Position numbers and translations under genes: made by a program | Source of the DNA: an uncultured Bacteroidales bacterium | Lineage (GTDB): Bacteria > Bacteroidota > Bacteroidia > Bacteroidales > Muribaculaceae | Reading direction: 5' to 3' | Length of the DNA: 64,000 nt | Assembly: GCA_902782465.1 (NCBI GenBank) | Contig: CACZNH010000020.1 | Coordinates: 1 to 64,000 of the forward strand | Shown: in pieces, positions 1 through 64,000 of the stretch | How the letters are laid out: each line of letters starts with the position of its first letter | Numbering within the stretch: position 1 is the stretch's first letter | Notes under the pieces: model-generated | What the model was told of the DNA's origin: nothing | The model's database searches: none | What the model saw: only the letters and a program-made list of their open reading frames with translations

Positions 1-45
1 CTTCAGCAAATCGAGTAAACTCGTTTGCCTTCAGTTTGCACAAGC

Positions 46-94
46 TTTCCCGTGCGAAAGCACGGTTATATTACCATGTAGCAATTATGACACA
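46..94 (-). repeat. Palindrome-bearing repeat unit, family 1
   Basis: On the minus strand this reads TGTGTCATAA, a variable stretch, TGGTAA, a short spacer, then the palindrome CCGTGC-TTTC-GCACGG and GGAAA. The same frame occurs twice more, as an inverted pair, at 29032-29086 and 29135-29190 downstream of recA, with different palindrome sequences. It lies just upstream of the terminase-like gene. Its function is unknown; it could be half of a MITE-like element whose other half is outside the window. Confidence 0.55.
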
Positions 95-115
95 GCGCCA
101 TTATCTGATTAGACC

Positions 116-1993
116 ATGAAGGACACATCATATAATAGTATTGATGCGGTGCTGGTTGAGAATGCGCGGCGACGGGCGGCACTCGACGGGGAGCATTATG
201 ACCCGATCAAGGGCGAGGGCTGCTGGGGAGAGCGCGTTGAGGCGGGCGGATGCCTGGTGCCCAAGAAGGTGCTCGACGACAATCCGCTCTACGCGATGAT
301 GGAGCCGCTGCAGCAGGAGCGGCTGCGCATCGTCGAGGATTTTGAGTTCTGGTGTGCCCGCTGCGTGAAGATTCATGACAAGATGAGCTGCCGCAGCGTC
401 CCCTTTGTCCTCAACCGCCCGCAACGCAAGCTGCTGGCAGTGATGGAGGAGCAGCGCACGGCAGGACAGCCCATCAGGGTGATTCTGCTCAAGGCGCGAC
501 AGTGGGGTGCCTCGACGATGGTGCAGATGTACATGGCGTGGATGCAGCTGGTGCGTCACAAGGGATGGAACAGCGTCATCTGCTGCCACAAGCAGTCGAC
601 CAGCAAGGCCATCAAGCGCATGTACAACCTGATGATAGAGCATTACCCCAAGGATATGCAGGATGACGATGCCCAGGACCACCCCCTGCGCTTCACCAAG
701 TTGGAGGGACAACCCAACGTGCAGCAGATTGAGGCCCGGGAGTGCCTGCTCATCACTGCCAGCTCGCGCAGCGAGGATGCCGTTCGCGGCTATGACATCT
801 CGATGGCGCATCTGAGCGAGGTGGCCTTCTGGCAAGAGAGCAAGATGCACAACCCCGATGACGTGTTGCGCAGCGTGTGCGGCAGTGTCACCCTCAAGCC
901 TGAGTCGGTCATCGTGCTCGAATCGACCGCCGACGGTGTGGGCACGTATTTCCACGACGAGTGGCTGCGTGCCACGCGTGGCACCAGCGACAAGGTGCCG
1001 GTGTTCGTGCCGTGGTACGAAATCGGCATCTACAGCCGTGAGGTCGAGGACGTCCAGGCACTGTGGGATGCGATGGACGACTATGAACGCGCGTTGTGGG
1101 ACGACGGACGCACGCTGGAGCAGATTTACTGGTATCACTGCAAGCGGAGCGAGCAACGCGAACATGCGTTGATGATGTCAGAGTTTCCTAGCAGCGCCAG
1201 CGAGGCCTTTGCCACCAGCGGGCGGCACGTGTTCTCGCGCGAGGAACTGGACCGCCTGGCCAAGGGCTGCAGGGCGCCGCTGGCGGTGGGCGAGGTGCAG
1301 GGTGCCGCCATGAGCGGACATCGGGCAAAGGAGAACGTGCGATTCTACGAGTCTAGCGCTGGGCAACTCAAGGTGTGGGATATGCCGGTGACACGGTCGC
1401 CGTCACCCGTCAGGTATATGGCGGTAGTGGATGTGGGCGGGCGTTCAGACGGTAGCGACTACTCGGTGGTTGCCGTGTGGCGCGTCGGCGACGAGTTCAA
1501 CAAGCCGGCGATAGTGGCGCAGTGGCGTGGCCACATCGACCATGACCAGCTCGCCGTCAAGGCGATGCAGATTGCCGTGTTCTATAACAAGGCGCTGCTG
1601 GTGGTCGAGAGCAACACCCTCACCAACGAGGCGGCAAGGGCAGGGGAGAGCGACTATATCCTCGAGCGGCTGAAACAATTGTATGGCAATGTGTATCAGC
1701 GCAGCCGCAACAAACTCGGTTTCCACACCAACGTGAAAACCAAGTCGATGTCGGTCGCCGAGCTGGTGGCCGGCGTGCGCGAGGGTTCCTATATCGAGCG
1801 TGATATCGAGGCGGTGAACGAGATGCGCTGCTACGAGGAGCGCAACAGGAGCTTCAGTGCCGCCAAGGGCAAGCACGACGACATCCTGATGACACGCGCC
1901 ATAGGCCTGTACCTGATGCGCAGCGAGAACCTCTTCAGCCAGGAACAGACTCCCGACCCGTCGTCGATGTCCTGTGACGCCTTCCTATACTAA
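116..1993 (+). CDS. Phage terminase large subunit-like protein (orphan)
   Basis: A 625-residue protein with the two-domain plan of a DNA-packaging motor. The N-terminal ATPase half has a Walker A-like KARQWGAST, a Walker B-like MAHLSEVAFW and a coupling motif LESTADG. The C-terminal RNase H-like nuclease half has acidic residues in VVDVGGRSDGSDYS, VVESNT and KHDDIL. In phages this enzyme cuts concatemeric DNA and pumps it into the prohead. No small terminase, portal, capsid or integrase gene follows: the next gene is a host-type secreted protein on the other strand, after a terminator. It may be a prophage relic, the edge of a prophage lying left of the window, or a domesticated gene. The family call is fairly secure; the role is not. 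Confidence 0.8.
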   Translation: MKDTSYNSIDAVLVENARRRAALDGEHYDPIKGEGCWGERVEAGGCLVPKKVLDDNPLYAMMEPLQQERLRIVEDFEFWCARCVKIHDKMSCRSVPFVLNRPQRKLLAVMEEQRTAGQPIRVILLKARQWGASTMVQMYMAWMQLVRHKGWNSVICCHKQSTSKAIKRMYNLMIEHYPKDMQDDDAQDHPLRFTKLEGQPNVQQIEARECLLITASSRSEDAVRGYDISMAHLSEVAFWQESKMHNPDDVLRSVCGSVTLKPESVIVLESTADGVGTYFHDEWLRATRGTSDKVPVFVPWYEIGIYSREVEDVQALWDAMDDYERALWDDGRTLEQIYWYHCKRSEQREHALMMSEFPSSASEAFATSGRHVFSREELDRLAKGCRAPLAVGEVQGAAMSGHRAKENVRFYESSAGQLKVWDMPVTRSPSPVRYMAVVDVGGRSDGSDYSVVAVWRVGDEFNKPAIVAQWRGHIDHDQLAVKAMQIAVFYNKALLVVESNTLTNEAARAGESDYILERLKQLYGNVYQRSRNKLGFHTNVKTKSMSVAELVAGVREGSYIERDIEAVNEMRCYEERNRSFSAAKGKHDDILMTRAIGLYLMRSENLFSQEQTPDPSSMSCDAFLY

Positions 1994-1994
1994 A

Positions 1995-2025
1995 AAAAGC
2001 CGCGGGCACAGGGCCTGCGGCTTTT
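1995..2025. terminator. Bidirectional intrinsic terminator
   Basis: A 9-bp perfect stem AAAAGCCGC / GCGGCTTTT separates the convergent terminase-like gene and the secreted protein at 2049. Both strands show a run of T after the stem. Confidence 0.8.
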
Positions 2026-2048
2026 GTTGTTTTGGATGTAAGTGTTTC

Positions 2049-3017
2049 TTACTTCATCACCTTGCTGGTGCTGGTGGTACCATCGCTATAGGTAACGACC
2101 TTGATGTTAACACCGTCGAAGGGAACGTTGCTCTCCATACCGGCAACGTTGTAGTACTTCACGTTGTTGATGGTCTTCTCACCCAGGGTCTCAACGACGC
2201 TGCTGGTGCCGTAAACGCGAGCACGGTTGTACAGCATGAACAGCTGGCTCTCGTTGTTACCGCCAGTTGCATAGTTGAAGGTGCTCTTGTTGGCATCCCA
2301 CTCAGCAACGTTAGCCTCACGGAAGTTCAGGATCTGGTTAGCGATAATCAGGTCATTGGTGTGGTTGTCAACGTTGTTGTTCTTCATATAAAGACCAAAT
2401 ACGGTGTAATCCTTCCAAGATGCCTGACCGGCCTGAACGAGGTCATAAATCTCGTTGTACTTCTTGGCGTTCTTACCAGCGATGTGGCTGCCGTACTCCT
2501 CCATGTTGTAGCACAGGATGGTGTAAACGTCATACTCTACCTCGTCGATGGTCTTGGTGGTTTCCTTCTTACCCCACTTGATAGCGGTGGCCTTGGGCAT
2601 ACGGTCGCCCTGCTCGAAGGAAATCTCCTCACCTTCCTCGTCCTCGCCGTTAACGATAACGAAGCCCTGGGGAACATAAAGGTCGCACTGGAATGAGTTG
2701 TAAGCTACCTCGTGGTACAGATCACCTGCCGAGTTGAGAGCAATGGGAGTCAGAGCCTGAACCTCAGAATTCTGATAAATCTCATCGTCATTGAGGTAGA
2801 ACCAGATGCACTGGGTAGCGCCAGCATTGATGTTGATCACGTTGTCCATAACCTGATCATTGTAGGTGCCACGGATGAAAACGTGGTCCTGGGTTGCCTG
2901 ACCTGACATCTGAGGGGTAACGCCGTCACCCTGGAAGCAGAGCTCGCCAGTTGCCTGACCGAAAGCAGAAATGCTCATCGTTGCAGCAGCAAAAAGAAGT
3001 AAATTTTTAATCTTCAT
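2049..3017 (-). CDS. Secreted protein with short T9SS-like C-terminal tail
   Basis: About 322 residues from the ATG at 3017. A longer frame runs upstream to 3098, but the 3017 start gives a clean signal peptide beginning MKIKNLLLF and ending near SAFGQ. The body is acidic and of no family I recognise. The last 38 residues (NVKYYNVAGMESNVPFDG, then IKVVTYSDGT and KVMK) match the tails of the proteins at 22781, 59706 and 63900 and resemble the end of type IX secretion sorting domains. It is probably exported through the outer membrane and either released or anchored. It is transcribed alone, with a terminator after it and a long leader region before it. Confidence 0.7.
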   Translation of the reverse strand: MKIKNLLLFAAATMSISAFGQATGELCFQGDGVTPQMSGQATQDHVFIRGTYNDQVMDNVININAGATQCIWFYLNDDEIYQNSEVQALTPIALNSAGDLYHEVAYNSFQCDLYVPQGFVIVNGEDEEGEEISFEQGDRMPKATAIKWGKKETTKTIDEVEYDVYTILCYNMEEYGSHIAGKNAKKYNEIYDLVQAGQASWKDYTVFGLYMKNNNVDNHTNDLIIANQILNFREANVAEWDANKSTFNYATGGNNESQLFMLYNRARVYGTSSVVETLGEKTINNVKYYNVAGMESNVPFDGVNIKVVTYSDGTTSTSKVMK

Positions 3018-3491
3018 AATCAAATGAGTTAAAATGTTAGTAATAATGTTAATTAATATTTTTGTTGTTTTTGTTTGTCTATTATTTGCTTCAATCAATC
3101 ACGTCTCACGAATTGACGACGTGAGTGATTTGGGCTTAATATATTGAAAGTTAAGTACATACGCATAAAATGCGTAGTTTCCTCCGCTTTTCAGAGTACA
3201 ATATTACGAACAATTTTTGAACTGACAAAATTTTTTTGAAAAAAGCGCCAAAAAAACTATTAACAACCCCCATCAGTGGCGGCTTTGTGATATTGGTAGA
3301 GACGAGAAATCTTGCGCCTCCCAAGTTGTCACAATTTAATTCTGAAGGGTTTGTTGGCCAAAGATGCCAATTGGCGGAAACGCTTGTACCAGTCGGGCTC
3401 GTTTCCCGGCCAAATTTTTGGGGCACGCGCTCTCTTGCGCCTCGCATTGATATTGAACGATTTCTTAACCATAATCCCTAAAGCCTAAAAC
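3018..3491. other. Non-coding spacer, 474 bp
   Basis: The spacer holds the AT-rich leader of the secreted gene, a TCACGTC / GACGTGA hairpin (3099-3124) and a more GC-rich stretch (about 3270-3450). Reading frames of 81 and 98 codons cross that stretch on opposite strands, but neither has a recognisable product or context, and I do not call them genes. A CCTAAA-type iterated word (3478-3503) runs into the end of the next gene. Confidence 0.5.
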
Positions 3492-4340
3492 CTAACGCCT
3501 AAACGTATAATAAATGCCTAGCGAGAATCCCAACGAACTGCTGCGAGGACCGTAACCAGGTATAAACCACGGCTTTGAGTGTTCGTTCTTGCCATAATTC
3601 AGTATGCCGTGGTAACGAATCATCCAACCCATTGACAGACGGTTCCACAGCTTGACTTTCAGGCCCACGCCAGCCTCGCCCCACAGGGCATGGGAGCGCT
3701 CGCCAGTGATGTCGTAAGTGATATCTTCGCGCCAATAGCTGTTGACATAACGTGCGTCGGTCACGTCATAGCCGAAGGTGCTGTAACCCAGCCTGATGCC
3801 GACAATTGCCTGATAGTCAGGGCTGTTCTTGAACAGGAAATTGTAGTTGGCACCCACCTTGAAATAGGGCGACGGCTTGCCCTTGTAGGTGAAATTCATG
3901 CCGTCGGGGGTGTTGTGGGCCCATCCCAGGCCCAGCTCTACGGTGGGCTGTAGGCGGTTCCACATGTTCAGGGTAGCGTTCACGTCGGCGCTGGCATAGC
4001 TCTGGCCGAACGCCATCAGCAGCGGTTCAATGAAATTCACGCCAATGGACAGGTCGGTCAATCGCGGATAATGCTTATAGATGCGCCGCAACGAGTCCTT
4101 GCGCAGCTGGGCAATGGCGGCAGCACTGTCGCCGCTGATGTACTGCTGGATGATTTCCTCGTCGGTGCCCTTTGGGGGCGGTTTCACCTGGTTGGTCTGC
4201 GGGATGACAGGCGTCACGTGACGCTTGTCGGGCTCCTGAGCATCAGCCTGTAAGGTGCCGAACAACACCATCATCAAGGTCATCAGGAGAAGCGTCCCTT
4301 GGATGGCAATTTTCGGGGTGCTATGTCGGTGAAACCTCAT
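3492..4340 (-). CDS. DUF6048 family outer-membrane beta-barrel-like protein
   Basis: 282 residues with an N-terminal signal peptide (hydrophobic stretch about 12-35, then ADAQEPDK). The second half has alternating amphipathic strands and ends in an aromatic-rich LGIYYTFRR, as outer-membrane barrels do. Sequence and position match the Bacteroidales family DUF6048, which sits beside DUF6452. Its function is unknown; an envelope role is likely. It is the last gene of an overlapping operon, and its ATG overlaps the stop of the DUF6452 gene by 4 bases. Confidence 0.65.
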   Translation of the reverse strand: MRFHRHSTPKIAIQGTLLLMTLMMVLFGTLQADAQEPDKRHVTPVIPQTNQVKPPPKGTDEEIIQQYISGDSAAAIAQLRKDSLRRIYKHYPRLTDLSIGVNFIEPLLMAFGQSYASADVNATLNMWNRLQPTVELGLGWAHNTPDGMNFTYKGKPSPYFKVGANYNFLFKNSPDYQAIVGIRLGYSTFGYDVTDARYVNSYWREDITYDITGERSHALWGEAGVGLKVKLWNRLSMGWMIRYHGILNYGKNEHSKPWFIPGYGPRSSSLGFSLGIYYTFRR

Positions 4341-4822
4341 GGCGTCAAGGTGGTGAAATGGATGCGCAGGGCCGGGGTGCGCGCGTTGGTTACCAGCGGG
4401 GTGAGCAGCACCACCGAGTCGATGCCGTGGGTAGTGTAGCTAACCTTGTGGATGTCAAAGTTATACATTACTCCGCACTCGATGGAATGGAAGTATTCAA
4501 CGGCCTTGTATTCGAGGGTCAGCGTGTCGCTGACGGATGTCTTGCCGTCGGCCGACGGACGCCACAGGGCGTAACTGGTCGTGGATGTGCTGGCACGCAG
4601 GGGCAGATAGGCCTCGTTGACGGACATGCTGTCCACGAGCAGGCTGTCGCCCGGAACACCGATTCCCATAATGCTCAACGTGCTGATGGACTGCTGGTTA
4701 TTGCCAACATAGAAAGTCGCCAGCGGCAGGCTGTTGCCGTTGTCGCTGCAGCTGTCGTTGCTGCAAGCCGTCACTGCCGTTATCAGCAGGATGAGCGCCA
4801 CTATGTGGAGCGGGAATCTCAT
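4337..4822 (-). CDS. DUF6452 family lipoprotein
   Basis: 161 residues. The N-terminus carries a lipoprotein signal with lipobox LITAVTAC, so it is probably lipid-anchored in the envelope. The body is beta-rich and matches the DUF6452 family as I remember it, a usual partner of DUF6048. It overlaps its neighbours by 4 bases on each side (ATGA junctions), which implies translational coupling. No catalytic motif is visible. Confidence 0.65.
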   Translation of the reverse strand: MRFPLHIVALILLITAVTACSNDSCSDNGNSLPLATFYVGNNQQSISTLSIMGIGVPGDSLLVDSMSVNEAYLPLRASTSTTSYALWRPSADGKTSVSDTLTLEYKAVEYFHSIECGVMYNFDIHKVSYTTHGIDSVVLLTPLVTNARTPALRIHFTTLTP

Positions 4823-5784
4823 TTCGTTTCATCGGTGATTTCTTCACCGATTTCGTAGTGGTTGCGGTCGTTGCTGTGACGGATGATGAGCTCTCCCAGG
4901 AAGCCCGCCAGGAACAGTTGGCAACCGATAATCATCGACGTCAGGGACAGATAGAAGTAGGGCGAATCGGTCACCAGACGGTAACTGTGGCCGCTGTACA
5001 TATTGTACAACTTGAGGGAGCCCACGATAATCACGGCGATGAAACCGAGCAGGAACATCAGGCTGCCCAGTAGACCGAAGAAGTGCATCGGCTTGACACC
5101 GAACTTGGCCTGGAACCACAGCGTGAGCAGGTCCAGATAGCCGTTGACGAAACGGTCAAGACCGAACTTGGTCGTGCCGTATTTGCGGGCCTGGTGCTTG
5201 ACAGGCTTCTCGCCGATGCGGGTGAAGCCTGCAATCTTTGCCAGATAGGGCACATAGCGATGCATGTCGCCATAGACCTCGATGTGCTTCACCACCTCGC
5301 GGCGGTAGGCCTTGAGGCCGCAGTTGAAATCGTGCAGGTTGTGGATGCCGCTCACCTGACGTGCCGTGGCGTTGAACAGCTTGGTGGGCAGGGTCTTGCT
5401 CAGCGGGTCATAGCGTTTCTTCTTCCAGCCGCTCACCAGGTCGTAACCGTCCTTGGTGATCATGCGGTATAGTTCGGGTATCTCGTCCGGACTGTCCTGC
5501 AGGTCGGCGTCCATGGTGATGATGACATTGCCCTGGGCACGGTCAAAACCGGTGTTCAGCGCCGGCGACTTGCCGTAGTTGCGGCGGAAGGAGACTCCCT
5601 TCATGCGCGGGTTGCGGGCATGGATGTCCTTGATGACCTGCCAGGAGTCGTCGGTGCTGCCGTCGTTGATAAACAGTACCTCGTAGGAGAAGGCGTTCTC
5701 CTCCATCACGCGCTCAATCCATTCTGCCAACTCGGGCAGTGATTCGGCTTCGTTAAACAAGGGTACTACTACTGATATGTCCAT
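4819..5784 (-). CDS. Family 2 glycosyltransferase, DPM1/GtrB type
   Basis: 321 residues. The start is set at the ATG at 5784 (MDISVVVPLFNEAESLPEL); the longer frame begins with TTG inside the previous gene. The GT-A fold has FINDGSTDDS near residue 58 and the metal-binding DADLQD near 95, followed by two C-terminal membrane segments (about 235-260 and 275-300). Enzymes of this type move a sugar from a nucleotide donor to a polyprenyl phosphate at the inner membrane, for later use in glycan or lipid modification. It lies between DUF4199 and the DUF6452/DUF6048 pair in a tightly spaced minus-strand operon. Confidence 0.85.
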   Translation of the reverse strand: MDISVVVPLFNEAESLPELAEWIERVMEENAFSYEVLFINDGSTDDSWQVIKDIHARNPRMKGVSFRRNYGKSPALNTGFDRAQGNVIITMDADLQDSPDEIPELYRMITKDGYDLVSGWKKKRYDPLSKTLPTKLFNATARQVSGIHNLHDFNCGLKAYRREVVKHIEVYGDMHRYVPYLAKIAGFTRIGEKPVKHQARKYGTTKFGLDRFVNGYLDLLTLWFQAKFGVKPMHFFGLLGSLMFLLGFIAVIIVGSLKLYNMYSGHSYRLVTDSPYFYLSLTSMIIGCQLFLAGFLGELIIRHSNDRNHYEIGEEITDETK

Positions 5785-5828
5785 ATCTTTATTTTGGTGT
5801 ATGGTGTATAGTGTATATTTCGTTGATT

Positions 5829-6362
5829 TCAATTGCGCCTTTTAATGCTTCGCCGTGCCAGTATTGCCGTGATGGCACTCGTGATGCACCCCCAGAAGGT
5901 GACGAACCAGAAGGCGTTAAACACCGTCTCGATGGGCGTGGGCAACGCCTGCCGCTCCACGGCGTTTTTCATCACGCGAAAGAGTTCGCTGTCGCGCAAC
6001 TCGGGTATCTTGCTATAGGCATCGATGGCGTGCTGGACCTGGTCGTAGGCGAAATCGGGTCTGCCGAACTGGATGACCAGGAACATAATGAAACTGGCCA
6101 ACACCGTTCCGAAAATGTAGAGCATGATGCCCAGCATCCACAGCGCGGCATACTCGGCAAAACCGTTCTCCTCGATGAAATAGCGGCGCTGGAAGTAGTA
6201 CACCACCAGCGGCGATGCCACCAGCAGCAGCATGAAAACGAAGCCCAGCGGCGGGAACCAGTCGGCAAATACCGACGACACACCGGCGCATGTCAGGTAT
6301 AGCCCGAACGGTACACCCCACACGGACGCTTTCTGGTAAATGGTTGGACGTTGCTCTTTCAT
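5829..6362 (-). CDS. DUF4199 family membrane protein
   Basis: 177 residues from the ATG at 6362 (MKEQRPTIYQ); the frame extends upstream to 6467 but that part looks non-coding. There are four hydrophobic segments: about 12-32, 38-55, 72-95 and 145-168. It matches the Bacteroidetes family DUF4199, often found just before a DPM1-like glycosyltransferase, as here. It could assist the transferase or a lipid carrier; no function is established. It is the first gene of the operon. Confidence 0.7.
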   Translation of the reverse strand: MKEQRPTIYQKASVWGVPFGLYLTCAGVSSVFADWFPPLGFVFMLLLVASPLVVYYFQRRYFIEENGFAEYAALWMLGIMLYIFGTVLASFIMFLVIQFGRPDFAYDQVQHAIDAYSKIPELRDSELFRVMKNAVERQALPTPIETVFNAFWFVTFWGCITSAITAILARRSIKRRN

Positions 6363-6451
6363 ACAAACTGCAAAATTACGCATTTTTTGGTGACAAAACA
6401 CCTCGAAGCGCCCAAAAAACGAGTTTTTTTGACGTGAAGCCACAAAAAATT

Positions 6452-6484
6452 CTTGGTATAAACTCAAATGGGGTTTATACCAAG
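6452..6484 (-). terminator. Probable tpiA terminator
   Basis: A perfect 12-bp inverted repeat CTTGGTATAAAC / GTTTATACCAAG with a 9-base loop. On the minus strand, downstream of tpiA, it is followed by AATTTTTT. Confidence 0.65.
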
Positions 6485-6496
6485 ATTATTCAGGTC

Positions 6497-6546
6497 GAGT
6501 TTAGTTGTGAAACAAACCTAAACTCAATTACTCGTGCGACAGCACG
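6497..6546. repeat. Two further hairpins after tpiA
   Basis: An 8-bp inverted repeat GAGTTTAG / CTAAACTC (6497-6504, 6518-6525) is followed by the mini-palindrome CGTGC-GACA-GCACG (6533-6546). The mini-palindrome stem recurs at 51-64, 29146-29159 and 45602-45615. Confidence 0.55.
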
Positions 6547-6569
6547 ATTAAAAATATTATTTTTAAAAA

Positions 6570-7328
6570 TTAGAAAGCGGTGACGATGCCCATGAAGTCG
6601 CCAGCCTTCAACGATGCGCCGCCGATGAGGCCGCCGTCGATGTCGGGCTTGGCAAACAGTTCGGGAGCGTTGCTGGGCTTGCAGCTGCCGCCGTACAGGA
6701 TAGTGGTGTCGTCGGCCACCTGTGCGCCGTACTGGTCAGCCAGCAGGCCGCGGATCAGGGCGTGGATTTCCTGTGCCTGGTCGCTCGTGGCGGTCTTGCC
6801 CGTGCCGATGGCCCAGATGGGCTCGTAGGCGATGACGATGTCCTTCATCTGCTCAGCGGTCAAGTGGAACAGGGAGTCGCGGATTTCAGCACCGATGACC
6901 TCCTTGAACGAACCGTTCTCGCGCTCCTCAAGGCTCTCGCCGCAGCAGAAGATGATTTTCAGGCCGTTAGCCAGTGCAAGGTCAACCTTTTCTTTAAGCA
7001 TCTCGGCGGTCTCGTTGTAGTAGCCGCGGCGCTCGCTGTGGCCCAGGATGACGTAGCCCGCGCCCGTCGATGCAACCATAGCGGCCGAAACCTCACCGGT
7101 GTAGGCACCGCTGGTGTGGTCGGCGCAGTTCTGTGCAGCCAGGCCCACGTTGGCATCGCCGATAACCTCCTTGACGGCCATCAGGTGGGTAAAGGGAACG
7201 CCCAAAACGACGTCACACTTCAGGTTAGCCTCTGCAGCAACAGCGGCACACACGTCCTTGGCGAGCTGTACGCCCTCGGGCAGGGTGGTATTCATCTTCC
7301 AGTTGCCCGCAACAATGTTCTTTCTCAT
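6570..7328 (-). CDS. tpiA: Triosephosphate isomerase
   Basis: 252 residues. It interconverts dihydroxyacetone phosphate and glyceraldehyde 3-phosphate in glycolysis and gluconeogenesis, in the cytoplasm. The start is at [13 protein letters not shown], which holds the catalytic lysine; the frame extends upstream to 7409 but crosses the promoter. The catalytic histidine is in [12 protein letters not shown], the catalytic glutamate in [11 protein letters not shown], and the phosphate loop in [10 protein letters not shown]. Length is normal. In Bacteroides, as I recall, this gene directly follows the BT_3928-type DoxX gene. Here that partner lies about 13 kb away at 20682, so the cluster has been split. 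Confidence 0.97.
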
Positions 7329-7373
7329 TTTTCTTTCTCGGTTAAACAAAAATAATGTGATTTGATTCAATCC

Positions 7374-7545
7374 CGCAAAGGTACAACATTTCCCGAAACT
7401 ATCAAACAACCGCCTCTTTTTTCAAACAACTGCCTCTCGATTCATCAAACAACACGAACAACTGTGAACAACCATGCAACTGATTCAGAATATTTCAGAT
7501 TCTTCAGTTGTCATTTGGAGCGTAGCCCATTTTAAAGAGAGGCTA
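7374..7545. repeat. Long direct repeat, copy A
   Basis: 172 bp, nearly identical to 11925-12097 in the same orientation; I see one substitution and one single-base insertion. It contains the complete tpiA promoter and ends in a small TAGCC / GGCTA hairpin. The two copies bracket the BspA-like gene and the TPR lipoprotein gene. Confidence 0.95.
7376..7406 (-). promoter_or_regulatory. tpiA promoter, Bacteroidetes type
   Basis: On the minus strand TTTG, then 19 bases, then TACCTTTG, matching the Bacteroidetes -33/-7 consensus. Predicted transcription start is about 7368, giving a leader of about 40 bases. Confidence 0.8.
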
Positions 7546-7557
7546 CCTATGCTGTTT

Positions 7558-9654
7558 TCATTCTTTGCGGATAATGATATTGATGATGAAGTTCAGGTCG
7601 GTGACGTTGACCAGACCGTCGTTGTTCACGTCGGCGGCGGGCATGCGGCTGTGGCCTCCGTTGCCGCCCATGATGACGATGTCAATCACGCTGTTGGCAT
7701 CCGAAATGTTGACCGTTCCGTCACCGTTCGCGTCGCCAGGGATTGATATTCCTTTCTCAGTGAAATAACCGGGATTGCTTGGGCCACCGTCGATGTGGGC
7801 GTAGGCCGCATCGACATGATTCTCATCATAAGAAGTACCTTGGCCTCCGACAAGACTGGCGCAGCCATAAAACATGTAGTCGGAATATGTTAGGGCAACT
7901 GTACTCCAATTATTGCTGGCAAAGATTGTTTCAAGATGATTGCAGCCAGAAAACATGCCTCCCATATCTGTCACATTCGAGGTATTGAACCCACTCAGGT
8001 CTAGGGTTACCAGAGATCTGCAGCTATGGAACATGCCACTCATAGTTGTCACATTTGAAGTGTTGAAGCCACTCAGGTCTAGGGATGCCAAAGCTCCGCA
8101 GTTTGAGAACATTTGACACATGCGCGTCACATTTGAGGTGTTGAAACTGCTCAAGTCAAGGGTTGTCAAGATTCGACAGCCATTGAACATGCGTTCCATG
8201 TTCTGCACATTTTCGGTGTTAAATCCGCTCAGGTCAAGCGTGGACAATGATTCACAGTTAGCGAACATGCCAGCCATGTCTGTCACATCAGACGTGTTGA
8301 GGTGTTCGAGGCCCGTTACTGACGGCATGTTAATCATTTCAACAAACCAAAGATAGGTTGATGTGGGACGGGCAGCGGCAAACGAAGGGTCAAACACCAC
8401 ATGGGAAACATTGTACCTATTCTCAAACCAATCGGGAGTATTGGCACCCGTATTCAGGTCATAAGTTGTCCCTGAGCGGGTACTGCGCAGTTCATCGTAG
8501 AAAAACGTCAGCGTGCTGTCAGCCTCAGTAAACACAGCGTAAGCCTCTGGCGTCACATCACCGATGATGGTCAAGAACTGTCCCCAGTTGGGATCAGCCT
8601 TATAAGCCCTTTCACAGCCCACAGGCACATGCAGTGGGGCGTGGTTAAAGACATTGACCGTGAACATATCCGTATTATACCAAGAAGGGGGTGTCGTTGC
8701 CTTGCAAGTCACTGTTTCAATTAATGGTGTGTTCTTGAAAGCATCTTTACCGATGCTCGTGACGGATTTGCCGATGCTCACACTCGTCAAGCCGGTGCAG
8801 TTATAAAAAGCCATGCCGCCGATTTCAGTAACTAAATCAGGAATGTCAATGCTTGTCAAGCCCGAGCAGCCATTGAAGGCGTTTGCACCAATGGCCGTGA
8901 CAGTTTTGGGAATCTTGATGCTCGTAATGCCGGCACAGCCCGAAAAGGCATATGTGCCGATGCGCGTAAGAGCGTTGCCTAAAGTCACGCTTCTAAGGCC
9001 GGTACAGCCTTCAAAGGCGACACTTCCTATCTCGGTGACCGAGTTGGGGATGATGATGCTTGTCAGTCCCGAGCAGCCTTCAAACGCATTGTCGCCGATA
9101 GACGTGACAGTATTGGGAATTGTCACACTGGCAAGTCCGCTACAACCCTCGAATGCAAAGTCCCCAACCTTGGTGATGGACTCAGGAATGATTAAATCGG
9201 TCACTTCGGTACCATTCAGATAGAGATGGTGGGCATAAACAAGTGGATTGGAATGCATATCAATCTTGCACCATGCTTCGATATCAGTGATGTTTACGCG
9301 CGTCAGTCCTCCGCAATCGTAGAATGCACTACCGATGGTAGTGATAGACTCGGGAATGGTAATACTTGTAAGACCTGGACAATGAATGAACGCATAGTGG
9401 TCAATGATGTTGACTGGATAAGTCTTGCCTTCATGGATAACGGTAGTGGGAATAACCACGTCACCTGAGTAACCACCCCAATAAGTAGAACTGTAATAGC
9501 CCTTGAAGGTGACAACAGCTGTGCCATCTACAATCTTGTAATAGACGCCGTCCACCATGAATTCGTAGTTGTCGAAGTCCTGTGGGATGGCAGTGGCAAT
9601 TGCTGGCAGCATGAATGCCAGTATCATCATTATCAGTTTCCTTGTCGTGTTCAT
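7558..9654 (-). CDS. BspA-like leucine-rich surface protein with DUF285 repeats and dockerin pair
   Basis: 698 residues from the ATG at 9654 (MNTTRKLIMM, good signal peptide). About 90-370 are LRR_5/BspA repeats with the pattern SITIPxSVTxIGxxAFxxCxGL. About 430-620 are DUF285 repeats (LDLSGFNTSNVTxMxxMF). About 640-698 are two dockerin-like calcium loops, GDANGDGTVNISD and ADVNNDGLVNVTD. BspA-type proteins in oral and gut Bacteroidales bind host or microbial surfaces; the ligand here is unknown. The protein is exported, and the dockerin pair may serve as an attachment domain. It is divergent from the TPR lipoprotein, with a TACCTTTG element at 9699-9706. It lies inside the segment bracketed by the long direct repeats. 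Confidence 0.85.
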   Translation of the reverse strand: MNTTRKLIMMILAFMLPAIATAIPQDFDNYEFMVDGVYYKIVDGTAVVTFKGYYSSTYWGGYSGDVVIPTTVIHEGKTYPVNIIDHYAFIHCPGLTSITIPESITTIGSAFYDCGGLTRVNITDIEAWCKIDMHSNPLVYAHHLYLNGTEVTDLIIPESITKVGDFAFEGCSGLASVTIPNTVTSIGDNAFEGCSGLTSIIIPNSVTEIGSVAFEGCTGLRSVTLGNALTRIGTYAFSGCAGITSIKIPKTVTAIGANAFNGCSGLTSIDIPDLVTEIGGMAFYNCTGLTSVSIGKSVTSIGKDAFKNTPLIETVTCKATTPPSWYNTDMFTVNVFNHAPLHVPVGCERAYKADPNWGQFLTIIGDVTPEAYAVFTEADSTLTFFYDELRSTRSGTTYDLNTGANTPDWFENRYNVSHVVFDPSFAAARPTSTYLWFVEMINMPSVTGLEHLNTSDVTDMAGMFANCESLSTLDLSGFNTENVQNMERMFNGCRILTTLDLSSFNTSNVTRMCQMFSNCGALASLDLSGFNTSNVTTMSGMFHSCRSLVTLDLSGFNTSNVTDMGGMFSGCNHLETIFASNNWSTVALTYSDYMFYGCASLVGGQGTSYDENHVDAAYAHIDGGPSNPGYFTEKGISIPGDANGDGTVNISDANSVIDIVIMGGNGGHSRMPAADVNNDGLVNVTDLNFIINIIIRKE

Positions 9655-9698
9655 GATGTCAATTCTTGTTTTAAGTGTTTTTGTGATTTTCTCGACTG

Positions 9699-9706
9699 CA
9701 AAGGTA
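9699..9706 (-). promoter_or_regulatory. -7 element for the BspA-like gene
   Basis: TACCTTTG on the minus strand, 45 bases upstream of the start codon. No clear -33 element at the usual distance. Confidence 0.55.
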
Positions 9707-9847
9707 ATATGAAATAATGTTAAATCGACCAAAAACGGTAAACATTATGACCTCATTTCGGAAAATGTAAGGTGCTGAAAATCGTGCATCTAAAAAAATA
9801 AATTCTCATTTCTCTCTCATTGGGGCAAAAAATGAGCCGTAAATTGT

Positions 9848-9855
9848 TAATTTTG
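9848..9855 (+). promoter_or_regulatory. -7 element for the TPR lipoprotein gene
   Basis: TAATTTTG, a TAnnTTTG match, about 56 bases upstream of the preferred ATG at 9911. The divergent spacer (9655-9910) shows nothing else clear. Confidence 0.45.
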
Positions 9856-9910
9856 CATCAGTAATTAACCGTTTATTTGTGTGGAATACCGGAAATCCGT
9901 GACCAAATCG

Positions 9911-11641
9911 ATGTCTCAAATGAAACATTTCAGCAACATCATCATCCCGCTTGCGGCTGCCTTTTCACTCATGCTGGTAGGTTGCTCGCACGATGGCGCC
10001 GTGATGCAGGAACTCACCCACATTGACTCGTTGGTCTATCATCAGCACGAAAAAGAGGCTTTGGCCGCGTTGCAACAGATGGACGACAAACATTTCGGCA
10101 AACAGGAGCGGGCCTATCATGCGGTGCTGCTATCCATGGCGATGTACAAGAACTACATCCCCTGCACAAGCGACTCGGCCATTCGGGAAGCCGTAGGCTA
10201 CTTCAAGAAGAAGGGTGATGACTTGATGTATCTGAAGGCACTCATTGCCCAGGGGTGTGTGAATGAAGACATGGGGAAACTTGAACAGGCGGTCGAGAGC
10301 TACCATCAGGCCGAACAACTGCCGCTGGCCACCGACAGCTCGATGATTGCCTACGCAAAACTCAGGCTGGGCACGCTCTACCAGTCCCAAGTCGTGGGCA
10401 CCAACACCATCGCCCTGCAGAAGTACAAGGAAGCCTTGCCCATCTACAAAGCCCTGGGTGACAGTCACTACGAGTTGGTGTGCCTCACAAGCCTGGGCGG
10501 CATCTATCGCAATATTGATGAAAAGCACGACTCGGCCGTGACCTGTATGCAGGATGCTATCGCGTTGGCACAAAGGCTTGGCGACCAGTACCATGCGTTT
10601 GCCAACCGTTATCTCCTGTCAGAGTATTATCTGGTTCGCGAAAAGAATTATCCGTTGAGCAAGCAATATGCGCTGCAGGCCATCGGGGCCGACAAATCCA
10701 TCATCGACCATCCGCGGGCCCATTACCGCCTGGCCTCCTCTTACCTGTACCTGGGGCAGCCCGACTCGGCAGTCTATTACCTGAAGGCTGCTCCTCAACC
10801 CGCTAGCGCAAGGGACAGTATCGCATATTTTGAGCTGATGTCAGAACTGGAGCAACGGTATTGGAAAAATGACGGGGAATCCAAGTCCTACCTCCAGCAG
10901 GCTCATGCCATCGCCGATTCGATGACCATCAATGGCCTCAATCACCGCCTGCTGGCCGTGGAGAAAAAGTATGATGTCCAGTTGGCCGAGTTGAATCAGG
11001 TCAAAAATGAATCCCGCCTGAAGAGCACTCTGCTGGTTGCTGCATTGCTGGCGATCGGTTTGCTGGCCTCGGCACTGCTGGTGTGGCGCTACAGGAACCA
11101 GTTGAGGATGAAGCAGAACGAGGCCGACCTGCTGAAAGCCGACCTCGACGGCTCGCTGGCCAGTCTGCGCCAGATGCAGGCCCGCCTCGACGATTACGAG
11201 CGTCGCCAGTTGGCAGGCGACAACAAGCCGCACCATAGTCACCAGCTGCGGGACATTATCAGTCAGCAGATTGATGATGTGCGACAGCTCATCGAGTGGT
11301 CCTATCAGTTTGACGGCGACAAGTTTGCCACCAAGTTCAGGGAAGTGATGTCCTTGCCTAACAATGGCAACGACAGCACCTACTGGTCCAATCTGCAGAC
11401 CCTGGTCAACGACCTGCACGATAACATCCTTGTCAAGGCTCAGGAGACCGCCGACAACACCCTGAACGACAGTGAACTGAACTTGCTGGCGCTATACTGT
11501 TGCGGCTTCTCTCGCACGGTTATCATGTTGACCATGGGCTACAAGAACATCGGCACTGTCTATAACAAGAAAATCCAGATAGCCAAGAAACTGGGGGTGA
11601 ACGACCTGGACGAGTTCGTGAAACCCCTCATCAATCGGTAA
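9911..11641 (+). CDS. TPR-repeat lipoprotein with membrane segment and HTH-like C-terminus
   Basis: About 576 residues. An in-frame GTG at 9881 and an ATG at 9920 are alternative starts. A lipoprotein signal (lipobox LMLVGC) is followed by tetratricopeptide-like repeats over about 30-330, one membrane helix (about 370-390, LLVAALLAIGLLASALLVW), a coiled-coil stretch (about 395-435) and a C-terminal region. In that region, LNLLALYCCGFSRTVIMLTM followed by YKNIGTVYNKK resembles the LuxR-type helix-turn-helix at the end of Bacteroidetes TPR regulators. It probably senses an envelope signal and acts on transcription in the cytoplasm. Divergence from the BspA-like gene suggests it may control that gene. 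Confidence 0.7.
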   Translation: MSQMKHFSNIIIPLAAAFSLMLVGCSHDGAVMQELTHIDSLVYHQHEKEALAALQQMDDKHFGKQERAYHAVLLSMAMYKNYIPCTSDSAIREAVGYFKKKGDDLMYLKALIAQGCVNEDMGKLEQAVESYHQAEQLPLATDSSMIAYAKLRLGTLYQSQVVGTNTIALQKYKEALPIYKALGDSHYELVCLTSLGGIYRNIDEKHDSAVTCMQDAIALAQRLGDQYHAFANRYLLSEYYLVREKNYPLSKQYALQAIGADKSIIDHPRAHYRLASSYLYLGQPDSAVYYLKAAPQPASARDSIAYFELMSELEQRYWKNDGESKSYLQQAHAIADSMTINGLNHRLLAVEKKYDVQLAELNQVKNESRLKSTLLVAALLAIGLLASALLVWRYRNQLRMKQNEADLLKADLDGSLASLRQMQARLDDYERRQLAGDNKPHHSHQLRDIISQQIDDVRQLIEWSYQFDGDKFATKFREVMSLPNNGNDSTYWSNLQTLVNDLHDNILVKAQETADNTLNDSELNLLALYCCGFSRTVIMLTMGYKNIGTVYNKKIQIAKKLGVNDLDEFVKPLINR

Positions 11642-11659
11642 CCCACATCTGGGAACCGC

Positions 11660-11920
11660 TCCAAAATAAGACTATCCCACCTCACGATTCAGACGCCCAG
11701 AGGGCGGCCATCTGGGTAACCCCGTGTGATGCAATCAGCTGAGCGATAGCGAAGTAGATTGCATCACGCGGGGCAATCAATGCTAGCGGATATCACCGAT
11801 GGCGCCCCCAAAATATAGATACAGGGAAAGGGGTCGCCGCAGGCGACGAGGACAGATATTGCGTTATACCCTCAGTGAATCAGACTCCCTCGCTGCGCTT
11901 GGTCATCTGATTTACTGAGG
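11660..11920 (-). ncRNA. Candidate structured RNA from the duplicated promoter
   Basis: An intact TTTG-N19-TACCTTTG promoter at 11927-11957 points left. Its predicted start, near 11920, falls at the first base pairs of the 11868-11922 hairpin, and the transcript would then cross three more hairpins. There is no open frame. The 3' end is a guess. This may simply be a by-product of the repeat duplication, so the call is weak. Confidence 0.22.
11696..11847 (+). repeat. Multi-hairpin element, family 2, copy 1
   Basis: In order: hairpin CCCAGA...TCTGGG (11696-11716), the linker TAAC, a 17-bp stem CCCCGTGTGATGCAATC / GATTGCATCACGCGGGG with one wobble (11720-11736, 11757-11773) whose loop starts AGCTGAGCGATAGCGA, and later GTCGCC-GCA-GGCGAC (11833-11847). 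The same order of hairpins and the same loop motif, with a different main stem, occurs at 45378-45488. Confidence 0.65.
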
Positions 11921-11922
11921 GT
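11868..11922 (-). repeat. Family 2 hairpin, inverted copy
   Basis: A 17-bp stem ACCCTCAGTGAATCAGA / TCTGATTTACTGAGGGT with one wobble. On the minus strand it reads GTAACC, stem, AATCAG, TGACCAAGCGCAGCGAG, stem. The frame matches 11717-11773 and 45398-45454, but the lower stem differs. Confidence 0.6.
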
Positions 11923-11924
11923 TA

Positions 11925-12097
11925 CGCAAAGGTACAACATTTCCCGAAACTATCAAACAACCGCCTCTTTTTTCAAACAACTGCCTCTCGATTCATCAAA
12001 CAACACGAACAACTGTGAACAACCCATGTAACTGATTCAGAATATTTCAGATTCTTCAGTTGTCATTTGGAGCGTAGCCCATTTTAAAGAGAGGCTA
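11925..12097. repeat. Long direct repeat, copy B
   Basis: 173 bp, nearly identical to 7374-7545. It contains a second intact copy of the tpiA promoter pointing left (11927-11957), with no coding gene in front of it. Confidence 0.95.
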
Positions 12098-12164
12098 AAC
12101 CGCCAAATCCACATTATTAAATTACTTTAAGGGGTAGGAGTGGGTGTTTTTGGGGAAAAATTTG

Positions 12165-12172
12165 TACCTTTG
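12165..12172 (+). promoter_or_regulatory. -7 element of the etf operon
   Basis: TACCTTTG followed by GCGG, about 82 bases upstream of the etfB start codon. No clear -33 at the usual spacing. Confidence 0.6.
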
Positions 12173-12253
12173 CGGCGTTTTTGTGCGCAAATCGCACAAG
12201 TCGTTGTAAATAAAAGAAATATCAACGTAACAACCATAAATTTGAAGAAAAAC

Positions 12254-13126
12254 ATGGGTTTAAGAATCATTGTTCTGGCCAAGCAAGTGCCAGACACCCG
12301 CAATGTGGGTAAAGACGCGATGAAGGAGGACGGTACCATCAACCGTGCCGCCTTGCCCGCTATTTTCAACCCCGAAGACCTCAATGCCCTGGAACAGGCG
12401 TTGCAGCTCAAGGATGCCCATCCCGGTTCGACCATCACGCTGCTGACGATGGGTCTGCCCCGCAGCTCCGAGATGGTGCGCGAGAGCCTGTACCGTGGTG
12501 GTGACGACGGCGTGGTGCTGACCGACCGCCCCCTGGGTGGCGCCGACACCCTCGCCACGAGCTATTCGTTGGCTCAGGCCATCCGTCACATGGGCGAGTT
12601 TGACATCATCGTGGGTGGCCGTCAGGCCATCGACGGCGACACCGCACAGGTGGGTCCGCAGATTGCCGAGAAGTTGGGTCTGCCCCAGGTGACCTATGCC
12701 GAGAGCATCCAGGTTGCCGATGGCAAGGCTACCATCAAGCGCCGCATTGAGCGCGGCTTCGAGACTGTGGAGTGCCCGCTGCCCCTGGTGGTGACCGTCA
12801 ACGGCAGCGCCGACGCTTGCCGTCCCCGTAACGCCCGCCTCATCCAGAAGTATAAATATGCCGTGACGCCCAGCGAGAAGGCCGCTCTGCCCGCCGACCG
12901 CCAGGCGCTCGTGGATGCCCGTCCCTACCTTGCCATCAAGGAATGGGGCGTGAAGGAGATTGAGGCCGACCCCGAGCAGATCGGTATGGCCGGTTCGCCC
13001 ACCAAGGTGAAGACCATCGTCAACGTCGCCTTCCAGGCCAAGGAAGCCCGCCGCATCGACGCCGCTGCCGACACCGAACTCGAGGGCCTCGTGAAAGAAC
13101 TCATCGCCGACCACATCATCGGGTAA
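12254..13126 (+). CDS. etfB: Electron transfer flavoprotein subunit beta
   Basis: 290 residues from the ATG at 12254 (MGLRIIVLAKQVPDT). The frame extends upstream to 12140 but that part crosses the promoter. The FixA/EtfB signature is clear: KQVPDT at the start, FNPEDLNALEQAL near residue 40 and VGGRQAIDGDTAQVGPQIAE near 125. With EtfA it forms the FAD/AMP-binding heterodimer that carries electrons from acyl-CoA dehydrogenases. It is first in the operon etfB-etfA-acyl-CoA dehydrogenase. The spacer after it (13127-13199) holds a hairpin and iterated words. Confidence 0.93.
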   Translation: MGLRIIVLAKQVPDTRNVGKDAMKEDGTINRAALPAIFNPEDLNALEQALQLKDAHPGSTITLLTMGLPRSSEMVRESLYRGGDDGVVLTDRPLGGADTLATSYSLAQAIRHMGEFDIIVGGRQAIDGDTAQVGPQIAEKLGLPQVTYAESIQVADGKATIKRRIERGFETVECPLPLVVTVNGSADACRPRNARLIQKYKYAVTPSEKAALPADRQALVDARPYLAIKEWGVKEIEADPEQIGMAGSPTKVKTIVNVAFQAKEARRIDAAADTELEGLVKELIADHIIG

Positions 13127-13130
13127 AAAA

Positions 13131-13182
13131 ACAACTTGCAAAAGCAAGTTGTGAGTAGTGAGTAGAGATTAGTGATTAGAGA
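13131..13182 (+). repeat. Palindrome plus ATTAG-type iterated words
   Basis: ACAACTTGC-AAAA-GCAAGTTGT (13131-13152) is followed by degenerate GAGTAGTGAGTAGAGATTAG words. The same composite, with a different palindrome stem, lies on the other strand at 35262-35312. Confidence 0.6.
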
Positions 13183-13199
13183 AATTTATCTAGACAACA

Positions 13200-14228
13200 A
13201 TGGAAGACAAGAATAATCTGATAGTCTATTGCGAGTATGACGAGGGCCGCATTGCCGACGTCAGCCTCGAACTGTTGACCAAGGGCCGCCAGCTCGCCAC
13301 CCGCCTGGGCTGCAAACTGGAGGCACTGGTGCTGGGCGACAAGCTCGACGGCATCGAGAAGGAGCTGTTCCCCTATGGCGTTGACGTGGTCTATAAGGTA
13401 CAGGACGAGCGCCTGTTCCCCTACACGTCGCTGCCCCACAGCAGTGTGGTGACCACGCTGTTCAAGGAGATTGAGCCGCAGATTTGCCTCATGGGCGCTA
13501 CCACCATCGGCCGTGACCTGGGTCCCCGCGTGTCGTCGTGCCTGCACAGCGGTCTGACCGCCGATTGCACCTCGCTGGAAATCGGTGACCACACCGATGC
13601 TGCCAAGGGCAAGGAGTACAAGGACCTGCTGTACCAGATTCGTCCCGCTTTCGGCGGCAACATCGTTGCTACCATCGTCAACCCCGAGTGCCGTCCTCAG
13701 ATGGCAACCGTGCGCGAGGGCGTGATGAAGAAGGAGATTTTTGATGCTAACTACAAGGGTGAGGTCATAGACCTGGATCCCGACAAGTACATCGACCCCG
13801 CCAGCCTCGTGGTGAAGATCATCGACCGCGAGATCGAGCAGAGCAAGGTCAACATCAAGGGCGCCCACATCATCGTGGCTGGTGGCTACGGCGTGGGCAG
13901 CAAGGAGAATTTTGACATGCTGTTTGAACTCGCCGACGTGCTCGGTGGCGAGGTGGGTGCATCGCGCGCTGCCGTCGATGCCGGTTTCACCGACCATGAG
14001 CGCCAGATTGGCCAGACCGGTGTCACCGTGCGTCCCAAGCTGTATATCGCCTGCGGTATCTCGGGCCAGATCCAGCACATCGCCGGCATGAACGAGAGCA
14101 GTATCATCATCAGTATCAACACCGACCCCGAGGCTCCCATCAACGCGATTGCCGACTATGTGATCACGGGCAGCGTCGAGGACGTGATTCCGCGTCTCAT
14201 CAAGCACTACAAGAAGAATTCAAAATAA
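13200..14228 (+). CDS. etfA: Electron transfer flavoprotein subunit alpha
   Basis: 342 residues. The C-terminal FAD-binding domain is clear: VAGGYGVGSKENF near residue 223, VDAGF and RQIGQTGVTVRPKLYIACGI near 260-285, and SGQIQHIAGM followed by INTDPEAPI near 305. It carries the FAD that receives electrons from the dehydrogenase encoded next and passes them to a membrane or soluble acceptor. It is 73 bp downstream of etfB and 95 bp upstream of the dehydrogenase gene; the second gap is filled by TTTTCAG words. Confidence 0.94.
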   Translation: MEDKNNLIVYCEYDEGRIADVSLELLTKGRQLATRLGCKLEALVLGDKLDGIEKELFPYGVDVVYKVQDERLFPYTSLPHSSVVTTLFKEIEPQICLMGATTIGRDLGPRVSSCLHSGLTADCTSLEIGDHTDAAKGKEYKDLLYQIRPAFGGNIVATIVNPECRPQMATVREGVMKKEIFDANYKGEVIDLDPDKYIDPASLVVKIIDREIEQSKVNIKGAHIIVAGGYGVGSKENFDMLFELADVLGGEVGASRAAVDAGFTDHERQIGQTGVTVRPKLYIACGISGQIQHIAGMNESSIIISINTDPEAPINAIADYVITGSVEDVIPRLIKHYKKNSK

Positions 14229-14318
14229 TAGTTCTCAGTTTTCAGTTTTCAGTTGTCAGCGGCATCCGCAATTACTGCCAACTGAAGACTGAAAACTGAA
14301 AACTGCCAACTGAAAACT
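14229..14318. repeat. TTTTCAG word repeat with mini-palindrome core
   Basis: AGTTTTC words, then TTGTCAGCGGCATCCGCAA, then the complementary CTGAAAA words, so the whole spacer can fold back on itself. The 19-base core recurs, inverted, at 36709-36730 between asnS and the pseudouridine synthase gene. Confidence 0.7.
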
Positions 14319-14323
14319 AAGAA

Positions 14324-16030
14324 ATGGCTAACTTTTATACCGACAATAAAGCGCTCCAGTACCACCTGCGTCACCCGCTGATGAAGCAGATTGTCGCCCT
14401 GCGTGAGCGCGATTATACCCAGAGCGAGAAATTTGACTATGCTCCTCTCGACTTTGAGGACGCAATGGACTCCTATGAGCGCGTGCTGGACATCATCGGC
14501 GAGGTGTGCGGTGACATCATCGCTCCCAATGCCAAGGATGTTGACCTTGAGGGTCCCCACCACGAGAACGGCCGCGTGCGCTATGCCAGCGGTACCGAGA
14601 AGAACCTCAAGGCCCTGAACCAGGCTGGCCTGATGGGCATCACCTTGCCCCGCCAGTATGGTGGCTTGAACATGTCGTCGATTCCCTACATCATGGCTGC
14701 CGACATGGTGAGCCGTGCCGATGCGGGCTTCGTCAATGTGTGGGGTCTGCAGGACTGTGCCGAGACCATCAACGAGTTTGCCAGTGAGGACCAGAAGGAG
14801 CGTTTCTTGCCCCGCACCTGCAAGGGTGAGACCCTGGCCATGGACCTTACCGAGCCTGACGCAGGTAGCGACCTGCAGTCCGTCATGCTCAAGGCCACCC
14901 AGGACGAGGACGGCACCTGGCGCCTGAATGGCGTGAAGCGCTTTATCACCAACGGTGACGGTGACATTTCGCTCGTGCTGGCACGCAGCGAGGAAGGCAC
15001 CCGCGACGGCCGCGGCCTGTCGATGTTCATCTATGACAAGCGCGACGGCGGCATGACCGTGCGCCGCATCGAGGACAAGATGGGTATCCACGGCAGTCCC
15101 ACGTGCGAGCTCGTGTTCAAGAACGCCAAGGCCGAGTTGTGCGGTGACCGCAAGCTGGGCCTCATCAAGTATGTGATGTCGCTGATGAACGGTGCCCGCC
15201 TGGGTATCGCCGCCCAGAGCGTCGGCGTGAGCGAGGCTGCCTATCAGGAGGCTATCGCCTATGCCCGCAGCCGTGAGCAGTTCGGCAAGGCCATCATCAA
15301 TTTCCCCGCCGTGAGCGAGATGATTGCCAACATCAAGGCCAAGCTCGACGCTTCGCGCACCCTGCTGTATGAGTGCACCCGCTTTGTGGACATGTACAAG
15401 TCGCTGGAGGCCATCAGCCGTGAGCGCACCCTCGCCCCCGAGGAGCGCAAGACCATGAAGGCCTATAACCGCTTGGCCGACGCCTTCACGCCGCTGGCCA
15501 AGGGCATGACGAGCGAGTTCTGCAACCAGAACGCCTACGACTGCGTGCAGATTCACGGCGGTAGCGGTTTCATGCGCGATTACGCCTGTGAGCGCATCTA
15601 CCGTGACGCCCGCATCACCAGCATCTACGAGGGCACGACCCAGTTGCAGGTGGTTGCCGCCATCCGCCACGTCACCACGGGCACCTATCTGAACCAGATT
15701 AAGGAGTACGCCGCCCGCGAGTACAGCGACGCCGTTGCTCCCATGCGGGCCAAGCTTGAGGCCATGACCGCCCTCTATGAGGAGACCTTTGCCAAGGTTC
15801 AGGCTGTCGAGGACCCCGAGTACATCACCTTCCATGCCCGGCGCCTCGTCGAGATGCTGGGTCACATCATCATGGGCTACCTGCTCATCGGTGACGCCAG
15901 CCAGGAGCCCGACCTGTTCATGGACAGCGCCAAGGTCTATGTCAACATGGGCGAGGCCGAGGTAGCACGCCACGCACGCTTCATCGGCAACTTCAACCCC
16001 GCCGACCAAGCCGCCTACATGCGCCAGTAA
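14324..16030 (+). CDS. Acyl-CoA dehydrogenase
   Basis: 568 residues. It oxidises an acyl-CoA to the trans-2-enoyl-CoA and passes electrons to the ETF encoded just upstream. Family motifs are present in order: GLMGITLPRQYGGL near 100, LTEPDAGSDLQS near 175, RFITNG near 205, QNAYDCVQIHGGSGFMRDY near 400-415 and IYEGTTQLQ near 430 with the usual catalytic glutamate. The roughly 130 residues after that are an extra helical C-terminal domain, as in the longer ACAD subgroup. The substrate chain length cannot be read from the sequence; with adjacent etfBA a short-chain (butyryl-CoA) role is plausible. Confidence 0.92.
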   Translation: MANFYTDNKALQYHLRHPLMKQIVALRERDYTQSEKFDYAPLDFEDAMDSYERVLDIIGEVCGDIIAPNAKDVDLEGPHHENGRVRYASGTEKNLKALNQAGLMGITLPRQYGGLNMSSIPYIMAADMVSRADAGFVNVWGLQDCAETINEFASEDQKERFLPRTCKGETLAMDLTEPDAGSDLQSVMLKATQDEDGTWRLNGVKRFITNGDGDISLVLARSEEGTRDGRGLSMFIYDKRDGGMTVRRIEDKMGIHGSPTCELVFKNAKAELCGDRKLGLIKYVMSLMNGARLGIAAQSVGVSEAAYQEAIAYARSREQFGKAIINFPAVSEMIANIKAKLDASRTLLYECTRFVDMYKSLEAISRERTLAPEERKTMKAYNRLADAFTPLAKGMTSEFCNQNAYDCVQIHGGSGFMRDYACERIYRDARITSIYEGTTQLQVVAAIRHVTTGTYLNQIKEYAAREYSDAVAPMRAKLEAMTALYEETFAKVQAVEDPEYITFHARRLVEMLGHIIMGYLLIGDASQEPDLFMDSAKVYVNMGEAEVARHARFIGNFNPADQAAYMRQ

Positions 16031-16086
16031 TTGTCAACTACGAATTCACGAATAAACGAATCATTTTTGCTTAAATGTCTCATATT

Positions 16087-16545
16087 ATGAAAAAGTACAT
16101 TTTTTCATTGATGGTCATGCTGCTGGCCTTGTTTACCGTTGGCTTGACCGCCTGTAGCGATGACGACGAGCCCAAGGCTGCTGACATCGTCGGGACTTGG
16201 CAATACAATCATACTGATGATGATGAATGGTCTGATGAATGGGATATCTATTATCAATTTACCAAAGAGGGTAAGTTTCATATAGTGGAGAAATCTCATG
16301 TCGAATATTATTATGGCCATCCCAGCGTTATTGTTCATCACGGAACATATACCGTATCGGGGAAGAAGTTGATAATCACCTTCGATCCCGACCCCAAATA
16401 CAATCCCGACCCCGAGCCCTCTGAATGCGAATATTCAGTGCAGGGCGACAAACTGATGTTACTCGGCGGAGAATACCCCACATTCATCCGTGTGGAGGAC
16501 AGTGTGATAGAACCTTATCTGAATATAGTTCCTCATCCTTGCTGA
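16087..16545 (+). CDS. Small lipoprotein, lipocalin-like fold
   Basis: About 152 residues from MKKYIFSLMV (16087). The lipobox is VGLTAC, followed by the acidic SDDDEPK linker usual in Bacteroidales surface lipoproteins, where acidic residues after the cysteine favour surface export. The body starts IVGTWQYNH and runs as beta strands with TYTVSGKKLIITFD, like the small lipocalin-like domains of this order. No ligand is known. It is followed by a strong terminator and appears monocistronic. Confidence 0.65.
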   Translation: MKKYIFSLMVMLLALFTVGLTACSDDDEPKAADIVGTWQYNHTDDDEWSDEWDIYYQFTKEGKFHIVEKSHVEYYYGHPSVIVHHGTYTVSGKKLIITFDPDPKYNPDPEPSECEYSVQGDKLMLLGGEYPTFIRVEDSVIEPYLNIVPHPC

Positions 16546-16554
16546 CAATATACT

Positions 16555-16594
16555 GTGTCCCTGCCGAGGTCCATCGGCGGGGACACGGCTTTTT
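16555..16594 (+). terminator. Intrinsic terminator
   Basis: A 13-bp stem GTGTCCCTGCCGA / TCGGCGGGGACAC with one wobble, then GGCTTTTT. Confidence 0.85.
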
Positions 16595-16628
16595 AGCGTG
16601 TGGAATTGGCAGGCTTAAGTAGAAGGAC

Positions 16629-16636
16629 TACCTTTG
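16629..16636 (+). promoter_or_regulatory. -7 element immediately before the cation-efflux gene
   Basis: TACCTTTG ends only 8 bases before the preferred ATG at 16645. The mRNA would be leaderless or nearly so, and the upstream part of the open frame (16600-16644) cannot be translated from this promoter. Confidence 0.55.
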
Positions 16637-16644
16637 CGACAACT

Positions 16645-17529
16645 ATGAACCGGGAGAAGGAGATATACAAGGTGACGCTGGTGGGCAGTGCAGGCAACGT
16701 GGCGCTGCTGACCTTCAAGTTCATCGCTGGTGTGATGGGCCACAGCTCGGCGATGATAGCCGATGCCGTCCACTCGCTGTCGGACTTTATCACCGACATC
16801 ATTGTGCTGGCCTTTGTCCACGTGAGCGCCAAGCCTCAGGACAAGGGACATGACTATGGCCACGGCAAGTATGAGACCTTTGCCACATTCATCATCGGTC
16901 TGGCGCTGTTGGCGGCCGCCACGGGCATCATCGTGTCGGGCGTTGCCAAGCTCATCGACTGGGCGGGCGGCAAGCAGTTGGCGGCACCCGGGTGGCTCGC
17001 TTTGGCAGCAGCCATTATTTCGATTATCGTTAAGGAAATTCTCTATCAATACACCGTTCGCCGCGGCAAGAATCTAGACTCTCAGGCGCTGGTTGCCAAT
17101 GCTTGGCATCACCGCAGCGACGCCCTGTCGTCAATCGGTACGGCAGTGGGCATCGGTGGCGCCATCCTGCTGGGTCACCGCTGGACGGTGCTCGACCCTC
17201 TGGCGTCGGTTGTGGTAGGTGCCATGCTGGTCAAGGTTTCCATCGACCTGCTGCGTACCAGTATCAGTGAACTGACAGAGTCTTCACTCTCGGGCGACAT
17301 TGAGAAAGAAATTGAGGACATCATCTGCTCTTTCCCTGACGTGAGCGAACCGCACAACCTGCGCACGCGCCGCATTGGCAACCGCTTTGCCATCGAGGCC
17401 CATGTGCGCATGGACGGCGACGTGTCGCTTACTGCTGCCCATGACCGTGCAACCGCCATCGAGGAGCGCCTGCGGGAACGCTTCGGCCACCAGACCCACG
17501 TCACCATCCACATGGAACCGGTGAAGTGA
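16645..17529 (+). CDS. Cation diffusion facilitator family transporter
   Basis: 294 residues starting MNREKEIYKVTLVG. Inner-membrane proton antiporter exporting divalent metal (zinc, iron or manganese class). Membrane segments lie at about 10-35, 45-65, 80-105, 120-140 and 160-195. Metal-site motifs are HSLSDFITDII near 47 and HHRSDALSSIGT near 153, each with the pair of acidic and polar residues of the transport site, and HDYGHGKYE near 72. The cytoplasmic C-terminal domain (about 205-294) ends HQTHVTIHMEP. The metal cannot be named from the sequence. It has its own promoter. Confidence 0.9.
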   Translation: MNREKEIYKVTLVGSAGNVALLTFKFIAGVMGHSSAMIADAVHSLSDFITDIIVLAFVHVSAKPQDKGHDYGHGKYETFATFIIGLALLAAATGIIVSGVAKLIDWAGGKQLAAPGWLALAAAIISIIVKEILYQYTVRRGKNLDSQALVANAWHHRSDALSSIGTAVGIGGAILLGHRWTVLDPLASVVVGAMLVKVSIDLLRTSISELTESSLSGDIEKEIEDIICSFPDVSEPHNLRTRRIGNRFAIEAHVRMDGDVSLTAAHDRATAIEERLRERFGHQTHVTIHMEPVK

Positions 17530-17556
17530 TATTTACCAAAGAATGACATAAAAAGT

Positions 17557-17578
17557 GAGACGCAAAAACTTGCGTCTC
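17557..17578. terminator. Hairpin between convergent genes
   Basis: A 9-bp perfect stem GAGACGCAA / TTGCGTCTC between the CDF gene and the minus-strand lipoprotein. The T-run after it is poor, so it is either a weak terminator or one more variable mini-palindrome. Confidence 0.45.
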
Positions 17579-17605
17579 TACTTATTGTCTATTGAAGCAT
17601 GTTCC

Positions 17606-18121
17606 TTAATTGTATTTCAGATTGTTGGCCTCGGAAGGAACGCCGTTTTCAGATAATTTGAAACCTTTGGAATCACCGCTATATTTATCTAACGTGCTGA
17701 CGACTTTCTTCTTGGCAACAGCTTTTTCATCCATGATAACAATCTTTTGAGGATTTGCTGATGCCCCCTTGTTAGTTGAGAAACTGAAAGTTACATCGCA
17801 ATACAAGTCGTATTTTTCTTTTATTAATTCTGCGTCAGGCTTGGTGCCGAAATTGTACATAACGCCAAACTCGGCAGGGAACTCGTCACTGGTAACCGTC
17901 TTGGTCCACCAGGTTGAAGTGATGGGATCAAAAGTGACTCTTCCGTTTTCAGCTTTGTAATAGACGATTATCGAGGCTGCTTCAAGCAAATCCTGCGAGA
18001 AGGACATGTGGTAGGTTGTCGTGGCTATGGTCTTCACCTTGGGCTCGTCATCATCTCCGCAGGAAGTGAGAGAGAAGGCAGCAACCATCATCAAGGCTGC
18101 CATGATTAAAAATTTCTTCAT
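17606..18121 (-). CDS. Putative lipoprotein of unknown function
   Basis: 171 residues. The signal peptide ends in lipobox FSLTSC, followed by GDDDEPK, the acidic pattern linked to surface display in this order. The rest is mixed alpha/beta with no recognisable domain. The start of the protein resembles the lipoprotein at 16087 (SCGDDDEPK versus ACSDDDEPK), but the bodies differ. A 49-bp gap separates it from the YbjN-like gene upstream, so it could be the last gene of that transcript. Confidence 0.55.
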   Translation of the reverse strand: MKKFLIMAALMMVAAFSLTSCGDDDEPKVKTIATTTYHMSFSQDLLEAASIIVYYKAENGRVTFDPITSTWWTKTVTSDEFPAEFGVMYNFGTKPDAELIKEKYDLYCDVTFSFSTNKGASANPQKIVIMDEKAVAKKKVVSTLDKYSGDSKGFKLSENGVPSEANNLKYN

Positions 18122-18170
18122 TTCTTATTTGTGTTTTGGGTTAATGTTGATTCAATCTTCGCAACAGGAA

Positions 18171-18590
18171 TCAATGGTCGGCGACCTCCTCGAGTTTGGC
18201 GAGGAAGGCGACGCGGGCACCCTTCAGCAGGCCGATGGCACGCGGCACGATGTCGCTGAGCTCAGGGGTGCTGTCTGCGAGGATTTCAAAGGCTACCCAC
18301 ACACTGGTTTCCTTTGTCTTGCCGTCCTCGTTCTCCATATCCATCGTGTAAAGCTTCACGACCTTGATGTTGCCGTTCACATCGTTCATCACGCGCATGA
18401 TGGTTTCCTCGTTGTCCTCAGTGACCTCAAAGATGGCCGGCATCATCAGCCTGAAGTACTGCTCATCTTCGGGGTCGTTGAAATACAGGAAGTTGATGCC
18501 CTCATACTTAAAGGCGATGCCGAAGGGGGTCTCGTGGGGACGGAAACCTTCCTCGGCCAGGTAATCCATCATCATTTTGTTTAAATCCAT
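18171..18590 (-). CDS. YbjN-like small acidic protein
   Basis: 139 residues, cytoplasmic, acidic, with no signal peptide. The pattern YLAEEGFRPHETPFGIAFKY, then a strand-rich middle (INFLYFNDPEDEQYFRLMMP) and a helical end, fits the YbjN / secretion-chaperone-like fold, which often acts as a small partner protein. It lies 165 bp downstream of the kinase-AAA+ gene on the same strand, separated by the palindrome array 18659-18751, and may be its partner. The family assignment is by eye only. Confidence 0.5.
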   Translation of the reverse strand: MDLNKMMMDYLAEEGFRPHETPFGIAFKYEGINFLYFNDPEDEQYFRLMMPAIFEVTEDNEETIMRVMNDVNGNIKVVKLYTMDMENEDGKTKETSVWVAFEILADSTPELSDIVPRAIGLLKGARVAFLAKLEEVADH

Positions 18591-18658
18591 ATCTTATTGA
18601 GTTTTAAGTTGTTAGTTCTTAGTTTTTAGTCCTTATTTTTTAACTATACACCATACAC

Positions 18659-18751
18659 GCGGGCGGCAGCCCGCAAATCCACCATACACTGCGCCAAAAG
18701 GCGCACCTCCACGCGGGCTTTAGCCCGCACCTCCACTGCGCCGCAGGCGCA
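18659..18751. repeat. ABAB array of four mini-palindromes
   Basis: GCGGGC-GGCA-GCCCGC (18659-18674), TGCGCC-AAAA-GGCGCA (18690-18705), GCGGGC-TTTA-GCCCGC (18713-18728), TGCGCC-GCA-GGCGCA (18737-18751). Stems alternate A-B-A-B while every loop differs. The linkers contain ACCATACAC or CCTCCAC. The array fills the spacer immediately after the kinase-AAA+ stop codon. Confidence 0.85.
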
Positions 18752-18755
18752 TCAA

Positions 18756-20591
18756 TCAAAGGTAGCCGACGTGGGGCAGGGAGTTGGTGCGCTCGACGCC
18801 TTCCATCTTGTCCTTCATGTCCTCATACTCCTTGAGCAGCTCTTTGTTGACCGATGGCTTGATGCCCTCGATGGTCTTGATGAGCAGTTCTTGGGTGATG
18901 GGCTCACGGTTGAAGGCGGCGATGGTGGCAGCCTCGTTGACCACGTAGGCGATGTCGCTGGCGACATAGCCGTCGGCCTTCACTGCCAGGGCATCGCTGT
19001 CAATCTCACCGCAGGGGCGGTCCTTGAGGTAGAGCTCAAACATGAGCTTGCGGGCCGTCAGGTCGGGCATGGGCACATAAATCTGCTTGTCGATGCGGCC
19101 AGTGCGCAGCACGGCGGGGTCCACCTTGTCGGGGCGGTTGCTCGTGGCGATGACAAAAATGCCGCGCTTGGAGCAATTGTTGAGCTGCGAGAGGAACTCG
19201 TTGACCTCACCGGCCTGGTTGCTGCCCACGTTGTCGCCCGAACGGCTGGGAACAAAGGCGTCAAACTCGTCGAAGCACAGCACCGTGGGGGCGTTTTCCT
19301 CGGCCTTCTTGAACAGGTCGGCGATTTTGCCCTGTGAGCCATGGATGTAGATGGAGCCCAGGTCGCTGGCCTTGACCAGGATGAAGTTGAAGCCTGTTTC
19401 CTCGGCAAATTTCTCGGCAAAGAAGCTCTTACCGCAGCCCGGAGGGCCGTAAAGCAACATGCCGTTGGGGGGCGTGAGTTTGTATTGCTCGGCAAGTTCC
19501 TTGTTCTGCAGGATAAGGATGACACGCTTGCGCAGCATCTCCTTCAGCTCATCCATGCCGGCAATGTCGGCGAAGCCGTTGCCTCCGCCTTTCTTGATTT
19601 CGACGTCGGCGCTGGTCTCGCTGGCAGCCTGTGAGCGGTCGCTGCTGCTCGGCATCTGCGGGTCGTCGTCAACGACGGCCTCCTGTTGGCGGGAAGAGAG
19701 TCGGTTGCGGATTTCCTGCGCCACCTTGCTGTCGTCGCCGTCGATGAGGTCGTTGAGAATCTCATCGACGCTCTCATAGCGCTCGGTGTATCCCAGGGCC
19801 ATACCACAGGCGACAATGGCCCGCAACTTCTCGTCGGCGATGTCGTCAACGTTGATTTCGCCTTGTTCCGAACGGGCTTTCTGCACCATGCGGATTTTCT
19901 CCTTGCGGCTCAGTCCAGGGGCAAATTCCACGTCCCAGGGTGTCCTGCCCGTGAGCATCGTGTAGAACACGCCCGTGGCGGCAAAGATGTCGTTCAACTC
20001 GTCATACTTGCCCAGGAAGGACTGACCGCTGGCATAGCGCGGGTCCAGGTCGGACGTGTCAAACGGCGGAGTGCCCATGAAGCATGACGACACATGGCCC
20101 ATGTCGATGAGCTCGGCCACGCCACCCGTCTTGCTGCTGAGCATGACGTTGGTCGGGTTGATATCGTTGTGCAGCAGCACGCCAGGTTGCTCATGCAGGT
20201 ACTGCAGGCCTTGCAGCATCTCGATGAAAATCTTCACGGCAGTCTTCTTGTCGAGTTTTTTTCTCTTTTTACGCTCGAGCATCTCGCTCAACAGTTCACC
20301 ACTGAAGTAGGTGGCGACCATGTAGCGGCATTCGCCTGACTCGTCGTTATAGACGCCATCGTCGATGTAGCTGACGATGTTCTTGTGGCTCAGCTGACGG
20401 CAGGTCGCAATCTCGACCACTTCGCCGTCCTTGATGAGCTTGTCGGGCGTGTTCTTGAGGCGGTAAATCTTCATGAAGTAGGGGTTGCCGCCCTCGTCCT
20501 CGACACGGTAACTCTCGGCATAGGGGTTTTCCTTGATAAGGTACACCACGTGCCACTTGTTGCCAATCGTTTGTCCTTCCTTGAGTATCAT
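18756..20591 (-). CDS. Serine/threonine kinase - AAA+ ATPase fusion
   Basis: 611 residues, cytoplasmic. Residues about 10-290 are a protein kinase: K41 in YFMKIYRL, D143 and N148 in LLHNDINPTNVML (HRD replaced by HND), D163 in LIDMG (DFG replaced by DMG), so the catalytic residues are kept. Residues 290-345 form a charged linker. Residues about 345-590 are a classical AAA+ module: Walker A GPPGCGKSF (382-390), Walker B VLCFDEFDAF (437-446), sensor 1 VIATSNRPD and arginine finger LRTGRID (495-501), close to the FtsH/katanin/Cdc48 type. Such a fusion suggests a phosphorylation-regulated unfoldase or remodeler. Neighbours are a YbjN-like protein and the BT_3928-type membrane protein. The fold calls are firm; substrate and pathway are unknown. 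Confidence 0.85.
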   Translation of the reverse strand: MILKEGQTIGNKWHVVYLIKENPYAESYRVEDEGGNPYFMKIYRLKNTPDKLIKDGEVVEIATCRQLSHKNIVSYIDDGVYNDESGECRYMVATYFSGELLSEMLERKKRKKLDKKTAVKIFIEMLQGLQYLHEQPGVLLHNDINPTNVMLSSKTGGVAELIDMGHVSSCFMGTPPFDTSDLDPRYASGQSFLGKYDELNDIFAATGVFYTMLTGRTPWDVEFAPGLSRKEKIRMVQKARSEQGEINVDDIADEKLRAIVACGMALGYTERYESVDEILNDLIDGDDSKVAQEIRNRLSSRQQEAVVDDDPQMPSSSDRSQAASETSADVEIKKGGGNGFADIAGMDELKEMLRKRVILILQNKELAEQYKLTPPNGMLLYGPPGCGKSFFAEKFAEETGFNFILVKASDLGSIYIHGSQGKIADLFKKAEENAPTVLCFDEFDAFVPSRSGDNVGSNQAGEVNEFLSQLNNCSKRGIFVIATSNRPDKVDPAVLRTGRIDKQIYVPMPDLTARKLMFELYLKDRPCGEIDSDALAVKADGYVASDIAYVVNEAATIAAFNREPITQELLIKTIEGIKPSVNKELLKEYEDMKDKMEGVERTNSLPHVGYL

Positions 20592-20593
20592 AT

Positions 20594-20676
20594 TTTAGTT
20601 TTTAGTTTTTAGTTTTTAGTTTTTTATAGATGCTATAGAAACTATAGAAGCTATAGATACTATAGATGCTATAGAG
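20594..20676. repeat. Iterated-word spacer (TTTTTAG then CTATAGA)
   Basis: Four TTTTTAG words are followed by about six CTATAGA-type 9-mers. The CTATAGA word recurs at 22021-22076, so both sides of the DoxX gene carry it. Confidence 0.8.
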
Positions 20677-20681
20677 GTGGT

Positions 20682-22010
20682 TCATTCTTGTTGTGACTTG
20701 CTTCTCTTAAGCCGCCTTTTATAATAGAAGTACCTGATCATGAGGTGACTGCGGTTGATGACCACCAGCACCAGCATGGCGGCGAGGTAGATGAGCATCA
20801 GGTCGGTCATGATGTCGTCGCCATTCAGGTCCTTGCCCATGTCGCTCAGTTCCACAGGCTGCTCCACATCGTCGAGCGACGAGAGGGTGCGCTTCCACAC
20901 GATGGCGCCGTCCTCGAGATAGACCACCGCCGGATTGCCGCGGGCCACCATCTTGAGTTCGCTGTCATCCATATAGTAGATGGGATAGCTTGCCATCGAC
21001 ACGTCCTTCCAGTGGTCGACCTCGGCCGGTGTAGCCGGGGTGAGGCCGATGACGTCGGCATCGGCAACCAGGGCGGCATCGGTCAGCTCGTTAAGGGCAA
21101 ATGAGTTGACAACGCCCACCTGGGACAGGTCGGGGAAGAGCAGCAGCACGGTGCGGCGGCTGTCGGCCAGCACGTCGAGGGTCACGTCATTGCCATCCTC
21201 GTCCATGATGGCGATACCGTTAGGCTTGTTGCCGTCAAGCATGATGACTTTGCCGTGAGGGCGGCGGGCATGGTAGCGGGTCACATATTCCCAACCGTCT
21301 TCCTCGTCGGGGAGGCTGTCGATGGTGAACTCCTGCTCCACGCCGTCCTTGCTGTAGATGAAGATGAACTCATCCTCGTCCTCATCGCTGTCGTCAACGG
21401 TGGTGGCGCTCACCAACCGTGTGCCGATGGGGTAGGGACGGTAGTCGATGAGCGGCTGCTTGAAGTAGCCGTAGTAGGCCACTGCCAGCACAAACGCCAG
21501 CGACAGCGCCATTACCACCCATTGTACGGCAGGCCCATATACGCCCCGCAACGACTTGTTGAAGCACAGCAGGTAGATGATGCCCAGCAGCAACAGCACG
21601 TTCTTGCCGAAGGTCGCCCAGTTGCTCAGGTGCAACGCATCGCCAAAGCAGCCACAGTCCGGCACAGCGTCCGTCAGGGCAAGCCATAGCGTCAACGGGG
21701 TCATCACCAGCATCATCAGCAATGCCAGCACGGGGGCGCTGCGGCGGTAGGCTCCCACAACGATGAGGATACCTAGGATAAACTCCAGTGCCGCCAGCGA
21801 CACGGCGAAGAACAGTGACGTATCGGTCCAGCTTCCAGCGCCCATCGCATTAAGGTAGTCGGTGATCTTGTAGCACGCTCCCCAGGGGTCTACCGCCTTG
21901 GTGAACCCTGAGAAGACGAACACGCCGCCCACAGTGAAGCGCATCAGCAGCGTCAGCACTTGACACCACTTCTCGCCTTTTACCGCATTGATGAACGCCT
22001 TGATTGTCAT
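20682..22010 (-). CDS. BT_3928-type DoxX family membrane protein
   Basis: 442 residues. The N-terminal half is a four- to five-helix DoxX/MauE-like membrane domain: RFTVGGVFVFSGFTKAVDP near residue 25, and a DCGCFGD cysteine motif near 117. A soluble domain (about 205-395) follows, then a last membrane helix near 405-425 and a basic tail RRLKRSKSQQE. The family is conserved in Bacteroidales between DUF1599 and tpiA. The membrane cysteine motif suggests a redox or quinone link, but no function is proven. Here DUF1599 is still its upstream neighbour, while the downstream place of tpiA is taken by the kinase-AAA+ gene. Confidence 0.75.
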   Translation of the reverse strand: MTIKAFINAVKGEKWCQVLTLLMRFTVGGVFVFSGFTKAVDPWGACYKITDYLNAMGAGSWTDTSLFFAVSLAALEFILGILIVVGAYRRSAPVLALLMMLVMTPLTLWLALTDAVPDCGCFGDALHLSNWATFGKNVLLLLGIIYLLCFNKSLRGVYGPAVQWVVMALSLAFVLAVAYYGYFKQPLIDYRPYPIGTRLVSATTVDDSDEDEDEFIFIYSKDGVEQEFTIDSLPDEEDGWEYVTRYHARRPHGKVIMLDGNKPNGIAIMDEDGNDVTLDVLADSRRTVLLLFPDLSQVGVVNSFALNELTDAALVADADVIGLTPATPAEVDHWKDVSMASYPIYYMDDSELKMVARGNPAVVYLEDGAIVWKRTLSSLDDVEQPVELSDMGKDLNGDDIMTDLMLIYLAAMLVLVVINRSHLMIRYFYYKRRLKRSKSQQE

Positions 22011-22020
22011 TTTTTCTTCA

Positions 22021-22076
22021 ACTATTATAGATGCTATAGTTTCAATAGATACTATAGACTTTATAGATGCTACAGT
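22021..22076. repeat. Iterated-word spacer (CTATAGAT)
   Basis: Degenerate TATAGATGCTATAG words fill the gap between the DUF1599 stop and the DoxX start. It is the same word as at 20632-20676. Confidence 0.75.
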
Positions 22077-22624
22077 TAACGATTCTTTTCCTCGTTGTGC
22101 TTGATCAGAGCAAACACGCTATAGTTAATCATGTCCTGATAGTTGGCGTCGATACCCTCGCTCACCAGCGTCTCGCCATTATGGTTTTCAATCTCCTTGG
22201 TGCGTTGGATTTTGGTCAGGATCAGGTCGGTATAGCTCGAGATGCGCATGTCGCGCCATGCCTCACCGTAGTCGGTGTTCTTGGCAATCATCAGGTCCTT
22301 GGTCTTCTGGATGAACTCGTCGTAGAGTTCCAGGGCGCGCTCACGGCTGATGTCCACCGTGTCGCTGTAACCCAGTTCGAGCTGGATGAGCCCGATGATG
22401 CCATAGTTGATGATGCCGATGAATTCGGGCCAGATGCCTTCGCCCACCTTGGTCTCGCCGTTCAGCTCCAGGGTGCGGATGCGCTTGGCCTTGATGAAAA
22501 TCTGGTCGGTCACCGAACGGGGTCTGAGGATGCGCCACGACGGGCCGTAATCCTTCATCTTGTTGATGAACAGTTCACGGCACTGGGCAATCGCCTCGTC
22601 ATATTGTTTGCTGGTATTCTGCAT
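22076..22624 (-). CDS. DUF1599 family protein
   Basis: 182 residues, cytoplasmic and helical, built from two copies of one unit: KMKDYGPSWRILRPRSVTDQ near 22 and KNTDYGEAWRDMRISSYTDL near 115, each followed by K(A/I)xRxxxE. This internal duplication is typical of DUF1599 in Bacteroidetes. The biochemical role is unknown. In related genomes it precedes the BT_3928-type gene, and it does here with a 65-bp gap. Confidence 0.75.
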   Translation of the reverse strand: MQNTSKQYDEAIAQCRELFINKMKDYGPSWRILRPRSVTDQIFIKAKRIRTLELNGETKVGEGIWPEFIGIINYGIIGLIQLELGYSDTVDISRERALELYDEFIQKTKDLMIAKNTDYGEAWRDMRISSYTDLILTKIQRTKEIENHNGETLVSEGIDANYQDMINYSVFALIKHNEEKNR

Positions 22625-22725
22625 AGTCAGTTGAATTATCGTTTAAACCTACAAAATTAATGTTTTTTCCGTTGACATTAGCCTTGCGGTACGTTTTTTT
22701 TCATCTAGAGGCTGTGAAGGCACAG

Positions 22726-22754
22726 AAAAAGGGGAGCCGAAGCCCCCCTTTTTC
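22726..22754. terminator. Intrinsic terminator
   Basis: AAAAAGGGGAGC-CGAA-GCCCCCCTTTTT, an imperfect but GC-rich stem with T-runs on both strands. It serves the 2007-residue gene on the minus strand. Confidence 0.8.
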
Positions 22755-22780
22755 AAAATCATCATAAATGTATCTTGCGC

Positions 22781-25700
22781 TTAACGCAGGATTTTCTTGC
22801 TCGTGCGGCTGCCGTCGCTGTAGGTGGTGACAACGATGTTCAAGCCGTCGAAGGGCTGGTCGCTGCCGACACCCATCAGGTTGTAGTAGCGCACGTTCAC
22901 GATGTCCTTGCTGGTGGGCACGTACTTGACCTCCCTGACGGCGGTCACGTTGCCGATGTCATCACCATCAGAGTCCTCACTGCTGCCCAGCAAGGGGAAG
23001 ACGATGAACTTGCTCTCGTTCAGTTTCTTGTAAGGTGTGGTATCCATGTCTTCCCAGCGGTCGTTGCTGCGGCGCGGAGCGTTGGCCACGTGGTCGCCGG
23101 CTCCCTCGTTGTATTCACCGTCGCCGTAAACGCCTGCCGTGTATTCGACGTCACTGAGCTTGTCACCGTGGGCGTAGCGGATGACGGCAAGAATCTTGTA
23201 GGCCTGGCCTGGTTTGAAAATCTGGTACCAGGGTTTCTGGGGCCTGTTGGTGTTGGATAAGGGAATCTCCATGCCCTCGAACAGCGACCAGTTGACCTGG
23301 AATGCGGCATACTGCATATAACCATTGCTGTAAGGACCATAAGTAGTGCCATAGGGAACTCCGCCATTGGTATCGTCTGCGGGATTGCTTCCATTCCACA
23401 ACTGACCGGTGCGGTCCCAGTTCATGGGAGCGTGGAACTCACCAGGCGAAGAAGGCTCGGTCTGGCAACTGCTGGTGCCGATGCCGCTCTGAGTGTCGGG
23501 ATGGGTGAAGACAGCCCATGTAATGTAGGCCACCTCCTGAGGTTTGGGAGCCACATAGAACATCTTGGTGGGTTCGTCGTCAATCCTCATGTGGTCAACG
23601 AAGGTTTCGCCTTGGTCGTTGGTAGCCAATACTGGCAGCGTCCTGTAAACACCGTCATAAATGCCGGGGCTCCAGTCCTGATGCACGTAGCTGAATACTA
23701 CGGAATCATTGAAGTGGCTGGTAACATAGACGTTCTTCTCGTATTCGGTGGCTGCCACAGGCATGGCGATGTTGGTGATGTGCATCTGCGGGTTGACCTT
23801 GTTCACCAGGTTACCCGACATCGAGCCACCGGGGATAATCTTGCCGACATACTGCTGCAGATAGGGACGCTCGTTGGCCGTGGCCGACTCGAAGTCATCG
23901 TGGTCGAACAGGTCCTTGTTGTAGGTCACGTCGGTGTTCTGCAGGTGGTTGTTGTCAAAGTTGGGCGACAGCACAATCTTCACCCAGTTGCTCTGGTCGT
24001 AATGGTCACGCTTGATTTGAATCTGAGAGCCGCCGGGATAATCGGTGGTCTTCTTGTGAGCGCAGACCTTATAGACGTAGTCAACGGTTCCGTCGGGCTG
24101 AACCGACTTGGCCGAATAGTTCTCGAAGTCCTTGGCATAGAGGGCACCGCGAACGTCAACGTGCTTGGGCTGGCCGTTCTCGTCCAGAATCGGGTGACCT
24201 GCCATGTCGGTCTCCATAATCGTGGTGATGGCGTTCTCGTCATAGTAAACACCAATCAGGTTGTCCTCGACGGTGTACTTGGGACCGTTGACGATACCGG
24301 TATTGATGATACCGTTCAGCGAGCTGCCCAGATAGACCATACCCAGATAGTCGTAGCAGGCACCGTTGTCAAATACCATGTCACCGGTCTGTTCGCGGGT
24401 GTTGTCGTCGTTCATACCGTTGTCAAAGATGACATGCTCGGGAATGATGTACTCGCCATCGTCGTTGGTACCGTAAGTGCGGTGGAAGTCTTCCATCAGA
24501 CCGAAGTCGTAGCACCAAACCTCGTAGCCGTCCTCGTCGTAGCCCACGAAGGTGCACTTCTTGCCTGGATAAACGCCGTTGTACTCAACGAACGGGTTGG
24601 AACTCCATGCATAGCAGTAAACCGAATCCCAACCGGTCGTGTTGGTGTAATAGACGTAGTAGTGGTCCTCGAGCATCGTCGAGCAGTCGCTCACACCGCT
24701 GGCCGTCACTTCGTAATACTGGGCGCTCACATCCTCCAGGCGGTCGTTGTGTTGTGCATCGTCCTGACGGTCGGTGTCGGCATCCTCGTCAACCCAGATG
24801 AGCCAAACCTCGCCAGCACGGCGCATAATCTTCTGCGACTTGTAGTCCGTCTTATTGTTGCGGATAAAGTAGAACTCGCAGATGGAGTTGCCGATGCTCC
24901 AGGCATACCACTCCTTGCCATCGACGGTGGTGGTGTCGCTCAAGTCTTTCAGATAACCGTTGCCGCCATAATCGGGCACCTCACCGTCATAGGTGTAGTT
25001 GGTGGGACCATGGTCAGGTGTCATCTGGTAGGTGCTGCCTGCCTCTTCAAGGTTGAGCTTGTTCCAGGCGTAGATACCGCCGCGCTTACCCTCGACGGGC
25101 TGACCGTTATAGGTGCCGCCAACGGGGTTAAGCGTCACGTTGGAGGTCTTCTGCAGGAAGACCTTGGTAACGGTGACATCGGTGGTCTTGCGCAGGGTGA
25201 CGGTCTTTTTCTCCTTGTTGACGACTACGATATACTTGCCCGGTGTGCCGGTGAACTTGTAGTTTTCGGTGTTGCCAGGAACGATTCTCTGGGCAAATCC
25301 GATTCTCAAGTCGTTGATTTCGTAGGCATCTTCGGTGGCACCCCAAGCCGAAGCATCATCCAATGCCGTTGAGAACAGGAAGTAGTCGCCCTGGTTGAGC
25401 GTGATGGTGGCCTGATAGATGTTGCCATCCACCGTGCTCATCTGCAGGCTGTTGTTCTCATAGCTCCAGTTGACACCGTAGGAGATATACATGTTGCCAT
25501 GAGGTTCAGAAACCATGATTTTGTGGGTGTTGGGGTTGACGTAAATGTCATAGGCACCCGCATGGTCAACATACCAGTTGTGATCCTCGGCAGAGTAGTT
25601 AACATAGTCCAACCAGGTGTTTAACAACGGTTCATTAATCAAATAGTTGCTGTTGCCTAAAGAACTCAGGCGGTGGCTGTTGACCGTCGTCCAGTCGTCG

Positions 25701-28700
25701 CTGTTGCTGCCCAGTGTGGTGGCAAAGGCAAACTGGCTGTTGGCGGTCAAGACGACGTTCTCCAGCTTGTAATAGCCGTTGGTCTCATCCCATTCCATCT
25801 CGATACCGGCATTGGCGCCCCACTGCTGGGAACCGGCATTACCGATGATGTACATCTTGGCTACGCTGATCAGTGTGGGAACAGCGGTGACGTTGCCTTG
25901 GTTATCGAGCGTGAATTCTACGGTATAGGTGCCCGGCGTGGTGACGTTGAAGGTGGCATTGCCATCGGCAGGATACCAGGTGCCGTCGTCGCCGTGAACC
26001 TTGTACTCATAGTTGGTGCCTGCAACGAGTTCCACTTGGCCCGAAGTCCATGAGTAGGAGTCGTTGGTGCTGTCATAGGTCATCTCAGTATCGCTGCCCG
26101 TATTCCATCCGTTGGGGAAGATGTTGGTATCCTGTCCCACAACATAGTAAGTAACGGGAGGCATGGCACCCTCGACCTTGTACTGCATGTTGACAACGTC
26201 AAGGTAGAAGGTGATGGTGCCTGCACCGGCATAGACGCTGTAAGAGCCGTTGTCACCTCCAGCCATCTGGGTGGCGGTGTAGCCGCTGTTGATGGCGTAG
26301 GTCTCATTGCCGTTGGCGGGACCGATGCGGTAATTGCCGTTGAAGTCGTTCCAGTCGCTGCCCTGGCCGTTGGCGAACACGAAGTTGATGGTCGCGGGCT
26401 GGGCGAGCGTGGCGGAGTAGGTGTAGATGCCGTCACTGGTATAGGTCATGGCAAGGCTGGGCTGCTCGGTGAAACCGCCCAGGATGCCGTCACCGTCGAT
26501 ATAAACGGCTGCCGCACTGATCAGGGTCAACGTGTGGCTGACGGTGCCGTCGCTGTTGAGCGTGATGGTTACATCGTAGGTGCCGCTCATGTCAGGCGTG
26601 AGGGTGGCATTGCCGCCTTGGGGAGCGCCGAACCAGACGCCCTCGTTGGTGTTGTCATCGCCATAGACCTGGTAACAGTAGGCTGTACCGCCAGTGAGGC
26701 TGACGCCAGTGAAGGTCTTGCTGTAGGAACCGTCACCGTTTGACGTCATCTGGGTGCCAGTGGAGGTCCAGCCTGCGAAATCACTCTCAGCATAGTAGGT
26801 GATAGCGGGGTCGGCTTGGGCATTGGGACCATAAGAAGTGCTGCCGCCACTGTAAGTGAAGTACGACGTGCCGGGAGCCACACCCAGGTTTTGGGTCTGG
26901 GCCGCATTGCTGCCCTCGTCGAGAATCATGCTTAATGAGGCGAAGTTTGAACCTGTCACGACATACTTGTAGTAAGTATAACCGTTAATGACCTCGGTCG
27001 TGAAGGTATTGGCGTCGGTCAGTGCCGTGCCGGGAAAGGCACCAAGCAGGTTACCGTTATTGTCCCACATATACATGTAGGGCGTGGCGTTGCCCTTGTA
27101 GCGCACATAGATGGTGTAATCATAGGTGGGCGCGGGCACGGGTGCCTGGGTGTCGATGGTGTAAGTGTTGTCGTTGACGTTCCAGCGGATGTAGTAGGTG
27201 TCAGGAGCCAGATTGGTGATGTCCTGGGTCTGGTGACCGTTGCCGCCGTTGTTGACGATGGCATTCATCAGGTCGGCATAGAGTGCATCGGTGTACTTGT
27301 ACCAAGTGTTGCCGTCGGCAAGTTGCTCGGTAGTAACCATGGTGGTGCCAGGCCAGTCGCCAATAGGATGATAGCTGTTATTGTTGGTGCCCCACAAGTA
27401 TAGGGTGGGGGTAGTTCCGTCATCGGGCAGAACGTAGAACGTGTAGTTATACGTCGGGTCGGCCTGATCGAGTGTCGCCACTGCGTTGACGGTGCCGTTA
27501 CTGCTATCGATGGTCACCGTCACGGTGTAGTTACCGGGAACTGCGACATTGAAGGTGGCATTGTTACCACTGGGATAATAAGTGCCATTTGAATCAAGCA
27601 CCTTATACTGATAATAGGTGCCGGCGTCGAGATGCATCAGCCCTGAGGTCCAGGTGTAAGTGCCGTCGTTGTCGTTGTCGGTCATCTGGGTTGAAGCACC
27701 GGTACTCCAACCGTTGGGGAAGATATCGCCTATCACGTAGTAGTCAGGGATGATGACGGGAGCCGTGCCCTCAACCATGAACGTCATAGCCGTGGGGTTG
27801 AAATGGAATGTCACAGTACCGGCTGCAACGGTAACCTGATAAGCGCCGTGGTCACCACCTGCCAATTGGGTGCTATGATAGGTGTTGAGCGACACCGCAG
27901 TGTTGCTAGTGGTCGGACCAATACGGTAAGTGTTGTTGAAATTGCTCCAGTCGGTGGAGTTGCTTCCTTGACCATTAGCAAATACAAAACTGTAGGTGCC
28001 GTCGGCCGATGCTGTTGACGTGTAGGTATAGATGCCGTCCTCGTCGGGGTCGGTCAATTCCAGCGTAGGAACGCAAGTAAAGCCTCCAAGTCCCAGATTA
28101 TTGTCGCCCGTGATATAGTAGTGAGGAGTGGGAGGGGTAACCGAGGTTGGAGTAACGGTGACACTAACCGCATGAGTAATAATATTGAAGGAATAAGTGA
28201 CGTCATATTCGCCAGCCTGCGGAATATTGTATGACACATTATTTCCACTGCTGTTTCCGTACCATTGGTTTCCGTTAACAACAACTTTAAATTCTTTGTT
28301 GCCTGCCCCGCTGTATTGTACAGTTCGGGTCAGCGTGTAAGTAATGCCGTCGCTTGTTGTGGTCATTGCGTTGTTAGCGTCATTGCCACTCCAGGACGAG
28401 TTAAGCGCATCAGTGTCATTGCCGGCTACCACAGTATTGATGGAACCGATACAATCGACTGAATGGGTGCTCGTGTTGTAAAGGAATGTGATGGAGTGAG
28501 TACCGTTACCGGTAAACGACAAGTTGTTACCGCTAGGATACCAACTGCCGTTGTCCACAACCTTGTACTCGGTCGTGCCTGATAGGCTGACATTGATTTT
28601 TGCAAGATAATAGTAGTTTGTACCACTATATGCGTTCATCTTGTTGGCTGAACTGGAATTAGTACTCCAGTTGCCGCCGAACAGAGACGAGTTGCTACCC

Positions 28701-28804
28701 GCAACAACGATATCCGCATGAATCTGCGGTACGGATGCAGCGAGGCAGAAGATCAAGGCCAGTAGCTTGAACTTCTCCTTGGTGAATAGTTTAAAATGTT
28801 TCAT
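22781..28804 (-). CDS. Giant secreted multi-module starch-binding protein
   Basis: 2007 residues: a signal peptide (1-31), then a chain of beta-sandwich modules and a T9SS-like tail. Modules by eye: 35-125 and 125-220 (SusE/SusF-like, EYKVVDNGSWYPSGNN), 228-347, 353-447, CBM26-like 453-552 and 562-655 (LYLWGTNN, GDWPGTTM, WYKYT), 668-762, then 766-878 and 885-980, which repeat the 228-447 pair, 983-1090 and about 1340-1480 (another CBM26-like unit with YYVYYTNTTGW and YCYAW). The C-terminus has VRYYNLMGVGSDQPFDG, then TTYSDG and KKILR. No glycosidase catalytic domain is visible. It probably sits at the cell surface and gathers starch or a related alpha-glucan. No SusC/SusD pair is in the window. 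Confidence 0.75.
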   Translation of the reverse strand: MKHFKLFTKEKFKLLALIFCLAASVPQIHADIVVAGSNSSLFGGNWSTNSSSANKMNAYSGTNYYYLAKINVSLSGTTEYKVVDNGSWYPSGNNLSFTGNGTHSITFLYNTSTHSVDCIGSINTVVAGNDTDALNSSWSGNDANNAMTTTSDGITYTLTRTVQYSGAGNKEFKVVVNGNQWYGNSSGNNVSYNIPQAGEYDVTYSFNIITHAVSVTVTPTSVTPPTPHYYITGDNNLGLGGFTCVPTLELTDPDEDGIYTYTSTASADGTYSFVFANGQGSNSTDWSNFNNTYRIGPTTSNTAVSLNTYHSTQLAGGDHGAYQVTVAAGTVTFHFNPTAMTFMVEGTAPVIIPDYYVIGDIFPNGWSTGASTQMTDNDNDGTYTWTSGLMHLDAGTYYQYKVLDSNGTYYPSGNNATFNVAVPGNYTVTVTIDSSNGTVNAVATLDQADPTYNYTFYVLPDDGTTPTLYLWGTNNNSYHPIGDWPGTTMVTTEQLADGNTWYKYTDALYADLMNAIVNNGGNGHQTQDITNLAPDTYYIRWNVNDNTYTIDTQAPVPAPTYDYTIYVRYKGNATPYMYMWDNNGNLLGAFPGTALTDANTFTTEVINGYTYYKYVVTGSNFASLSMILDEGSNAAQTQNLGVAPGTSYFTYSGGSTSYGPNAQADPAITYYAESDFAGWTSTGTQMTSNGDGSYSKTFTGVSLTGGTAYCYQVYGDDNTNEGVWFGAPQGGNATLTPDMSGTYDVTITLNSDGTVSHTLTLISAAAVYIDGDGILGGFTEQPSLAMTYTSDGIYTYSATLAQPATINFVFANGQGSDWNDFNGNYRIGPANGNETYAINSGYTATQMAGGDNGSYSVYAGAGTITFYLDVVNMQYKVEGAMPPVTYYVVGQDTNIFPNGWNTGSDTEMTYDSTNDSYSWTSGQVELVAGTNYEYKVHGDDGTWYPADGNATFNVTTPGTYTVEFTLDNQGNVTAVPTLISVAKMYIIGNAGSQQWGANAGIEMEWDETNGYYKLENVVLTANSQFAFATTLGSNSDDWTTVNSHRLSSLGNSNYLINEPLLNTWLDYVNYSAEDHNWYVDHAGAYDIYVNPNTHKIMVSEPHGNMYISYGVNWSYENNSLQMSTVDGNIYQATITLNQGDYFLFSTALDDASAWGATEDAYEINDLRIGFAQRIVPGNTENYKFTGTPGKYIVVVNKEKKTVTLRKTTDVTVTKVFLQKTSNVTLNPVGGTYNGQPVEGKRGGIYAWNKLNLEEAGSTYQMTPDHGPTNYTYDGEVPDYGGNGYLKDLSDTTTVDGKEWYAWSIGNSICEFYFIRNNKTDYKSQKIMRRAGEVWLIWVDEDADTDRQDDAQHNDRLEDVSAQYYEVTASGVSDCSTMLEDHYYVYYTNTTGWDSVYCYAWSSNPFVEYNGVYPGKKCTFVGYDEDGYEVWCYDFGLMEDFHRTYGTNDDGEYIIPEHVIFDNGMNDDNTREQTGDMVFDNGACYDYLGMVYLGSSLNGIINTGIVNGPKYTVEDNLIGVYYDENAITTIMETDMAGHPILDENGQPKHVDVRGALYAKDFENYSAKSVQPDGTVDYVYKVCAHKKTTDYPGGSQIQIKRDHYDQSNWVKIVLSPNFDNNHLQNTDVTYNKDLFDHDDFESATANERPYLQQYVGKIIPGGSMSGNLVNKVNPQMHITNIAMPVAATEYEKNVYVTSHFNDSVVFSYVHQDWSPGIYDGVYRTLPVLATNDQGETFVDHMRIDDEPTKMFYVAPKPQEVAYITWAVFTHPDTQSGIGTSSCQTEPSSPGEFHAPMNWDRTGQLWNGSNPADDTNGGVPYGTTYGPYSNGYMQYAAFQVNWSLFEGMEIPLSNTNRPQKPWYQIFKPGQAYKILAVIRYAHGDKLSDVEYTAGVYGDGEYNEGAGDHVANAPRRSNDRWEDMDTTPYKKLNESKFIVFPLLGSSEDSDGDDIGNVTAVREVKYVPTSKDIVNVRYYNLMGVGSDQPFDGLNIVVTTYSDGSRTSKKILR

Positions 28805-28998
28805 CTTAAAAATTTGGTTATAAAAACTTTATATTGATGGTCTTTTTGTGGGCATCTTCAATAAGATGCAAGATTTGTCCATTAGTTTAATTACTCATCC
28901 CAAAACTACCTGTTTCATCACTGTAATGAGGCAATGAGCCCGCGAATTTATTGCGTTTTCTTTTTAATAATGTGTAAATCAAGCAAAAAGAGATGTAT

Positions 28999-29026
28999 TT
29001 TTTCACGCAAACGATTGCGTGAAAAA
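28999..29026. repeat. Perfect 12-bp hairpin
   Basis: TTTTTCACGCAA-ACGA-TTGCGTGAAAAA abuts the left end of the MITE-like element. The stem carries its own T-run, but no T-run follows it, so terminator function is doubtful. Confidence 0.6.
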
Positions 29027-29028
29027 GG

Positions 29029-29192
29029 CGGTGTGTCATAATTCAATTGATGGAACTGTAGCCGCCCGTTGGGCGGGAAATTAATCAAATTATAATTAAA
29101 TTTCAGCATATTAATAATTTTAATTTAATCATTTGTTTAATTTCCCGTGCGGCAGCACGGTTAAGTTACCAGGTCAGTTTTATGACACACCG
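29029..29192. mobile_element. MITE-like element with 13-bp terminal inverted repeats
   Basis: The ends are CGGTGTGTCATAA and TTATGACACACCG (29029-29041, 29180-29192), perfect inverted repeats 164 bp apart, with no open frame. Inside each end is a homologous unit of about 55 bases: TGTGTCATAA, variable, TGG(T)AACT, palindrome, GGGAAATTAA. The left palindrome is CCGCCC-GTT-GGGCGG and the right is CCGTGC-TGCC-GCACGG (minus-strand reading). The centre is AT-rich. A third unit lies at 46-94. No transposase is in the window, and target-site duplications are not evident. Confidence 0.55.
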
Positions 29193-29221
29193 GCATCATT
29201 CATGGTACTAGATAGTAAGGT

Positions 29222-30325
29222 TTATGTGGCTTGCAGCAGGGCGGCAATCTCCTGGGCGGTGTCGGGGTGCTCGATGAGGAACTGCTTGGCGGCCTCGCGT
29301 CCCTGTCCCAGGCGGCCGTCCTGCCAGCTGAACCACGCGCCGCTCTTCTTGATGATGCCTACATCGACACCCATGTCGAGGATTTCGCCCTCGCGGCTGA
29401 TGCCCGTGCCGTAGATGACGTCAAACTCGGCCTTGCGGAAGGGTGGGGCGACCTTGTTCTTGACGACCTTGACGCGCGTTTGGGCGCCCAGCACGTGTTC
29501 GCCGTCCTTGATATGCGCCAGGCGGCGGATGTCGAGGCGCACGCTGCTGTAGAACTTCAGCGCGTTGCCGCCGGTGGTCGTTTCGGGGTTGCCGAACATC
29601 ACGCCCAGCTTCTCGCGCAGCTGGTTGATGAAGATGCAGCAGGTGCGCGTCTTGGAGATGGTCGAGGTGAGTTTCCTGAGCGCCTGGCTCATCAATCGTG
29701 CCTGCAGGCCCATCTTGCTCTCGCCCATCTCGCCCTCGATTTCGGCCTTGGGGGTGAGGGCAGCGACACTGTCGATGACGATGACGTCGATGGCTGCCGA
29801 ACGGATGAGCTGGTCGGCAATCTCCAGGGCCTGCTCTCCGTTGTCGGGCTGCGAAATCCACAGGTTGCGCGTATTCACGCCCACGGCCTCGGCATAGGAG
29901 CGGTCAAAGGCATGTTCCGCGTCGATATAGGCAGCGATGCCGCCCATCTGCTGCGCCTGGGCAATGGCATGCAGCGCCAGCGTGGTCTTGCCCGATGACT
30001 CGGGACCGTAAATCTCGATGATGCGCCCGCGGGGATAGCCGCCCACGCCCAGTGCGCGGTCCAGCCCGATGGAACCGGTGGGGATGACGTCAACGTCCTC
30101 GATGCTCTCGTCGTTCATGCGCATGATGGCACAGGTGCCGAACACCTTCTCAATCTTGGCGACGGCATTCTGCATCACTTGTAGCTTCATGGGGTCCACC
30201 TCGACGGCGCGCGGTGTGTGGGGTGCGCTCTCGGCAACGTGGTTGCTCACAATGTCGGGCGTGGCGATGCTCAATACCTGCTGCCCGTCAATCATCACTT
30301 CCTGTTTTAAAATCTGCTCAGTCAT
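29222..30325 (-). CDS. recA: Recombinase RecA
   Basis: 367 residues. DNA strand exchange and SOS co-protease. Walker [10 protein letters not shown] at 107-115, Walker B region [10 protein letters not shown] near 185, the L2 loop [19 protein letters not shown] near 247-265. The N-terminus is about 44 residues longer than usual RecA, whose start corresponds to [10 protein letters not shown] near 46; that internal ATG is an alternative start. No Shine-Dalgarno is visible for either. It is single, with iterated words upstream (30335-30372) and the MITE-like element just after its stop. RecX is also in this window, 21 kb away. Confidence 0.96.
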
Positions 30326-30680
30326 AGTCGTATAAATTTAGTTGTTAGTTGTAAGTTTTAAGTTGTAAGTAATTTTACTATCGCCTAACGGTTCATTCCG
30401 TTTGACGATGCAAAGGAATGACAACGAAGTGCAAGAATATGGCACTAACAACTAAAACAAAGTTAATTCAGGTCAAGTCATTTTGTCTTTCCCTAGAATT
30501 ACTTGACAGATTTGAGAGCGATTAACTAAGTTGGTTTACACTAATTTTATCGTTCGCCTAAACCGGGTTGACAGTTTGGCGGTTTTATCACTGAATGGGT
30601 TTACAGCGTGTCTTTCTCTAGAAAAGAAAGGAGACGCCATAAGCATCTCCCTTCTTTCTATTATAATGCTATCTAAGTGA
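30326..30680. other. Spacer between recA and the 1447-residue gene
   Basis: From left to right in recA's upstream region: TTAGTTGTTAGTTGTAAGT words (30335-30372), a possible -7 (TTCCTTTG, minus strand, 30411-30418) and a TCAAGT / ACTTGA inverted repeat near 30470-30505. The far part holds the terminator of the next gene. There is no open frame of interest. Confidence 0.45.
30624..30659 (-). terminator. Probable terminator of the 1447-residue gene
   Basis: AAGAAAGGAGA and TCTCCCTTCTTTCT pair across an 11-base loop, just downstream of the stop at 30681. On the minus strand it continues TTTTCTAGAG. Confidence 0.55.
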
Positions 30681-33600
30681 TTACCAACTGCCTTTAAGCA
30701 TGTAGTCGATAAGTGCGGTTGGATCACCGATGTTGATGCTTCCGCTCTGGTCACAGTCGGCTGCATTGACGTTAATCACTGATGCGTCGCCGTTCAGGAG
30801 GTAGTCGATGAGCGCAGTCAAGTCGCCGATTCCCACGTTGCCGTCACCGTCCACGTCGCCACGGATGAAGGCAGGCTTGCTGATGACTACTTCCGTGTTC
30901 TTGACAACGTTGCCGTTGTAGATCACAGTGCCATTACTATTGAAGTACGCGCCGGCGGGAGACGTGATGGCAAGCCCGTCATTCAGGGTGGTCACGAGCT
31001 GGTACAAACTGCCGTTATTAGAGCCTTTAGCCGTCAGTTTGGTATTGGCTCCGCTGATGGTCATTCGGGATGAAGTTGTATATCCGTAGATGCCATACGT
31101 CATTCCAAGGAATTTCACTTGCACACCACCGTTGATGGTCAAGGTCTTACCGGTATATACCATACATCCTGCTGATTCTGAAGCACTTGCGTTGAGTGTT
31201 CCTGTACCTGTGATTGTGGTATTATTCAGGAGATTAAGCGCTAAGTAGTTATTTGCCGTGGACTTGATGTTGTTGGTGCCGATGACCTTAATGGTCAATC
31301 CGGAGATGTTGTTACGGATCGGGTTGGCGCTGGCGGTGGTAATCGTCGCGCCACTGAGCGTCAACGTGTTGGTCGACGGGCTATAGGAAACGGTAGTGCC
31401 GCTCACGCCTTCAATGACCTTAAGGTTGCTGCAGTTTTCACTGGTCACCTGGGTGCCGTTGATCCACAGCTCATAGGTCGTGATGCTGCTGTTAATATAG
31501 ACGTTGGAATAGCTGGATGCCAGCTGGACGTAGGCCTCGCCGCTAAGGACTATAGCCGTCGAATTCACTCTGTTGAACTTGTCGGTGCCATCAAAGGTAT
31601 AGTAATACGGCCCGGTGTTCGAATAATTGAGCGTAACGCTGGTCGCACCGGAGACGCCCTTCAGGTAGTTAGTCGATGGTGTGACGTAGGTATAGCTCGA
31701 CACGGCGTCGTTACGCCTGAAGCGGTAAACAGTGCCCGGTGTCCCCTTCATTAACATGCCTTCACCGCCCTTGATACCCTTGGTGTTCAGCAGTTGGGTC
31801 TTGCCCAGCGAATAGTTGCCACTGTTGAAGGACGACGCGTAGTAGAATTCGCCGCTGGCGGGCAGCAGGATGTTGTCGCTCACGGGAACCGAGATGGCTG
31901 ACCATTCGGACGTGGGTTTGACGTAGGGCAGCAGCAGGCGGTTAGACGCCGTGTTGGGCAGCCACGAGCTCGTCTGGTTGGCGATATTGTAGAACTGCCT
32001 CAACGGCACATACAGGATGTTATTGCGTGAGGTGTAGAACATGTTGTAGCCAATAATTGTGGATTGGCCGTCACGGTTCAGGAACACGCTCGACAGGTTG
32101 GTGCAGTTCCAGAAGGCATAGGTGCCGATTTGAGACACCGTCGAGGGAATCGATACCTCGCCCGTGATGCCCGTGCAGTCCTTGAAGGCGTAGGCACCGA
32201 TTTTGGTGATGTTGCTGGTGCTCGGGAAGGTGACTGAGGTCACGCCAGGACGGTTCACCCAACAACTGTCGCCAACCTCGACCATCGTGTAGGTAATGCC
32301 GCTGTTGTGGTCGGTCTTTGTATTGGCCACATAGACAGATGTGCTGCCGGTGCCCCAGTTATAGACATACTTGGCGGTCTTGGTCGTGGGGTTGACCACC
32401 GTCATGCGGTACATCGTGCTCCAGAAGTCATTGCCGGTAGTGAAGTCGAAGGCGCCGCACTGGATGTCGCCTCGGCTCCAGCATGCCTTGATGCCAGGGT
32501 CATTGCGATACTGCTCCAGCTGCCCTGCGGGCACATACAGTTTGTGGCCGCTCCAGTCATAGGTGTTGCTGGCATTCAGGTCAAGGCGGCGGAACCAGTC
32601 ACCTTTGACCGAGGTAAACACGCCATAGTTGACATTCAGGAAGATGGCATCGAGGTGTCGTGCCAAAGAAAACGCGTCAGAGGCAATCGTAGTGACGGAA
32701 CTGGGAATAACCACCACGTTTTCGCGCACAGGCTCATCCAAGCCACCACCGTAATCATCGCTAAAGAAGGCTTGGCTGCCAATCTTTTTCACACCATAAG
32801 GAATCACAATCCAGCGTGCGCTGCACCATCCCAAGCCATACATGGGAATCTCGGTGATGTTGGGCGAGAGACGTATCGAGTCAAGCTGATGGACGCCTGC
32901 CACAATGCGGGCTCCGATTGAGGTGACGCTAGGCGGCATGAGCACCTGACGCACCGCACTCTGGCGGAAGGCGTCATTGCCGATGCGCTCCAGGCGGTCT
33001 CCTAGGGTGATGGTCGGCGTCCAGCAGTTGAACAGCGAGGAGTCGCCGAATTCCACGGGGTTGGGGATATTGAAGCCCTGGGTACAGCCCGTCAAACCGG
33101 CGAACGAGAGCGCGCCGATCTTCTTGATGCCGGCACCGCCAGTGACTTTCTTGATGAGTGTCTGGTTGCGGAACACCTCGCGCTGCACCTCGCTGACAAT
33201 ATAGGTCTTGCCGCGCAGGGTGATGGTGTTAGGCAGTGTTATGGTGCCGTTGAAGCCTCCCTCGGTTCCTGCATAGCCATAAACGATGCACATCTGGCCG
33301 TCGGCGGCTGTGCTTTGCACCTTGGTATCGGTATAGCTGCCCACGCTGCTTACCGTGAAGCCCAGGTAATAGTCGAGACCACCACTACTATTGTTGTAGG
33401 TCTTCATGTAGTCGTAGGAGTCCTCATACATGCCTCCTGTGAAAGTATAGGACCACGGGCTGGTGCTGCTGTAGAGTTGGGTGCGCCATTTGGGAATGTG
33501 CAGCCTGCAGCCGCTGCGGATGTTCTGGAAGGCATAACTGTCGTTCAACACGCTAGGGATGCTCTTCAAGTTGAAGTAGAGGTCCGTGAGAGCAGACATG

Positions 33601-35024
33601 TTCTGGAACGTGTTCCAGGTGAACGTGGTGACGGAACTGGGGATATACAGCTTCTTCAACGACGTCATGTTGCCGAATACCTCGGCCCTAAGCGTCTTTA
33701 CACCGTAGGGCACATGCAAGTCACTGGTTACAGTGTTGCCCCTGAAGGCGTAAGCGGTGATTGTGGTAAGGGCGTTAGGTGCCTCTTCATCAAAGTAGCT
33801 GGCATTGCGGCCCGAGGGATACTGATACAGTATCGTGTTGTCCTTGCTGTACAAGGCATAGCCTGTTGAAGAGGAGGTCGTGAAATATGAGTTGCTGCTG
33901 CTCACTGAGAACTTCGTCAAGTTCGGGCAGGAGTCAAACGCACCAGGATTGTAGGTTGTCAGACTTGTAGGAATATAGACGTTCGATACTCTGGTGTTCC
34001 TGAAGCATGCTGTGCCTAACGTTTGTACACCGTAAGAGGTCTCGTTGTAGCCATAGAGCTTCACACTCGTTAGATTGGTGCAATTATTGAAAGCGAAATT
34101 GCCGATGGTCTTGGCACAAATAATCGCTGAGGTGAGGCTGGTACAATTCTGGAACGCACAGGTGCCAACTCTGAAATTGGTGAGTTCATAGAGACGCAGC
34201 ACCTTGATGGTTCCGGTGTTCTGGAACGCATAGTCGGCAATCTCGATAGGGGCATAAGTGCCTAAACCAATTGCATCTAGATGTGTGTTGTATGGAACCT
34301 CCAGCGTGCCCGTGGTGTTCTGTGAAGCGAGTTGGGCATAAATGATTTTGCACTCGCCACCTTGGGACGTTGAGGGATTGCATTTGGTGGTGACTATGGT
34401 ATAAACGGTGCTTCTGTAATTAGGCGAAGTGGAACCGATGTATCCAGTAATATCATAGGCGGTCGTGGGACTGTGTGCCACACTGAACTTGCCGGTGATG
34501 GTACTGTTGCTATTGGCGGCACTGACACCCGCACTCGTGCCTTCACGCCACCAGCGGGTGCCGGAAACCGTTTTCATCTCATCAAGCGCGTAGGTGCTGA
34601 ACGTGGGCATGGTCTCGGCAGCGCAGTCGATGTATTGGATGGGACAATTATAGAATACATAATTGCCCATCTGCTTTAACGTACTGGGAAGTGCCACTGT
34701 CGTCAGGTTATAGCAACCATAGAAGACATAGCCATACATGATTTCCACACCAGGTTCGATCCTGACCTGAGTAATCTTGGTGTTGTTGATGAAGGCAGAA
34801 GCGTCGATGGTTTTTACCTGAAAGTACTTCTGGGTACTGGCGTTAAAGGTGTAGCCTGGAATAGTGAGGCTTGTCTTGTTGGCTCCGGCAGAGCTCAAAC
34901 CTTTCAGAGTAACGACGTTAGCTTCAGAAGTTGTCGTGTAGACGAAATCACCTTGAGTGAATTCTTCTGCATGGAGTAGCATGCCCATCCATGCCAGCAA
35001 TAAGAATAGTAGTATCTTTTTCAT
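30681..35024 (-). CDS. Large BspA-like leucine-rich surface protein with dockerin pair
   Basis: 1447 residues with signal peptide MKKILLFLLLAWMGMLLHA. Two long runs of irregular LRR_5/BspA repeats (about 60-510 and 590-1010) show units such as AFQNCTSLTSAIICAKTIGN and CRLHIPKW. A beta-rich region follows (about 1150-1370, TLTLSGATITTASANP). The end is two dockerin-like loops, GDVDGDGNVGIGD and ADCDQSGSINIGD, with the last residues MLKGSW. It is predicted to be exposed at the surface and adhesive; the ligand is unknown. It is monocistronic, and the upstream spacer (35025-35314) is AT-rich. Confidence 0.8.
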   Translation of the reverse strand: MKKILLFLLLAWMGMLLHAEEFTQGDFVYTTTSEANVVTLKGLSSAGANKTSLTIPGYTFNASTQKYFQVKTIDASAFINNTKITQVRIEPGVEIMYGYVFYGCYNLTTVALPSTLKQMGNYVFYNCPIQYIDCAAETMPTFSTYALDEMKTVSGTRWWREGTSAGVSAANSNSTITGKFSVAHSPTTAYDITGYIGSTSPNYRSTVYTIVTTKCNPSTSQGGECKIIYAQLASQNTTGTLEVPYNTHLDAIGLGTYAPIEIADYAFQNTGTIKVLRLYELTNFRVGTCAFQNCTSLTSAIICAKTIGNFAFNNCTNLTSVKLYGYNETSYGVQTLGTACFRNTRVSNVYIPTSLTTYNPGAFDSCPNLTKFSVSSSNSYFTTSSSTGYALYSKDNTILYQYPSGRNASYFDEEAPNALTTITAYAFRGNTVTSDLHVPYGVKTLRAEVFGNMTSLKKLYIPSSVTTFTWNTFQNMSALTDLYFNLKSIPSVLNDSYAFQNIRSGCRLHIPKWRTQLYSSTSPWSYTFTGGMYEDSYDYMKTYNNSSGGLDYYLGFTVSSVGSYTDTKVQSTAADGQMCIVYGYAGTEGGFNGTITLPNTITLRGKTYIVSEVQREVFRNQTLIKKVTGGAGIKKIGALSFAGLTGCTQGFNIPNPVEFGDSSLFNCWTPTITLGDRLERIGNDAFRQSAVRQVLMPPSVTSIGARIVAGVHQLDSIRLSPNITEIPMYGLGWCSARWIVIPYGVKKIGSQAFFSDDYGGGLDEPVRENVVVIPSSVTTIASDAFSLARHLDAIFLNVNYGVFTSVKGDWFRRLDLNASNTYDWSGHKLYVPAGQLEQYRNDPGIKACWSRGDIQCGAFDFTTGNDFWSTMYRMTVVNPTTKTAKYVYNWGTGSTSVYVANTKTDHNSGITYTMVEVGDSCWVNRPGVTSVTFPSTSNITKIGAYAFKDCTGITGEVSIPSTVSQIGTYAFWNCTNLSSVFLNRDGQSTIIGYNMFYTSRNNILYVPLRQFYNIANQTSSWLPNTASNRLLLPYVKPTSEWSAISVPVSDNILLPASGEFYYASSFNSGNYSLGKTQLLNTKGIKGGEGMLMKGTPGTVYRFRRNDAVSSYTYVTPSTNYLKGVSGATSVTLNYSNTGPYYYTFDGTDKFNRVNSTAIVLSGEAYVQLASSYSNVYINSSITTYELWINGTQVTSENCSNLKVIEGVSGTTVSYSPSTNTLTLSGATITTASANPIRNNISGLTIKVIGTNNIKSTANNYLALNLLNNTTITGTGTLNASASESAGCMVYTGKTLTINGGVQVKFLGMTYGIYGYTTSSRMTISGANTKLTAKGSNNGSLYQLVTTLNDGLAITSPAGAYFNSNGTVIYNGNVVKNTEVVISKPAFIRGDVDGDGNVGIGDLTALIDYLLNGDASVINVNAADCDQSGSINIGDPTALIDYMLKGSW

Positions 35025-35203
35025 AGCGCTATAGGTTTTATAGAGTTAATAATAATGTGAACTGTCACGGTTAAAATTTCAGTTTGTGGCAAAAATAGCA
35101 AAAATTTTCATAAAAACAAATTAAATCGCAAGAAATAATGAAGATAAATCATATTTTTTTGCAATTTACTGTCAATCCGTCTTTTCGCATGGCATAAAAG
35201 AGA

Positions 35204-35237
35204 CCAGCCGCGGCAGCATATAAACTGTCGCGGCTGG
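35204..35237 (-). terminator. Probable asnS terminator
   Basis: A 13-bp stem CCAGCCGCGGCAG / CTGTCGCGGCTGG with one wobble, followed on the minus strand by TCTCTTTTAT. Confidence 0.7.
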
Positions 35238-35261
35238 CAATATCACGGAGGCAAAAACCTC

Positions 35262-35312
35262 ACTAATCTCTAATCTCTAATCACTAATCACAAGTGGGCT
35301 TGCCCACTTGTT
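35262..35312 (-). repeat. Palindrome plus ATTAG-type iterated words
   Basis: CTAATCTCTAATC words and the perfect palindrome ACAAGTGGGC-TT-GCCCACTTGT (35291-35312). On the minus strand the order is palindrome then GATTAGTGATTAGAG words, the same order as at 13131-13182 on the plus strand, with a different stem. Confidence 0.65.
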
Positions 35313-35314
35313 AA

Positions 35315-36660
35315 CTAGAATTCAGCGTTGTTGGGCGTGCGCGGGAAGGGGATGACGTCGCGGATGTTGGCCATACCCGTCACGAACAGGATGAGGCGCT
35401 CAAAGCCCAGACCGAAGCCACTGTGGGGCACGGTGCCGAAGCGGCGGGTGTCGAGATACCACCACATGTCCTTCATGGGAATGCCGCGGCGCTCAATCTC
35501 GCTCATCAGCTTGTTGTAGTCGGCCTCACGCTCACTGCCGCCGATGATTTCGCCAATCATGGGGAACAATACGTCCATGGCGCGAACGGTCTTGCCGTCC
35601 TCGTTCTGCTTCATGTAGAAGGCCTTGATTTCGCGCGGATAGTCGGTCAGGATGACAGGGCGCTTGAAGTGCTCCTCGACGAGGTAGCGCTCGTGCTCGC
35701 TCTGCAGGTCCACACCCCAATCCACGGGGAATTCAAACTTCTTCTTGGCGTTCTTCAGGATTTCGATGCCTTCGGTATAGGTCAGGCGCACGAACGGTTC
35801 CTTGAGGACGCTGTGCAGACGCTCGATGAGGGTGTTGTCATACATCTTGTTCAGGAACTCCAGGTCGTCCTGGCAGTGCTCCAGCGCGTAGTTCACGCAG
35901 AACTTGATGAACTCCTCGGCGAGGTCCATATTGTCGGTGATGTCATAGAAGGCCATCTCGGGCTCAATCATCCAGAACTCGGCCAGGTGGCGCGGCGTGT
36001 TGCTGTTCTCGGCGCGGAAGGTGGGGCCGAAGGTGCCGACACGGTCAGGCTGGTGGATTTGCCGAAGAAGTCCTTCGAGTAGTCGGTCTTGCCTTCCTCG
36101 GTCTTGGGCAGGTCGCCCAGGTCGAGCGTGGTCACCTGGAACATGTCGCCGGCACCCTCGCAGTCGCTGGCGGTGATGAGCGGCGTGTGCAGGTAGAAGA
36201 ATCCCTTGTCATTGAAGAACTTGTGGATGGCAAATGCCAGGTGATGGCGGATGCGGAACACGGCGCCGAAGGTGTTGGTGCGCATGCGCAGGTGAGCCTT
36301 GGTGCGCAGGAACTCCAGCGTGTGGCCTTTCTTCTGCATGGGATAGTCATCGTCACAAGTGCCGTAGACCTCGATGGTCTGGGCCTGTACCTCTACGGTC
36401 TGGCCCTTGCCCTGTGACTGGACAAGTTGTCCCTCGACGTGCAGGCTGGCGCCTGTGGTGATGGGACGCAACTCCTCCTCGCTGAACTTCTCCAGGTCGA
36501 TGACAATCTGCAGGTTGTTGATGGTCGAGCCGTCGTTCAAAGCGACGAACTGGACAAATTTATTACCGCGACGGCTGCGAACCCAGCCTTTTACACATAC
36601 CTGTTGACCTACCAGTGCGGGGTCAAAGATATCAACGATTTTAGTGCGTTTCAAAGACAT
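35315..36660 (-). pseudogene. asnS: Asparaginyl-tRNA synthetase, broken by a short deletion and frameshift
   Basis: The N-terminal part (from 36660, [12 protein letters not shown]) has the OB-fold anticodon-binding domain and the start of the class II core ([16 protein letters not shown]). It goes out of frame after KSTSLTVS near 36026 and the old frame stops at 35968. The C-terminal part continues one frame away with [14 protein letters not shown] and the class II core to [16 protein letters not shown] near the end. The segment usually beginning GQLE after LTVS is missing. Total length is 448 codons against about 467 in relatives, so about 56 bases are gone. The sequence at the junction, GACCGTGTCGG, fits both edges and suggests deletion between short direct repeats. 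An essential enzyme broken like this is more likely an assembly error than real decay. Confidence 0.85.
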
Positions 36661-36668
36661 TGTTATTT

Positions 36669-36742
36669 CGGTTTTCAGTTTTCAGTTTTCAGTTTTCAGT
36701 TTTCAGGGTTTGCGGATGCCGCTGACAACTGAAAACTGACAA
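36669..36742. repeat. TTTTCAG word repeat with mini-palindrome core
   Basis: Five TTTTCAG words, then TTTGCGGATGCCGCTGACA, then CTGAAAA-type words. It is inverted relative to 14229-14318 and shares its core. Confidence 0.7.
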
Positions 36743-36748
36743 CTTGGT

Positions 36749-38239
36749 TTATTCAAATGAATTCTGTTTCAAGAAGTTAACCTCTTCCTGGGTCAGGTAG
36801 CGCCAGCGGCCACGGGGCAGGTTCTTCTTGGTGAGACCGGCAAAGTAAACGCGGTCCAGCTTCACCACATGATAACCCAGGGCTTCGAAAATGCGGCGTA
36901 CGACGCGGTTGCGGCCCGAGTGAATCTCGATACCGGCCTGCTTGCGGTCGGTGGGGGAGACATAGCTCACAGCATCGGCGTGGATGGGGCCGTCATCGAG
37001 CTCAACGCCGTCGGCGATGTGCTGCATGTCCTCCTCGCTGATGGGCTTGTCGGTCCATACCTGATAGATTTTCTTCTTTACATATTGGGGGTGGGCGAGC
37101 TTGGCAGCCAGGTCACCATCGTTGGTGAGCAGGAGCACACCGGTGGTGTTGCGGTCCAGGCGTCCCACGGGATAGATGCGTTCCTCACAGGCACCCTTCA
37201 CCAGGTCCATGACGGTCTTGCGGCCGTTGGGGTCGTCGCTGGTGGTAACGGTGTCCTTGGGTTTGTTGAGCAGGATGTAGCACTTCTTCTCGGTGGTGAC
37301 GATTTCACCGTTGTACTTCACGATGTCCTTCGGGGTAATCTTCATACCGAGCTCGGTGACTACGACGTCATTGACCATGACGAGTCCCTTCTGGATATAT
37401 TCATCAGCCACACGGCGCGAGCAGATGCCGGCGTTGGCCAGGAACTTGTTCAGGCGAACCTCCATGTTGGGGTCGATAGCGGGCTCCTCATAGATGATGC
37501 GTTGGGGCTTGGGCGTGAAGCGCATCTGGGGCTTGGGACCCTGGCGCTTGGGGCGCTGCTGGTAGCCACCGGGGCGCTGCTGATAGCCGCCGGGACGCTG
37601 CTGGTATCCACCCTGACGCTGCTGGTAGCCGCCGGGACGCTGCTGGTAACCACCCTGACGCTGCTGGTAGCCGCCCTGCTGATAGCCACCCTGTCGCTGG
37701 TAACCACCCTGCTGACGGGGCTGATAGCCGCTCTGGCGCTGGTAACCACCCTGCTGACGGGGCTGATAGCCGCCCTGGCGCTGGTAGCCGCCCTGACGGG
37801 GCTGATAGCCACCCTGGCGCTGGTAACCCTGGCGCTGCTGGTAGCTGCCCTGCTGCTGTTCGGGATTCATATTCTCGCCTTCGGCATTCTCGCCGTTCTC
37901 AAGTGCATTTTGGGGTTGCTGGTAACGGGGCTGATAACCGCCCTGGCGCTGGTAACCGCCGGGACGCTGCTGGTAGCCGCCGGGACGCTGCTGATAGCCC
38001 TGACGGTGATAACCGCCGGGTCGCTGCTGGTAACCGCCTTGACGGTGATAACCTTGCTGACGGGGTTGGTAGTCTTCTTGCTGTTTGTAACCCTCAGAGT
38101 TTTCGGGTTCATCACCCTGATGCTGCTCATGGGCGCTATATTCTACCTTCTCATAGCGACCATTGTCGAATTGTTCATCAAGATTGCCATTGCTTTCACC
38201 GATTCTGGGTCTTTTCGGTTTCTTTACGTTCTCGTCCAT
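36749..38239 (-). CDS. RsuA/RluB family pseudouridine synthase with QGGY-rich N-terminus
   Basis: 496 residues from the ATG at 38239. Residues about 60-235 are a low-complexity region of QRQGGYQ / QRPGGYQ units with almost no hydrophobic residues. The enzyme follows: an S4 RNA-binding domain (about 255-315, [20 protein letters not shown]) and a catalytic domain with [20 protein letters not shown], holding the catalytic aspartate, and [17 protein letters not shown]. It isomerises a uridine in rRNA, most likely in the large subunit (RluB-like). The repeat region resembles RGG/prion-like RNA-binding tails and may bind ribosomal precursors or condense. The repeats are close at the DNA level too, so their number could vary. 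Confidence 0.85.
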
Positions 38240-38383
38240 CGCTAACAAATTTAATAGAGTTAATTAAAATTCTAAAGTCCGTAGTTCATGGCCTCTCGGC
38301 CACGGGTTTAATGATTGTATGTTCAATTAATAATCTCAAAACTGCTCAATTCTTTGTGAGACAGTTCATGTAATCTTTCTATG

Positions 38384-38461
38384 TGGTGGGCAGTGAGGGA
38401 TTCGAACCCCCGACCCTCTGCTTGTAAGGCAGATGCTCTGAACCAACTGCGCTAACTGCCC
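38384..38461 (-). tRNA. tRNA-Val (anticodon UAC)
   Basis: The minus strand folds as a cloverleaf of 78 bases including encoded CCA. The acceptor GGGCAGT pairs with ACTGCCC, the D-arm begins GCGC, the anticodon arm is TCTGC-CTTACAA-GCAGA with anticodon TAC, and the T-arm is GGGGG-TTCGAAT-CCCTC (imperfect at the ends). It stands alone between the pseudouridine synthase and mdh genes. The surrounding spacer (38240-38612) also holds a TGGCC-TCTC-GGCCA palindrome at 38289-38302. Confidence 0.95.
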
Positions 38462-38545
38462 GAAATGGGGCTTCTCTCGCGAAAAGCACGGCAAAATTAC
38501 TCTAAAGTTTCTGATTCCCCAAACTTTTAAGGTATTTTTATAGAA

Positions 38546-38585
38546 TGTCAAGCCCGAGTTGCCGTCTCGGTCGTCGGGCTTGACA
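38546..38585 (-). terminator. Probable mdh terminator
   Basis: A perfect 12-bp stem TGTCAAGCCCGA / TCGGGCTTGACA with a 16-base loop, just past the mdh stop. The T-run on the minus strand is weak. Confidence 0.6.
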
Positions 38586-38612
38586 TGTTTGTCTTTCTAA
38601 CTCCTTACAGAA

Positions 38613-39602
38613 TCAGAGGTTGGGGTTGATCTTGTTCCACTCGCTGATGGGGGGCACGATGCTGAGCTCTACCAGCTCGTCGCGCATCTTGCACAGGTGC
38701 TCATAGCTGGCATCCAGCTTGGCGTTCTCCTCGGGAGTGCCTTGCGGTACCTTGTAGCTGGCGCCGTTCTCATCGAGCACGGTGTCCATGGCCATCATGA
38801 TGTGGTTGTACTTCTCGTTGCAAACGTAGGTGCCCACGGGGAAGCGGAACTTCTCACCGCCCATGACCGAACGGATCATCTCTACCGACAGGTAAGCCGG
38901 GCTCTGGAACGAGCTGCGGCCACGCAGCTTGATGATTTGTGCGCCACCCTTGGTGACGTCGGTCTTCATCTGCTCCCATTCCTCCTCGGTGAACTCGGGG
39001 GTGCCGATGATGTCGGTCAGCTTGCGGCCGTCAATCTCGACGTGGCTGCCGAACACGGCCATCTGCTCACCGTGGCCGCCATAGGTGGCACAACCGGTGA
39101 TTTCACTCTGCATCACACCGAACTTCTTGGCCAGCGCACTCTGCAGGCGCGTGGTGTCAAGGGCGGCCAGGGTGGTCACCTGGTTGGGCTTCAAGCCACT
39201 GTAAAGCAGTGTTACCAGACCCGTCAGGTCAGCGGGGTTGAAGATGATGATGACGTGCTTCACGTCGGGGCAGAATTCCTTGATGTTCATACCAAGTTCC
39301 TCAGCAATCTTGCAATTGCCTGCCAACAGGTCCTCGCGGGTCATACCCTCCTTGCGGGGAGCACCGCCGCTCGAGATGATATACTTTGCGTTGGTGAATG
39401 CTTCCTTGGCGTCGGTGGTTGCGGTAATCTTCACATCACCGAAACCGCTCTGGCGCATCTCTTCAGCTACGCCCTCGGGCGAGAATACGTCATAGAGGCA
39501 GATGTCAGTAGTCAGGCCCATCATCAGGGCGCTCTGTACCATGTTTGAGCCGATCATGCCGGCAGCGCCGACGATGACCAATTTGTCGTTAGTTAAAGCC
39601 AT
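38613..39602 (-). CDS. mdh: Malate dehydrogenase
   Basis: 329 residues. It converts malate and NAD+ to oxaloacetate in the cytoplasm; in fermentative Bacteroidales it mostly works in the reverse direction on the way to fumarate and succinate. N-terminal Rossmann motif VGAAGMIGSN (9-18), substrate loop GGAPRKEGMTREDLL near 79 with the arginines, IIFNPADLTGLV near 120, and catalytic histidine in YGGHGEQMAVFG near 178. Length and motifs fit the Bacteroidales mdh. It is single, with a good promoter at 39656-39686. Confidence 0.93.
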   Translation of the reverse strand: MALTNDKLVIVGAAGMIGSNMVQSALMMGLTTDICLYDVFSPEGVAEEMRQSGFGDVKITATTDAKEAFTNAKYIISSGGAPRKEGMTREDLLAGNCKIAEELGMNIKEFCPDVKHVIIIFNPADLTGLVTLLYSGLKPNQVTTLAALDTTRLQSALAKKFGVMQSEITGCATYGGHGEQMAVFGSHVEIDGRKLTDIIGTPEFTEEEWEQMKTDVTKGGAQIIKLRGRSSFQSPAYLSVEMIRSVMGGEKFRFPVGTYVCNEKYNHIMMAMDTVLDENGASYKVPQGTPEENAKLDASYEHLCKMRDELVELSIVPPISEWNKINPNL

Positions 39603-39655
39603 GATGTTATCTTTTATTTCTTAAATTATTTTTACTTCTTGAAATTTTACCACTG

Positions 39656-39686
39656 CAAAGGTAGTCATTAAACCTCATCGATACAA
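39656..39686 (-). promoter_or_regulatory. mdh promoter
   Basis: On the minus strand TTG, 20 bases, TACCTTTG. The divergent recR -7 element (TACCTTTG, 39749-39756) lies 63 bases away. Confidence 0.75.
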
Positions 39687-39748
39687 GCAAAATGCAACTT
39701 ATATAATTTAAATATTGTGAAATAAGCACCTGACAGTGACAAAATGAC

Positions 39749-39756
39749 TACCTTTG
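39749..39756 (+). promoter_or_regulatory. recR -7 element
   Basis: TACCTTTG, 21 bases before the recR start codon, so the leader would be only about 14 bases. Confidence 0.65.
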
Positions 39757-39777
39757 CCCTGATTTCAATAGAAGGGA

Positions 39778-40407
39778 ATGGAACAGGAGTTTGCTTCACG
39801 GTTATTGGAAACGGCGGTCAGCGAGTTCGCCAAGCTGCCGGGCATCGGGCGCAAGACGGCGCTCCGACTCGTGCTGCACCTGCTCAAACAGGACGAGCAG
39901 GAGGCGGTATCCTTCGGCGAGGCCATCATCAGGCTGCGCCGCGAAATCCGTTACTGCCATGTGTGTCACAACATCAGCGAGACCGAGGTGTGCCCCATCT
40001 GCGGCAACTCGTCACGTGACGCCTCCACCATCTGCGTCGTCGAGAACGTCAAGGACGTGATGAGCATCGAGAATACACACCAGCATAACGGTCTCTACCA
40101 CGTGCTGGGCGGACTCATCTCGCCCATGGACGGCATCGGCCCTGCCGACATCGAGGTCGATAGCTTGGAAGAGCGTGTCAAGGCGGGCGGCATCAGGGAG
40201 GTAATCCTGGCCTTGAGCGCCACGATGGAGGGCGATACCACCAACTTCTACATCTTCCGTCGTTTGGCACCTTATCCCGACGTGAAGATTACCATCCTGG
40301 CGCGCGGTGTGAGCGTCGGCAACGAAATCGAGTATACCGACGAACTGACGCTGGGCCGCTCCATCATGAACCGCACCCTGTTCAGCGACACTTTCCACAA
40401 AGAATAA
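39778..40407 (+). CDS. recR: Recombination mediator RecR
   Basis: 209 residues. It works with RecF/RecO to load RecA at gapped DNA. Helix-hairpin-helix [16 protein letters not shown] (17-32), a four-cysteine zinc finger CHVC...CPIC (about 60-75), then a Toprim domain with [14 protein letters not shown] (about 85-98) and [17 protein letters not shown]. The length is typical. The ATG at 39778 follows the -7 element closely. A tandem of two CCGTCAATTNCGTTATCAT-like words (about 40430-40463) separates it from the small gene after it. Confidence 0.95.
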
Positions 40408-40463
40408 ACTCCGTCACTCCATCGCCTCCGTCAATTACGTTATCATCCGTCAATTCCGTTATC

Positions 40464-40598
40464 ATGGCCGACAACGACTTTGCATATCGCCAAGAGGACG
40501 CCGAGAAGCGCCGGCGCCGCCGTGAGGCAGAGCGTCAACGCCGCCTGCGTCGCGCCCGCGAGGAATACATCAAGAAGAAGGACCAAGGCAAACCTTAG
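40464..40598 (+). CDS. 44-residue highly basic small protein
   Basis: MADNDFAYRQEDAEKRRRRR is followed by a helix of alternating E, R, A and Q ending EEYIKKKDQGKP: about one third arginine or lysine, no hydrophobic core, no signal. It could be a nucleic-acid- or ribosome-associated peptide. It follows recR by 56 bp on the same strand and ends inside an intrinsic terminator. The clean ATG, the recR-linked position and the terminator at its stop support a real gene; no family is recognised. Confidence 0.5.
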   Translation: MADNDFAYRQEDAEKRRRRREAERQRRLRRAREEYIKKKDQGKP

Positions 40599-40612
40599 TC
40601 CTTCTTTTTTTG
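40575..40612 (+). terminator. Terminator overlapping the end of the small basic gene
   Basis: The stem AAGAAGGAC / GTCCTTCTT has its left arm in the last codons (KKD) and is followed by TTTTTTG. Confidence 0.8.
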
Positions 40613-40689
40613 TTATTGGCGGTTAACAGTTGCCGTCATGTGCCGTACTCCGAGCCATTGGCTCACAACACAGCCGTCTCACGCTGGCA

Positions 40690-40731
40690 TCACCCGATTA
40701 TCATGTCGATGATGACGGTGCCGTCGCCGTA
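40690..40731 (-). pseudogene. Relic of a dockerin-type C-terminus
   Basis: On the minus strand this reads YGDGTVIIDMIIG and a stop, which is the end of a dockerin repeat (as GDGTVNIADINVIIDLIIG in the 42671 gene) with the middle lost. Stops lie just upstream. It is probably the last trace of a deleted surface-protein gene. The rest of the 592-bp spacer (40599-41190) is AT-rich. Confidence 0.45.
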
Positions 40732-40838
40732 TTATCCTAATATATCTCTTTTCTTTTGTTCAAATAAAGCCAAGATGGCGGCAACATTTTTTATCTTCCT
40801 AATTGATAACAATTTATAGATTAAACATTCTTCAAATC

Positions 40839-40961
40839 ATGAAGCCAGCACATGTTACAAAAAGAAAAGCGCAGACCTCGTCCATTATCTCTGCCGGGTC
40901 TGCAACAACCCTTAAATCCAATGGTAAAGCCTACGATTGTGGCGTACGCCCATGGATTTGA
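40839..40961 (+). other. Possible 40-codon open frame
   Basis: The frame begins MKPAHVTKRKAQTSSIISAG and ends GKAYDCGVRPWI. A second, overlapping frame (40852-41076, 74 codons) covers the same DNA. Neither has a recognisable product or context. This may be a decayed gene or chance. Confidence 0.2.
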
Positions 40962-41161
40962 GTTTGCTCAACAAAGTCTCTTTTCGAGGTTGCAGTTCGG
41001 CAGAGAATATGAGCATCAAATGTCGTATTCAGAGAATACAATGCAACATTACAATGAATATTTCAAAGAATTATAAATAGAAATAACTGTTTTCAGTTGT
41101 TTCTTACATGATTTGCTATGTTTTTTCGTGTCATCTTTTGGTTTTTGTTTCTAAAATGATG

Positions 41162-41169
41162 TAATTTTG
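41162..41169 (+). promoter_or_regulatory. -7 element of the AbiE pair
   Basis: TAATTTTG, a TAnnTTTG match. The longest frame of the antitoxin gene begins with a TTG at 41167, inside this element, so the real start must lie downstream. Confidence 0.55.
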
Positions 41170-41190
41170 CAGCGTTTTAGAAACAAAATT

Positions 41191-41811
41191 GTGAAATATC
41201 TAGATTTTCATAGGACTTTTTCAAAACTTGGTTGCTTTGACGTCAATCAGGTTAGGATGGTGCAACCTGACTTTGACAGGACCGCTTTAACCCGATGGGT
41301 GTCTAATGGGTATGTCGTTCAACTCAAGAACGGTATATATGCTTTCAAAGAGTGGTTGTCACAGCCTGGTGCTGACATGATTGCTGCAAATCTCATGTAT
41401 CGGCCATCTTACATCAGCCTATATTCGGCGCTTGCTCATCACGGAATGATTCCCGAGTTTGTAGCTCACACAACTAGCGTGTCTACCCTCAAAACCACAT
41501 CGTTCAATAACGTGATAGGCACCTTTGACTATCGTCACATCAAGGCTGAATTGTTCTGGGGGTATCAATTGATAGACTGTACCTTTCCTCGCAAAATTCT
41601 CATGGCTTTGCCAGAAAAGGCTATACTTGATTTGTTGTATCTATCACCAAACTTGAAGAGTGAGCATGACGTGTTCCAACTACGGCTTGATGAAGATTTT
41701 ATGGCAGAAGACTTCGACTTCGACAGGGCGCACCAATTTCTTGACCGTTTTAGCTCCAAGGCCTTGAATCGTCGTTTTGCCCTATTGCAAAAAATATATA
41801 ATAATGATTGA
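41191..41811 (+). CDS. AbiEi-type antitoxin
   Basis: About 206 residues from a GTG at 41191, chosen because the longer frame begins inside the promoter; the next ATG is 41257. N-terminal winged-helix segment (FDRTALTRWVSNGYVVQLKN then GIYAF), then the AbiEi C-terminal domain (LMYRPSYISLYSALAHHGMI, and LPEKAILDLLYL near the end). It binds its operator, and in type IV systems it neutralises the AbiEii toxin without direct contact. Its stop overlaps the toxin start by 8 bases. The AT-rich base use compared with neighbours suggests acquisition. Confidence 0.8.
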   Translation: MKYLDFHRTFSKLGCFDVNQVRMVQPDFDRTALTRWVSNGYVVQLKNGIYAFKEWLSQPGADMIAANLMYRPSYISLYSALAHHGMIPEFVAHTTSVSTLKTTSFNNVIGTFDYRHIKAELFWGYQLIDCTFPRKILMALPEKAILDLLYLSPNLKSEHDVFQLRLDEDFMAEDFDFDRAHQFLDRFSSKALNRRFALLQKIYNND

Positions 41812-42592
41812 CCTGCAATACATTCGCAATTTCTATCCCGCTAGTTTCGCACAGAATCAGAGATTCGACCGCTTGATGCTAAAGGAATATCTGCAACTGC
41901 TCATCTTGGATTATTTAGAGTCGTCCAAATATGCTCCGACACTGACGTTTATCGGCGGTACCTGCTTGAGACATGTATATGGTATCGACCGTTTCTCTGA
42001 AGACCTTGATTTTGACTGCAAGCAGTTGACCCAAAACGGTTTTATGGCTATGACTGACGATGTGATTACTTACTTGCAGCGCCATGGCGTTAAAGCAGTG
42101 GCACGCGATAGGCAAAATCCTAAACTTACTGCTTTTCGTCGCAATATCTATTTCCCTGAATTATTGTTTGAGCTAAATCTCTCAGGCCATCGCGATGAGA
42201 GACTTTTGGTAAAGATAGAAGCGCAAGACCAGGGCATAGATTATGAACCGCAGATTGTCACCATCAACAAATTAGGATTTACCTACCTGTTGAGATGTGC
42301 TCCTGCCGACGTTATCTGTTCCATGAAGATTGCAGCATTACTAGGTCGTGGCAAAGGTCGTGATTTTTATGACCTAATGTTTCTGTCATCAATTACCAAA
42401 CCAAATTACCGCTTTTTGTATGAGCGATGTGGAATCGCAGGCAAAAGCGAACTGAAAGTCGCTATAAATGAATTATTGAAACATACTGATTTGAAAATTA
42501 AGCGCAGTGACTTTGCTCATTTAGTCATTGATACTCATCAAGCAGACAAAATCCTGCTTTTCCCCAACATCATCGACACCCTCTGCCAGTGA
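41804..42592 (+). CDS. AbiEii-type nucleotidyltransferase toxin
   Basis: 262 residues from the ATG at 41804. DNA polymerase beta-like nucleotidyltransferase fold: GGTCLRHVYGIDRFSEDLDF (about 50-69) with the paired aspartates of the metal site, LLVKIEAQD near 130 and SMKIAALLGRGKGRDFYDLM near 170-190. Members of this family transfer nucleotides to RNA targets such as tRNA ends and halt growth, for example on phage infection. With the preceding antitoxin gene it forms a complete two-gene module, closed by a hairpin at 42615-42655. All key residues are present. Confidence 0.85.
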   Translation: MIDLQYIRNFYPASFAQNQRFDRLMLKEYLQLLILDYLESSKYAPTLTFIGGTCLRHVYGIDRFSEDLDFDCKQLTQNGFMAMTDDVITYLQRHGVKAVARDRQNPKLTAFRRNIYFPELLFELNLSGHRDERLLVKIEAQDQGIDYEPQIVTINKLGFTYLLRCAPADVICSMKIAALLGRGKGRDFYDLMFLSSITKPNYRFLYERCGIAGKSELKVAINELLKHTDLKIKRSDFAHLVIDTHQADKILLFPNIIDTLCQ

Positions 42593-42614
42593 AGTATAGA
42601 GTAATATTTGCAAC

Positions 42615-42655
42615 AATAATCGGCCCAAAATCGCATGGATTCTGAGCCGATTATT
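42615..42655. terminator. Bidirectional hairpin between convergent genes
   Basis: A perfect 10-bp stem AATAATCGGC / GCCGATTATT between the AbiE pair and the glycosidase gene. Confidence 0.65.
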
Positions 42656-42670
42656 GCTATAATGGGCTCT

Positions 42671-45226
42671 TTACCCGATAATCAGGTCGATGATCACGTT
42701 GATGTCGGCGATGTTGACGGTGCCGTCGCCGTTCACGTCCCCATTGGGAGAGTAGGTGCCGCTCAGAATCATGCTGATGACGGCGTTGATGTCGCTGATG
42801 TTGACGGTGCCGTCGCCATTGACGTCACCGCTGATGGCGGCATTCTCCCGATAGACAAACGAGATGACAGGGCCATAGGCCGTGGTGTGGCTGTTGCCGT
42901 CAAAGTCCAGATAGCTGGTTCTGCAGCGGGCGTAATAGGTGGCGCCGTCCTCAAGCAGTTTGTTGTTTACCTTGATTTGCTCAGCGGGCAGGGTAGTCTC
43001 GCTCTGGCCGTTCTTCAGCGTCTCGATGAATCGGGAGCGTCCCCAAGTGGTCTCGCTGTGCGATACCTCGATGACATAGGTCGTTGCCCACTGCTGGGCC
43101 TTCACGGCGATGTGCTGACCCTTGTAGAGCACGCCACCGTCAACGGGAACGATGAAGCGGGCTGCGGCATGGGCCACCGAGAAGCGCACCACGTTGCTGG
43201 TCATCATCTCTCCGTCAGCGCTGAGGGTAACGCGCATAAAGTAGGTGTTGCCCGCTTCCAACACGTCATCGGGGATGACGAGCGAGCCGGTCGCTGATGT
43301 TCCTGTATAAACTGGATTGGCAAAGCTGTCGTCCATAGCGACCTCCAGCGTGGCGACCTCGCTGCTGCCGCAGGTGTACCACTCGACGGTGACGGGCACG
43401 TCAAGGTCCTCAGTGCCGTCGGCTGGGGCGGTGATGGTAAGCAGCATGGGGGTAACACGGCGCACCTCGCTCACGCCGCTGTAACAGTCGTCGGCACGCG
43501 ACTGCACACGCCAGTAATAGGTCTCGCCATGCGTCAGTTTGTGGAACTGCAGCACGCTGGCCACCGTGTCGGTCACGCTGACGCGCTCCAGCACGTTGCT
43601 GAAGTTGGCGCTGGTGCATACCTCGACGTCATAGCTCGTGGCGCCTTCCACTTTGTACCATTTGAACTGGAACGGGGCGTCAACCGTGGCGCCGTCCTCG
43701 GGGCTGATGAGCACGGGGTTGTCGAGCTGCTCGAGCTCCACGCTCAGGAAGGCGGGTTCCCACTCGTTGCCCACACGGTCGAGCACGCACACCGCAAACT
43801 GGTAGCCCTGCTGGTACTGTTCTGGAATCTCAAATGTTGTCTCGTAGCTCATGCCCAACAGGTAGTCGATTTGGCCGATAAAGGTCGTCGTGTTCATCGT
43901 GTTAGGGAAGGCATAGACCGTGTAGCGCACGTTGTCATAACCAATCCAGCGGATGCTGTTGCCCGTGCGTTCCAGATTCCTGACCGCACCGGGGTTGTAG
44001 CCCTCCTTCCACGGCATGACGGGCGGCAGGGCAGGCTTGTTGAACACGGTATTCTTGAGGTAGTGCGCTAGCGAGTTGCGGTTGATGGCATACAGGTACT
44101 TGCACGAGTAGAAGATGGCTCCGGGGTTGCCGTCAACCGAGCTGGTGCGGTTGAACTCCACCTCGTCGGCATACTCCTTGTACTGAACCTCGGTCGAGGA
44201 GCCCGTCAAACCCGAAATGGACGAGGAGATAAACACCTGGCGGCCGAAGTGGGCAGCAATCTGTCCCCACCAGCCGGAAATCTTGCCGTAGTCGTTGGTG
44301 CTGTGGCCAAAGGGCCAATACACCTGCGGCGAGATGTAGTCGATGCTCTGCGACGAGATCCATGCCAGCGGGTCGCTGAAGATGCTGTTGTATTGCCAGT
44401 CGCTGCCCGTGGGACAGGGCTCCACGCCATACTTGTCGGCAACCGTCCGGCTGCTGGCGGCGACACCGGCGGGCGAGATGCCGTAGCGCACCTCGGGCCT
44501 GGTCTGCTGAATCATGTCATAGACGGCACGCACCATGCGGTTGACGTTGTCGCGGCGCCAGTCTCCAAAGGAGAGGGAAGTCCCCGAGGCCTGCCACTCG
44601 CCATAGTCCTGTGCGCTCGCATCGGCAGGGATGCCGCTGGGATAGAAATAGTCGTCATACAGGATGCCGTCCACGTCATATTTGGTGATGATTTCCTTGC
44701 ACACCGCCACGATGCGGTCGATGGTGCGTTGCTGGCCCGGGTCCAAAATGATGGTCGTTCCGTAAGTCAGCAGCCAGCCGTTCTCCTTGAGCTCGCGGTC
44801 CTGGGGCGTGTTCCAGTCCGTTCCCGTGCTCCAGCGGTAGGGGTTCACCCAGGCATGGCACTCCATGCCGCGCATGTGGCAGCCCTCCACAACATACTGC
44901 AGCGGGTCAAATCCCGGGTTAGCACCGCGCGTGCCGGTCAGGTAACTCGACCACGGCTCATAACTCGACTGGTACATGGCGTCGCACATCGAGCGCACCT
45001 GGAAATTTACCGCGTTGAAGTTGTTGGCCTTGAGAGAGTCGAGCAGGCGGTCCATTTCGGCCATCTGTTTGTCAGGACCTGCACCTTGCGAGGGCCAGTC
45101 CAGACACCACACTGTGGCGACCCATGCCGAGCGGAACTCACGCTTGGGCATACCCCAAGCCCACACCTGCGACATCACTGCCGACAACAGCAACAAGAAA
45201 ACGAGACAAGATAAATAACGTTTCAT
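42671..45226 (-). CDS. GHL10 (DUF187) family glycoside hydrolase with Fn3-like domains and dockerin pair
   Basis: 851 residues with a signal peptide (1-23). The catalytic TIM-barrel (about 28-350) begins KREFRSAWVATVWCLDWPSQ and contains HAWVNPYRW, YDVDGILYDDYFYP and DYISPQVYWPFG, all typical of the GHL10 family that acts on glycan or peptidoglycan-like material. Two to three beta-sandwich (Fn3-like) domains follow (about 400-770, with TYYWRVQSRADD). The end is two dockerin-like loops, GDVNGDGTVNISD and GDVNGDGTVNIAD. It is exported. The substrate cannot be named. A -7 element TATCTTTG lies at 45274-45281. Confidence 0.85.
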   Translation of the reverse strand: MKRYLSCLVFLLLLSAVMSQVWAWGMPKREFRSAWVATVWCLDWPSQGAGPDKQMAEMDRLLDSLKANNFNAVNFQVRSMCDAMYQSSYEPWSSYLTGTRGANPGFDPLQYVVEGCHMRGMECHAWVNPYRWSTGTDWNTPQDRELKENGWLLTYGTTIILDPGQQRTIDRIVAVCKEIITKYDVDGILYDDYFYPSGIPADASAQDYGEWQASGTSLSFGDWRRDNVNRMVRAVYDMIQQTRPEVRYGISPAGVAASSRTVADKYGVEPCPTGSDWQYNSIFSDPLAWISSQSIDYISPQVYWPFGHSTNDYGKISGWWGQIAAHFGRQVFISSSISGLTGSSTEVQYKEYADEVEFNRTSSVDGNPGAIFYSCKYLYAINRNSLAHYLKNTVFNKPALPPVMPWKEGYNPGAVRNLERTGNSIRWIGYDNVRYTVYAFPNTMNTTTFIGQIDYLLGMSYETTFEIPEQYQQGYQFAVCVLDRVGNEWEPAFLSVELEQLDNPVLISPEDGATVDAPFQFKWYKVEGATSYDVEVCTSANFSNVLERVSVTDTVASVLQFHKLTHGETYYWRVQSRADDCYSGVSEVRRVTPMLLTITAPADGTEDLDVPVTVEWYTCGSSEVATLEVAMDDSFANPVYTGTSATGSLVIPDDVLEAGNTYFMRVTLSADGEMMTSNVVRFSVAHAAARFIVPVDGGVLYKGQHIAVKAQQWATTYVIEVSHSETTWGRSRFIETLKNGQSETTLPAEQIKVNNKLLEDGATYYARCRTSYLDFDGNSHTTAYGPVISFVYRENAAISGDVNGDGTVNISDINAVISMILSGTYSPNGDVNGDGTVNIADINVIIDLIIG

Positions 45227-45273
45227 ATATCCTAAAGTTTTGTGGTTAATCCTTAAAAAATGTTTTTGCTCGG

Positions 45274-45281
45274 CAAAGATA
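45274..45281 (-). promoter_or_regulatory. -7 element of the GHL10 gene
   Basis: TATCTTTG on the minus strand, 48 bases before the start codon. Confidence 0.5.
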
Positions 45282-45377
45282 ATATAAACTAACCCGGCAA
45301 CAAACGATTCCGCTCCACATTATAAATTATTAACGAAAAACCACCCCAATGGCTACTGAAGAGTAAGGGCAGTCTCA

Positions 45378-45488
45378 CCCGAAGGGTGACCTTTGGGTAA
45401 CCGCCAGTAAATCAGCTGAGCGAGCATTAGCGAGCAAAGATGATTCACTGGCGGAGAAGCCAAAAGCCAGCCTGTCGCCAGCGGCGAC
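45378..45488 (+). repeat. Multi-hairpin element, family 2, copy 2
   Basis: CCCGAAGG-GTGA-CCTTTGGG (45378-45397), the linker TAA, stem CCGCCAGTAAATC / GATTCACTGGCGG (45401-45413, 45442-45454) with loop AGCTGAGCGAGCATTAGCGA, then GTCGCC-AGC-GGCGAC (45474-45488). Same order and loop motif as 11696-11847, different stems. It lies in the 529-bp spacer between two divergent surface-protein genes, which also holds the mini-palindrome CGTGC-GGCA-GCACG (45602-45615). Confidence 0.65.
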
Positions 45489-45711
45489 CCCATTAATCTC
45501 GAAAACGGGCGCCCTAAAGGCCGAAAATCAAAACAAATCTAAAACAAATTCACACAAATCATTTATTAGTTTTGGTTTGTCATGGATTTGTTATGATTTT
45601 TCGTGCGGCAGCACGACCTGTCTTTCAGTGAACCATGGAACGTTAAGGACTTCTGGTGAGGTTTTCTTGTAAAAAACAGCGTTGGATGACATCAGATTGA
45701 AGACTTTTCAT

Positions 45712-45719
45712 TAATTTTG
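45712..45719 (+). promoter_or_regulatory. -7 element of the BspA-like gene at 45756
   Basis: TAATTTTG, 36 bases before the ATG. No clear -33 element. Confidence 0.5.
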
Positions 45720-45755
45720 CCACAAGAACAGTAACCTCAAAAATCATTGACAAAT

Positions 45756-48404
45756 ATGAAACGATTCATCCAAACAACCCTACTGCTGCTAGCCCTCCTG
45801 CTCCCAGCAACCGCTCACGGCTTCGAGGTCGATGGCATTTTCTACGATATCACCAGCGATACAACGGTAACGGTTCTAGGTGGTCAAGGAAGCGACATTG
45901 TCATCCCCGAGACCGTAACCTACAACGACACAACCTACACTGTCACTGCCATCGGCGACAATGCGTTTGCAACAAGTGAAATAACAAGAGTAGTTATCGG
46001 GGATAGTGTGAAATCGGTGGGTCGGTATGCTTTCGTAAATTGTACTGGACTAAAGAATGTTACTATCGGCAAATCTGTTCCTACACTTAGATATAGGAAA
46101 GGTGCTGCTTATTTCTATGCATTTAAAGGCTGTGACAATATCACCTCATTGACATGGAATGCCGTTAATTGTACTGATATGGGTAATATGGGCACGACAA
46201 ATATCGAACAGGTGACCATCGGTCCCGAAGTGCAATCGCTTCCCAACAACTTTGTTAAGGAGTCAAAGATATGTGAGGTAAACATTCCCAACTCGGTCAT
46301 TTCCATCGGCAGTAGCGCATTTCAGCAATGTTATTACCTGGAAAGGATGAATATTTCCAACTCAGTCACGACCATAGGCAGTTCAGCGTTTGCAGAGTGT
46401 TATGGACTGACAAACGTTGAAATTCCCAATTCGGTCATTACTATCGGCGGTGCAGCATTTGCCTCATGCTGTTACATTACGACGTTATCAATCGGTAATA
46501 GTGTTACCACAATAGGAAGCAAAGCATTCTTTGAATGCTATTCTCTCAGAAGCATCGACATACCCAATTCGGTCACCACTATTGGTGATGGCGCATTTGC
46601 GAATTGCTACTCGATGTCAGGTGTCACTATTGGGAACTCGGTGACATCCATTGGAGGTGCGGCATTTGCCGACTGTAAGAGAATTGAAGAAATCAATATC
46701 CCTAGTTCTGTAACTCAAATTTCTAGTGGGGCTTTTAGAGGTTGTGAGAACTTGTCAAAAGTCCATATTACAAGTCTCGAAGCATGGTGTAGTATTTCAT
46801 TTGATTATCCTTCTTCTATGTCTGAGAATTATAGAGATGGTACTTCCAATCCGCTCTATTATGCGCACCACCTCTATCTCAATGGCCAGGAAATAACGGA
46901 TTTGGTCATTCCTAACTCAGCCACCGCCATCAACGGGTTTGCTTTCATTGGTTGTAGTGGACTGAAGAGCGTGACTCTCCACAACTCCGTTAATTCAATT
47001 GGAGAATCGGCGTTTATGGGATGTCGTGGAATTAATAGCCTTACCATCCCCAATTCTGTTACTAGTATCGCATATTGGGCTTTTAAGGATTGCACTGGAT
47101 TGACTGATGCCATTATCGGTAACTCTTTAGCTGGTATCGGAGGAAACGCGTTTTCTGGTTGCTCAGAATTGAGAAGCATAATTGTGGCGGACGACAATTC
47201 CGTCTATGACTCCCGTGAAAACTGTAACGCAATCATTGAGACTGAATCTAATACTTTGATAGTAGGATGTCAAGGCACAATCATTCCCCGGTCCGTCACC
47301 AGCATAGCTCCAGAAGCATTTGAAGGCCGTGGAAACCTGACAAGCATATTCATTCCCAAGACTGTCACTTCCATCGGTATTGAGACTTATTTGGATTATT
47401 CATACAATCAAGAGACTCACAGCACTGACACGGTTTATCGCTATTACTATTATAATCCATTTGCTGCTTGTAGCGCACTGGCGTCTATCATTGTCGAAGA
47501 AGGCAATCCTGTCTATGATTCCCGCGATAACTGTAATGCCATCATCGAAACGGCCACCAATAAGCTGATTGTGGGCTGCAAGAATACCATCATACCCAAT
47601 ACCGTCACAGCCATCGGTGGCGGTGCGTTCAGAGGGTGTACAGAATTGACCGAGATCAATATACCTAATTCTGTTACAGCCATCGGAGACCGTGACGATT
47701 TTTACGGCGCATTCGGCGGTTGTACTGGTTTGACAAAGGTGACCTTTGGCAATTCAGTAACAACTATTGGAGATGGCGCTTTTATGAGTTGCACAGGACT
47801 GACGAATATAGATTTGCCATCTTCTCTTACAACTATTGGCGACATGGCCTTCGCTGGTTGCACAGGACTGACGAGCGTTACCATTCCCAACTCGGTTAAT
47901 TTCGAGTTTTCGAATGATTATTACGATGTTCAACAGTTCTATAGGTGTACGGGACTGACAAGTGTGACGATTGGTAGTGGCATTACCGAAATGGGTGTCA
48001 CGTTTTTGGAGTGTCCAAATATCACTAATGTGACTTGTCTGGCGACAACACCTCCAACATGCCATAGGTTTCAAATGTATGTCAATGGCGAAAGAATAAT
48101 TGTCGTTGACTTTGACAGTGAAGTTTTTGACCAGGCAACACTCTATGTGCCTGCGGCATCACTTGAGGCCTATCAAACGGCATCTGTATGGCGCGGGTTC
48201 CAGCACATCGAGCCGATTCCTGCGGTGACGGGTGATGTGGACGGTGACGGCGTGGTGGGTATCGCTGATATTACTGACCTCATTGATATGCTGCTCAACG
48301 GTAATGTCAGCATCGAGACCTGTCCAGCTGCCGACGTGGATGGCGACGGCATCATCGGCATTGCTGACATCACCGAACTCATCGACACCCTCCTCAACGG
48401 CTAA
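45756..48404 (+). CDS. BspA-like leucine-rich surface protein with dockerin pair
   Basis: 882 residues from the ATG at 45756; a TTG three codons earlier is unlikely. The signal peptide is MKRFIQTTLLLLALLLPATA. About 60-800 are many LRR_5/BspA repeats of the type IPNSVTTIGSSAFAECYGLT, interrupted by a few longer loops (VEEGNPVYDSRDNCNAIIET occurs in two close versions). The end has two dockerin-like loops, GDVDGDGVVGIAD and ADVDGDGIIGIAD. It is the same class as the proteins at 7558 and 30681, and closest to the first. It is predicted to be exposed at the surface and adhesive. Confidence 0.85.
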   Translation: MKRFIQTTLLLLALLLPATAHGFEVDGIFYDITSDTTVTVLGGQGSDIVIPETVTYNDTTYTVTAIGDNAFATSEITRVVIGDSVKSVGRYAFVNCTGLKNVTIGKSVPTLRYRKGAAYFYAFKGCDNITSLTWNAVNCTDMGNMGTTNIEQVTIGPEVQSLPNNFVKESKICEVNIPNSVISIGSSAFQQCYYLERMNISNSVTTIGSSAFAECYGLTNVEIPNSVITIGGAAFASCCYITTLSIGNSVTTIGSKAFFECYSLRSIDIPNSVTTIGDGAFANCYSMSGVTIGNSVTSIGGAAFADCKRIEEINIPSSVTQISSGAFRGCENLSKVHITSLEAWCSISFDYPSSMSENYRDGTSNPLYYAHHLYLNGQEITDLVIPNSATAINGFAFIGCSGLKSVTLHNSVNSIGESAFMGCRGINSLTIPNSVTSIAYWAFKDCTGLTDAIIGNSLAGIGGNAFSGCSELRSIIVADDNSVYDSRENCNAIIETESNTLIVGCQGTIIPRSVTSIAPEAFEGRGNLTSIFIPKTVTSIGIETYLDYSYNQETHSTDTVYRYYYYNPFAACSALASIIVEEGNPVYDSRDNCNAIIETATNKLIVGCKNTIIPNTVTAIGGGAFRGCTELTEINIPNSVTAIGDRDDFYGAFGGCTGLTKVTFGNSVTTIGDGAFMSCTGLTNIDLPSSLTTIGDMAFAGCTGLTSVTIPNSVNFEFSNDYYDVQQFYRCTGLTSVTIGSGITEMGVTFLECPNITNVTCLATTPPTCHRFQMYVNGERIIVVDFDSEVFDQATLYVPAASLEAYQTASVWRGFQHIEPIPAVTGDVDGDGVVGIADITDLIDMLLNGNVSIETCPAADVDGDGIIGIADITELIDTLLNG

Positions 48405-48410
48405 AGTCAA

Positions 48411-48491
48411 GAAGACAAGAAAGACAAGAAGGACAAACTATTAACGTACAACGTCATTAATGGAATTGTCCTTCTTGTCTTTCTTGTCTTC
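48411..48491. terminator. 26-bp perfect inverted repeat between convergent genes
   Basis: Arms 48411-48436 and 48466-48491 are perfectly complementary and are built of GACAAGAA words. The loop is 29 bases. It could terminate both genes, though T-runs are short. Confidence 0.6.
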
Positions 48492-48546
48492 CAACTACAA
48501 CCAGCCGGATGGCTTAGTATTGATTGTACTTATTGGTCTTCCTTTT

Positions 48547-48990
48547 TCAGAGTTTGTCGAAGGGGATGCGGGCGAGCAGTTGGCCGAAGCGTTCGGCGCC
48601 TTCCTTGAGTTGACCCTCGACCATCTTGCGCAGGAAGAAGGGCAGTTCCAGCTGCAGTTCGGCGGTGCTCATCGTCGTCTGGTCTTCCTGGGGTTCCAGG
48701 TTGACGACCATGTTGATGGGCACGGGTGACGACGACGCGGTATAGACCACGCGCTCGCCCTCGATGCTGTTGTTGTGGTCCAGCGACAGCGTCACCTCGC
48801 CCATGGGAGACTGGATGGCAATGGAGTCTTCGCTGAACTTGACGGTGTCCAGATGCTGGCGTGCCTCGTCGTCGATGCGGTCGGCATTGGCCTCGATTTG
48901 GTTCTTGATCAACGAGGGGTTGGTCAACTTGCTGTATATGGTTGCCGCGTCACACGCGATCATGTGGGGATTGCTCTTGAATGATTCCAT
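48547..48990 (-). CDS. SRPBCC (START-like) family protein
   Basis: 147 residues, cytoplasmic. Pattern of the helix-grip fold: MESFKSNPHMIACDAATIYS at the start, strands in the middle (VVYTASSSPVPINMVVNLEP) and a long C-terminal helix (LRKMVEGQLKEGAERFGQLL). It probably binds a hydrophobic ligand; the ligand is unknown. In Bacteroides, as I recall, a SRPBCC gene follows pyrE, as here (51-bp gap), so the pair is likely one operon. Confidence 0.75.
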   Translation of the reverse strand: MESFKSNPHMIACDAATIYSKLTNPSLIKNQIEANADRIDDEARQHLDTVKFSEDSIAIQSPMGEVTLSLDHNNSIEGERVVYTASSSPVPINMVVNLEPQEDQTTMSTAELQLELPFFLRKMVEGQLKEGAERFGQLLARIPFDKL

Positions 48991-49041
48991 TATTTTGAGT
49001 TAACGGTTAATAGTTAACAGTTAGTAGACGATAATAGGCAG

Positions 49042-49695
49042 TTAATCTACTGAATCAAAGCCGGCTGGAGCCCAGTTCTCGGGGTCGGTGTGCCACTGTT
49101 GCAGGGTGTCGGCATCAGCCTGTGTGATTTGGCCGCTGTCCATGGCCACATCAATCATTGTCTCAAAGTTGGTGAGCGTGATGATGGGCAGCTTGGCGCG
49201 TTTCAGCGCCTTGGCAGCGCTGGAGAACTGATAGTCAAAGATGACGATGGCACCCAACACCTCACCGCCCGCATCGCGCACGGTGTTCAGGCACTTCATG
49301 CAGTTGTTGCCCGTGGACAGCTGGTCCTCGATGAGCACCACCTTTTGCCCCGGCTTGATATCGCCCTCGATGAGGTTCTCAAGGCCGTGGTCCTTGGGCT
49401 TGGAACGCACATACACCATCGGCAGCGCCAGTGAGTCGGCGACAAGGGCGCCATGTGCGATGGCACCGGTGGCGATGGCGGCGATGACCTGTGCATCGCC
49501 AAAGTTCTCCATGATGAGCCTGGCCATTTCCACCTTGATGAGGTTGCGCACCTCGGGAGAGGAAAGAGCCATTCTCAAGTCGGTATATATCGGCGAGTTC
49601 CAACCGGTTGCCCACGAGAAGGGGCTGTCAGGTTGTAACTTGATGGCACTGATTTGCATCAGTTTTTCGGCAAGAAGGGTGTCTAATTTCTTCAT
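49042..49695 (-). CDS. pyrE: Orotate phosphoribosyltransferase
   Basis: 217 residues. It joins orotate and PRPP to give OMP in pyrimidine synthesis. N-terminal SPFSWATGWNSPIYTDLR near 25 (substrate loop), ATGAIAHGALVADSL near 76, and the PRPP motif VVLIEDQLSTGNNC near 118. Length is normal. It is followed by the SRPBCC gene. The upstream spacer is AT-rich, with no clear promoter match. Confidence 0.93.
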   Translation of the reverse strand: MKKLDTLLAEKLMQISAIKLQPDSPFSWATGWNSPIYTDLRMALSSPEVRNLIKVEMARLIMENFGDAQVIAAIATGAIAHGALVADSLALPMVYVRSKPKDHGLENLIEGDIKPGQKVVLIEDQLSTGNNCMKCLNTVRDAGGEVLGAIVIFDYQFSSAAKALKRAKLPIITLTNFETMIDVAMDSGQITQADADTLQQWHTDPENWAPAGFDSVD

Positions 49696-49826
49696 TTGTG
49701 GATATTAATGGTAAAAAAGTCGGGCGAAATTAGCAAAAATCTTGCGTTTCTCGCCATTTCTTGGCAAGAAAAAACCAAAAAACTTGTTAAAGCGGCTACT
49801 TCACCGCTGTAACCCACTGTTTTCGA

Positions 49827-50789
49827 CTAATAGTTCATGGCGACCCTGAAGCCTAGATAGTCTTCTTTAGCCAGCGGGTCGGCCATCAGGCGGAAGGCGT
49901 TGCGGCACTGACTTGCATAGAAACTCCAGGCACCGCTGCGATAGACGTTGTCATAGCCTGATTCAGGGCCGACGGGATTGATAAACGCCCCCTCGAGATA
50001 GCCCGAGTACCAGTCCTGGCACCACTCGCACACGTTTCCGCTCATGTCATAGATTCCTAGCTCGTTGGGCATTTTGCTGGCGACGGCATGGGTGGTCTCG
50101 CCGCTGTTGTCGATATACCAGGCGACGTCATCAACGATGTTGCTGCCCGAGTATTTATAAGCACGGCTCTTGGTGCCGCCACGAGCGGCAAACTCCCATT
50201 CGGCCTCGGTGGGCAGACGGAACGACTTGCCCGTGATTTCAGACAGCTTGTCCACGAACCGTGCGCAGTCAAACATCGACACCATCTCGACGGGCCGTTT
50301 CGGGTCGCCTGTGAATTTGCTGGGATTTGTGCCCATGACCGCTTGCCACAACTCCTGTGTGACTTCAGTTTCACAGATGTAGTAGCTCCACACTGTCACC
50401 TCGTGGACAGGACCCTCGTTGCGGAATACGTCGGGCCATTGGTCGGGTGTGCAGCCCATCTTGAAGGTGCCGCCTTTGACAAACACCATCTTGATGTCCA
50501 CGCCGTTGATGGTGAAGGCCACGTCTTGGTCCTGAGGCGTCGATGGCATCATCAGCAAGTCGATGAGGGCCGTCACGTCCGATATGGTCACGAATCCGTC
50601 ACCGTCCACGTCACAAACCATGTCAGCTGCCGTTTCATAACTACTTAACAGGCAGTCAATTATCGTGGTGATATCAGAGATGCCGACTTTCCCGTCCCCA
50701 TCTACATCCCCGGCAATATTCGAAGCCGAGGTATCTAACGGCCATGACAGCATCATGGCGCAAAATGCTATGAGAAATAGATTTTTCAT
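49827..50789 (-). CDS. SUMF1 (formylglycine-generating enzyme-like) protein with N-terminal dockerin pair
   Basis: 320 residues with a signal peptide (1-22). Two dockerin-like loops stand at the N-terminus, GDVDGDGKVGISD and CDVDGDGFVTISD (about 26-80), an unusual place. The SUMF1 fold is about 95-318: VKGGTFKMGC, ETEVTQELWQAVMGTNPSKF, FRLPTEAEWEFAARGGTKS, GNVCEWCQDWYSGY and YRSGAWSFYASQCRNAFR. A true formylglycine generator has two active cysteines near that last motif; only one is evident, so another activity or a binding role is likely. It is divergent from the patatin gene. Confidence 0.8.
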   Translation of the reverse strand: MKNLFLIAFCAMMLSWPLDTSASNIAGDVDGDGKVGISDITTIIDCLLSSYETAADMVCDVDGDGFVTISDVTALIDLLMMPSTPQDQDVAFTINGVDIKMVFVKGGTFKMGCTPDQWPDVFRNEGPVHEVTVWSYYICETEVTQELWQAVMGTNPSKFTGDPKRPVEMVSMFDCARFVDKLSEITGKSFRLPTEAEWEFAARGGTKSRAYKYSGSNIVDDVAWYIDNSGETTHAVASKMPNELGIYDMSGNVCEWCQDWYSGYLEGAFINPVGPESGYDNVYRSGAWSFYASQCRNAFRLMADPLAKEDYLGFRVAMNY

Positions 50790-50833
50790 GCTTCGGTTGA
50801 TTTAGTGGTTATGTGTATGTGAATTATTCTCCA

Positions 50834-50871
50834 CAAATATACGTCTTTTTCTTAAAAAATCCCTATATTTG
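50834..50871. promoter_or_regulatory. Divergent -7 elements
   Basis: TATATTTG on the minus strand (50834-50841) for the SUMF1 gene, and TATATTTG on the plus strand (50864-50871) for the patatin gene. Confidence 0.5.
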
Positions 50872-50900
50872 CCAAACTTTTTTCGTTTTATTCACTGAAT

Positions 50901-51788
50901 ATGGCTAATTCAAGGATTGGACTTGTACTCGAGGGCGGCGGCATGCGTGGCATGTACACCAGCGGCATCTTGGATGTCCTCATCGAGAAAAAAATAAATC
51001 TCGACGGCATGGTTGGCGTGTCGGCGGGCATTGCCTTTGGCTGCAACTACAAGTCGCGGCAGGTGGGCAGGGCATTGCGCTACAATGTGCGTTTTGCCCA
51101 CGACAAGCGTTACAGCGGCATCCGCTCACTGTTGAAAACAGGCAATTACTACAATGCCTACTTTGCCTACAAACTGGTGCCGACCCACTATGACGTGTTC
51201 GACTTCAACGTGTTTGACGACTCGCCCATGGAGTGTTATGCCGTGTGCTTTGACGTCAACACGGGCGAGGCCGTCTATCAGCGCCTTGACAAGGTGGACC
51301 GTGACTTCTTTGAGTGGATACGTGCATCGGCATCGATGCCGGTCGTGGCGCAGCCTGTTGAAGTGGGAGGACGCCTCTTGCTCGACGGTGGACTCGCTGA
51401 CAGCATACCCCTGGAATTCATGATCAACAAGGGATATGAGCGCAACGTGGTCATACTCACGCGCGAGGAGGGCTTCCGCAAGACCGCAGAGCATGGGATG
51501 TGGCTGATGAAGCCACTGCTGCGCAAGTGGCCCAAGGTCATCGAGGCCTTGCAGCACCGCCCGGCACATTACAATCGGCAACTGCAGTTCGTGCGAGAGC
51601 AGGAACGCGCGGGACGCGCCTTTGTATTCAGACCTGCCAAGCCGCTGGACATCAGCCGTACGACCCATGACCCCAAGGAAATGAACCGCGTCTATCAGCA
51701 GGGCAGGGAAGAGGCGCTTCAACGATTGGATGAACTTAAGGCGTTTATTGACGGCGAGAACGATAATCTGATACAATCACATGAATAA
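50901..51788 (+). CDS. Patatin-like phospholipase
   Basis: 295 residues, no signal peptide. Serine-aspartate dyad hydrolase: oxyanion loop LEGGGMRGMYTSG (9-21), nucleophile elbow GVSAG near 39, and DGGLAD near 162 with the catalytic aspartate. The C-terminal third (about 200-280) is a charged helical extension seen in bacterial patatins. It probably cleaves acyl esters of phospholipids at the inner face of the membrane. It overlaps recX by 8 bases, so the two are co-transcribed. Confidence 0.88.
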   Translation: MANSRIGLVLEGGGMRGMYTSGILDVLIEKKINLDGMVGVSAGIAFGCNYKSRQVGRALRYNVRFAHDKRYSGIRSLLKTGNYYNAYFAYKLVPTHYDVFDFNVFDDSPMECYAVCFDVNTGEAVYQRLDKVDRDFFEWIRASASMPVVAQPVEVGGRLLLDGGLADSIPLEFMINKGYERNVVILTREEGFRKTAEHGMWLMKPLLRKWPKVIEALQHRPAHYNRQLQFVREQERAGRAFVFRPAKPLDISRTTHDPKEMNRVYQQGREEALQRLDELKAFIDGENDNLIQSHE

Positions 51789-52275
51789 ACCCAAACAGCC
51801 GCTCACGGCCAGTCAAGCACTCAACCGTGCCGCGGCCTTGTGTGCCCGCAGCGAGCAGTCCTCGGGTGACATCCGCGAGAAACTGCTCAAGTGGGGACTG
51901 TGCAGCAATGATGCAGCTCACGTCCTGCAGCAGCTGGTGGAACAGGGATTTATTGATGACAGCCGTTATGCCAGGGCCTTTGTCAAGGACCGCTTTGCCT
52001 TCAATGGTTGGGGGCGCATCAAAATCGCACACCAGCTTCGCACGAAGGGCATCCCCAGCGATGCCATCGACGAGGCGATGACTGCCATCGACGAGGAACG
52101 CTACCGCGAACGGTTGGCGGAACTGCTCCAAGCCAAGTGGCGTACCGTCAAGGACCGCGAACCCCGTGCAGCATGGGCGGCGATGATGCGGTTTGCCGCA
52201 TCCAGGGGCTTCGAGGCGTCAATAGCGGGAGAATGTGTCAAACAAGTGACCCGGATTGATGTGGAAGACGATTAG
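51781..52275 (+). CDS. recX: Regulatory protein RecX
   Basis: 164 residues. It limits or modulates RecA filaments. The three-helix repeat plan is visible: ALCARSEQSSGDIREKLLKW, VEQGFIDDSRYARAFVKDRF then GRIKIAHQLRTKGI, and RAAWAAMMRFAASRGFEASI. It lies between a patatin and comF with overlaps on both sides rather than beside recA, which is at 29222 on the opposite strand. Confidence 0.88.
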   Translation: MNKPKQPLTASQALNRAAALCARSEQSSGDIREKLLKWGLCSNDAAHVLQQLVEQGFIDDSRYARAFVKDRFAFNGWGRIKIAHQLRTKGIPSDAIDEAMTAIDEERYRERLAELLQAKWRTVKDREPRAAWAAMMRFAASRGFEASIAGECVKQVTRIDVEDD

Positions 52276-52966
52276 ACAATGGCTGGGGGCTGCCACCGAC
52301 GTGGTCTTGCCGCGCATCTGTCCGGTGTGCGGGCAAACGCTTGACGGCGACGAGGCATGGCTGTGCCGCAAGTGCCTGGCAGGATTGCCGCGTACGCGCT
52401 ATGAAGAGGTGCCGTTCAACAGCATGGAGCAGCACTTTGCCGGCAAGGTGCCCATCGAACGAGCCACGGCCTACTTCTTCTACGAGAAAGGCTCGCCCTA
52501 CGCATCTATCCTTCACGACATCAAGTACCATGGTATCCCCACCATGGGGCGCTGGCTCACCTCTCGCGCGGTGCAAGACATGGCCGCTAGCCATTTCTTT
52601 GACGGCATCGATGTGGTCACCGCCGTCCCCCTGCATCGCAGCCGTCTTGCCCACCGTGGCTACAACCAGAGCAAATACCTCGCCTGCGGCATCGCCGATA
52701 GCCTGAACATACCATATGTAGAAGCCTTAAAAGCCGTACGTCCACATACCACTCAGACCCATAAAGGCGCCCTTGAACGCTGGCAAAACATCCAGGACAA
52801 CTACGTCCTGAAAAAAGACGCCGACCAGTTGGCCGGCAAACACATCCTCCTTGTCGATGACGTCGTGACGACCGGTTCCACCCTCACCGTCTGCGCCATC
52901 CTGCTGAAAAGCATCCCTAATGTGAAGGTTTCACTCTTCACTCTCGCCGCTGCGCGACTCGAGTAA
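52259..52966 (+). CDS. comF: ComF family phosphoribosyltransferase-like protein
   Basis: 235 residues from the ATG at 52259 (a TTG one codon upstream is unlikely). An N-terminal zinc ribbon, CPVC near 22 and CRKC near 37, then a type I PRTase domain with YHGIPTMGRWL, VPLHRSRLAHRGYNQSKYLA near 121 and the PRPP loop ILLVDDVVTTGSTL near 200. ComF proteins assist DNA uptake in competent bacteria; in Bacteroidetes the role is less clear. It overlaps the end of recX by 17 bases, completing a three-gene unit patatin-recX-comF. Confidence 0.9.
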   Translation: MWKTIRQWLGAATDVVLPRICPVCGQTLDGDEAWLCRKCLAGLPRTRYEEVPFNSMEQHFAGKVPIERATAYFFYEKGSPYASILHDIKYHGIPTMGRWLTSRAVQDMAASHFFDGIDVVTAVPLHRSRLAHRGYNQSKYLACGIADSLNIPYVEALKAVRPHTTQTHKGALERWQNIQDNYVLKKDADQLAGKHILLVDDVVTTGSTLTVCAILLKSIPNVKVSLFTLAAARLE

Positions 52967-52976
52967 ATTTGAAACA

Positions 52977-53064
52977 GTGGAGGAATTTTTCATTGTCAAA
53001 ATGAAAAATTGTGGAAAGGTGGAGGAGTTTTTTATTGCATCGCAATAAAAACTGTGGAGAAGAA
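52977..53064 (-). repeat. Two-hairpin cassette, left, flanking the four-helix-bundle gene
   Basis: Minus-strand reading: TTCTTCTCCACAG (53052-53064), hairpin A TTTTTATTGC / GCAATAAAAA (53029-53051), CCTTTCCACA (53010-53019), hairpin B AATTTTTCATT / AATGAAAAATT (52984-53010), CCTCCAC (52977-52983). The same linkers in the same order, with unrelated stems, form the right cassette in opposite orientation. Confidence 0.75.
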
Positions 53065-53115
53065 TAATTATGTGACAGTAAATATAGTTTTAAACACAAG
53101 ATAAAAATTTAGAAT

Positions 53116-53484
53116 ATGGACATGATATATCATTTTGAACGGCTTGAGGTCTTTAAGCAAGCCCGCCAGTTGGTGAAGGAAATCTACAAACTCAGCATGA
53201 AATTTCCTTCAGAAGAGCGTTTTGCGCTTTGCAGCCAGCTGCGACGCGCTGCGATTTCAATCCCATCGAACATCGCTGAAGGTGTGGGCAGGCTGTCACC
53301 AAAGGAAACTACACATTTTCTTGAAATATCTTATGGGTCCTTGATGGAAACCTACTGCCAGTTGCAAATAGCATTAGATCTCATGTATATTACAGAAGAG
53401 GACCTAAATCAAGTTAAACCCATGATTTTTGCAACATCCCGAATGCTTAATGGTCTGCACAAATCATTCTTGTCCAAGCAGTAA
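53116..53484 (+). CDS. Four-helix-bundle (S23 / rRNA intervening-sequence type) protein
   Basis: 122 residues. The family signature is clear: FERLEVFKQARQLVKEIYKL (8-27), FALCSQLRRAAISIPSNIAE then GVGR (about 36-59), HFLEISYGSLMETYCQLQIA (about 67-86). Members are found in 23S rRNA intervening sequences, beside diversity-generating retroelements (Avd) and as stand-alone genes; they are basic and bind nucleic acid. Here the gene is free-standing and bracketed by a perfect 13-bp inverted repeat (53052-53064 and 53499-53511) that forms the inner ends of the two palindrome cassettes. This suggests a small mobile or RNA-processing unit. Confidence 0.85.
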   Translation: MDMIYHFERLEVFKQARQLVKEIYKLSMKFPSEERFALCSQLRRAAISIPSNIAEGVGRLSPKETTHFLEISYGSLMETYCQLQIALDLMYITEEDLNQVKPMIFATSRMLNGLHKSFLSKQ

Positions 53485-53498
53485 AAAAGGAAGGTTAT

Positions 53499-53622
53499 TT
53501 CTTCTCCACAGTCGTTGCGCTACAGCGCAACGACACCTTAACCTTTCCACAAAAAAAACGGCACCAATAAGGTGCCGTTTTTGCCTCCACAGTTAACGGC
53601 GCCCCACTTGGGCGCCGTTAAC
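53499..53622 (+). repeat. Hairpin cassette, right, flanking the four-helix-bundle gene
   Basis: TTCTTCTCCACAG (53499-53511), hairpin A GTCGTTGCGCT / AGCGCAACGAC (53511-53534), CCTTTCCACA (53542-53551), hairpin B (53554-53582), CCTCCAC (53584-53590), then a third hairpin GTTAACGGCGCCC / GGGCGCCGTTAAC (53592-53622). Linkers match the left cassette; stems do not. Confidence 0.8.
53554..53582. terminator. Bidirectional intrinsic terminator (hairpin B of the right cassette)
   Basis: A perfect 12-bp stem AAAAACGGCACC / GGTGCCGTTTTT with a 5-base loop between the four-helix-bundle gene and rpoZ. Confidence 0.85.
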
Positions 53623-53625
53623 TTA

Positions 53626-53958
53626 TCAAAATTCCTCTTTTTCTTTCGCCAGGTTGCGGTAGGCGAGTTTGTCTTCCAGATATTCTTGGGTCGCTATCAG
53701 CGTGGGCTTGGGCAGTTTCTCGTAATACTTCGAGATTTCTATCTGCTCACGGTTCTCGCTGATTTCCTCAAGGTTGTCGTTCAGGGTGGCAAACTCCTGA
53801 AGCTTCTTCTCAAGGTCCGACTTCATCTCGGCGGCAATCTGGTTGGCACGTTTGCTGATGATGCAGACGGTCTCATAGATGTTGCCCGTGGGTTCTGCCA
53901 TCTCGATGATGTCATGAACGGTAGTGGTGAGTGGCGCGTTAGTCTTCTTGTAATCCAT
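53626..53958 (-). CDS. rpoZ: RNA polymerase omega subunit, Bacteroidetes type
   Basis: 110 residues. The Bacteroidetes omega/Rpb6-like signature is present: MDYKKTNAPLTTTVHDIIEM, GNIYETVCIISKRANQIAAE (about 26-45), then a charged helix and PTLIATQEYLEDKLAYRNLA near the end. It stabilises assembly of the polymerase. It follows bamD by 52 bp on the same strand, an order usual in Bacteroidales. Its stop is four bases from the last hairpin of the right cassette. Confidence 0.85.
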   Translation of the reverse strand: MDYKKTNAPLTTTVHDIIEMAEPTGNIYETVCIISKRANQIAAEMKSDLEKKLQEFATLNDNLEEISENREQIEISKYYEKLPKPTLIATQEYLEDKLAYRNLAKEKEEF

Positions 53959-54010
53959 GTTTTTGTGACTTGAATTAATTTATAATGTGTTGTTGTTTTC
54001 GCTTGACGGG

Positions 54011-54817
54011 TCAATTGCCGTTGACGTGGCGGTTGGCAATCTTGAAGATGTTGTCGGCCTCCTTGCGCATCTTGCTGTCAGGGTAGTCGTTGATGAACGA
54101 GTAATACTCGTCGATGACGGTGCGGAAACGTTCTACCTTCTTCTCGGGAACGCTCTCGCTGGCCTCTTTGAAGCGGGCCTTGAGCACCAGCATCTCCAGT
54201 TCCTCTTTATACTTGCTGTAAGGGTAAGCCTTGATGGCGTTCTGGGCAGTGATGACAGCGCTCTCGTAGTTGTTGCCCATATAGTTGCCCAGGTTATAGT
54301 ACAGCGTGGCATTCTGCAATTCCTTGAGCACCAGTTTGTCCTGTAACTCAAACAGGGCGCTTTGGGCCTGTGATGCCTTGTCGCTCGACGGGAAATAGTC
54401 CAGGAAGGCCTGCAGCTCTTCCATGGCGCGGATGGTCTCGGTCTGGTCCAGCTGGGAATCGGGCGAATCCAGATAGAAGCCGTAGCCCCCATAGAATCTT
54501 GCCAACTCGGCGTACTGGCCGCGCGGATAACGCTGGTAATACTGCTTGAAATAGGAACCGGCGCTGATGTAGTCCTTGTTCTCATAGTGGCTCAGTCCCA
54601 ACAGGTAGAGCGACTCCTCGGCGTTAGGGGTGCCGCGGAAGATGGGAACCAGCTCGGTCAGGATGGTAGTAGCCTGAGCGTAACGTTTGTTCTCAAAGGC
54701 CTTCTTGGCGTAGGCATACTTGTATTCAAGGTCACTGCTCTTCAGCACCTTGTTATACTCGCCGCAGCTCGCCATCACGCAGGCCAGAGCCAATATTATC
54801 GTCAATTTCTTGATCAT
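54011..54817 (-). CDS. bamD: Outer-membrane assembly lipoprotein BamD
   Basis: 268 residues from the ATG at 54817 (MIKKLTIILALACVMASC); a slightly longer frame starts at 54835. Lipobox VMASC, then about five TPR-like repeats (for example YAYAKKAFENKRYAQATTIL, LGLSHYENKDYISAGSYFKQ then YYQRYPRGQYAELARF). BamD helps BamA fold barrel proteins into the outer membrane from the periplasmic side. It is upstream of rpoZ in the same operon. The length fits the family. Confidence 0.9.
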   Translation of the reverse strand: MIKKLTIILALACVMASCGEYNKVLKSSDLEYKYAYAKKAFENKRYAQATTILTELVPIFRGTPNAEESLYLLGLSHYENKDYISAGSYFKQYYQRYPRGQYAELARFYGGYGFYLDSPDSQLDQTETIRAMEELQAFLDYFPSSDKASQAQSALFELQDKLVLKELQNATLYYNLGNYMGNNYESAVITAQNAIKAYPYSKYKEELEMLVLKARFKEASESVPEKKVERFRTVIDEYYSFINDYPDSKMRKEADNIFKIANRHVNGN

Positions 54818-54957
54818 CGAACCGTTTTTTCGCAATTAGCCTGCAAAATTAGACATTTTCCACGACACTGCCAAACCCAAACCCAAAAACCCCAATTATT
54901 TCGCAAAATTTAACGCAAAACCCCATGCTAATCTCAGAGGAAATGGTCCATCGGGAT

Positions 54958-56520
54958 TTATAGATTGTATTTTTTTGTTTTTCTTGTCGTTAAAAAAAAC
55001 TTAGCGCCTTTGCGGCTTAGCATGGGGTGTGGGGTGGTGTTGTGGGAAAGGATGGTGAGCAGGGAGGCGGCGAGGCCGTAATAGACCGCGTCACCGGGCA
55101 GGGAAGTGAATTTGGCCAGCAGCATGGCGCCGACGCCGATGGGCATTGACAGCAGCACACGGCTCGGCTGGAAACGGCCGGGGCACCACAGGGCGAAACA
55201 CAGCGGGAACAGGATGGCGACGGCACGCAGACCCAGCGACAGGAAGCCCAGGTCGTTGATGAAGGTGCTGCGGAACAGCAGTGTGGCGATAACCGCCATG
55301 GCGAGGATGCCCACGATGGACAGGCGCGTCTGTGCAAGCTGTGACAGCGGCGATGCGGTCATGCCCATTCGCCGCTTGAAATTGCCATAGACGTCGCGCA
55401 CCAGGATGGTCGAGGCGCCCAGCGACAGGCCGCTGCCACACCCCAGGATGTTGATGAGCATCGTTCCCAGCATCAGGCCGCCAAGCCAGGCGGGCAGGTG
55501 CTGCAGGATAAAGGCGGGAAAGGCTTGTGCCGAGTTCTCGATGACACCAAGTCCGTCAGGGAGGGTTTCTCCTGCGGCTTGCAGTGCCCTGAGCTCGTCG
55601 GCAGTGACATAGTGGCCGCGCATGTAGATGCCCACGAGGGTGCAGGCGGCACCGATGATGGGCATGAACAGGGCACACAGCAGGGCGCCGCGGCGTGCCT
55701 TGGGGGTGCTGGCAGCCGACCAGATGCACTGGGCATAGCTCTGGGTGCACACCACGCCCAGCACGAGCGACAGACAGCCGCCCAGGTCCTTGAAGGCCCC
55801 GCGTGCCAGCGGACTGCCGTAGCGGTGATGGATGCTCTCGATATCGGTGAGGCCGTTGAACTGGGCAAGGGCAGGGGAGTGATAGACGGTATCCACACCG
55901 TCGCGCAGCCCCGACAGGCCGCCCGCGACGTGCCACACCACGATGCCCGCTGCCAGCGAGCACAGGTACAGCAGCACCAGTTTGACGATGCCCCCAGCGC
56001 CTGCGCTGCGTATGCCGCCAAACAGCACCATCAACAGGATGAGCACGGCGCCCGTGATGGAGGCCCACAGCGTGGACATCCCGAACAGGCTGCCAATCAT
56101 CGCCGACGACGACAGCACCTGCGACATGATGCTGATAAAGATGCCGATGAGGAACAGTATCGACCCCACGGTTTCGGCCTTGCGGCCATATTCACGACTG
56201 ACAATCTCGAGCAGCGTCGAGCACCCGCTGCGGCGCAAAGGCCCCGCATAGAACAAGCCCAGAACCAGCGCGCCCAGACCAGCCCCGATGGTGAACCACC
56301 ATGCCGACACGCCGAAATGGAATGCCAGCTGTGCAGTGCCGATGGTGCTCTGGCCGCCAGCCAGTGTGCCCAGCATGGCGCCGCACACCATCCAGCTGCC
56401 GCTCTTGCCGCCGATGCTGAAGCTGTGCGCGTCCTTGACTTTGCGACCTGACAGCCAGCTGACAACCAATAGCAGTGCGATGGTCAGCGTTACCCCGATG
56501 AGATGTACAATCGATACCAT
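54958..56520 (-). CDS. Sodium:solute symporter family protein
   Basis: 520 residues with about 13 membrane segments, starting MVSIVHLIGVTLTIALLLVV. Family features: GRKVKDAHSFSIGGKSGSWM (about 25-45), GTLAGGQSTIGTAQLAFHFG (about 51-70), and a GCGSGLSLGASTILVRDVYG segment near 360-380, which resembles the conserved SSS region before the late helices. It imports a solute with sodium across the inner membrane; the solute cannot be read from sequence. It is single, with a 140-bp spacer to bamD and its own upstream region shared with the divergent gene at 56735. Confidence 0.85.
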   Translation of the reverse strand: MVSIVHLIGVTLTIALLLVVSWLSGRKVKDAHSFSIGGKSGSWMVCGAMLGTLAGGQSTIGTAQLAFHFGVSAWWFTIGAGLGALVLGLFYAGPLRRSGCSTLLEIVSREYGRKAETVGSILFLIGIFISIMSQVLSSSAMIGSLFGMSTLWASITGAVLILLMVLFGGIRSAGAGGIVKLVLLYLCSLAAGIVVWHVAGGLSGLRDGVDTVYHSPALAQFNGLTDIESIHHRYGSPLARGAFKDLGGCLSLVLGVVCTQSYAQCIWSAASTPKARRGALLCALFMPIIGAACTLVGIYMRGHYVTADELRALQAAGETLPDGLGVIENSAQAFPAFILQHLPAWLGGLMLGTMLINILGCGSGLSLGASTILVRDVYGNFKRRMGMTASPLSQLAQTRLSIVGILAMAVIATLLFRSTFINDLGFLSLGLRAVAILFPLCFALWCPGRFQPSRVLLSMPIGVGAMLLAKFTSLPGDAVYYGLAASLLTILSHNTTPHPMLSRKGAKFFLTTRKTKKYNL

Positions 56521-56623
56521 TTTCTTCTATCTTCTTACCCGTTTCGGATAAATTCGGCGGCAAAGTTACATCAAAAAATTGCCAAAAGAGTAAAATTGTT
56601 AATAACTATTCATCATAAAGTTG

Positions 56624-56653
56624 TTGTAATTGGACAAATATAGTGTAATTTTG
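56624..56653 (+). promoter_or_regulatory. Promoter of the dockerin/SUMF1 gene
   Basis: TTG, 19 bases, TAATTTTG, a full match to the Bacteroidetes pattern. The predicted leader is about 75 bases. Confidence 0.75.
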
Positions 56654-56734
56654 TGGGTTGATATTTTTCCCTACAATGGAACGTGCGGTAACTGTTCCTG
56701 TTTTGATTACAGAATTAACTAAATATTGATTAAC

Positions 56735-58717
56735 ATGAGATTAACTACACTTTTCTCGTTGATTGTCTTATCAACAATGACGGCGTTGGCTGGTCCGCGT
56801 CAGTATGCTAGTAACATCATCGGGGATGTGAATGGTGACGGTATGGTCACCATTGCCGACGTGAACGTGGTTGTCGGCGATATCCTCGGTGGCAAGTGGA
56901 ACCCTGCCAGTGATGTCAACAATGACGGATCGGTCACTGTAGCCGACATCAACATGCTGGTGAACATCATCCTCAACGGTCCTGAAACCCCTGTTGCCGA
57001 CACTGGCATGTACATGGGTGTTCTGGGTTACAACCAGTTGCTTACCATCAAACCCATTGCCCTGCTTGACTCGGCATCGGTTGGCGAATTCACCTCCTTC
57101 GTTAACGATTTGGACACGCAGCCCGGAAGATTGCTCTATCACTCGGTAAATAAGGCGCTTAATGACCTCGGAAAGGCCATCTGCCCCGAGAATCTGCAGA
57201 ATGTGGCCATCGTCACCTTTACCGGAGGTCTTGACCAGGGTTCGCTGATGATGACCGACCTGTATGACACCGAGGCCGAGTATGCCCAGGCTCTGCATGA
57301 GCGCATCCTCGACCAGCGCGTCTATGGCCGTGCCATCAAGGCTTACACCGTTGGCCTGCTCAGCGATAACGTCAAGGACGAGACGCAGTTCCTGGCCAAC
57401 CTCGAAGCCCTGTCCAGTGACGCTGACAAGGCAATGGTAGTGAACAACATGGCCGAGGTGAACACCCGCTTCCAGTCCATCGCCGATGACCTGGTGCGCC
57501 GCAACATGTCCGAGACGCTCACGCTCGTCTTCCCCGGTGTGGGAACGGGCACCCGCATCCGTTTCACCCTTGACGAGGTGGATGGTGCAACGGTCGACAA
57601 CTCCCAGGTCTATATCGAGGGCACCTTCTCGCTCAAGAACAGGACCCTCACCGACATCACCTATCACGGCCTGACCTGCACCGCCGGCAACAAGGTGACC
57701 GCATCGAGTGTTGACGGTATGTTCGTCACGATGGTCTTCCCCGGCATCCAGCTCGACAACGAGGAGCGCATCGACAAAAAGAACATCCAGGAATGGTATT
57801 TGGTCGAGGGCCAGAACACCTGGCAGCCCAGCACCGAGTTCCAGGCTTCGCGTCTGCCCGACATCGAGAGCACCTACTCGAGCGCACTGGTGATGCTGCT
57901 GCTCGATTGCAGCACGGTAGTGGGCGAGGACTTTGAAGACCTCCAGGCTGCTGCCAACTCCTTCATCGAGCGCATGGAGAACTACAACACCATTCCCGGT
58001 ATGTTCACCGTTAACGGTGTTTCGTTCAGGATGATTTCGGTTGACGGTGGCACCTTCGCCATGGGCTCTGACATGGAGACTGCAATGGCTGGCGATGCCA
58101 ACTTCGACGAGGCTCCCGCACACGAGGTGACCCTCTCGCCCTACAGCATCGGCCAGACCGAGGTGACCCAGGAGCTCTGGCAGGCTGTCATGGGCAGCAA
58201 TCCCAGTGGTTTCACCGGCGACCTGCAGCGTCCTGTTGAGCAGGTGAGCTGGGAGGATTGCCAGGAGTTCATTGCACGCCTCAACGCCATCACCGGCAAG
58301 CAGTTCCGTCTGCCCACCGAGGCCGAGTGGGAATTTGCAGCCCGTGGCGGTATCAAGTCGGCAGGTAAGACCTATGCCGGCAGCAACAACCTCGATGAGG
58401 TGGCATGGTACTATGGCAACAGCTATGGCTTGGGCGCAGATAGCCCCGATTATGGCACGCATCCCGTGGCCACGAAGTATGCCAACGAGCTGGGCCTCTA
58501 TGACATGTGTGGTAACGTCTATGAGTGGGTCAACGACTGGTATGGCGCTTACAGTGATGAGCCCCAGACCGATCCTCAGGGTCCCGAAACCGGTTTGCGC
58601 CGTGTAACCCGTGGCGGCAGCTGGTACAGCAACGAACTTGACAGCCGCGTGAACTGCCGCAACTACGAGTCGGTCGGCAGCCGCAGCTACTCGCTCGGTC
58701 TGCGTCTGGCCCTCTAA
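56735..58717 (+). CDS. Secreted protein: N-terminal dockerin pair, vWA-like domain, C-terminal SUMF1 domain
   Basis: 660 residues from the ATG at 56735. Signal peptide 1-20 (MRLTTLFSLIVLSTMTALAG). Two dockerin-like loops, GDVNGDGMVTIAD and SDVNNDGSVTVAD (about 30-85), stand at the N-terminus. Residues about 95-410 look like a von Willebrand A-type fold (VAIVTFTGGLDQGSLMMTDL, AIKAYTVGLLSDNV). Residues about 420-660 are a SUMF1 domain: SVDGGTFAMGSDME, QTEVTQELWQAVMGSNPSGF, FRLPTEAEWEFAARGGIKSA, GNVYEWVNDWYGAY, VTRGGSWYSNELDSRVNCRN. Only one cysteine stands near the formylglycine-enzyme active site, so activity is doubtful. It is related to the protein at 49827. Confidence 0.8.
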   Translation: MRLTTLFSLIVLSTMTALAGPRQYASNIIGDVNGDGMVTIADVNVVVGDILGGKWNPASDVNNDGSVTVADINMLVNIILNGPETPVADTGMYMGVLGYNQLLTIKPIALLDSASVGEFTSFVNDLDTQPGRLLYHSVNKALNDLGKAICPENLQNVAIVTFTGGLDQGSLMMTDLYDTEAEYAQALHERILDQRVYGRAIKAYTVGLLSDNVKDETQFLANLEALSSDADKAMVVNNMAEVNTRFQSIADDLVRRNMSETLTLVFPGVGTGTRIRFTLDEVDGATVDNSQVYIEGTFSLKNRTLTDITYHGLTCTAGNKVTASSVDGMFVTMVFPGIQLDNEERIDKKNIQEWYLVEGQNTWQPSTEFQASRLPDIESTYSSALVMLLLDCSTVVGEDFEDLQAAANSFIERMENYNTIPGMFTVNGVSFRMISVDGGTFAMGSDMETAMAGDANFDEAPAHEVTLSPYSIGQTEVTQELWQAVMGSNPSGFTGDLQRPVEQVSWEDCQEFIARLNAITGKQFRLPTEAEWEFAARGGIKSAGKTYAGSNNLDEVAWYYGNSYGLGADSPDYGTHPVATKYANELGLYDMCGNVYEWVNDWYGAYSDEPQTDPQGPETGLRRVTRGGSWYSNELDSRVNCRNYESVGSRSYSLGLRLAL

Positions 58718-58737
58718 TTGGCGACATTTAATCACAT

Positions 58738-58781
58738 TGCACCCGATAACTGCTTCTCCACGGCATTATCGGGTGCATTTT
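58738..58781 (+). terminator. Intrinsic terminator
   Basis: A perfect 12-bp stem TGCACCCGATAA / TTATCGGGTGCA followed by TTTT. Confidence 0.85.
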
Positions 58782-58813
58782 AGTCAAAATTCAACCCGTT
58801 ATATTTCTGACTT

Positions 58814-59602
58814 ATGCTACTTATCATTATAACCGCTTTGTTGCCTGCAGTCATCCTGGGGTGGTGGATTTACAGGAAGGACTCGGCACGTCCCGAGCCC
58901 TTGAAGCAGCTGTTGTTGGCATTCTTTTATGGTGTGGGCTCCACGTTCGTTTCGGTCCTTATCGTGGGCGTCATGAATGCGCTCGGCCTTATGGTCTATA
59001 ACCTGGAAACCTTTGCTGGAGCGGTGTCAACGGCGTTGCTGGCAGCGGCGATACCCGAGGAACTTGCCAAGCTCGCCATGCTGTGGCTCTTCTTGCGCAG
59101 GAACCAGCACTATGACGAGTACCTTGATGGCATCGTCTATGCCGCCTGCGTCGGCCTGGGCTTTGCGGCAGCCGAGAATGTCCTCTACCTGCTGCAGAGC
59201 GATAACTGGGCGCTCACGGGCGCCATCAGGGGACTCACCGCAGTGCCTGCCCACTTTGCGATGGCCTGTGCGATGGGTTACTTCTACAGCAAGCGCCACT
59301 TTGGCGACCGCAGCCGTGTCACTGCCTGCTGCATCCTGGCGGTGCCCGTCATCATCCACTGGACGTGGGACGCACTGGCCTTCAGCGAGGGCGTACTGCC
59401 GGCTTTGTCGGTAGTGGTCAACATCCTGTTCGTGCTCCTGATTTATTATCTCTACAAGAGCACCAACCAACGCATTGACGACTTGACCCAACAGGACCGC
59501 AAGCGCATGACACCCCCGCCCATCAACAACGGCCCTGGGGCACCATTGCCCCCGCCGCTGCCCGGCAATCCCCCTCATGATACTCCTCCTCCCCTGGCAT
59601 GA
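58814..59602 (+). CDS. PrsW family intramembrane protease
   Basis: 262 residues with about seven membrane segments. Glutamic-type protease motifs are present: PEELAKL near 78-84 (the EExxK site), GFAAAENVLYLL near 117-128, PAHFAMACAMGYFYS near 142-156 and HWTWDAL near 178. The C-terminal 40 residues are a proline-rich cytoplasmic or periplasmic tail (PPINNGPGAPLPPPLPG). In Bacillus subtilis PrsW cuts an anti-sigma factor; no sigma/anti-sigma pair is in this window, so the target is unknown. It is single, between two terminators. Confidence 0.88.
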   Translation: MLLIIITALLPAVILGWWIYRKDSARPEPLKQLLLAFFYGVGSTFVSVLIVGVMNALGLMVYNLETFAGAVSTALLAAAIPEELAKLAMLWLFLRRNQHYDEYLDGIVYAACVGLGFAAAENVLYLLQSDNWALTGAIRGLTAVPAHFAMACAMGYFYSKRHFGDRSRVTACCILAVPVIIHWTWDALAFSEGVLPALSVVVNILFVLLIYYLYKSTNQRIDDLTQQDRKRMTPPPINNGPGAPLPPPLPGNPPHDTPPPLA

Positions 59603-59625
59603 CGCCATGTCACTGCAACAAAAAA

Positions 59626-59659
59626 TCAGGCGAACCGATTTCGGTCCGCCTGACTTTTT
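59626..59659. terminator. Bidirectional intrinsic terminator
   Basis: A 13-bp stem TCAGGCGAACCGA / TCGGTCCGCCTGA with one wobble, T6 on the plus strand and T6 on the minus strand. It is followed by AAAAGCCTAAAGCC words (59662-59700). Confidence 0.85.
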
Positions 59660-59705
59660 TCTAAAAGCTAAAAGCCTAAAGCCTAATAGCTTACTAAAAG
59701 CATAA

Positions 59706-61580
59706 TTACTTCATCACCTTGTTGGCAACCTTGGTGCCGTCGGTGTAGGTGGTAACGACGATGGTCATGCCGTTGGGCTGAGCCATCTCCTGACCCATAG
59801 CGTTGAAGTAGCGTACGCCGGCAACAGCCTTCTGGCCATTGAGCTCGCTTACTGCGGTGCAGTCCGATACGATGAACTCCTCGGGAACGATGCCGGAATT
59901 CTCCTTCTCGGGGCTAGTAGCGTAAGCCTCGATGTTGTAGTGGCCATTCTCCGTGAACATCATCTTGCCATCATATACAGCCCAATCGCTCCAGGTGCCA
60001 TTCTCGAACTGAACGCGATAGTAGATAACTGCATCCTCATCCACGCAGGTGATCTCAACATACTTCTCGTTGTACTTGCCGGTGGTGATGTCGTACTCGG
60101 GAGCGGGGGTAATCTCACGCGTGGTGGTGAAGATGGTGCTCTCGGTCCAGTCACTCTCCTTCTCTTCGTTATAAGCCTGTACCTGTACCTCGTAGGTGGT
60201 CTCGGGAGTCAGACCCTCGATGGTATAGAAAGGCTCGTCAAGGCCGTTAACATAGGTCCACTCGCCCTCGGGATTGCCGGGAATTACAACGCTGATGTCA
60301 TCCAGGAAGAAGTAGTACTGGTCTTCACTGTCAAAGTGGCGGAAAGCAAAGCGGGCATTACCCCTCAAGTTGGCATACGGAGTCAAGTCAATGGTGTAGT
60401 ATTGACCAGCGCCCTGGTAATAGCCATCCACAGCTTCGGTCTCGCCCATAATCTCAACCCAGCTCTCAGTGTTATCCACATCGGGAATCAGGTAAACGGC
60501 AAAGTTCTCAGGGAAGTAGTAGGTACCGGCCCAGAAAGTCAGCATGCCGCCTTCCTTGATCTCAACCTCGGGAGTGATCAGGTATTCGTCAGGATTGAGG
60601 GCACCGTCATTACCGACGCTTGCCGAGTAGAATACTCTTGTGCCATCAGGAGCACTCTCACCCAGGGTGGTAATACCCCAGCTGTTGCCGTCACCGTCAG
60701 CGTCCCAGATCATCCAGTCGTCCAGGCTCTCATCGGCCTCGGCACTCCAGTGGATGGTACTTGTTGTATTGGGATCGTAAACCCTGTAGCGCAGGTTCCA
60801 TGCAGCGTCGTCGGTGTCGGTCCATTCTACGTCAGCATAGACATCGCCGGGATAGGCAGTCAGCTCCTCGGGAGTCGTGGGATCGGGAACATATACCTCG
60901 TCGGGATCGATGGTGATGTCATCGACAACCAGGATGAATTTGTCCGTCACGTTGTAGTGGCGGATGGCGATGCAACCCTCCTGACCGGCATAGGCGCTCA
61001 GGTCAAACTTGTACTCGGTCATTTCGCCGGTGGTGGTCACGTCAACACCTACCTTCTCAAAGGCATCCATGCTGGTCGGAGTGCCAACGCAAACATAAAT
61101 AGCGAATACCTCTTCGGCATAGCTGGGATCCTGGCCACAAGCCCACAACGTCAGGGTGCCACCCAGGTTCACAACAGGCGTAATCAGCCAGTTGTCGGGC
61201 GTAAGAGCAGTACCGCCTTGAGTGCCGTCGTCGTTGTTGTGATAGCTCTCAGAGGCAATAACACCGTCACCGCCGTGGGTGGTGAGGTTACCGCTGCCGG
61301 TATTGATGTGCTGGTACCAGTTGTAGCCGTCACCGTCGTTGTCGAGAGCCATCCAGTTATCCATCTGGGCTTCGTCCTCAAAGTCCCAAGTCACGGCGTT
61401 CTCACCCTTGGTCATCGACATGTACTTGCCAATCTTGCTAAAGTCCGAGGACTTGATTTGAACGCTTGCAACCTGGCCGTGGCCACGAGTTAACATTAGA
61501 GGCAGACCGGTCTTCTCAATGGCCTGCGTCATGGGGATGGCCAGAGCGGCCATCAAAACACTAAATAAAAATTTCTTCAT
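59706..61580 (-). CDS. Secreted cleaved-adhesin (choice-of-anchor J) protein with T9SS-like tail
   Basis: 624 residues with a signal peptide (1-20, MKKFLFSVLMAALAIPMTQA). Two cleaved-adhesin / choice-of-anchor J domains, about 60-232 (WDFEDEAQMDNWMALDNDGD, NWLITPVVNLGGTLTLWACG, GCIAIRHYNVTDKFILVVDD) and about 270-440 (SLDDWMIWDADGDGNSWGIT, YLITPEVEIKEGGMLTFWAG), each followed by a fibronectin III-like stretch. Then TAVSELNGQKAVAGVRYFNA and MGQEMAQPNG, with KVMK as the last residues, the same tail class as the proteins at 2049 and 22781. It is probably surface-exposed and binds matrix or glycan. It is the first of three tandem paralogues. Confidence 0.85.
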   Translation of the reverse strand: MKKFLFSVLMAALAIPMTQAIEKTGLPLMLTRGHGQVASVQIKSSDFSKIGKYMSMTKGENAVTWDFEDEAQMDNWMALDNDGDGYNWYQHINTGSGNLTTHGGDGVIASESYHNNDDGTQGGTALTPDNWLITPVVNLGGTLTLWACGQDPSYAEEVFAIYVCVGTPTSMDAFEKVGVDVTTTGEMTEYKFDLSAYAGQEGCIAIRHYNVTDKFILVVDDITIDPDEVYVPDPTTPEELTAYPGDVYADVEWTDTDDAAWNLRYRVYDPNTTSTIHWSAEADESLDDWMIWDADGDGNSWGITTLGESAPDGTRVFYSASVGNDGALNPDEYLITPEVEIKEGGMLTFWAGTYYFPENFAVYLIPDVDNTESWVEIMGETEAVDGYYQGAGQYYTIDLTPYANLRGNARFAFRHFDSEDQYYFFLDDISVVIPGNPEGEWTYVNGLDEPFYTIEGLTPETTYEVQVQAYNEEKESDWTESTIFTTTREITPAPEYDITTGKYNEKYVEITCVDEDAVIYYRVQFENGTWSDWAVYDGKMMFTENGHYNIEAYATSPEKENSGIVPEEFIVSDCTAVSELNGQKAVAGVRYFNAMGQEMAQPNGMTIVVTTYTDGTKVANKVMK

Positions 61581-61729
61581 ACGCTTAAAAAGTTAATTAA
61601 TTAAATGAATAAAAATCTAATATCGTATTTGATTGCAAAAATAGACAAGATAACCATATTATGCAAGATAACGCCAAGGTTTTTTTCGATGTTTTTATTA
61701 AAAAAATAAGGAATTTTCGTGTGTGAATT

Positions 61730-61906
61730 CCTGCAAATGCAGCAAAAAAATCAGGCGGCCCGACTATGGGTCGCCTGATAGATTTGATAGCTAGTCGCTA
61801 ATAGCTGATAGCTAATCGTTTACTTCATCACCTTAACAGCGGTGGTGGTGCCGTCGGTGTAGGTCGTTACGACGATGGTCATGCCGTTGGGCTGAGCCAT
61901 CTCCTG
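61730..61906. repeat. Tandem duplication: tail and terminator, copy 1
   Basis: 177 bp, nearly identical to 63810-63986 (offset 2080). It covers the secretion-tail coding end, the iterated ATAGCTAGTCGCTAATAGC words and the terminator hairpin ATCAGGCGGCCC / GGGTCGCCTGAT (61750-61779). Confidence 0.95.
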
Positions 61907-63597
61907 CGCGGAGTGATCTCGAATTCCTCCTCGGCAATCTCCGACATGGTCTTCTCGGGAGCGATAGCACGAGCTTCGATCACATACTCGCCGTCTTCGG
62001 TGAAGGCCAGTTTGCCTTCATAAACCTCCCACTCGGTGGTTTCGCCATCAAAGGTGTAGCGGTATTGGATAACAGCGCCTTCCTCGGCAGTGATTTCAAC
62101 ATACATGGTGTGGTCACCATTCTCACCCTCGGTTACCTCGATCTCGGGCATAGCGGTCTGCTCAATAACAACCTCCTCGGCGGGAGTGGTGAAGATTGCG
62201 CTCTCGGTCCAGTCACTCTCAACGCCGTTCGGGTTGATACCCTGTACCTGTACCTCGTAAGTGGTTTCGGGAATCAGGCCCTCCATGAGGTACTCGGTTT
62301 CGCTGAGGTTCTCAACATAAATCCACTCGGGCTGTTCAACATAGACGATCTCGATGTCATCGACGTTCAGACGGAACATGTCGGTAACGCCATAGTGACG
62401 GATGGCAACATAACCCTCAGCACCTTGGTACTCGGTCAGGTCATAAGTGTACTGGGTCATTTCGGCATTAGCAACAAGACCTTCTTCCAGCGCAGTCCAG
62501 TTCTCACCATCGGTCGAAACATATACGCCGAATACCTCAGAAGCCCAGCTGGGATCCTGGCCTGCAGCCCAGAACTTCAGGGTGCCGTCAAGCTGAATCA
62601 TGGGTGATACCAGCCAGTTGTCGGGGAACAAAGCACCACCGGCATAGCTAGCCGAAGTCACATGACCGCTTCCGCTGTGGTTGTTGTAGGTGGAGCCGTT
62701 CAGGTGGTACCAGTCGTTGCCGTCACCATCGGCGTCAATGCTGGTCCAGCCGCCGGGCAGCTCGATGTTCGTGTTGTCATCGGTGCTCTCCTCGAAGTCC
62801 CACAGCAGGTTGTATTCAGTACCCTCTACAACGGGACGATAGCGCAGGTTCCAAGCAGCGTTGGTGTTGTCCTCCCAAGTCGCCTCGGCCGTGGTAGGAG
62901 TGATATTCTCGGTGGCAACAGTCAGGTTCTCGGGAACGTCTACGACTTCATCAAGATAGATGCTGATGTCGTCGATGTACAGGTGGTACATGTTGTAGCT
63001 GTCCTGGTGGCAGATGGCGAAGCAACCTACCTGGCCCTGGAACTGAGTCAGGTCAAAGGTGAACTCTTGCCAGCTGGTGCCGGGAGTGCAAGTACCAGAA
63101 ATGGCAACAAAGTCATCAATCGAGGTCAGCTCGCCAACGCAAACGTAAACTACGAAGTTATCAGCAAAATAGCTGCTGTAGTTCATGGCCCAAATCGACA
63201 GGGTACCGTTCAGGTTGATGTCGGGCGAAATCAGCCAGTTTTCAGGATCCAGAGCACCAACGCCACCGCTGATGTAGCTGTCAGATACCAGACACCAGTT
63301 TCCGCTGTAAGATTCATCGGTAGTGGAGCCCCAGCTGTAGCCGTCGCCGTCAGCGTCATAAGCGCCCCAGCCTTCATAGCTATCATCCTCATCCCAGTTC
63401 CAGAGGTACATGACTGTGCCTCTCTTCATCTGAGCAGTTTCACGAACGCCCCACTGGGTAGCCTTCATGGGGTTGGACTTGGTGATAACACTGCGGTCCA
63501 TCGAACGCATAGCACCAGCCTTGGTGGCATCAAGCTGTGCATTCATCATCGGGATGGCCAAGACGGCCATCATAACAGCAAATAAAAATTTCTTCAT
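61820..63597 (-). pseudogene. Cleaved-adhesin paralogue with frameshifted secretion tail
   Basis: From the ATG at 63597 (MKKFLFAVMMAVLAIPMMNA) the frame gives 572 residues and stops at 61879. Two cleaved-adhesin domains (about 65-240 and 270-430: WNWDEDDSYEGWGAYDADGD, NWLISPDINLNGTLSIWAMN, NWLVSPMIQLDGTLKFWAAG) and Fn3-like stretches are intact. After EEEFEITP the frame runs into RRRWLSPTA and stops, while another frame from the same point reads QEMAQPNG, then TTYTDGTT and KVMK, with a stop at 61820. Compared with the 59706 paralogue, about 25 codons before QEMAQPNG are missing and the phase is lost. The product could be exported to the periplasm but would lack the tail. An assembly collapse is possible. 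Confidence 0.75.
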
Positions 63598-63809
63598 AAG
63601 CTTAAAAATTTTAACAAAATAACTAAAAATGGTAATATAAACGGGTTTGGAATGCAAACATAGCTATAATTCGTCAGTTAGACAAGAAAAAATCTCATAA
63701 AATAAAAATCTAATACTATACTAGACTGCAAATATAGACAAGATAACCAGATTATGCAAGAAAAATTCATGTTTTTATTAAAAAAATATGGTGTATTGTA
63801 TGTTAGTTT

Positions 63810-63986
63810 CCTGCAAATGCAGCAAAAAAATCAGGCGGCCCGACTATGGGTCGCCTGATAGATTTGATAGCTAGTCGCTAATCGCTAATAGCTAATCGTT
63901 TACTTCATCACCTTAACAGCGGTGGTGGTGCCGTCGGTGTAGGTCGTTACGACGATGGTCATGCCGTTGGGCTGAGCCATCTCCTG
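63810..63986. repeat. Tandem duplication: tail and terminator, copy 2
   Basis: Second copy of 61730-61906, with only a few substitutions in the iterated words. The spacer upstream (63598-63809) also resembles 61581-61729 but is less well conserved. Confidence 0.95.
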
Positions 63987-64000
63987 CTCGTTAACAGCGG
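63900..64000 (-). CDS. Third tandem paralogue, 3' end only
   Basis: The last 32 codons of a gene that continues beyond the window: AVNEQEMAQPNGMTIVV, then TTYTDGTTTAVKVMK and a stop. It is identical in the tail to the copy at 61820. The step from AVNE straight to QEMAQPNG lacks about 20 residues seen in the intact 59706 tail (TAVSELNGQKAVAGVRYFNA before MGQEMAQ), so it may carry an in-frame deletion at the same place. Confidence 0.7.
   Translation of the reverse strand, partial: AVNEQEMAQPNGMTIVVTTYTDGTTTAVKVMK

What the first reader, a model, noticed from the sequence alone, without database searches (positions are those of the whole stretch)
52977..53622. Four-helix-bundle gene bracketed by inverted cassettes with conserved linkers and variable hairpins
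Left (minus) and right (plus) cassettes share the linkers TTCTTCTCCACAG, CCTTTCCACA and CCTCCAC in the same order, in inverted orientation around the S23-like gene. A perfect 13-bp inverted repeat forms the inner ends. The hairpins between the linkers have unrelated sequences, yet each is a near-perfect palindrome of 10-13 bp. Conserved frame with base-paired but diverged inserts implies selection on structure or a mechanism that renews palindromes. S23-like proteins are known nucleic-acid-binding partners of rRNA intervening sequences and retroelements. This could be a small mobile or RNA-processing unit: gene plus hairpin ends.
Basis: partly seen in the sequence, partly recalled or inferred. 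Interest (0 to 1): 0.78.

Follow-up and report, generated by a model that had tools for sequence, protein, structure and literature searches.

The report
Mobile gene bracketed by mirrored heptamer repeats
The gene sits inside a small insertable unit whose two ends are mirrored arrays of short (about 7-letter) repeats, an arrangement seen around this gene family in many bacteria and apparently linked to scattered, gene-free copies of such repeats whose origin has been a puzzle.

Summary
In detail: a PF05635/S23 gene (53116-53484), 14-bp perfect inverted inner ends, mirrored linkers, four perfect hairpins between them. The outermost hairpin (53591-53623) is the neighbour's terminator and stays at empty sites. 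The linkers are repeat units: of 219 PF05635 loci scored, 139 have strongly matching inverted arms (arrays of ~7-bp units in most clear cases), against 6 of 553 control genes; the window itself, with its hairpin-split arms, scores just at that threshold. The unit is present in 4 and absent in 16 of 20 comF/omega junctions. The gene is mostly inherited in place (dN/dS about 0.08) while both arms turn over together. Gene-less heptamer arrays are common in genomes with the gene and nearly absent without it (71 of 91 versus 1 of 10). The host genome carries 24 gene-less miniature elements, two in this window: inverted arrays around a fixed core, with empty sites in relatives. I read this as an S23/IVS-type unit with REPIN-like gene-less derivatives. 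Hairpin-rich arms are a peculiarity of the window's lineage; selection on them is not shown. How the unit moves is inferred; it encodes no transposase.

The parts
52976..53064 (.). Left (upstream) arm: GTGGA-type units at 52977-52983, 53010-53025 and 53051-53064, interrupted by two hairpins
   Evidence: pairs with the right arm
52984..53010 (.). Hairpin L2 in the left arm (11-bp stem)
   Evidence: (I11)
53029..53051 (.). Hairpin L1 in the left arm (10-bp stem)
   Evidence: (I22)
53116..53484 (+). PF05635 / TIGR02436 four-helix-bundle (S23, 23S rRNA IVP) gene, 122 aa
   Evidence: Pfam E 7.4e-37 over cut-off, TIGR02436 E 9.7e-34; model pLDDT 95.4, best PDB match 2GSC, TM 0.90
53499..53593 (.). 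Right (downstream) arm: complementary units at 53499-53512, 53542-53551 and 53584-53593, interrupted by two hairpins
53511..53534 (.). Hairpin R1 in the right arm (11-bp stem)
   Evidence: (I14)
53554..53582 (.). Hairpin R2 in the right arm (12-bp stem, terminator-like)
   Evidence: (I9)
53591..53623 (.). Host terminator of the omega operon; NOT part of the unit
   Evidence: Similar hairpin at most comF/omega junctions without the gene
52256..52966 (+). comF: left neighbour, stop codon about 10 bp from the left arm
53626..53958 (-). RNA polymerase omega-type subunit (RNA_pol_Rpb6): right neighbour
14230..14318 (+). Gene-less miniature element: CAGTTNT array, core CAGCGGCATCCGCA, AACTGAA array
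   Evidence: also at the orthologous place in G036
36666..36744 (-). Second gene-less miniature element of the same family; at the orthologous place G036 has other sequence

Best explanation
The locus is a derived copy of a widespread small mobile unit: one gene for an S23/PF05635 four-helix-bundle protein between inverted arrays of ~7-bp repeats, usually G-rich on the sense strand upstream and C-rich downstream. SHOWN: at the comF/omega site the unit is present or absent as a block; the gene is kept under purifying selection; the two arms stay matched while both diverge from orthologues; gene-less arrays, and in the host genome miniature inverted elements, with the same kind of units occur dispersed in genomes that have the gene. 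INFERRED: the protein (pentamer by its solved homologue; kin of the RNA- and RT-binding Avd) binds the repeat units in single-stranded RNA or DNA while the arms are annealed; copying of one arm from the other by a host polymerase in that panhandle renews both arms; and the protein helps gene-less panhandles spread in trans, as RAYT is proposed to do for REPINs. In the window lineage, hairpins lie between the units. How new copies enter DNA is unknown.
For: Inverted-arm score >30 in 56/74, 66/117 and 17/28 PF05635 loci against 6/553 control genes. Presence/absence at comF/omega: 4 of 20 junctions occupied. Same-site proteins mostly form clades, including one site shared with another family. pS>pN in 86 of 86 same-site pairs, median dN/dS 0.08 in the 16 with dS<1.5. 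Arms change in concert: within-locus match above between-locus match in 72 of 79 same-site pairs, 17 of 17 when protein identity is below 0.70. Best period 7 in 89 of 102 left and 67 of 77 right flanks with a clear array, among 213 distinct loci; median 4.7 copies. Gene-less period-7 arrays 5.6-23.4 per 100 kb in 5 genomes with the gene, 0.8-4.7 in 5 without. In 101 genomes of the genus, 71 of 91 with the gene and 1 of 10 without hold at least one of two array patterns. Genomes whose gene carries GTTTAGN arms have more such arrays, median 37.5 (10 genomes) versus 0 (19). Miniature family: 24 of 28 core matches in the host genome with arrays on both sides, empty orthologous sites in relatives. 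Fold matches 2GSC, 2RLD and DGR Avd.
Against: 80 of 219 gene loci, the window among them (score exactly 30), do not exceed the arm score of 30. Fewer than half of 213 distinct loci show a clear array on a given side (102 left, 77 right). No transposase, nuclease or RT is encoded in the unit, and no target duplication was shown. G012 lacks the gene yet has 4 array hits, and 5 of 10 genomes with only weak PF05635 matches carry the TTAGTNN-type pattern. The gene-free genomes may be related, and 3 of the 5 belong to other families, so the association is not phylogenetically corrected. In the TTAGTNN comparison one genome with such arms has no hits (G005) and two without fetched such arms have over 100 (G020, G034). 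Arm segments were chosen for left/right similarity, which biases the within-locus value upward; at protein identity of 0.85 or more only 6 of 10 pairs favour concert. The sense-RNA test found no G.U-type asymmetry (178 versus 204, p 0.20). Most gene-less arrays examined in three other genomes have no inverted partner nearby: 2 of 22, 1 of 35 and 1 of 12 do.
Confidence: 0.6

Rival explanations
1. RNA-level intervening sequence: the arms exist to pair in the transcript, so that RNase III cuts the unit out of polycistronic mRNA as it does rRNA IVSs; complementarity is kept by selection on RNA.
For: Same make-up as the Coxiella 23S IVS (complementary termini, S23 ORF, tandem heptamers upstream of the ORF; passages). 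Predicted folds pair the arms. Several of the 12 cyanobacterial plasmid units sit between genes of one operon. Miniature elements lie in the orientation of the right-hand gene in 22 of 24 cases.
Against: No excess of G.U-compatible over A.C-type arm mismatches (178 versus 204 in 145 arm pairs). The window unit itself stands between convergent genes (gene context was not counted over the whole set).
Confidence: 0.2
2. Passenger: heptamer arrays and inverted pairs arise by polymerase slippage and template switching, and the gene merely lands or survives between them.
For: Other genes are occasionally bracketed (6/553 control genes >30). Gene-less arrays outnumber genes. One comF/omega junction holds an array without the gene (L045).
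Against: Arrays are nearly absent in the gene-free genomes examined. Unit type matches between gene arms and dispersed arrays. The association recurs in many phyla.
Confidence: 0.15
3. The hairpins are the functional ends (REP-like or transposon ends) and the linkers are incidental.
For: Four perfect hairpins between linkers in the window; hairpin-bearing arms in L039/L333 and L335.
Against: Hairpins are not enriched around PF05635 genes generally. Linkers, not hairpins, match between the arms. One hairpin is the host terminator.
Confidence: 0.05

Closest known systems
23S rRNA intervening sequences encoding S23p (Coxiella, Leptospira; PMC4990558, abstract and passages read by find)
   Same: Same protein family; complementary termini; tandem heptamers upstream of the S23 ORF reported in Coxiella; regarded as selfish
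   Different: Lies between protein genes, not in rRNA; arms on both sides are repeat arrays whose unit varies by locus; gene-less dispersed derivatives
REPINs and RAYTs (PMC3116915, abstract and passages read by find)
   Same: Short inverted doublets, intergenic and dispersed, related to repeats near a gene that itself does not amplify
   Different: Gene is a four-helix bundle with no transposase match; units are degenerate ~7-bp arrays that change by lineage; several gene copies per genome
Intergenic heptamer repeats (GGGAATC of Xanthomonas, GGGGA(C/T)T of Nostoc; PMC4692102, abstract and passages read by find)
   Same: Period 7, mostly four units in Xanthomonas, G-rich, intergenic, inverted convergent pairs (70 and 75 cases)
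   Different: 'S23', 'four helix' and 'xcc0516' have 0 occurrences in its main text. Whether those repeats belong here was not tested
Diversity-generating retroelement Avd
   Same: Same fold (4DWL, 8UB7 by Foldseek); weak profile match
   Different: None of the five proteins of this locus that I scanned (the gene, comF, omega, a RecX-like and a YfiO-like neighbour) is a reverse transcriptase
TAACTGA repeats of Beggiatoaceae (PMC4679880, passages read by find)
   Same: Intergenic tandem heptamers, also in some cyanobacteria and Bacteroidetes
   Different: Described mainly as direct repeats upstream of start codons; 'S23' and 'four helix' have 0 occurrences

Membership tests
PF05635 / TIGR02436 four-helix-bundle protein | Profile score over curated cut-off and four-helix fold | tested here: met
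   126.3 bits (cut-off 33.8), 115.9 bits (cut-off 24); 2GSC TM 0.90
23S rRNA intervening sequence (IVS) | Located within an rRNA gene | tested here: not met
   Between comF and an omega-type subunit gene
23S rRNA intervening sequence (IVS) | Complementary termini enclosing an S23p ORF | tested here: met
23S rRNA intervening sequence (IVS) | Excision from RNA by RNase III | not testable with these tools
   Needs RNA end mapping
REPIN/RAYT | Gene encodes a RAYT (HUH Y1) transposase | tested here: not met
   The unit's protein matched PF05635/TIGR02436, two related S23-type models and, weakly, Avd; no transposase
REPIN/RAYT | Dispersed short inverted doublets sharing repeats with the gene's flanks | tested here: met
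   24 miniature elements in the host genome, one beside another PF05635 gene of that genome (L001/L368); they share no unit with the window's own gene
Diversity-generating retroelement | Reverse transcriptase with template and variable repeats nearby | tested here: not met
   Five proteins of the locus scanned, no RT; TR/VR not searched
Classical IS/MITE | Fixed terminal inverted repeats and target-site duplication | tested here: inconclusive
   Arms inverted but not fixed in sequence; duplications not resolved at the empty sites

The most novel reading that the evidence does not exclude
PF05635 proteins with inverted heptamer arrays form a class of minimal mobile elements, spread over many bacterial phyla, that move and renew their ends without encoding any polymerase, nuclease or transposase (perhaps through an RNA or single-stranded DNA panhandle bound by the pentamer). 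They are also the source of the orphan intergenic heptamer repeats of cyanobacteria, Xanthomonas and Bacteroidales; rRNA IVSs are the branch that settled in rRNA.
Probability: 0.35. Interest if true: 0.9.

Novelty: new variant of a known kind. Interest (0 to 1): 0.77.

Why it matters
S23/PF05635 proteins are known from rRNA intervening sequences and one was solved by 2006, yet PMC4990558 says they have no known function (passage). Intergenic heptamer repeats have, in the papers whose passages I read, no origin beyond suggested polymerase slippage. Linking the two gives both a testable partner: bind the protein to the arrays, delete the gene and watch the arrays. The co-evolving inverted arms also offer a natural case of ends renewed by copying. 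Of the eight papers whose passages I read, PMC4990558 reports tandem heptamers upstream of the Coxiella S23p ORF; none states the general link to inverted arrays or to dispersed heptamers. That is not proof of absence in print.

Tried and rejected
Rfam scan of 52500-54200: six matches, all well below gathering scores. A tblastn search of 50,697 phage records with the window protein found no match at E 1e-5, while IMG/VR contigs do carry units. The sense-RNA G.U test was negative. General enrichment of hairpins around the genes was tested and rejected. I tried to reach the Xanthomonas gene (xcc0516) to see whether GGGAATC arrays flank it; two searches with a 102-residue stretch of the crystallised protein found relatives at 67% identity at most, so that test was not made.

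Selection and dropped rows: of the PF05635 matches I took the best-scoring ones (one locus per genome from the tool, then 40 regions), so weak members are under-represented; one search kept the best 80 of 586 and one search gave 30 loci. A first script for arm scores failed on a zero-length flank and was rerun with five rows dropped: two duplicates, one weak hit, two with short flanks. One search dropped 5 of 122 rows for short flanks; one search dropped 2. One search kept only arm pairs scoring 30 or more; one search kept pairs with both scores at 26 or more. Near-identical viral contigs were not removed before the counts (they were). The null has an inflated tail (99th percentile 55, maximum 362) because loci at one site share units; against that 99th percentile only 13 of 74 pass. 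One search did not leave out arrays beside the gene; one search did.

Full report
WHAT IS THERE. The window holds comF, then the unit, then an omega-type RNA polymerase subunit gene on the other strand. The unit consists of a 122-aa PF05635/TIGR02436 gene (53116-53484) between two arms. Each arm holds units of the type GTGGAGR (left) or its complement (right) with two perfect hairpins between them. The inner ends are a perfect 14-bp inverted repeat.

THE LINKERS ARE REPEAT UNITS. I fetched PF05635 loci from the same genus and order and saw that in most of them the gene lies between inverted arrays of short degenerate repeats whose unit differs by locus but matches left to right. Scored against flanks of other loci, 57 of 74 exceed the null 95th percentile; only 13 exceed the 99th, whose tail is inflated by loci of one site that share units. 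In 117 further loci (80 species contigs of many phyla, viral contigs, cyanobacterial plasmids) the inverted score exceeds the null 99th percentile in 48 of 81, 17 of 24 and 8 of 12 respectively, against 9 of 81, 3 of 24 and 1 of 12 for direct repeats. Of 28 loci from the class of a Deefgea genome, 17 exceed the null 95th and 7 the 99th percentile. With one fixed threshold (>30) the three sets give 56/74, 66/117 and 17/28, and 553 ordinary genes of gene-bearing genomes give 6. The window, with arms split by hairpins, scores exactly 30 and so is not among the 56. The best period is 7 in 89 of 102 left flanks and 67 of 77 right flanks that hold a clear array, among 213 distinct loci; median 4.7 copies. 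The upstream arm is G-rich on the sense strand in 130 of 145 arm pairs. In the window the core GTGGA recurs, but the hairpins space most units at about 42 bp.

A UNIT THAT COMES AND GOES. Among the 30 loci nearest by the omega protein (the window's own included), 20 have comF beside it; 4 of these hold the gene (window L037, L039, L052, L056), 14 have a plain 34-270 bp gap, one has another 1.2-kb insert (L042) and one an array without the gene (L045). A wider search added two more occupied sites, L335 and L336. The window's gene points with comF, those of L039, L052 and L056 against it, so the unit has been turned round or inserted twice. In the tree of 75 proteins same-site genes mostly group together (comF site 87/88 with window and L039 sisters at 100/82; tRNA-Ile site 100/88, 11 rows; sdh site 99/96 including another family; the truA site does not group, and two two-member sites are weakly supported). 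The gene is under purifying selection.

ARMS THAT CHANGE TOGETHER. For same-site pairs, the match between the two arms of one locus exceeds the match between the same arm of two species in 72 of 79 pairs: 17 of 17 when the proteins are under 70% identical (0.73 against 0.44 and 0.35), 49 of 52 at 70-85%, 6 of 10 above. The arm segments were chosen for left/right similarity, which favours this result. Mismatches between arms show no sense-RNA G.U bias, so copying of one arm from the other is at least as good an account as selection on RNA pairing.

GENE-LESS DERIVATIVES. The window has 15 period-7 arrays away from the gene. In stretches of 5 gene-bearing and 5 gene-free genomes the rates do not overlap: 113 arrays in 844 kb against 10 in 624 kb; rates at periods 6, 8 and 9 are broadly alike. 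A stricter detector, which also counted arrays beside the gene, gave 31 against 0, and none in gene-bearing G010. Over 101 genomes of the genus, the TTAGTNN pattern occurs in 63 of 91 gene-bearing and 1 of 10 gene-free genomes, GTTTAGN in 42 of 91 and 1 of 10; the exception both times is G012. Among genomes with only weak PF05635 matches, 5 of 10 and 2 of 10 have them. Genomes whose fetched gene has GTTTAGN arms carry more GTTTAGN arrays (median 37.5 against 0, 10 and 19 genomes; p 1e-4), and likewise TTAGTNN (41.5 against 5; p 0.012), with exceptions (G005 none; G020 and G034 many without fetched such arms). These counts include the arms themselves.

A MINIATURE FAMILY. Two of the window's array pairs share a core. 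Searching the host genome for it with at most one mismatch gave 28 places, 24 with arrays on both sides by inspection, one of them beside the PF05635 gene of the pyrG/yidC site. At up to two mismatches there are 88 places against 36 for the reversed control pattern. A stricter core pattern occurs in 12 of 101 genomes of the genus, all with at least a weak PF05635 match. Two copies have plainly empty orthologous spacers in relatives (L369 against G024, L382 against gene-free G011), a third less clearly (L384 against G024); the window copy at 14230-14318 is shared with G036, while at the place of the copy at 36666-36744 G036 has other sequence. The elements tend to fill the spacer between a stop and the next start codon and lie in the direction of the right-hand gene in 22 of 24 cases, judged from open frames of 80 codons or more. 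Because the arms are mirror images, that bias must lie in the core or in the way of insertion; it hints at RNA without proving it. In three other genomes most gene-less arrays are single.

THE HAIRPINS. Perfect hairpins between units mark the comF lineage: window, L039/L333 and L335. L335 belongs to a genome with closely similar flanks, has a stop in the gene and has lost the upstream hairpin; one hairpin loop there is the exact reverse complement of that in L333, as expected of inversion between stem halves. Small hairpins between units also occur in L030, L087 and L293. Overall hairpins are not enriched around these genes. Their origin is open; terminator sequences are a plausible source (inference).

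PROTEIN. The model is a four-helix bundle (pLDDT 95.4) matching 2GSC, 2RLD, and Avd alone and in DGR ribonucleoproteins. The pentameric state comes from the passage on the Xanthomonas structure in PMC4990558. Binding to the repeats is inference.

KNOWN WORK. PMC4990558 (abstract and passages) describes the Coxiella IVS as selfish, with complementary ends, RNase III excision and tandem heptamers upstream of the S23 ORF. PMC4692102 and PMC4679880 (passages) describe intergenic heptamers without an S23 link. PMC3116915 (abstract and passages) describes REPINs. PMC11270868 (passage) reports the IVP in rRNA insertions of CPR bacteria. PMC10053308 (passages) relates PF05635 to Avd. PMC10910872 and PMC4666352 (one passage each) add nothing on the link. 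The term 'short tandemly repeated repetitive' for cyanobacterial heptamers is recalled and was used as a search term.

LIMITS. Host genomes are mostly unnamed and many are incomplete; the gene-free genomes may be kin; the way of insertion, target duplications and any RNA product were not seen.

Noticed in passing
window 20625-20675 and 22027-22077: Inverted arrays of a 9-bp unit (TATAGATGC type) bracket an ordinary open frame (20681-22010), as if another gene had been enclosed in the same manner.
   Followed up: partly
window 59661-59691 and 61787-61816: Period-7 arrays lie on both sides of the open frame at 59705-61580, whose inverted score is 38, one of 6 such cases among 553 control genes.
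   Followed up: no
L333 against L335, downstream arm: Loop of the hairpin GTCCATGTGC..GCACATGGAC reads CATT in one genome and AATG in its close relative, an apparent loop inversion.
   Followed up: partly
L208, L209, L217 (cyanobacterial plasmids): PF05635 genes sit between cas6 and cas4, or cas10 and cmr3, and could be mistaken for CRISPR accessory genes; inverted arm scores are 61, 56 and 29.
   Followed up: partly
L030, L087, L293: Mini-hairpins such as GCCCGNAGGGC and CGCGCTNCGCG alternate with repeat units in another lineage of the genus; L293, from the class of the Deefgea genome, has a similar AAGCGCTTCGCTT.
   Followed up: partly
L045, comF/omega junction: A single array (CCTAAAA units) without the PF05635 gene at the place where relatives carry the full unit.
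   Followed up: no
L184-L206: PF05635 genes with inverted arms also lie on contigs classed as viral in IMG/VR (17 of 24 over the null 99th percentile, near-copies included).
   Followed up: no
window 37550-38053: Long tandem repeat of 21-bp and 42-bp units.
   Followed up: no
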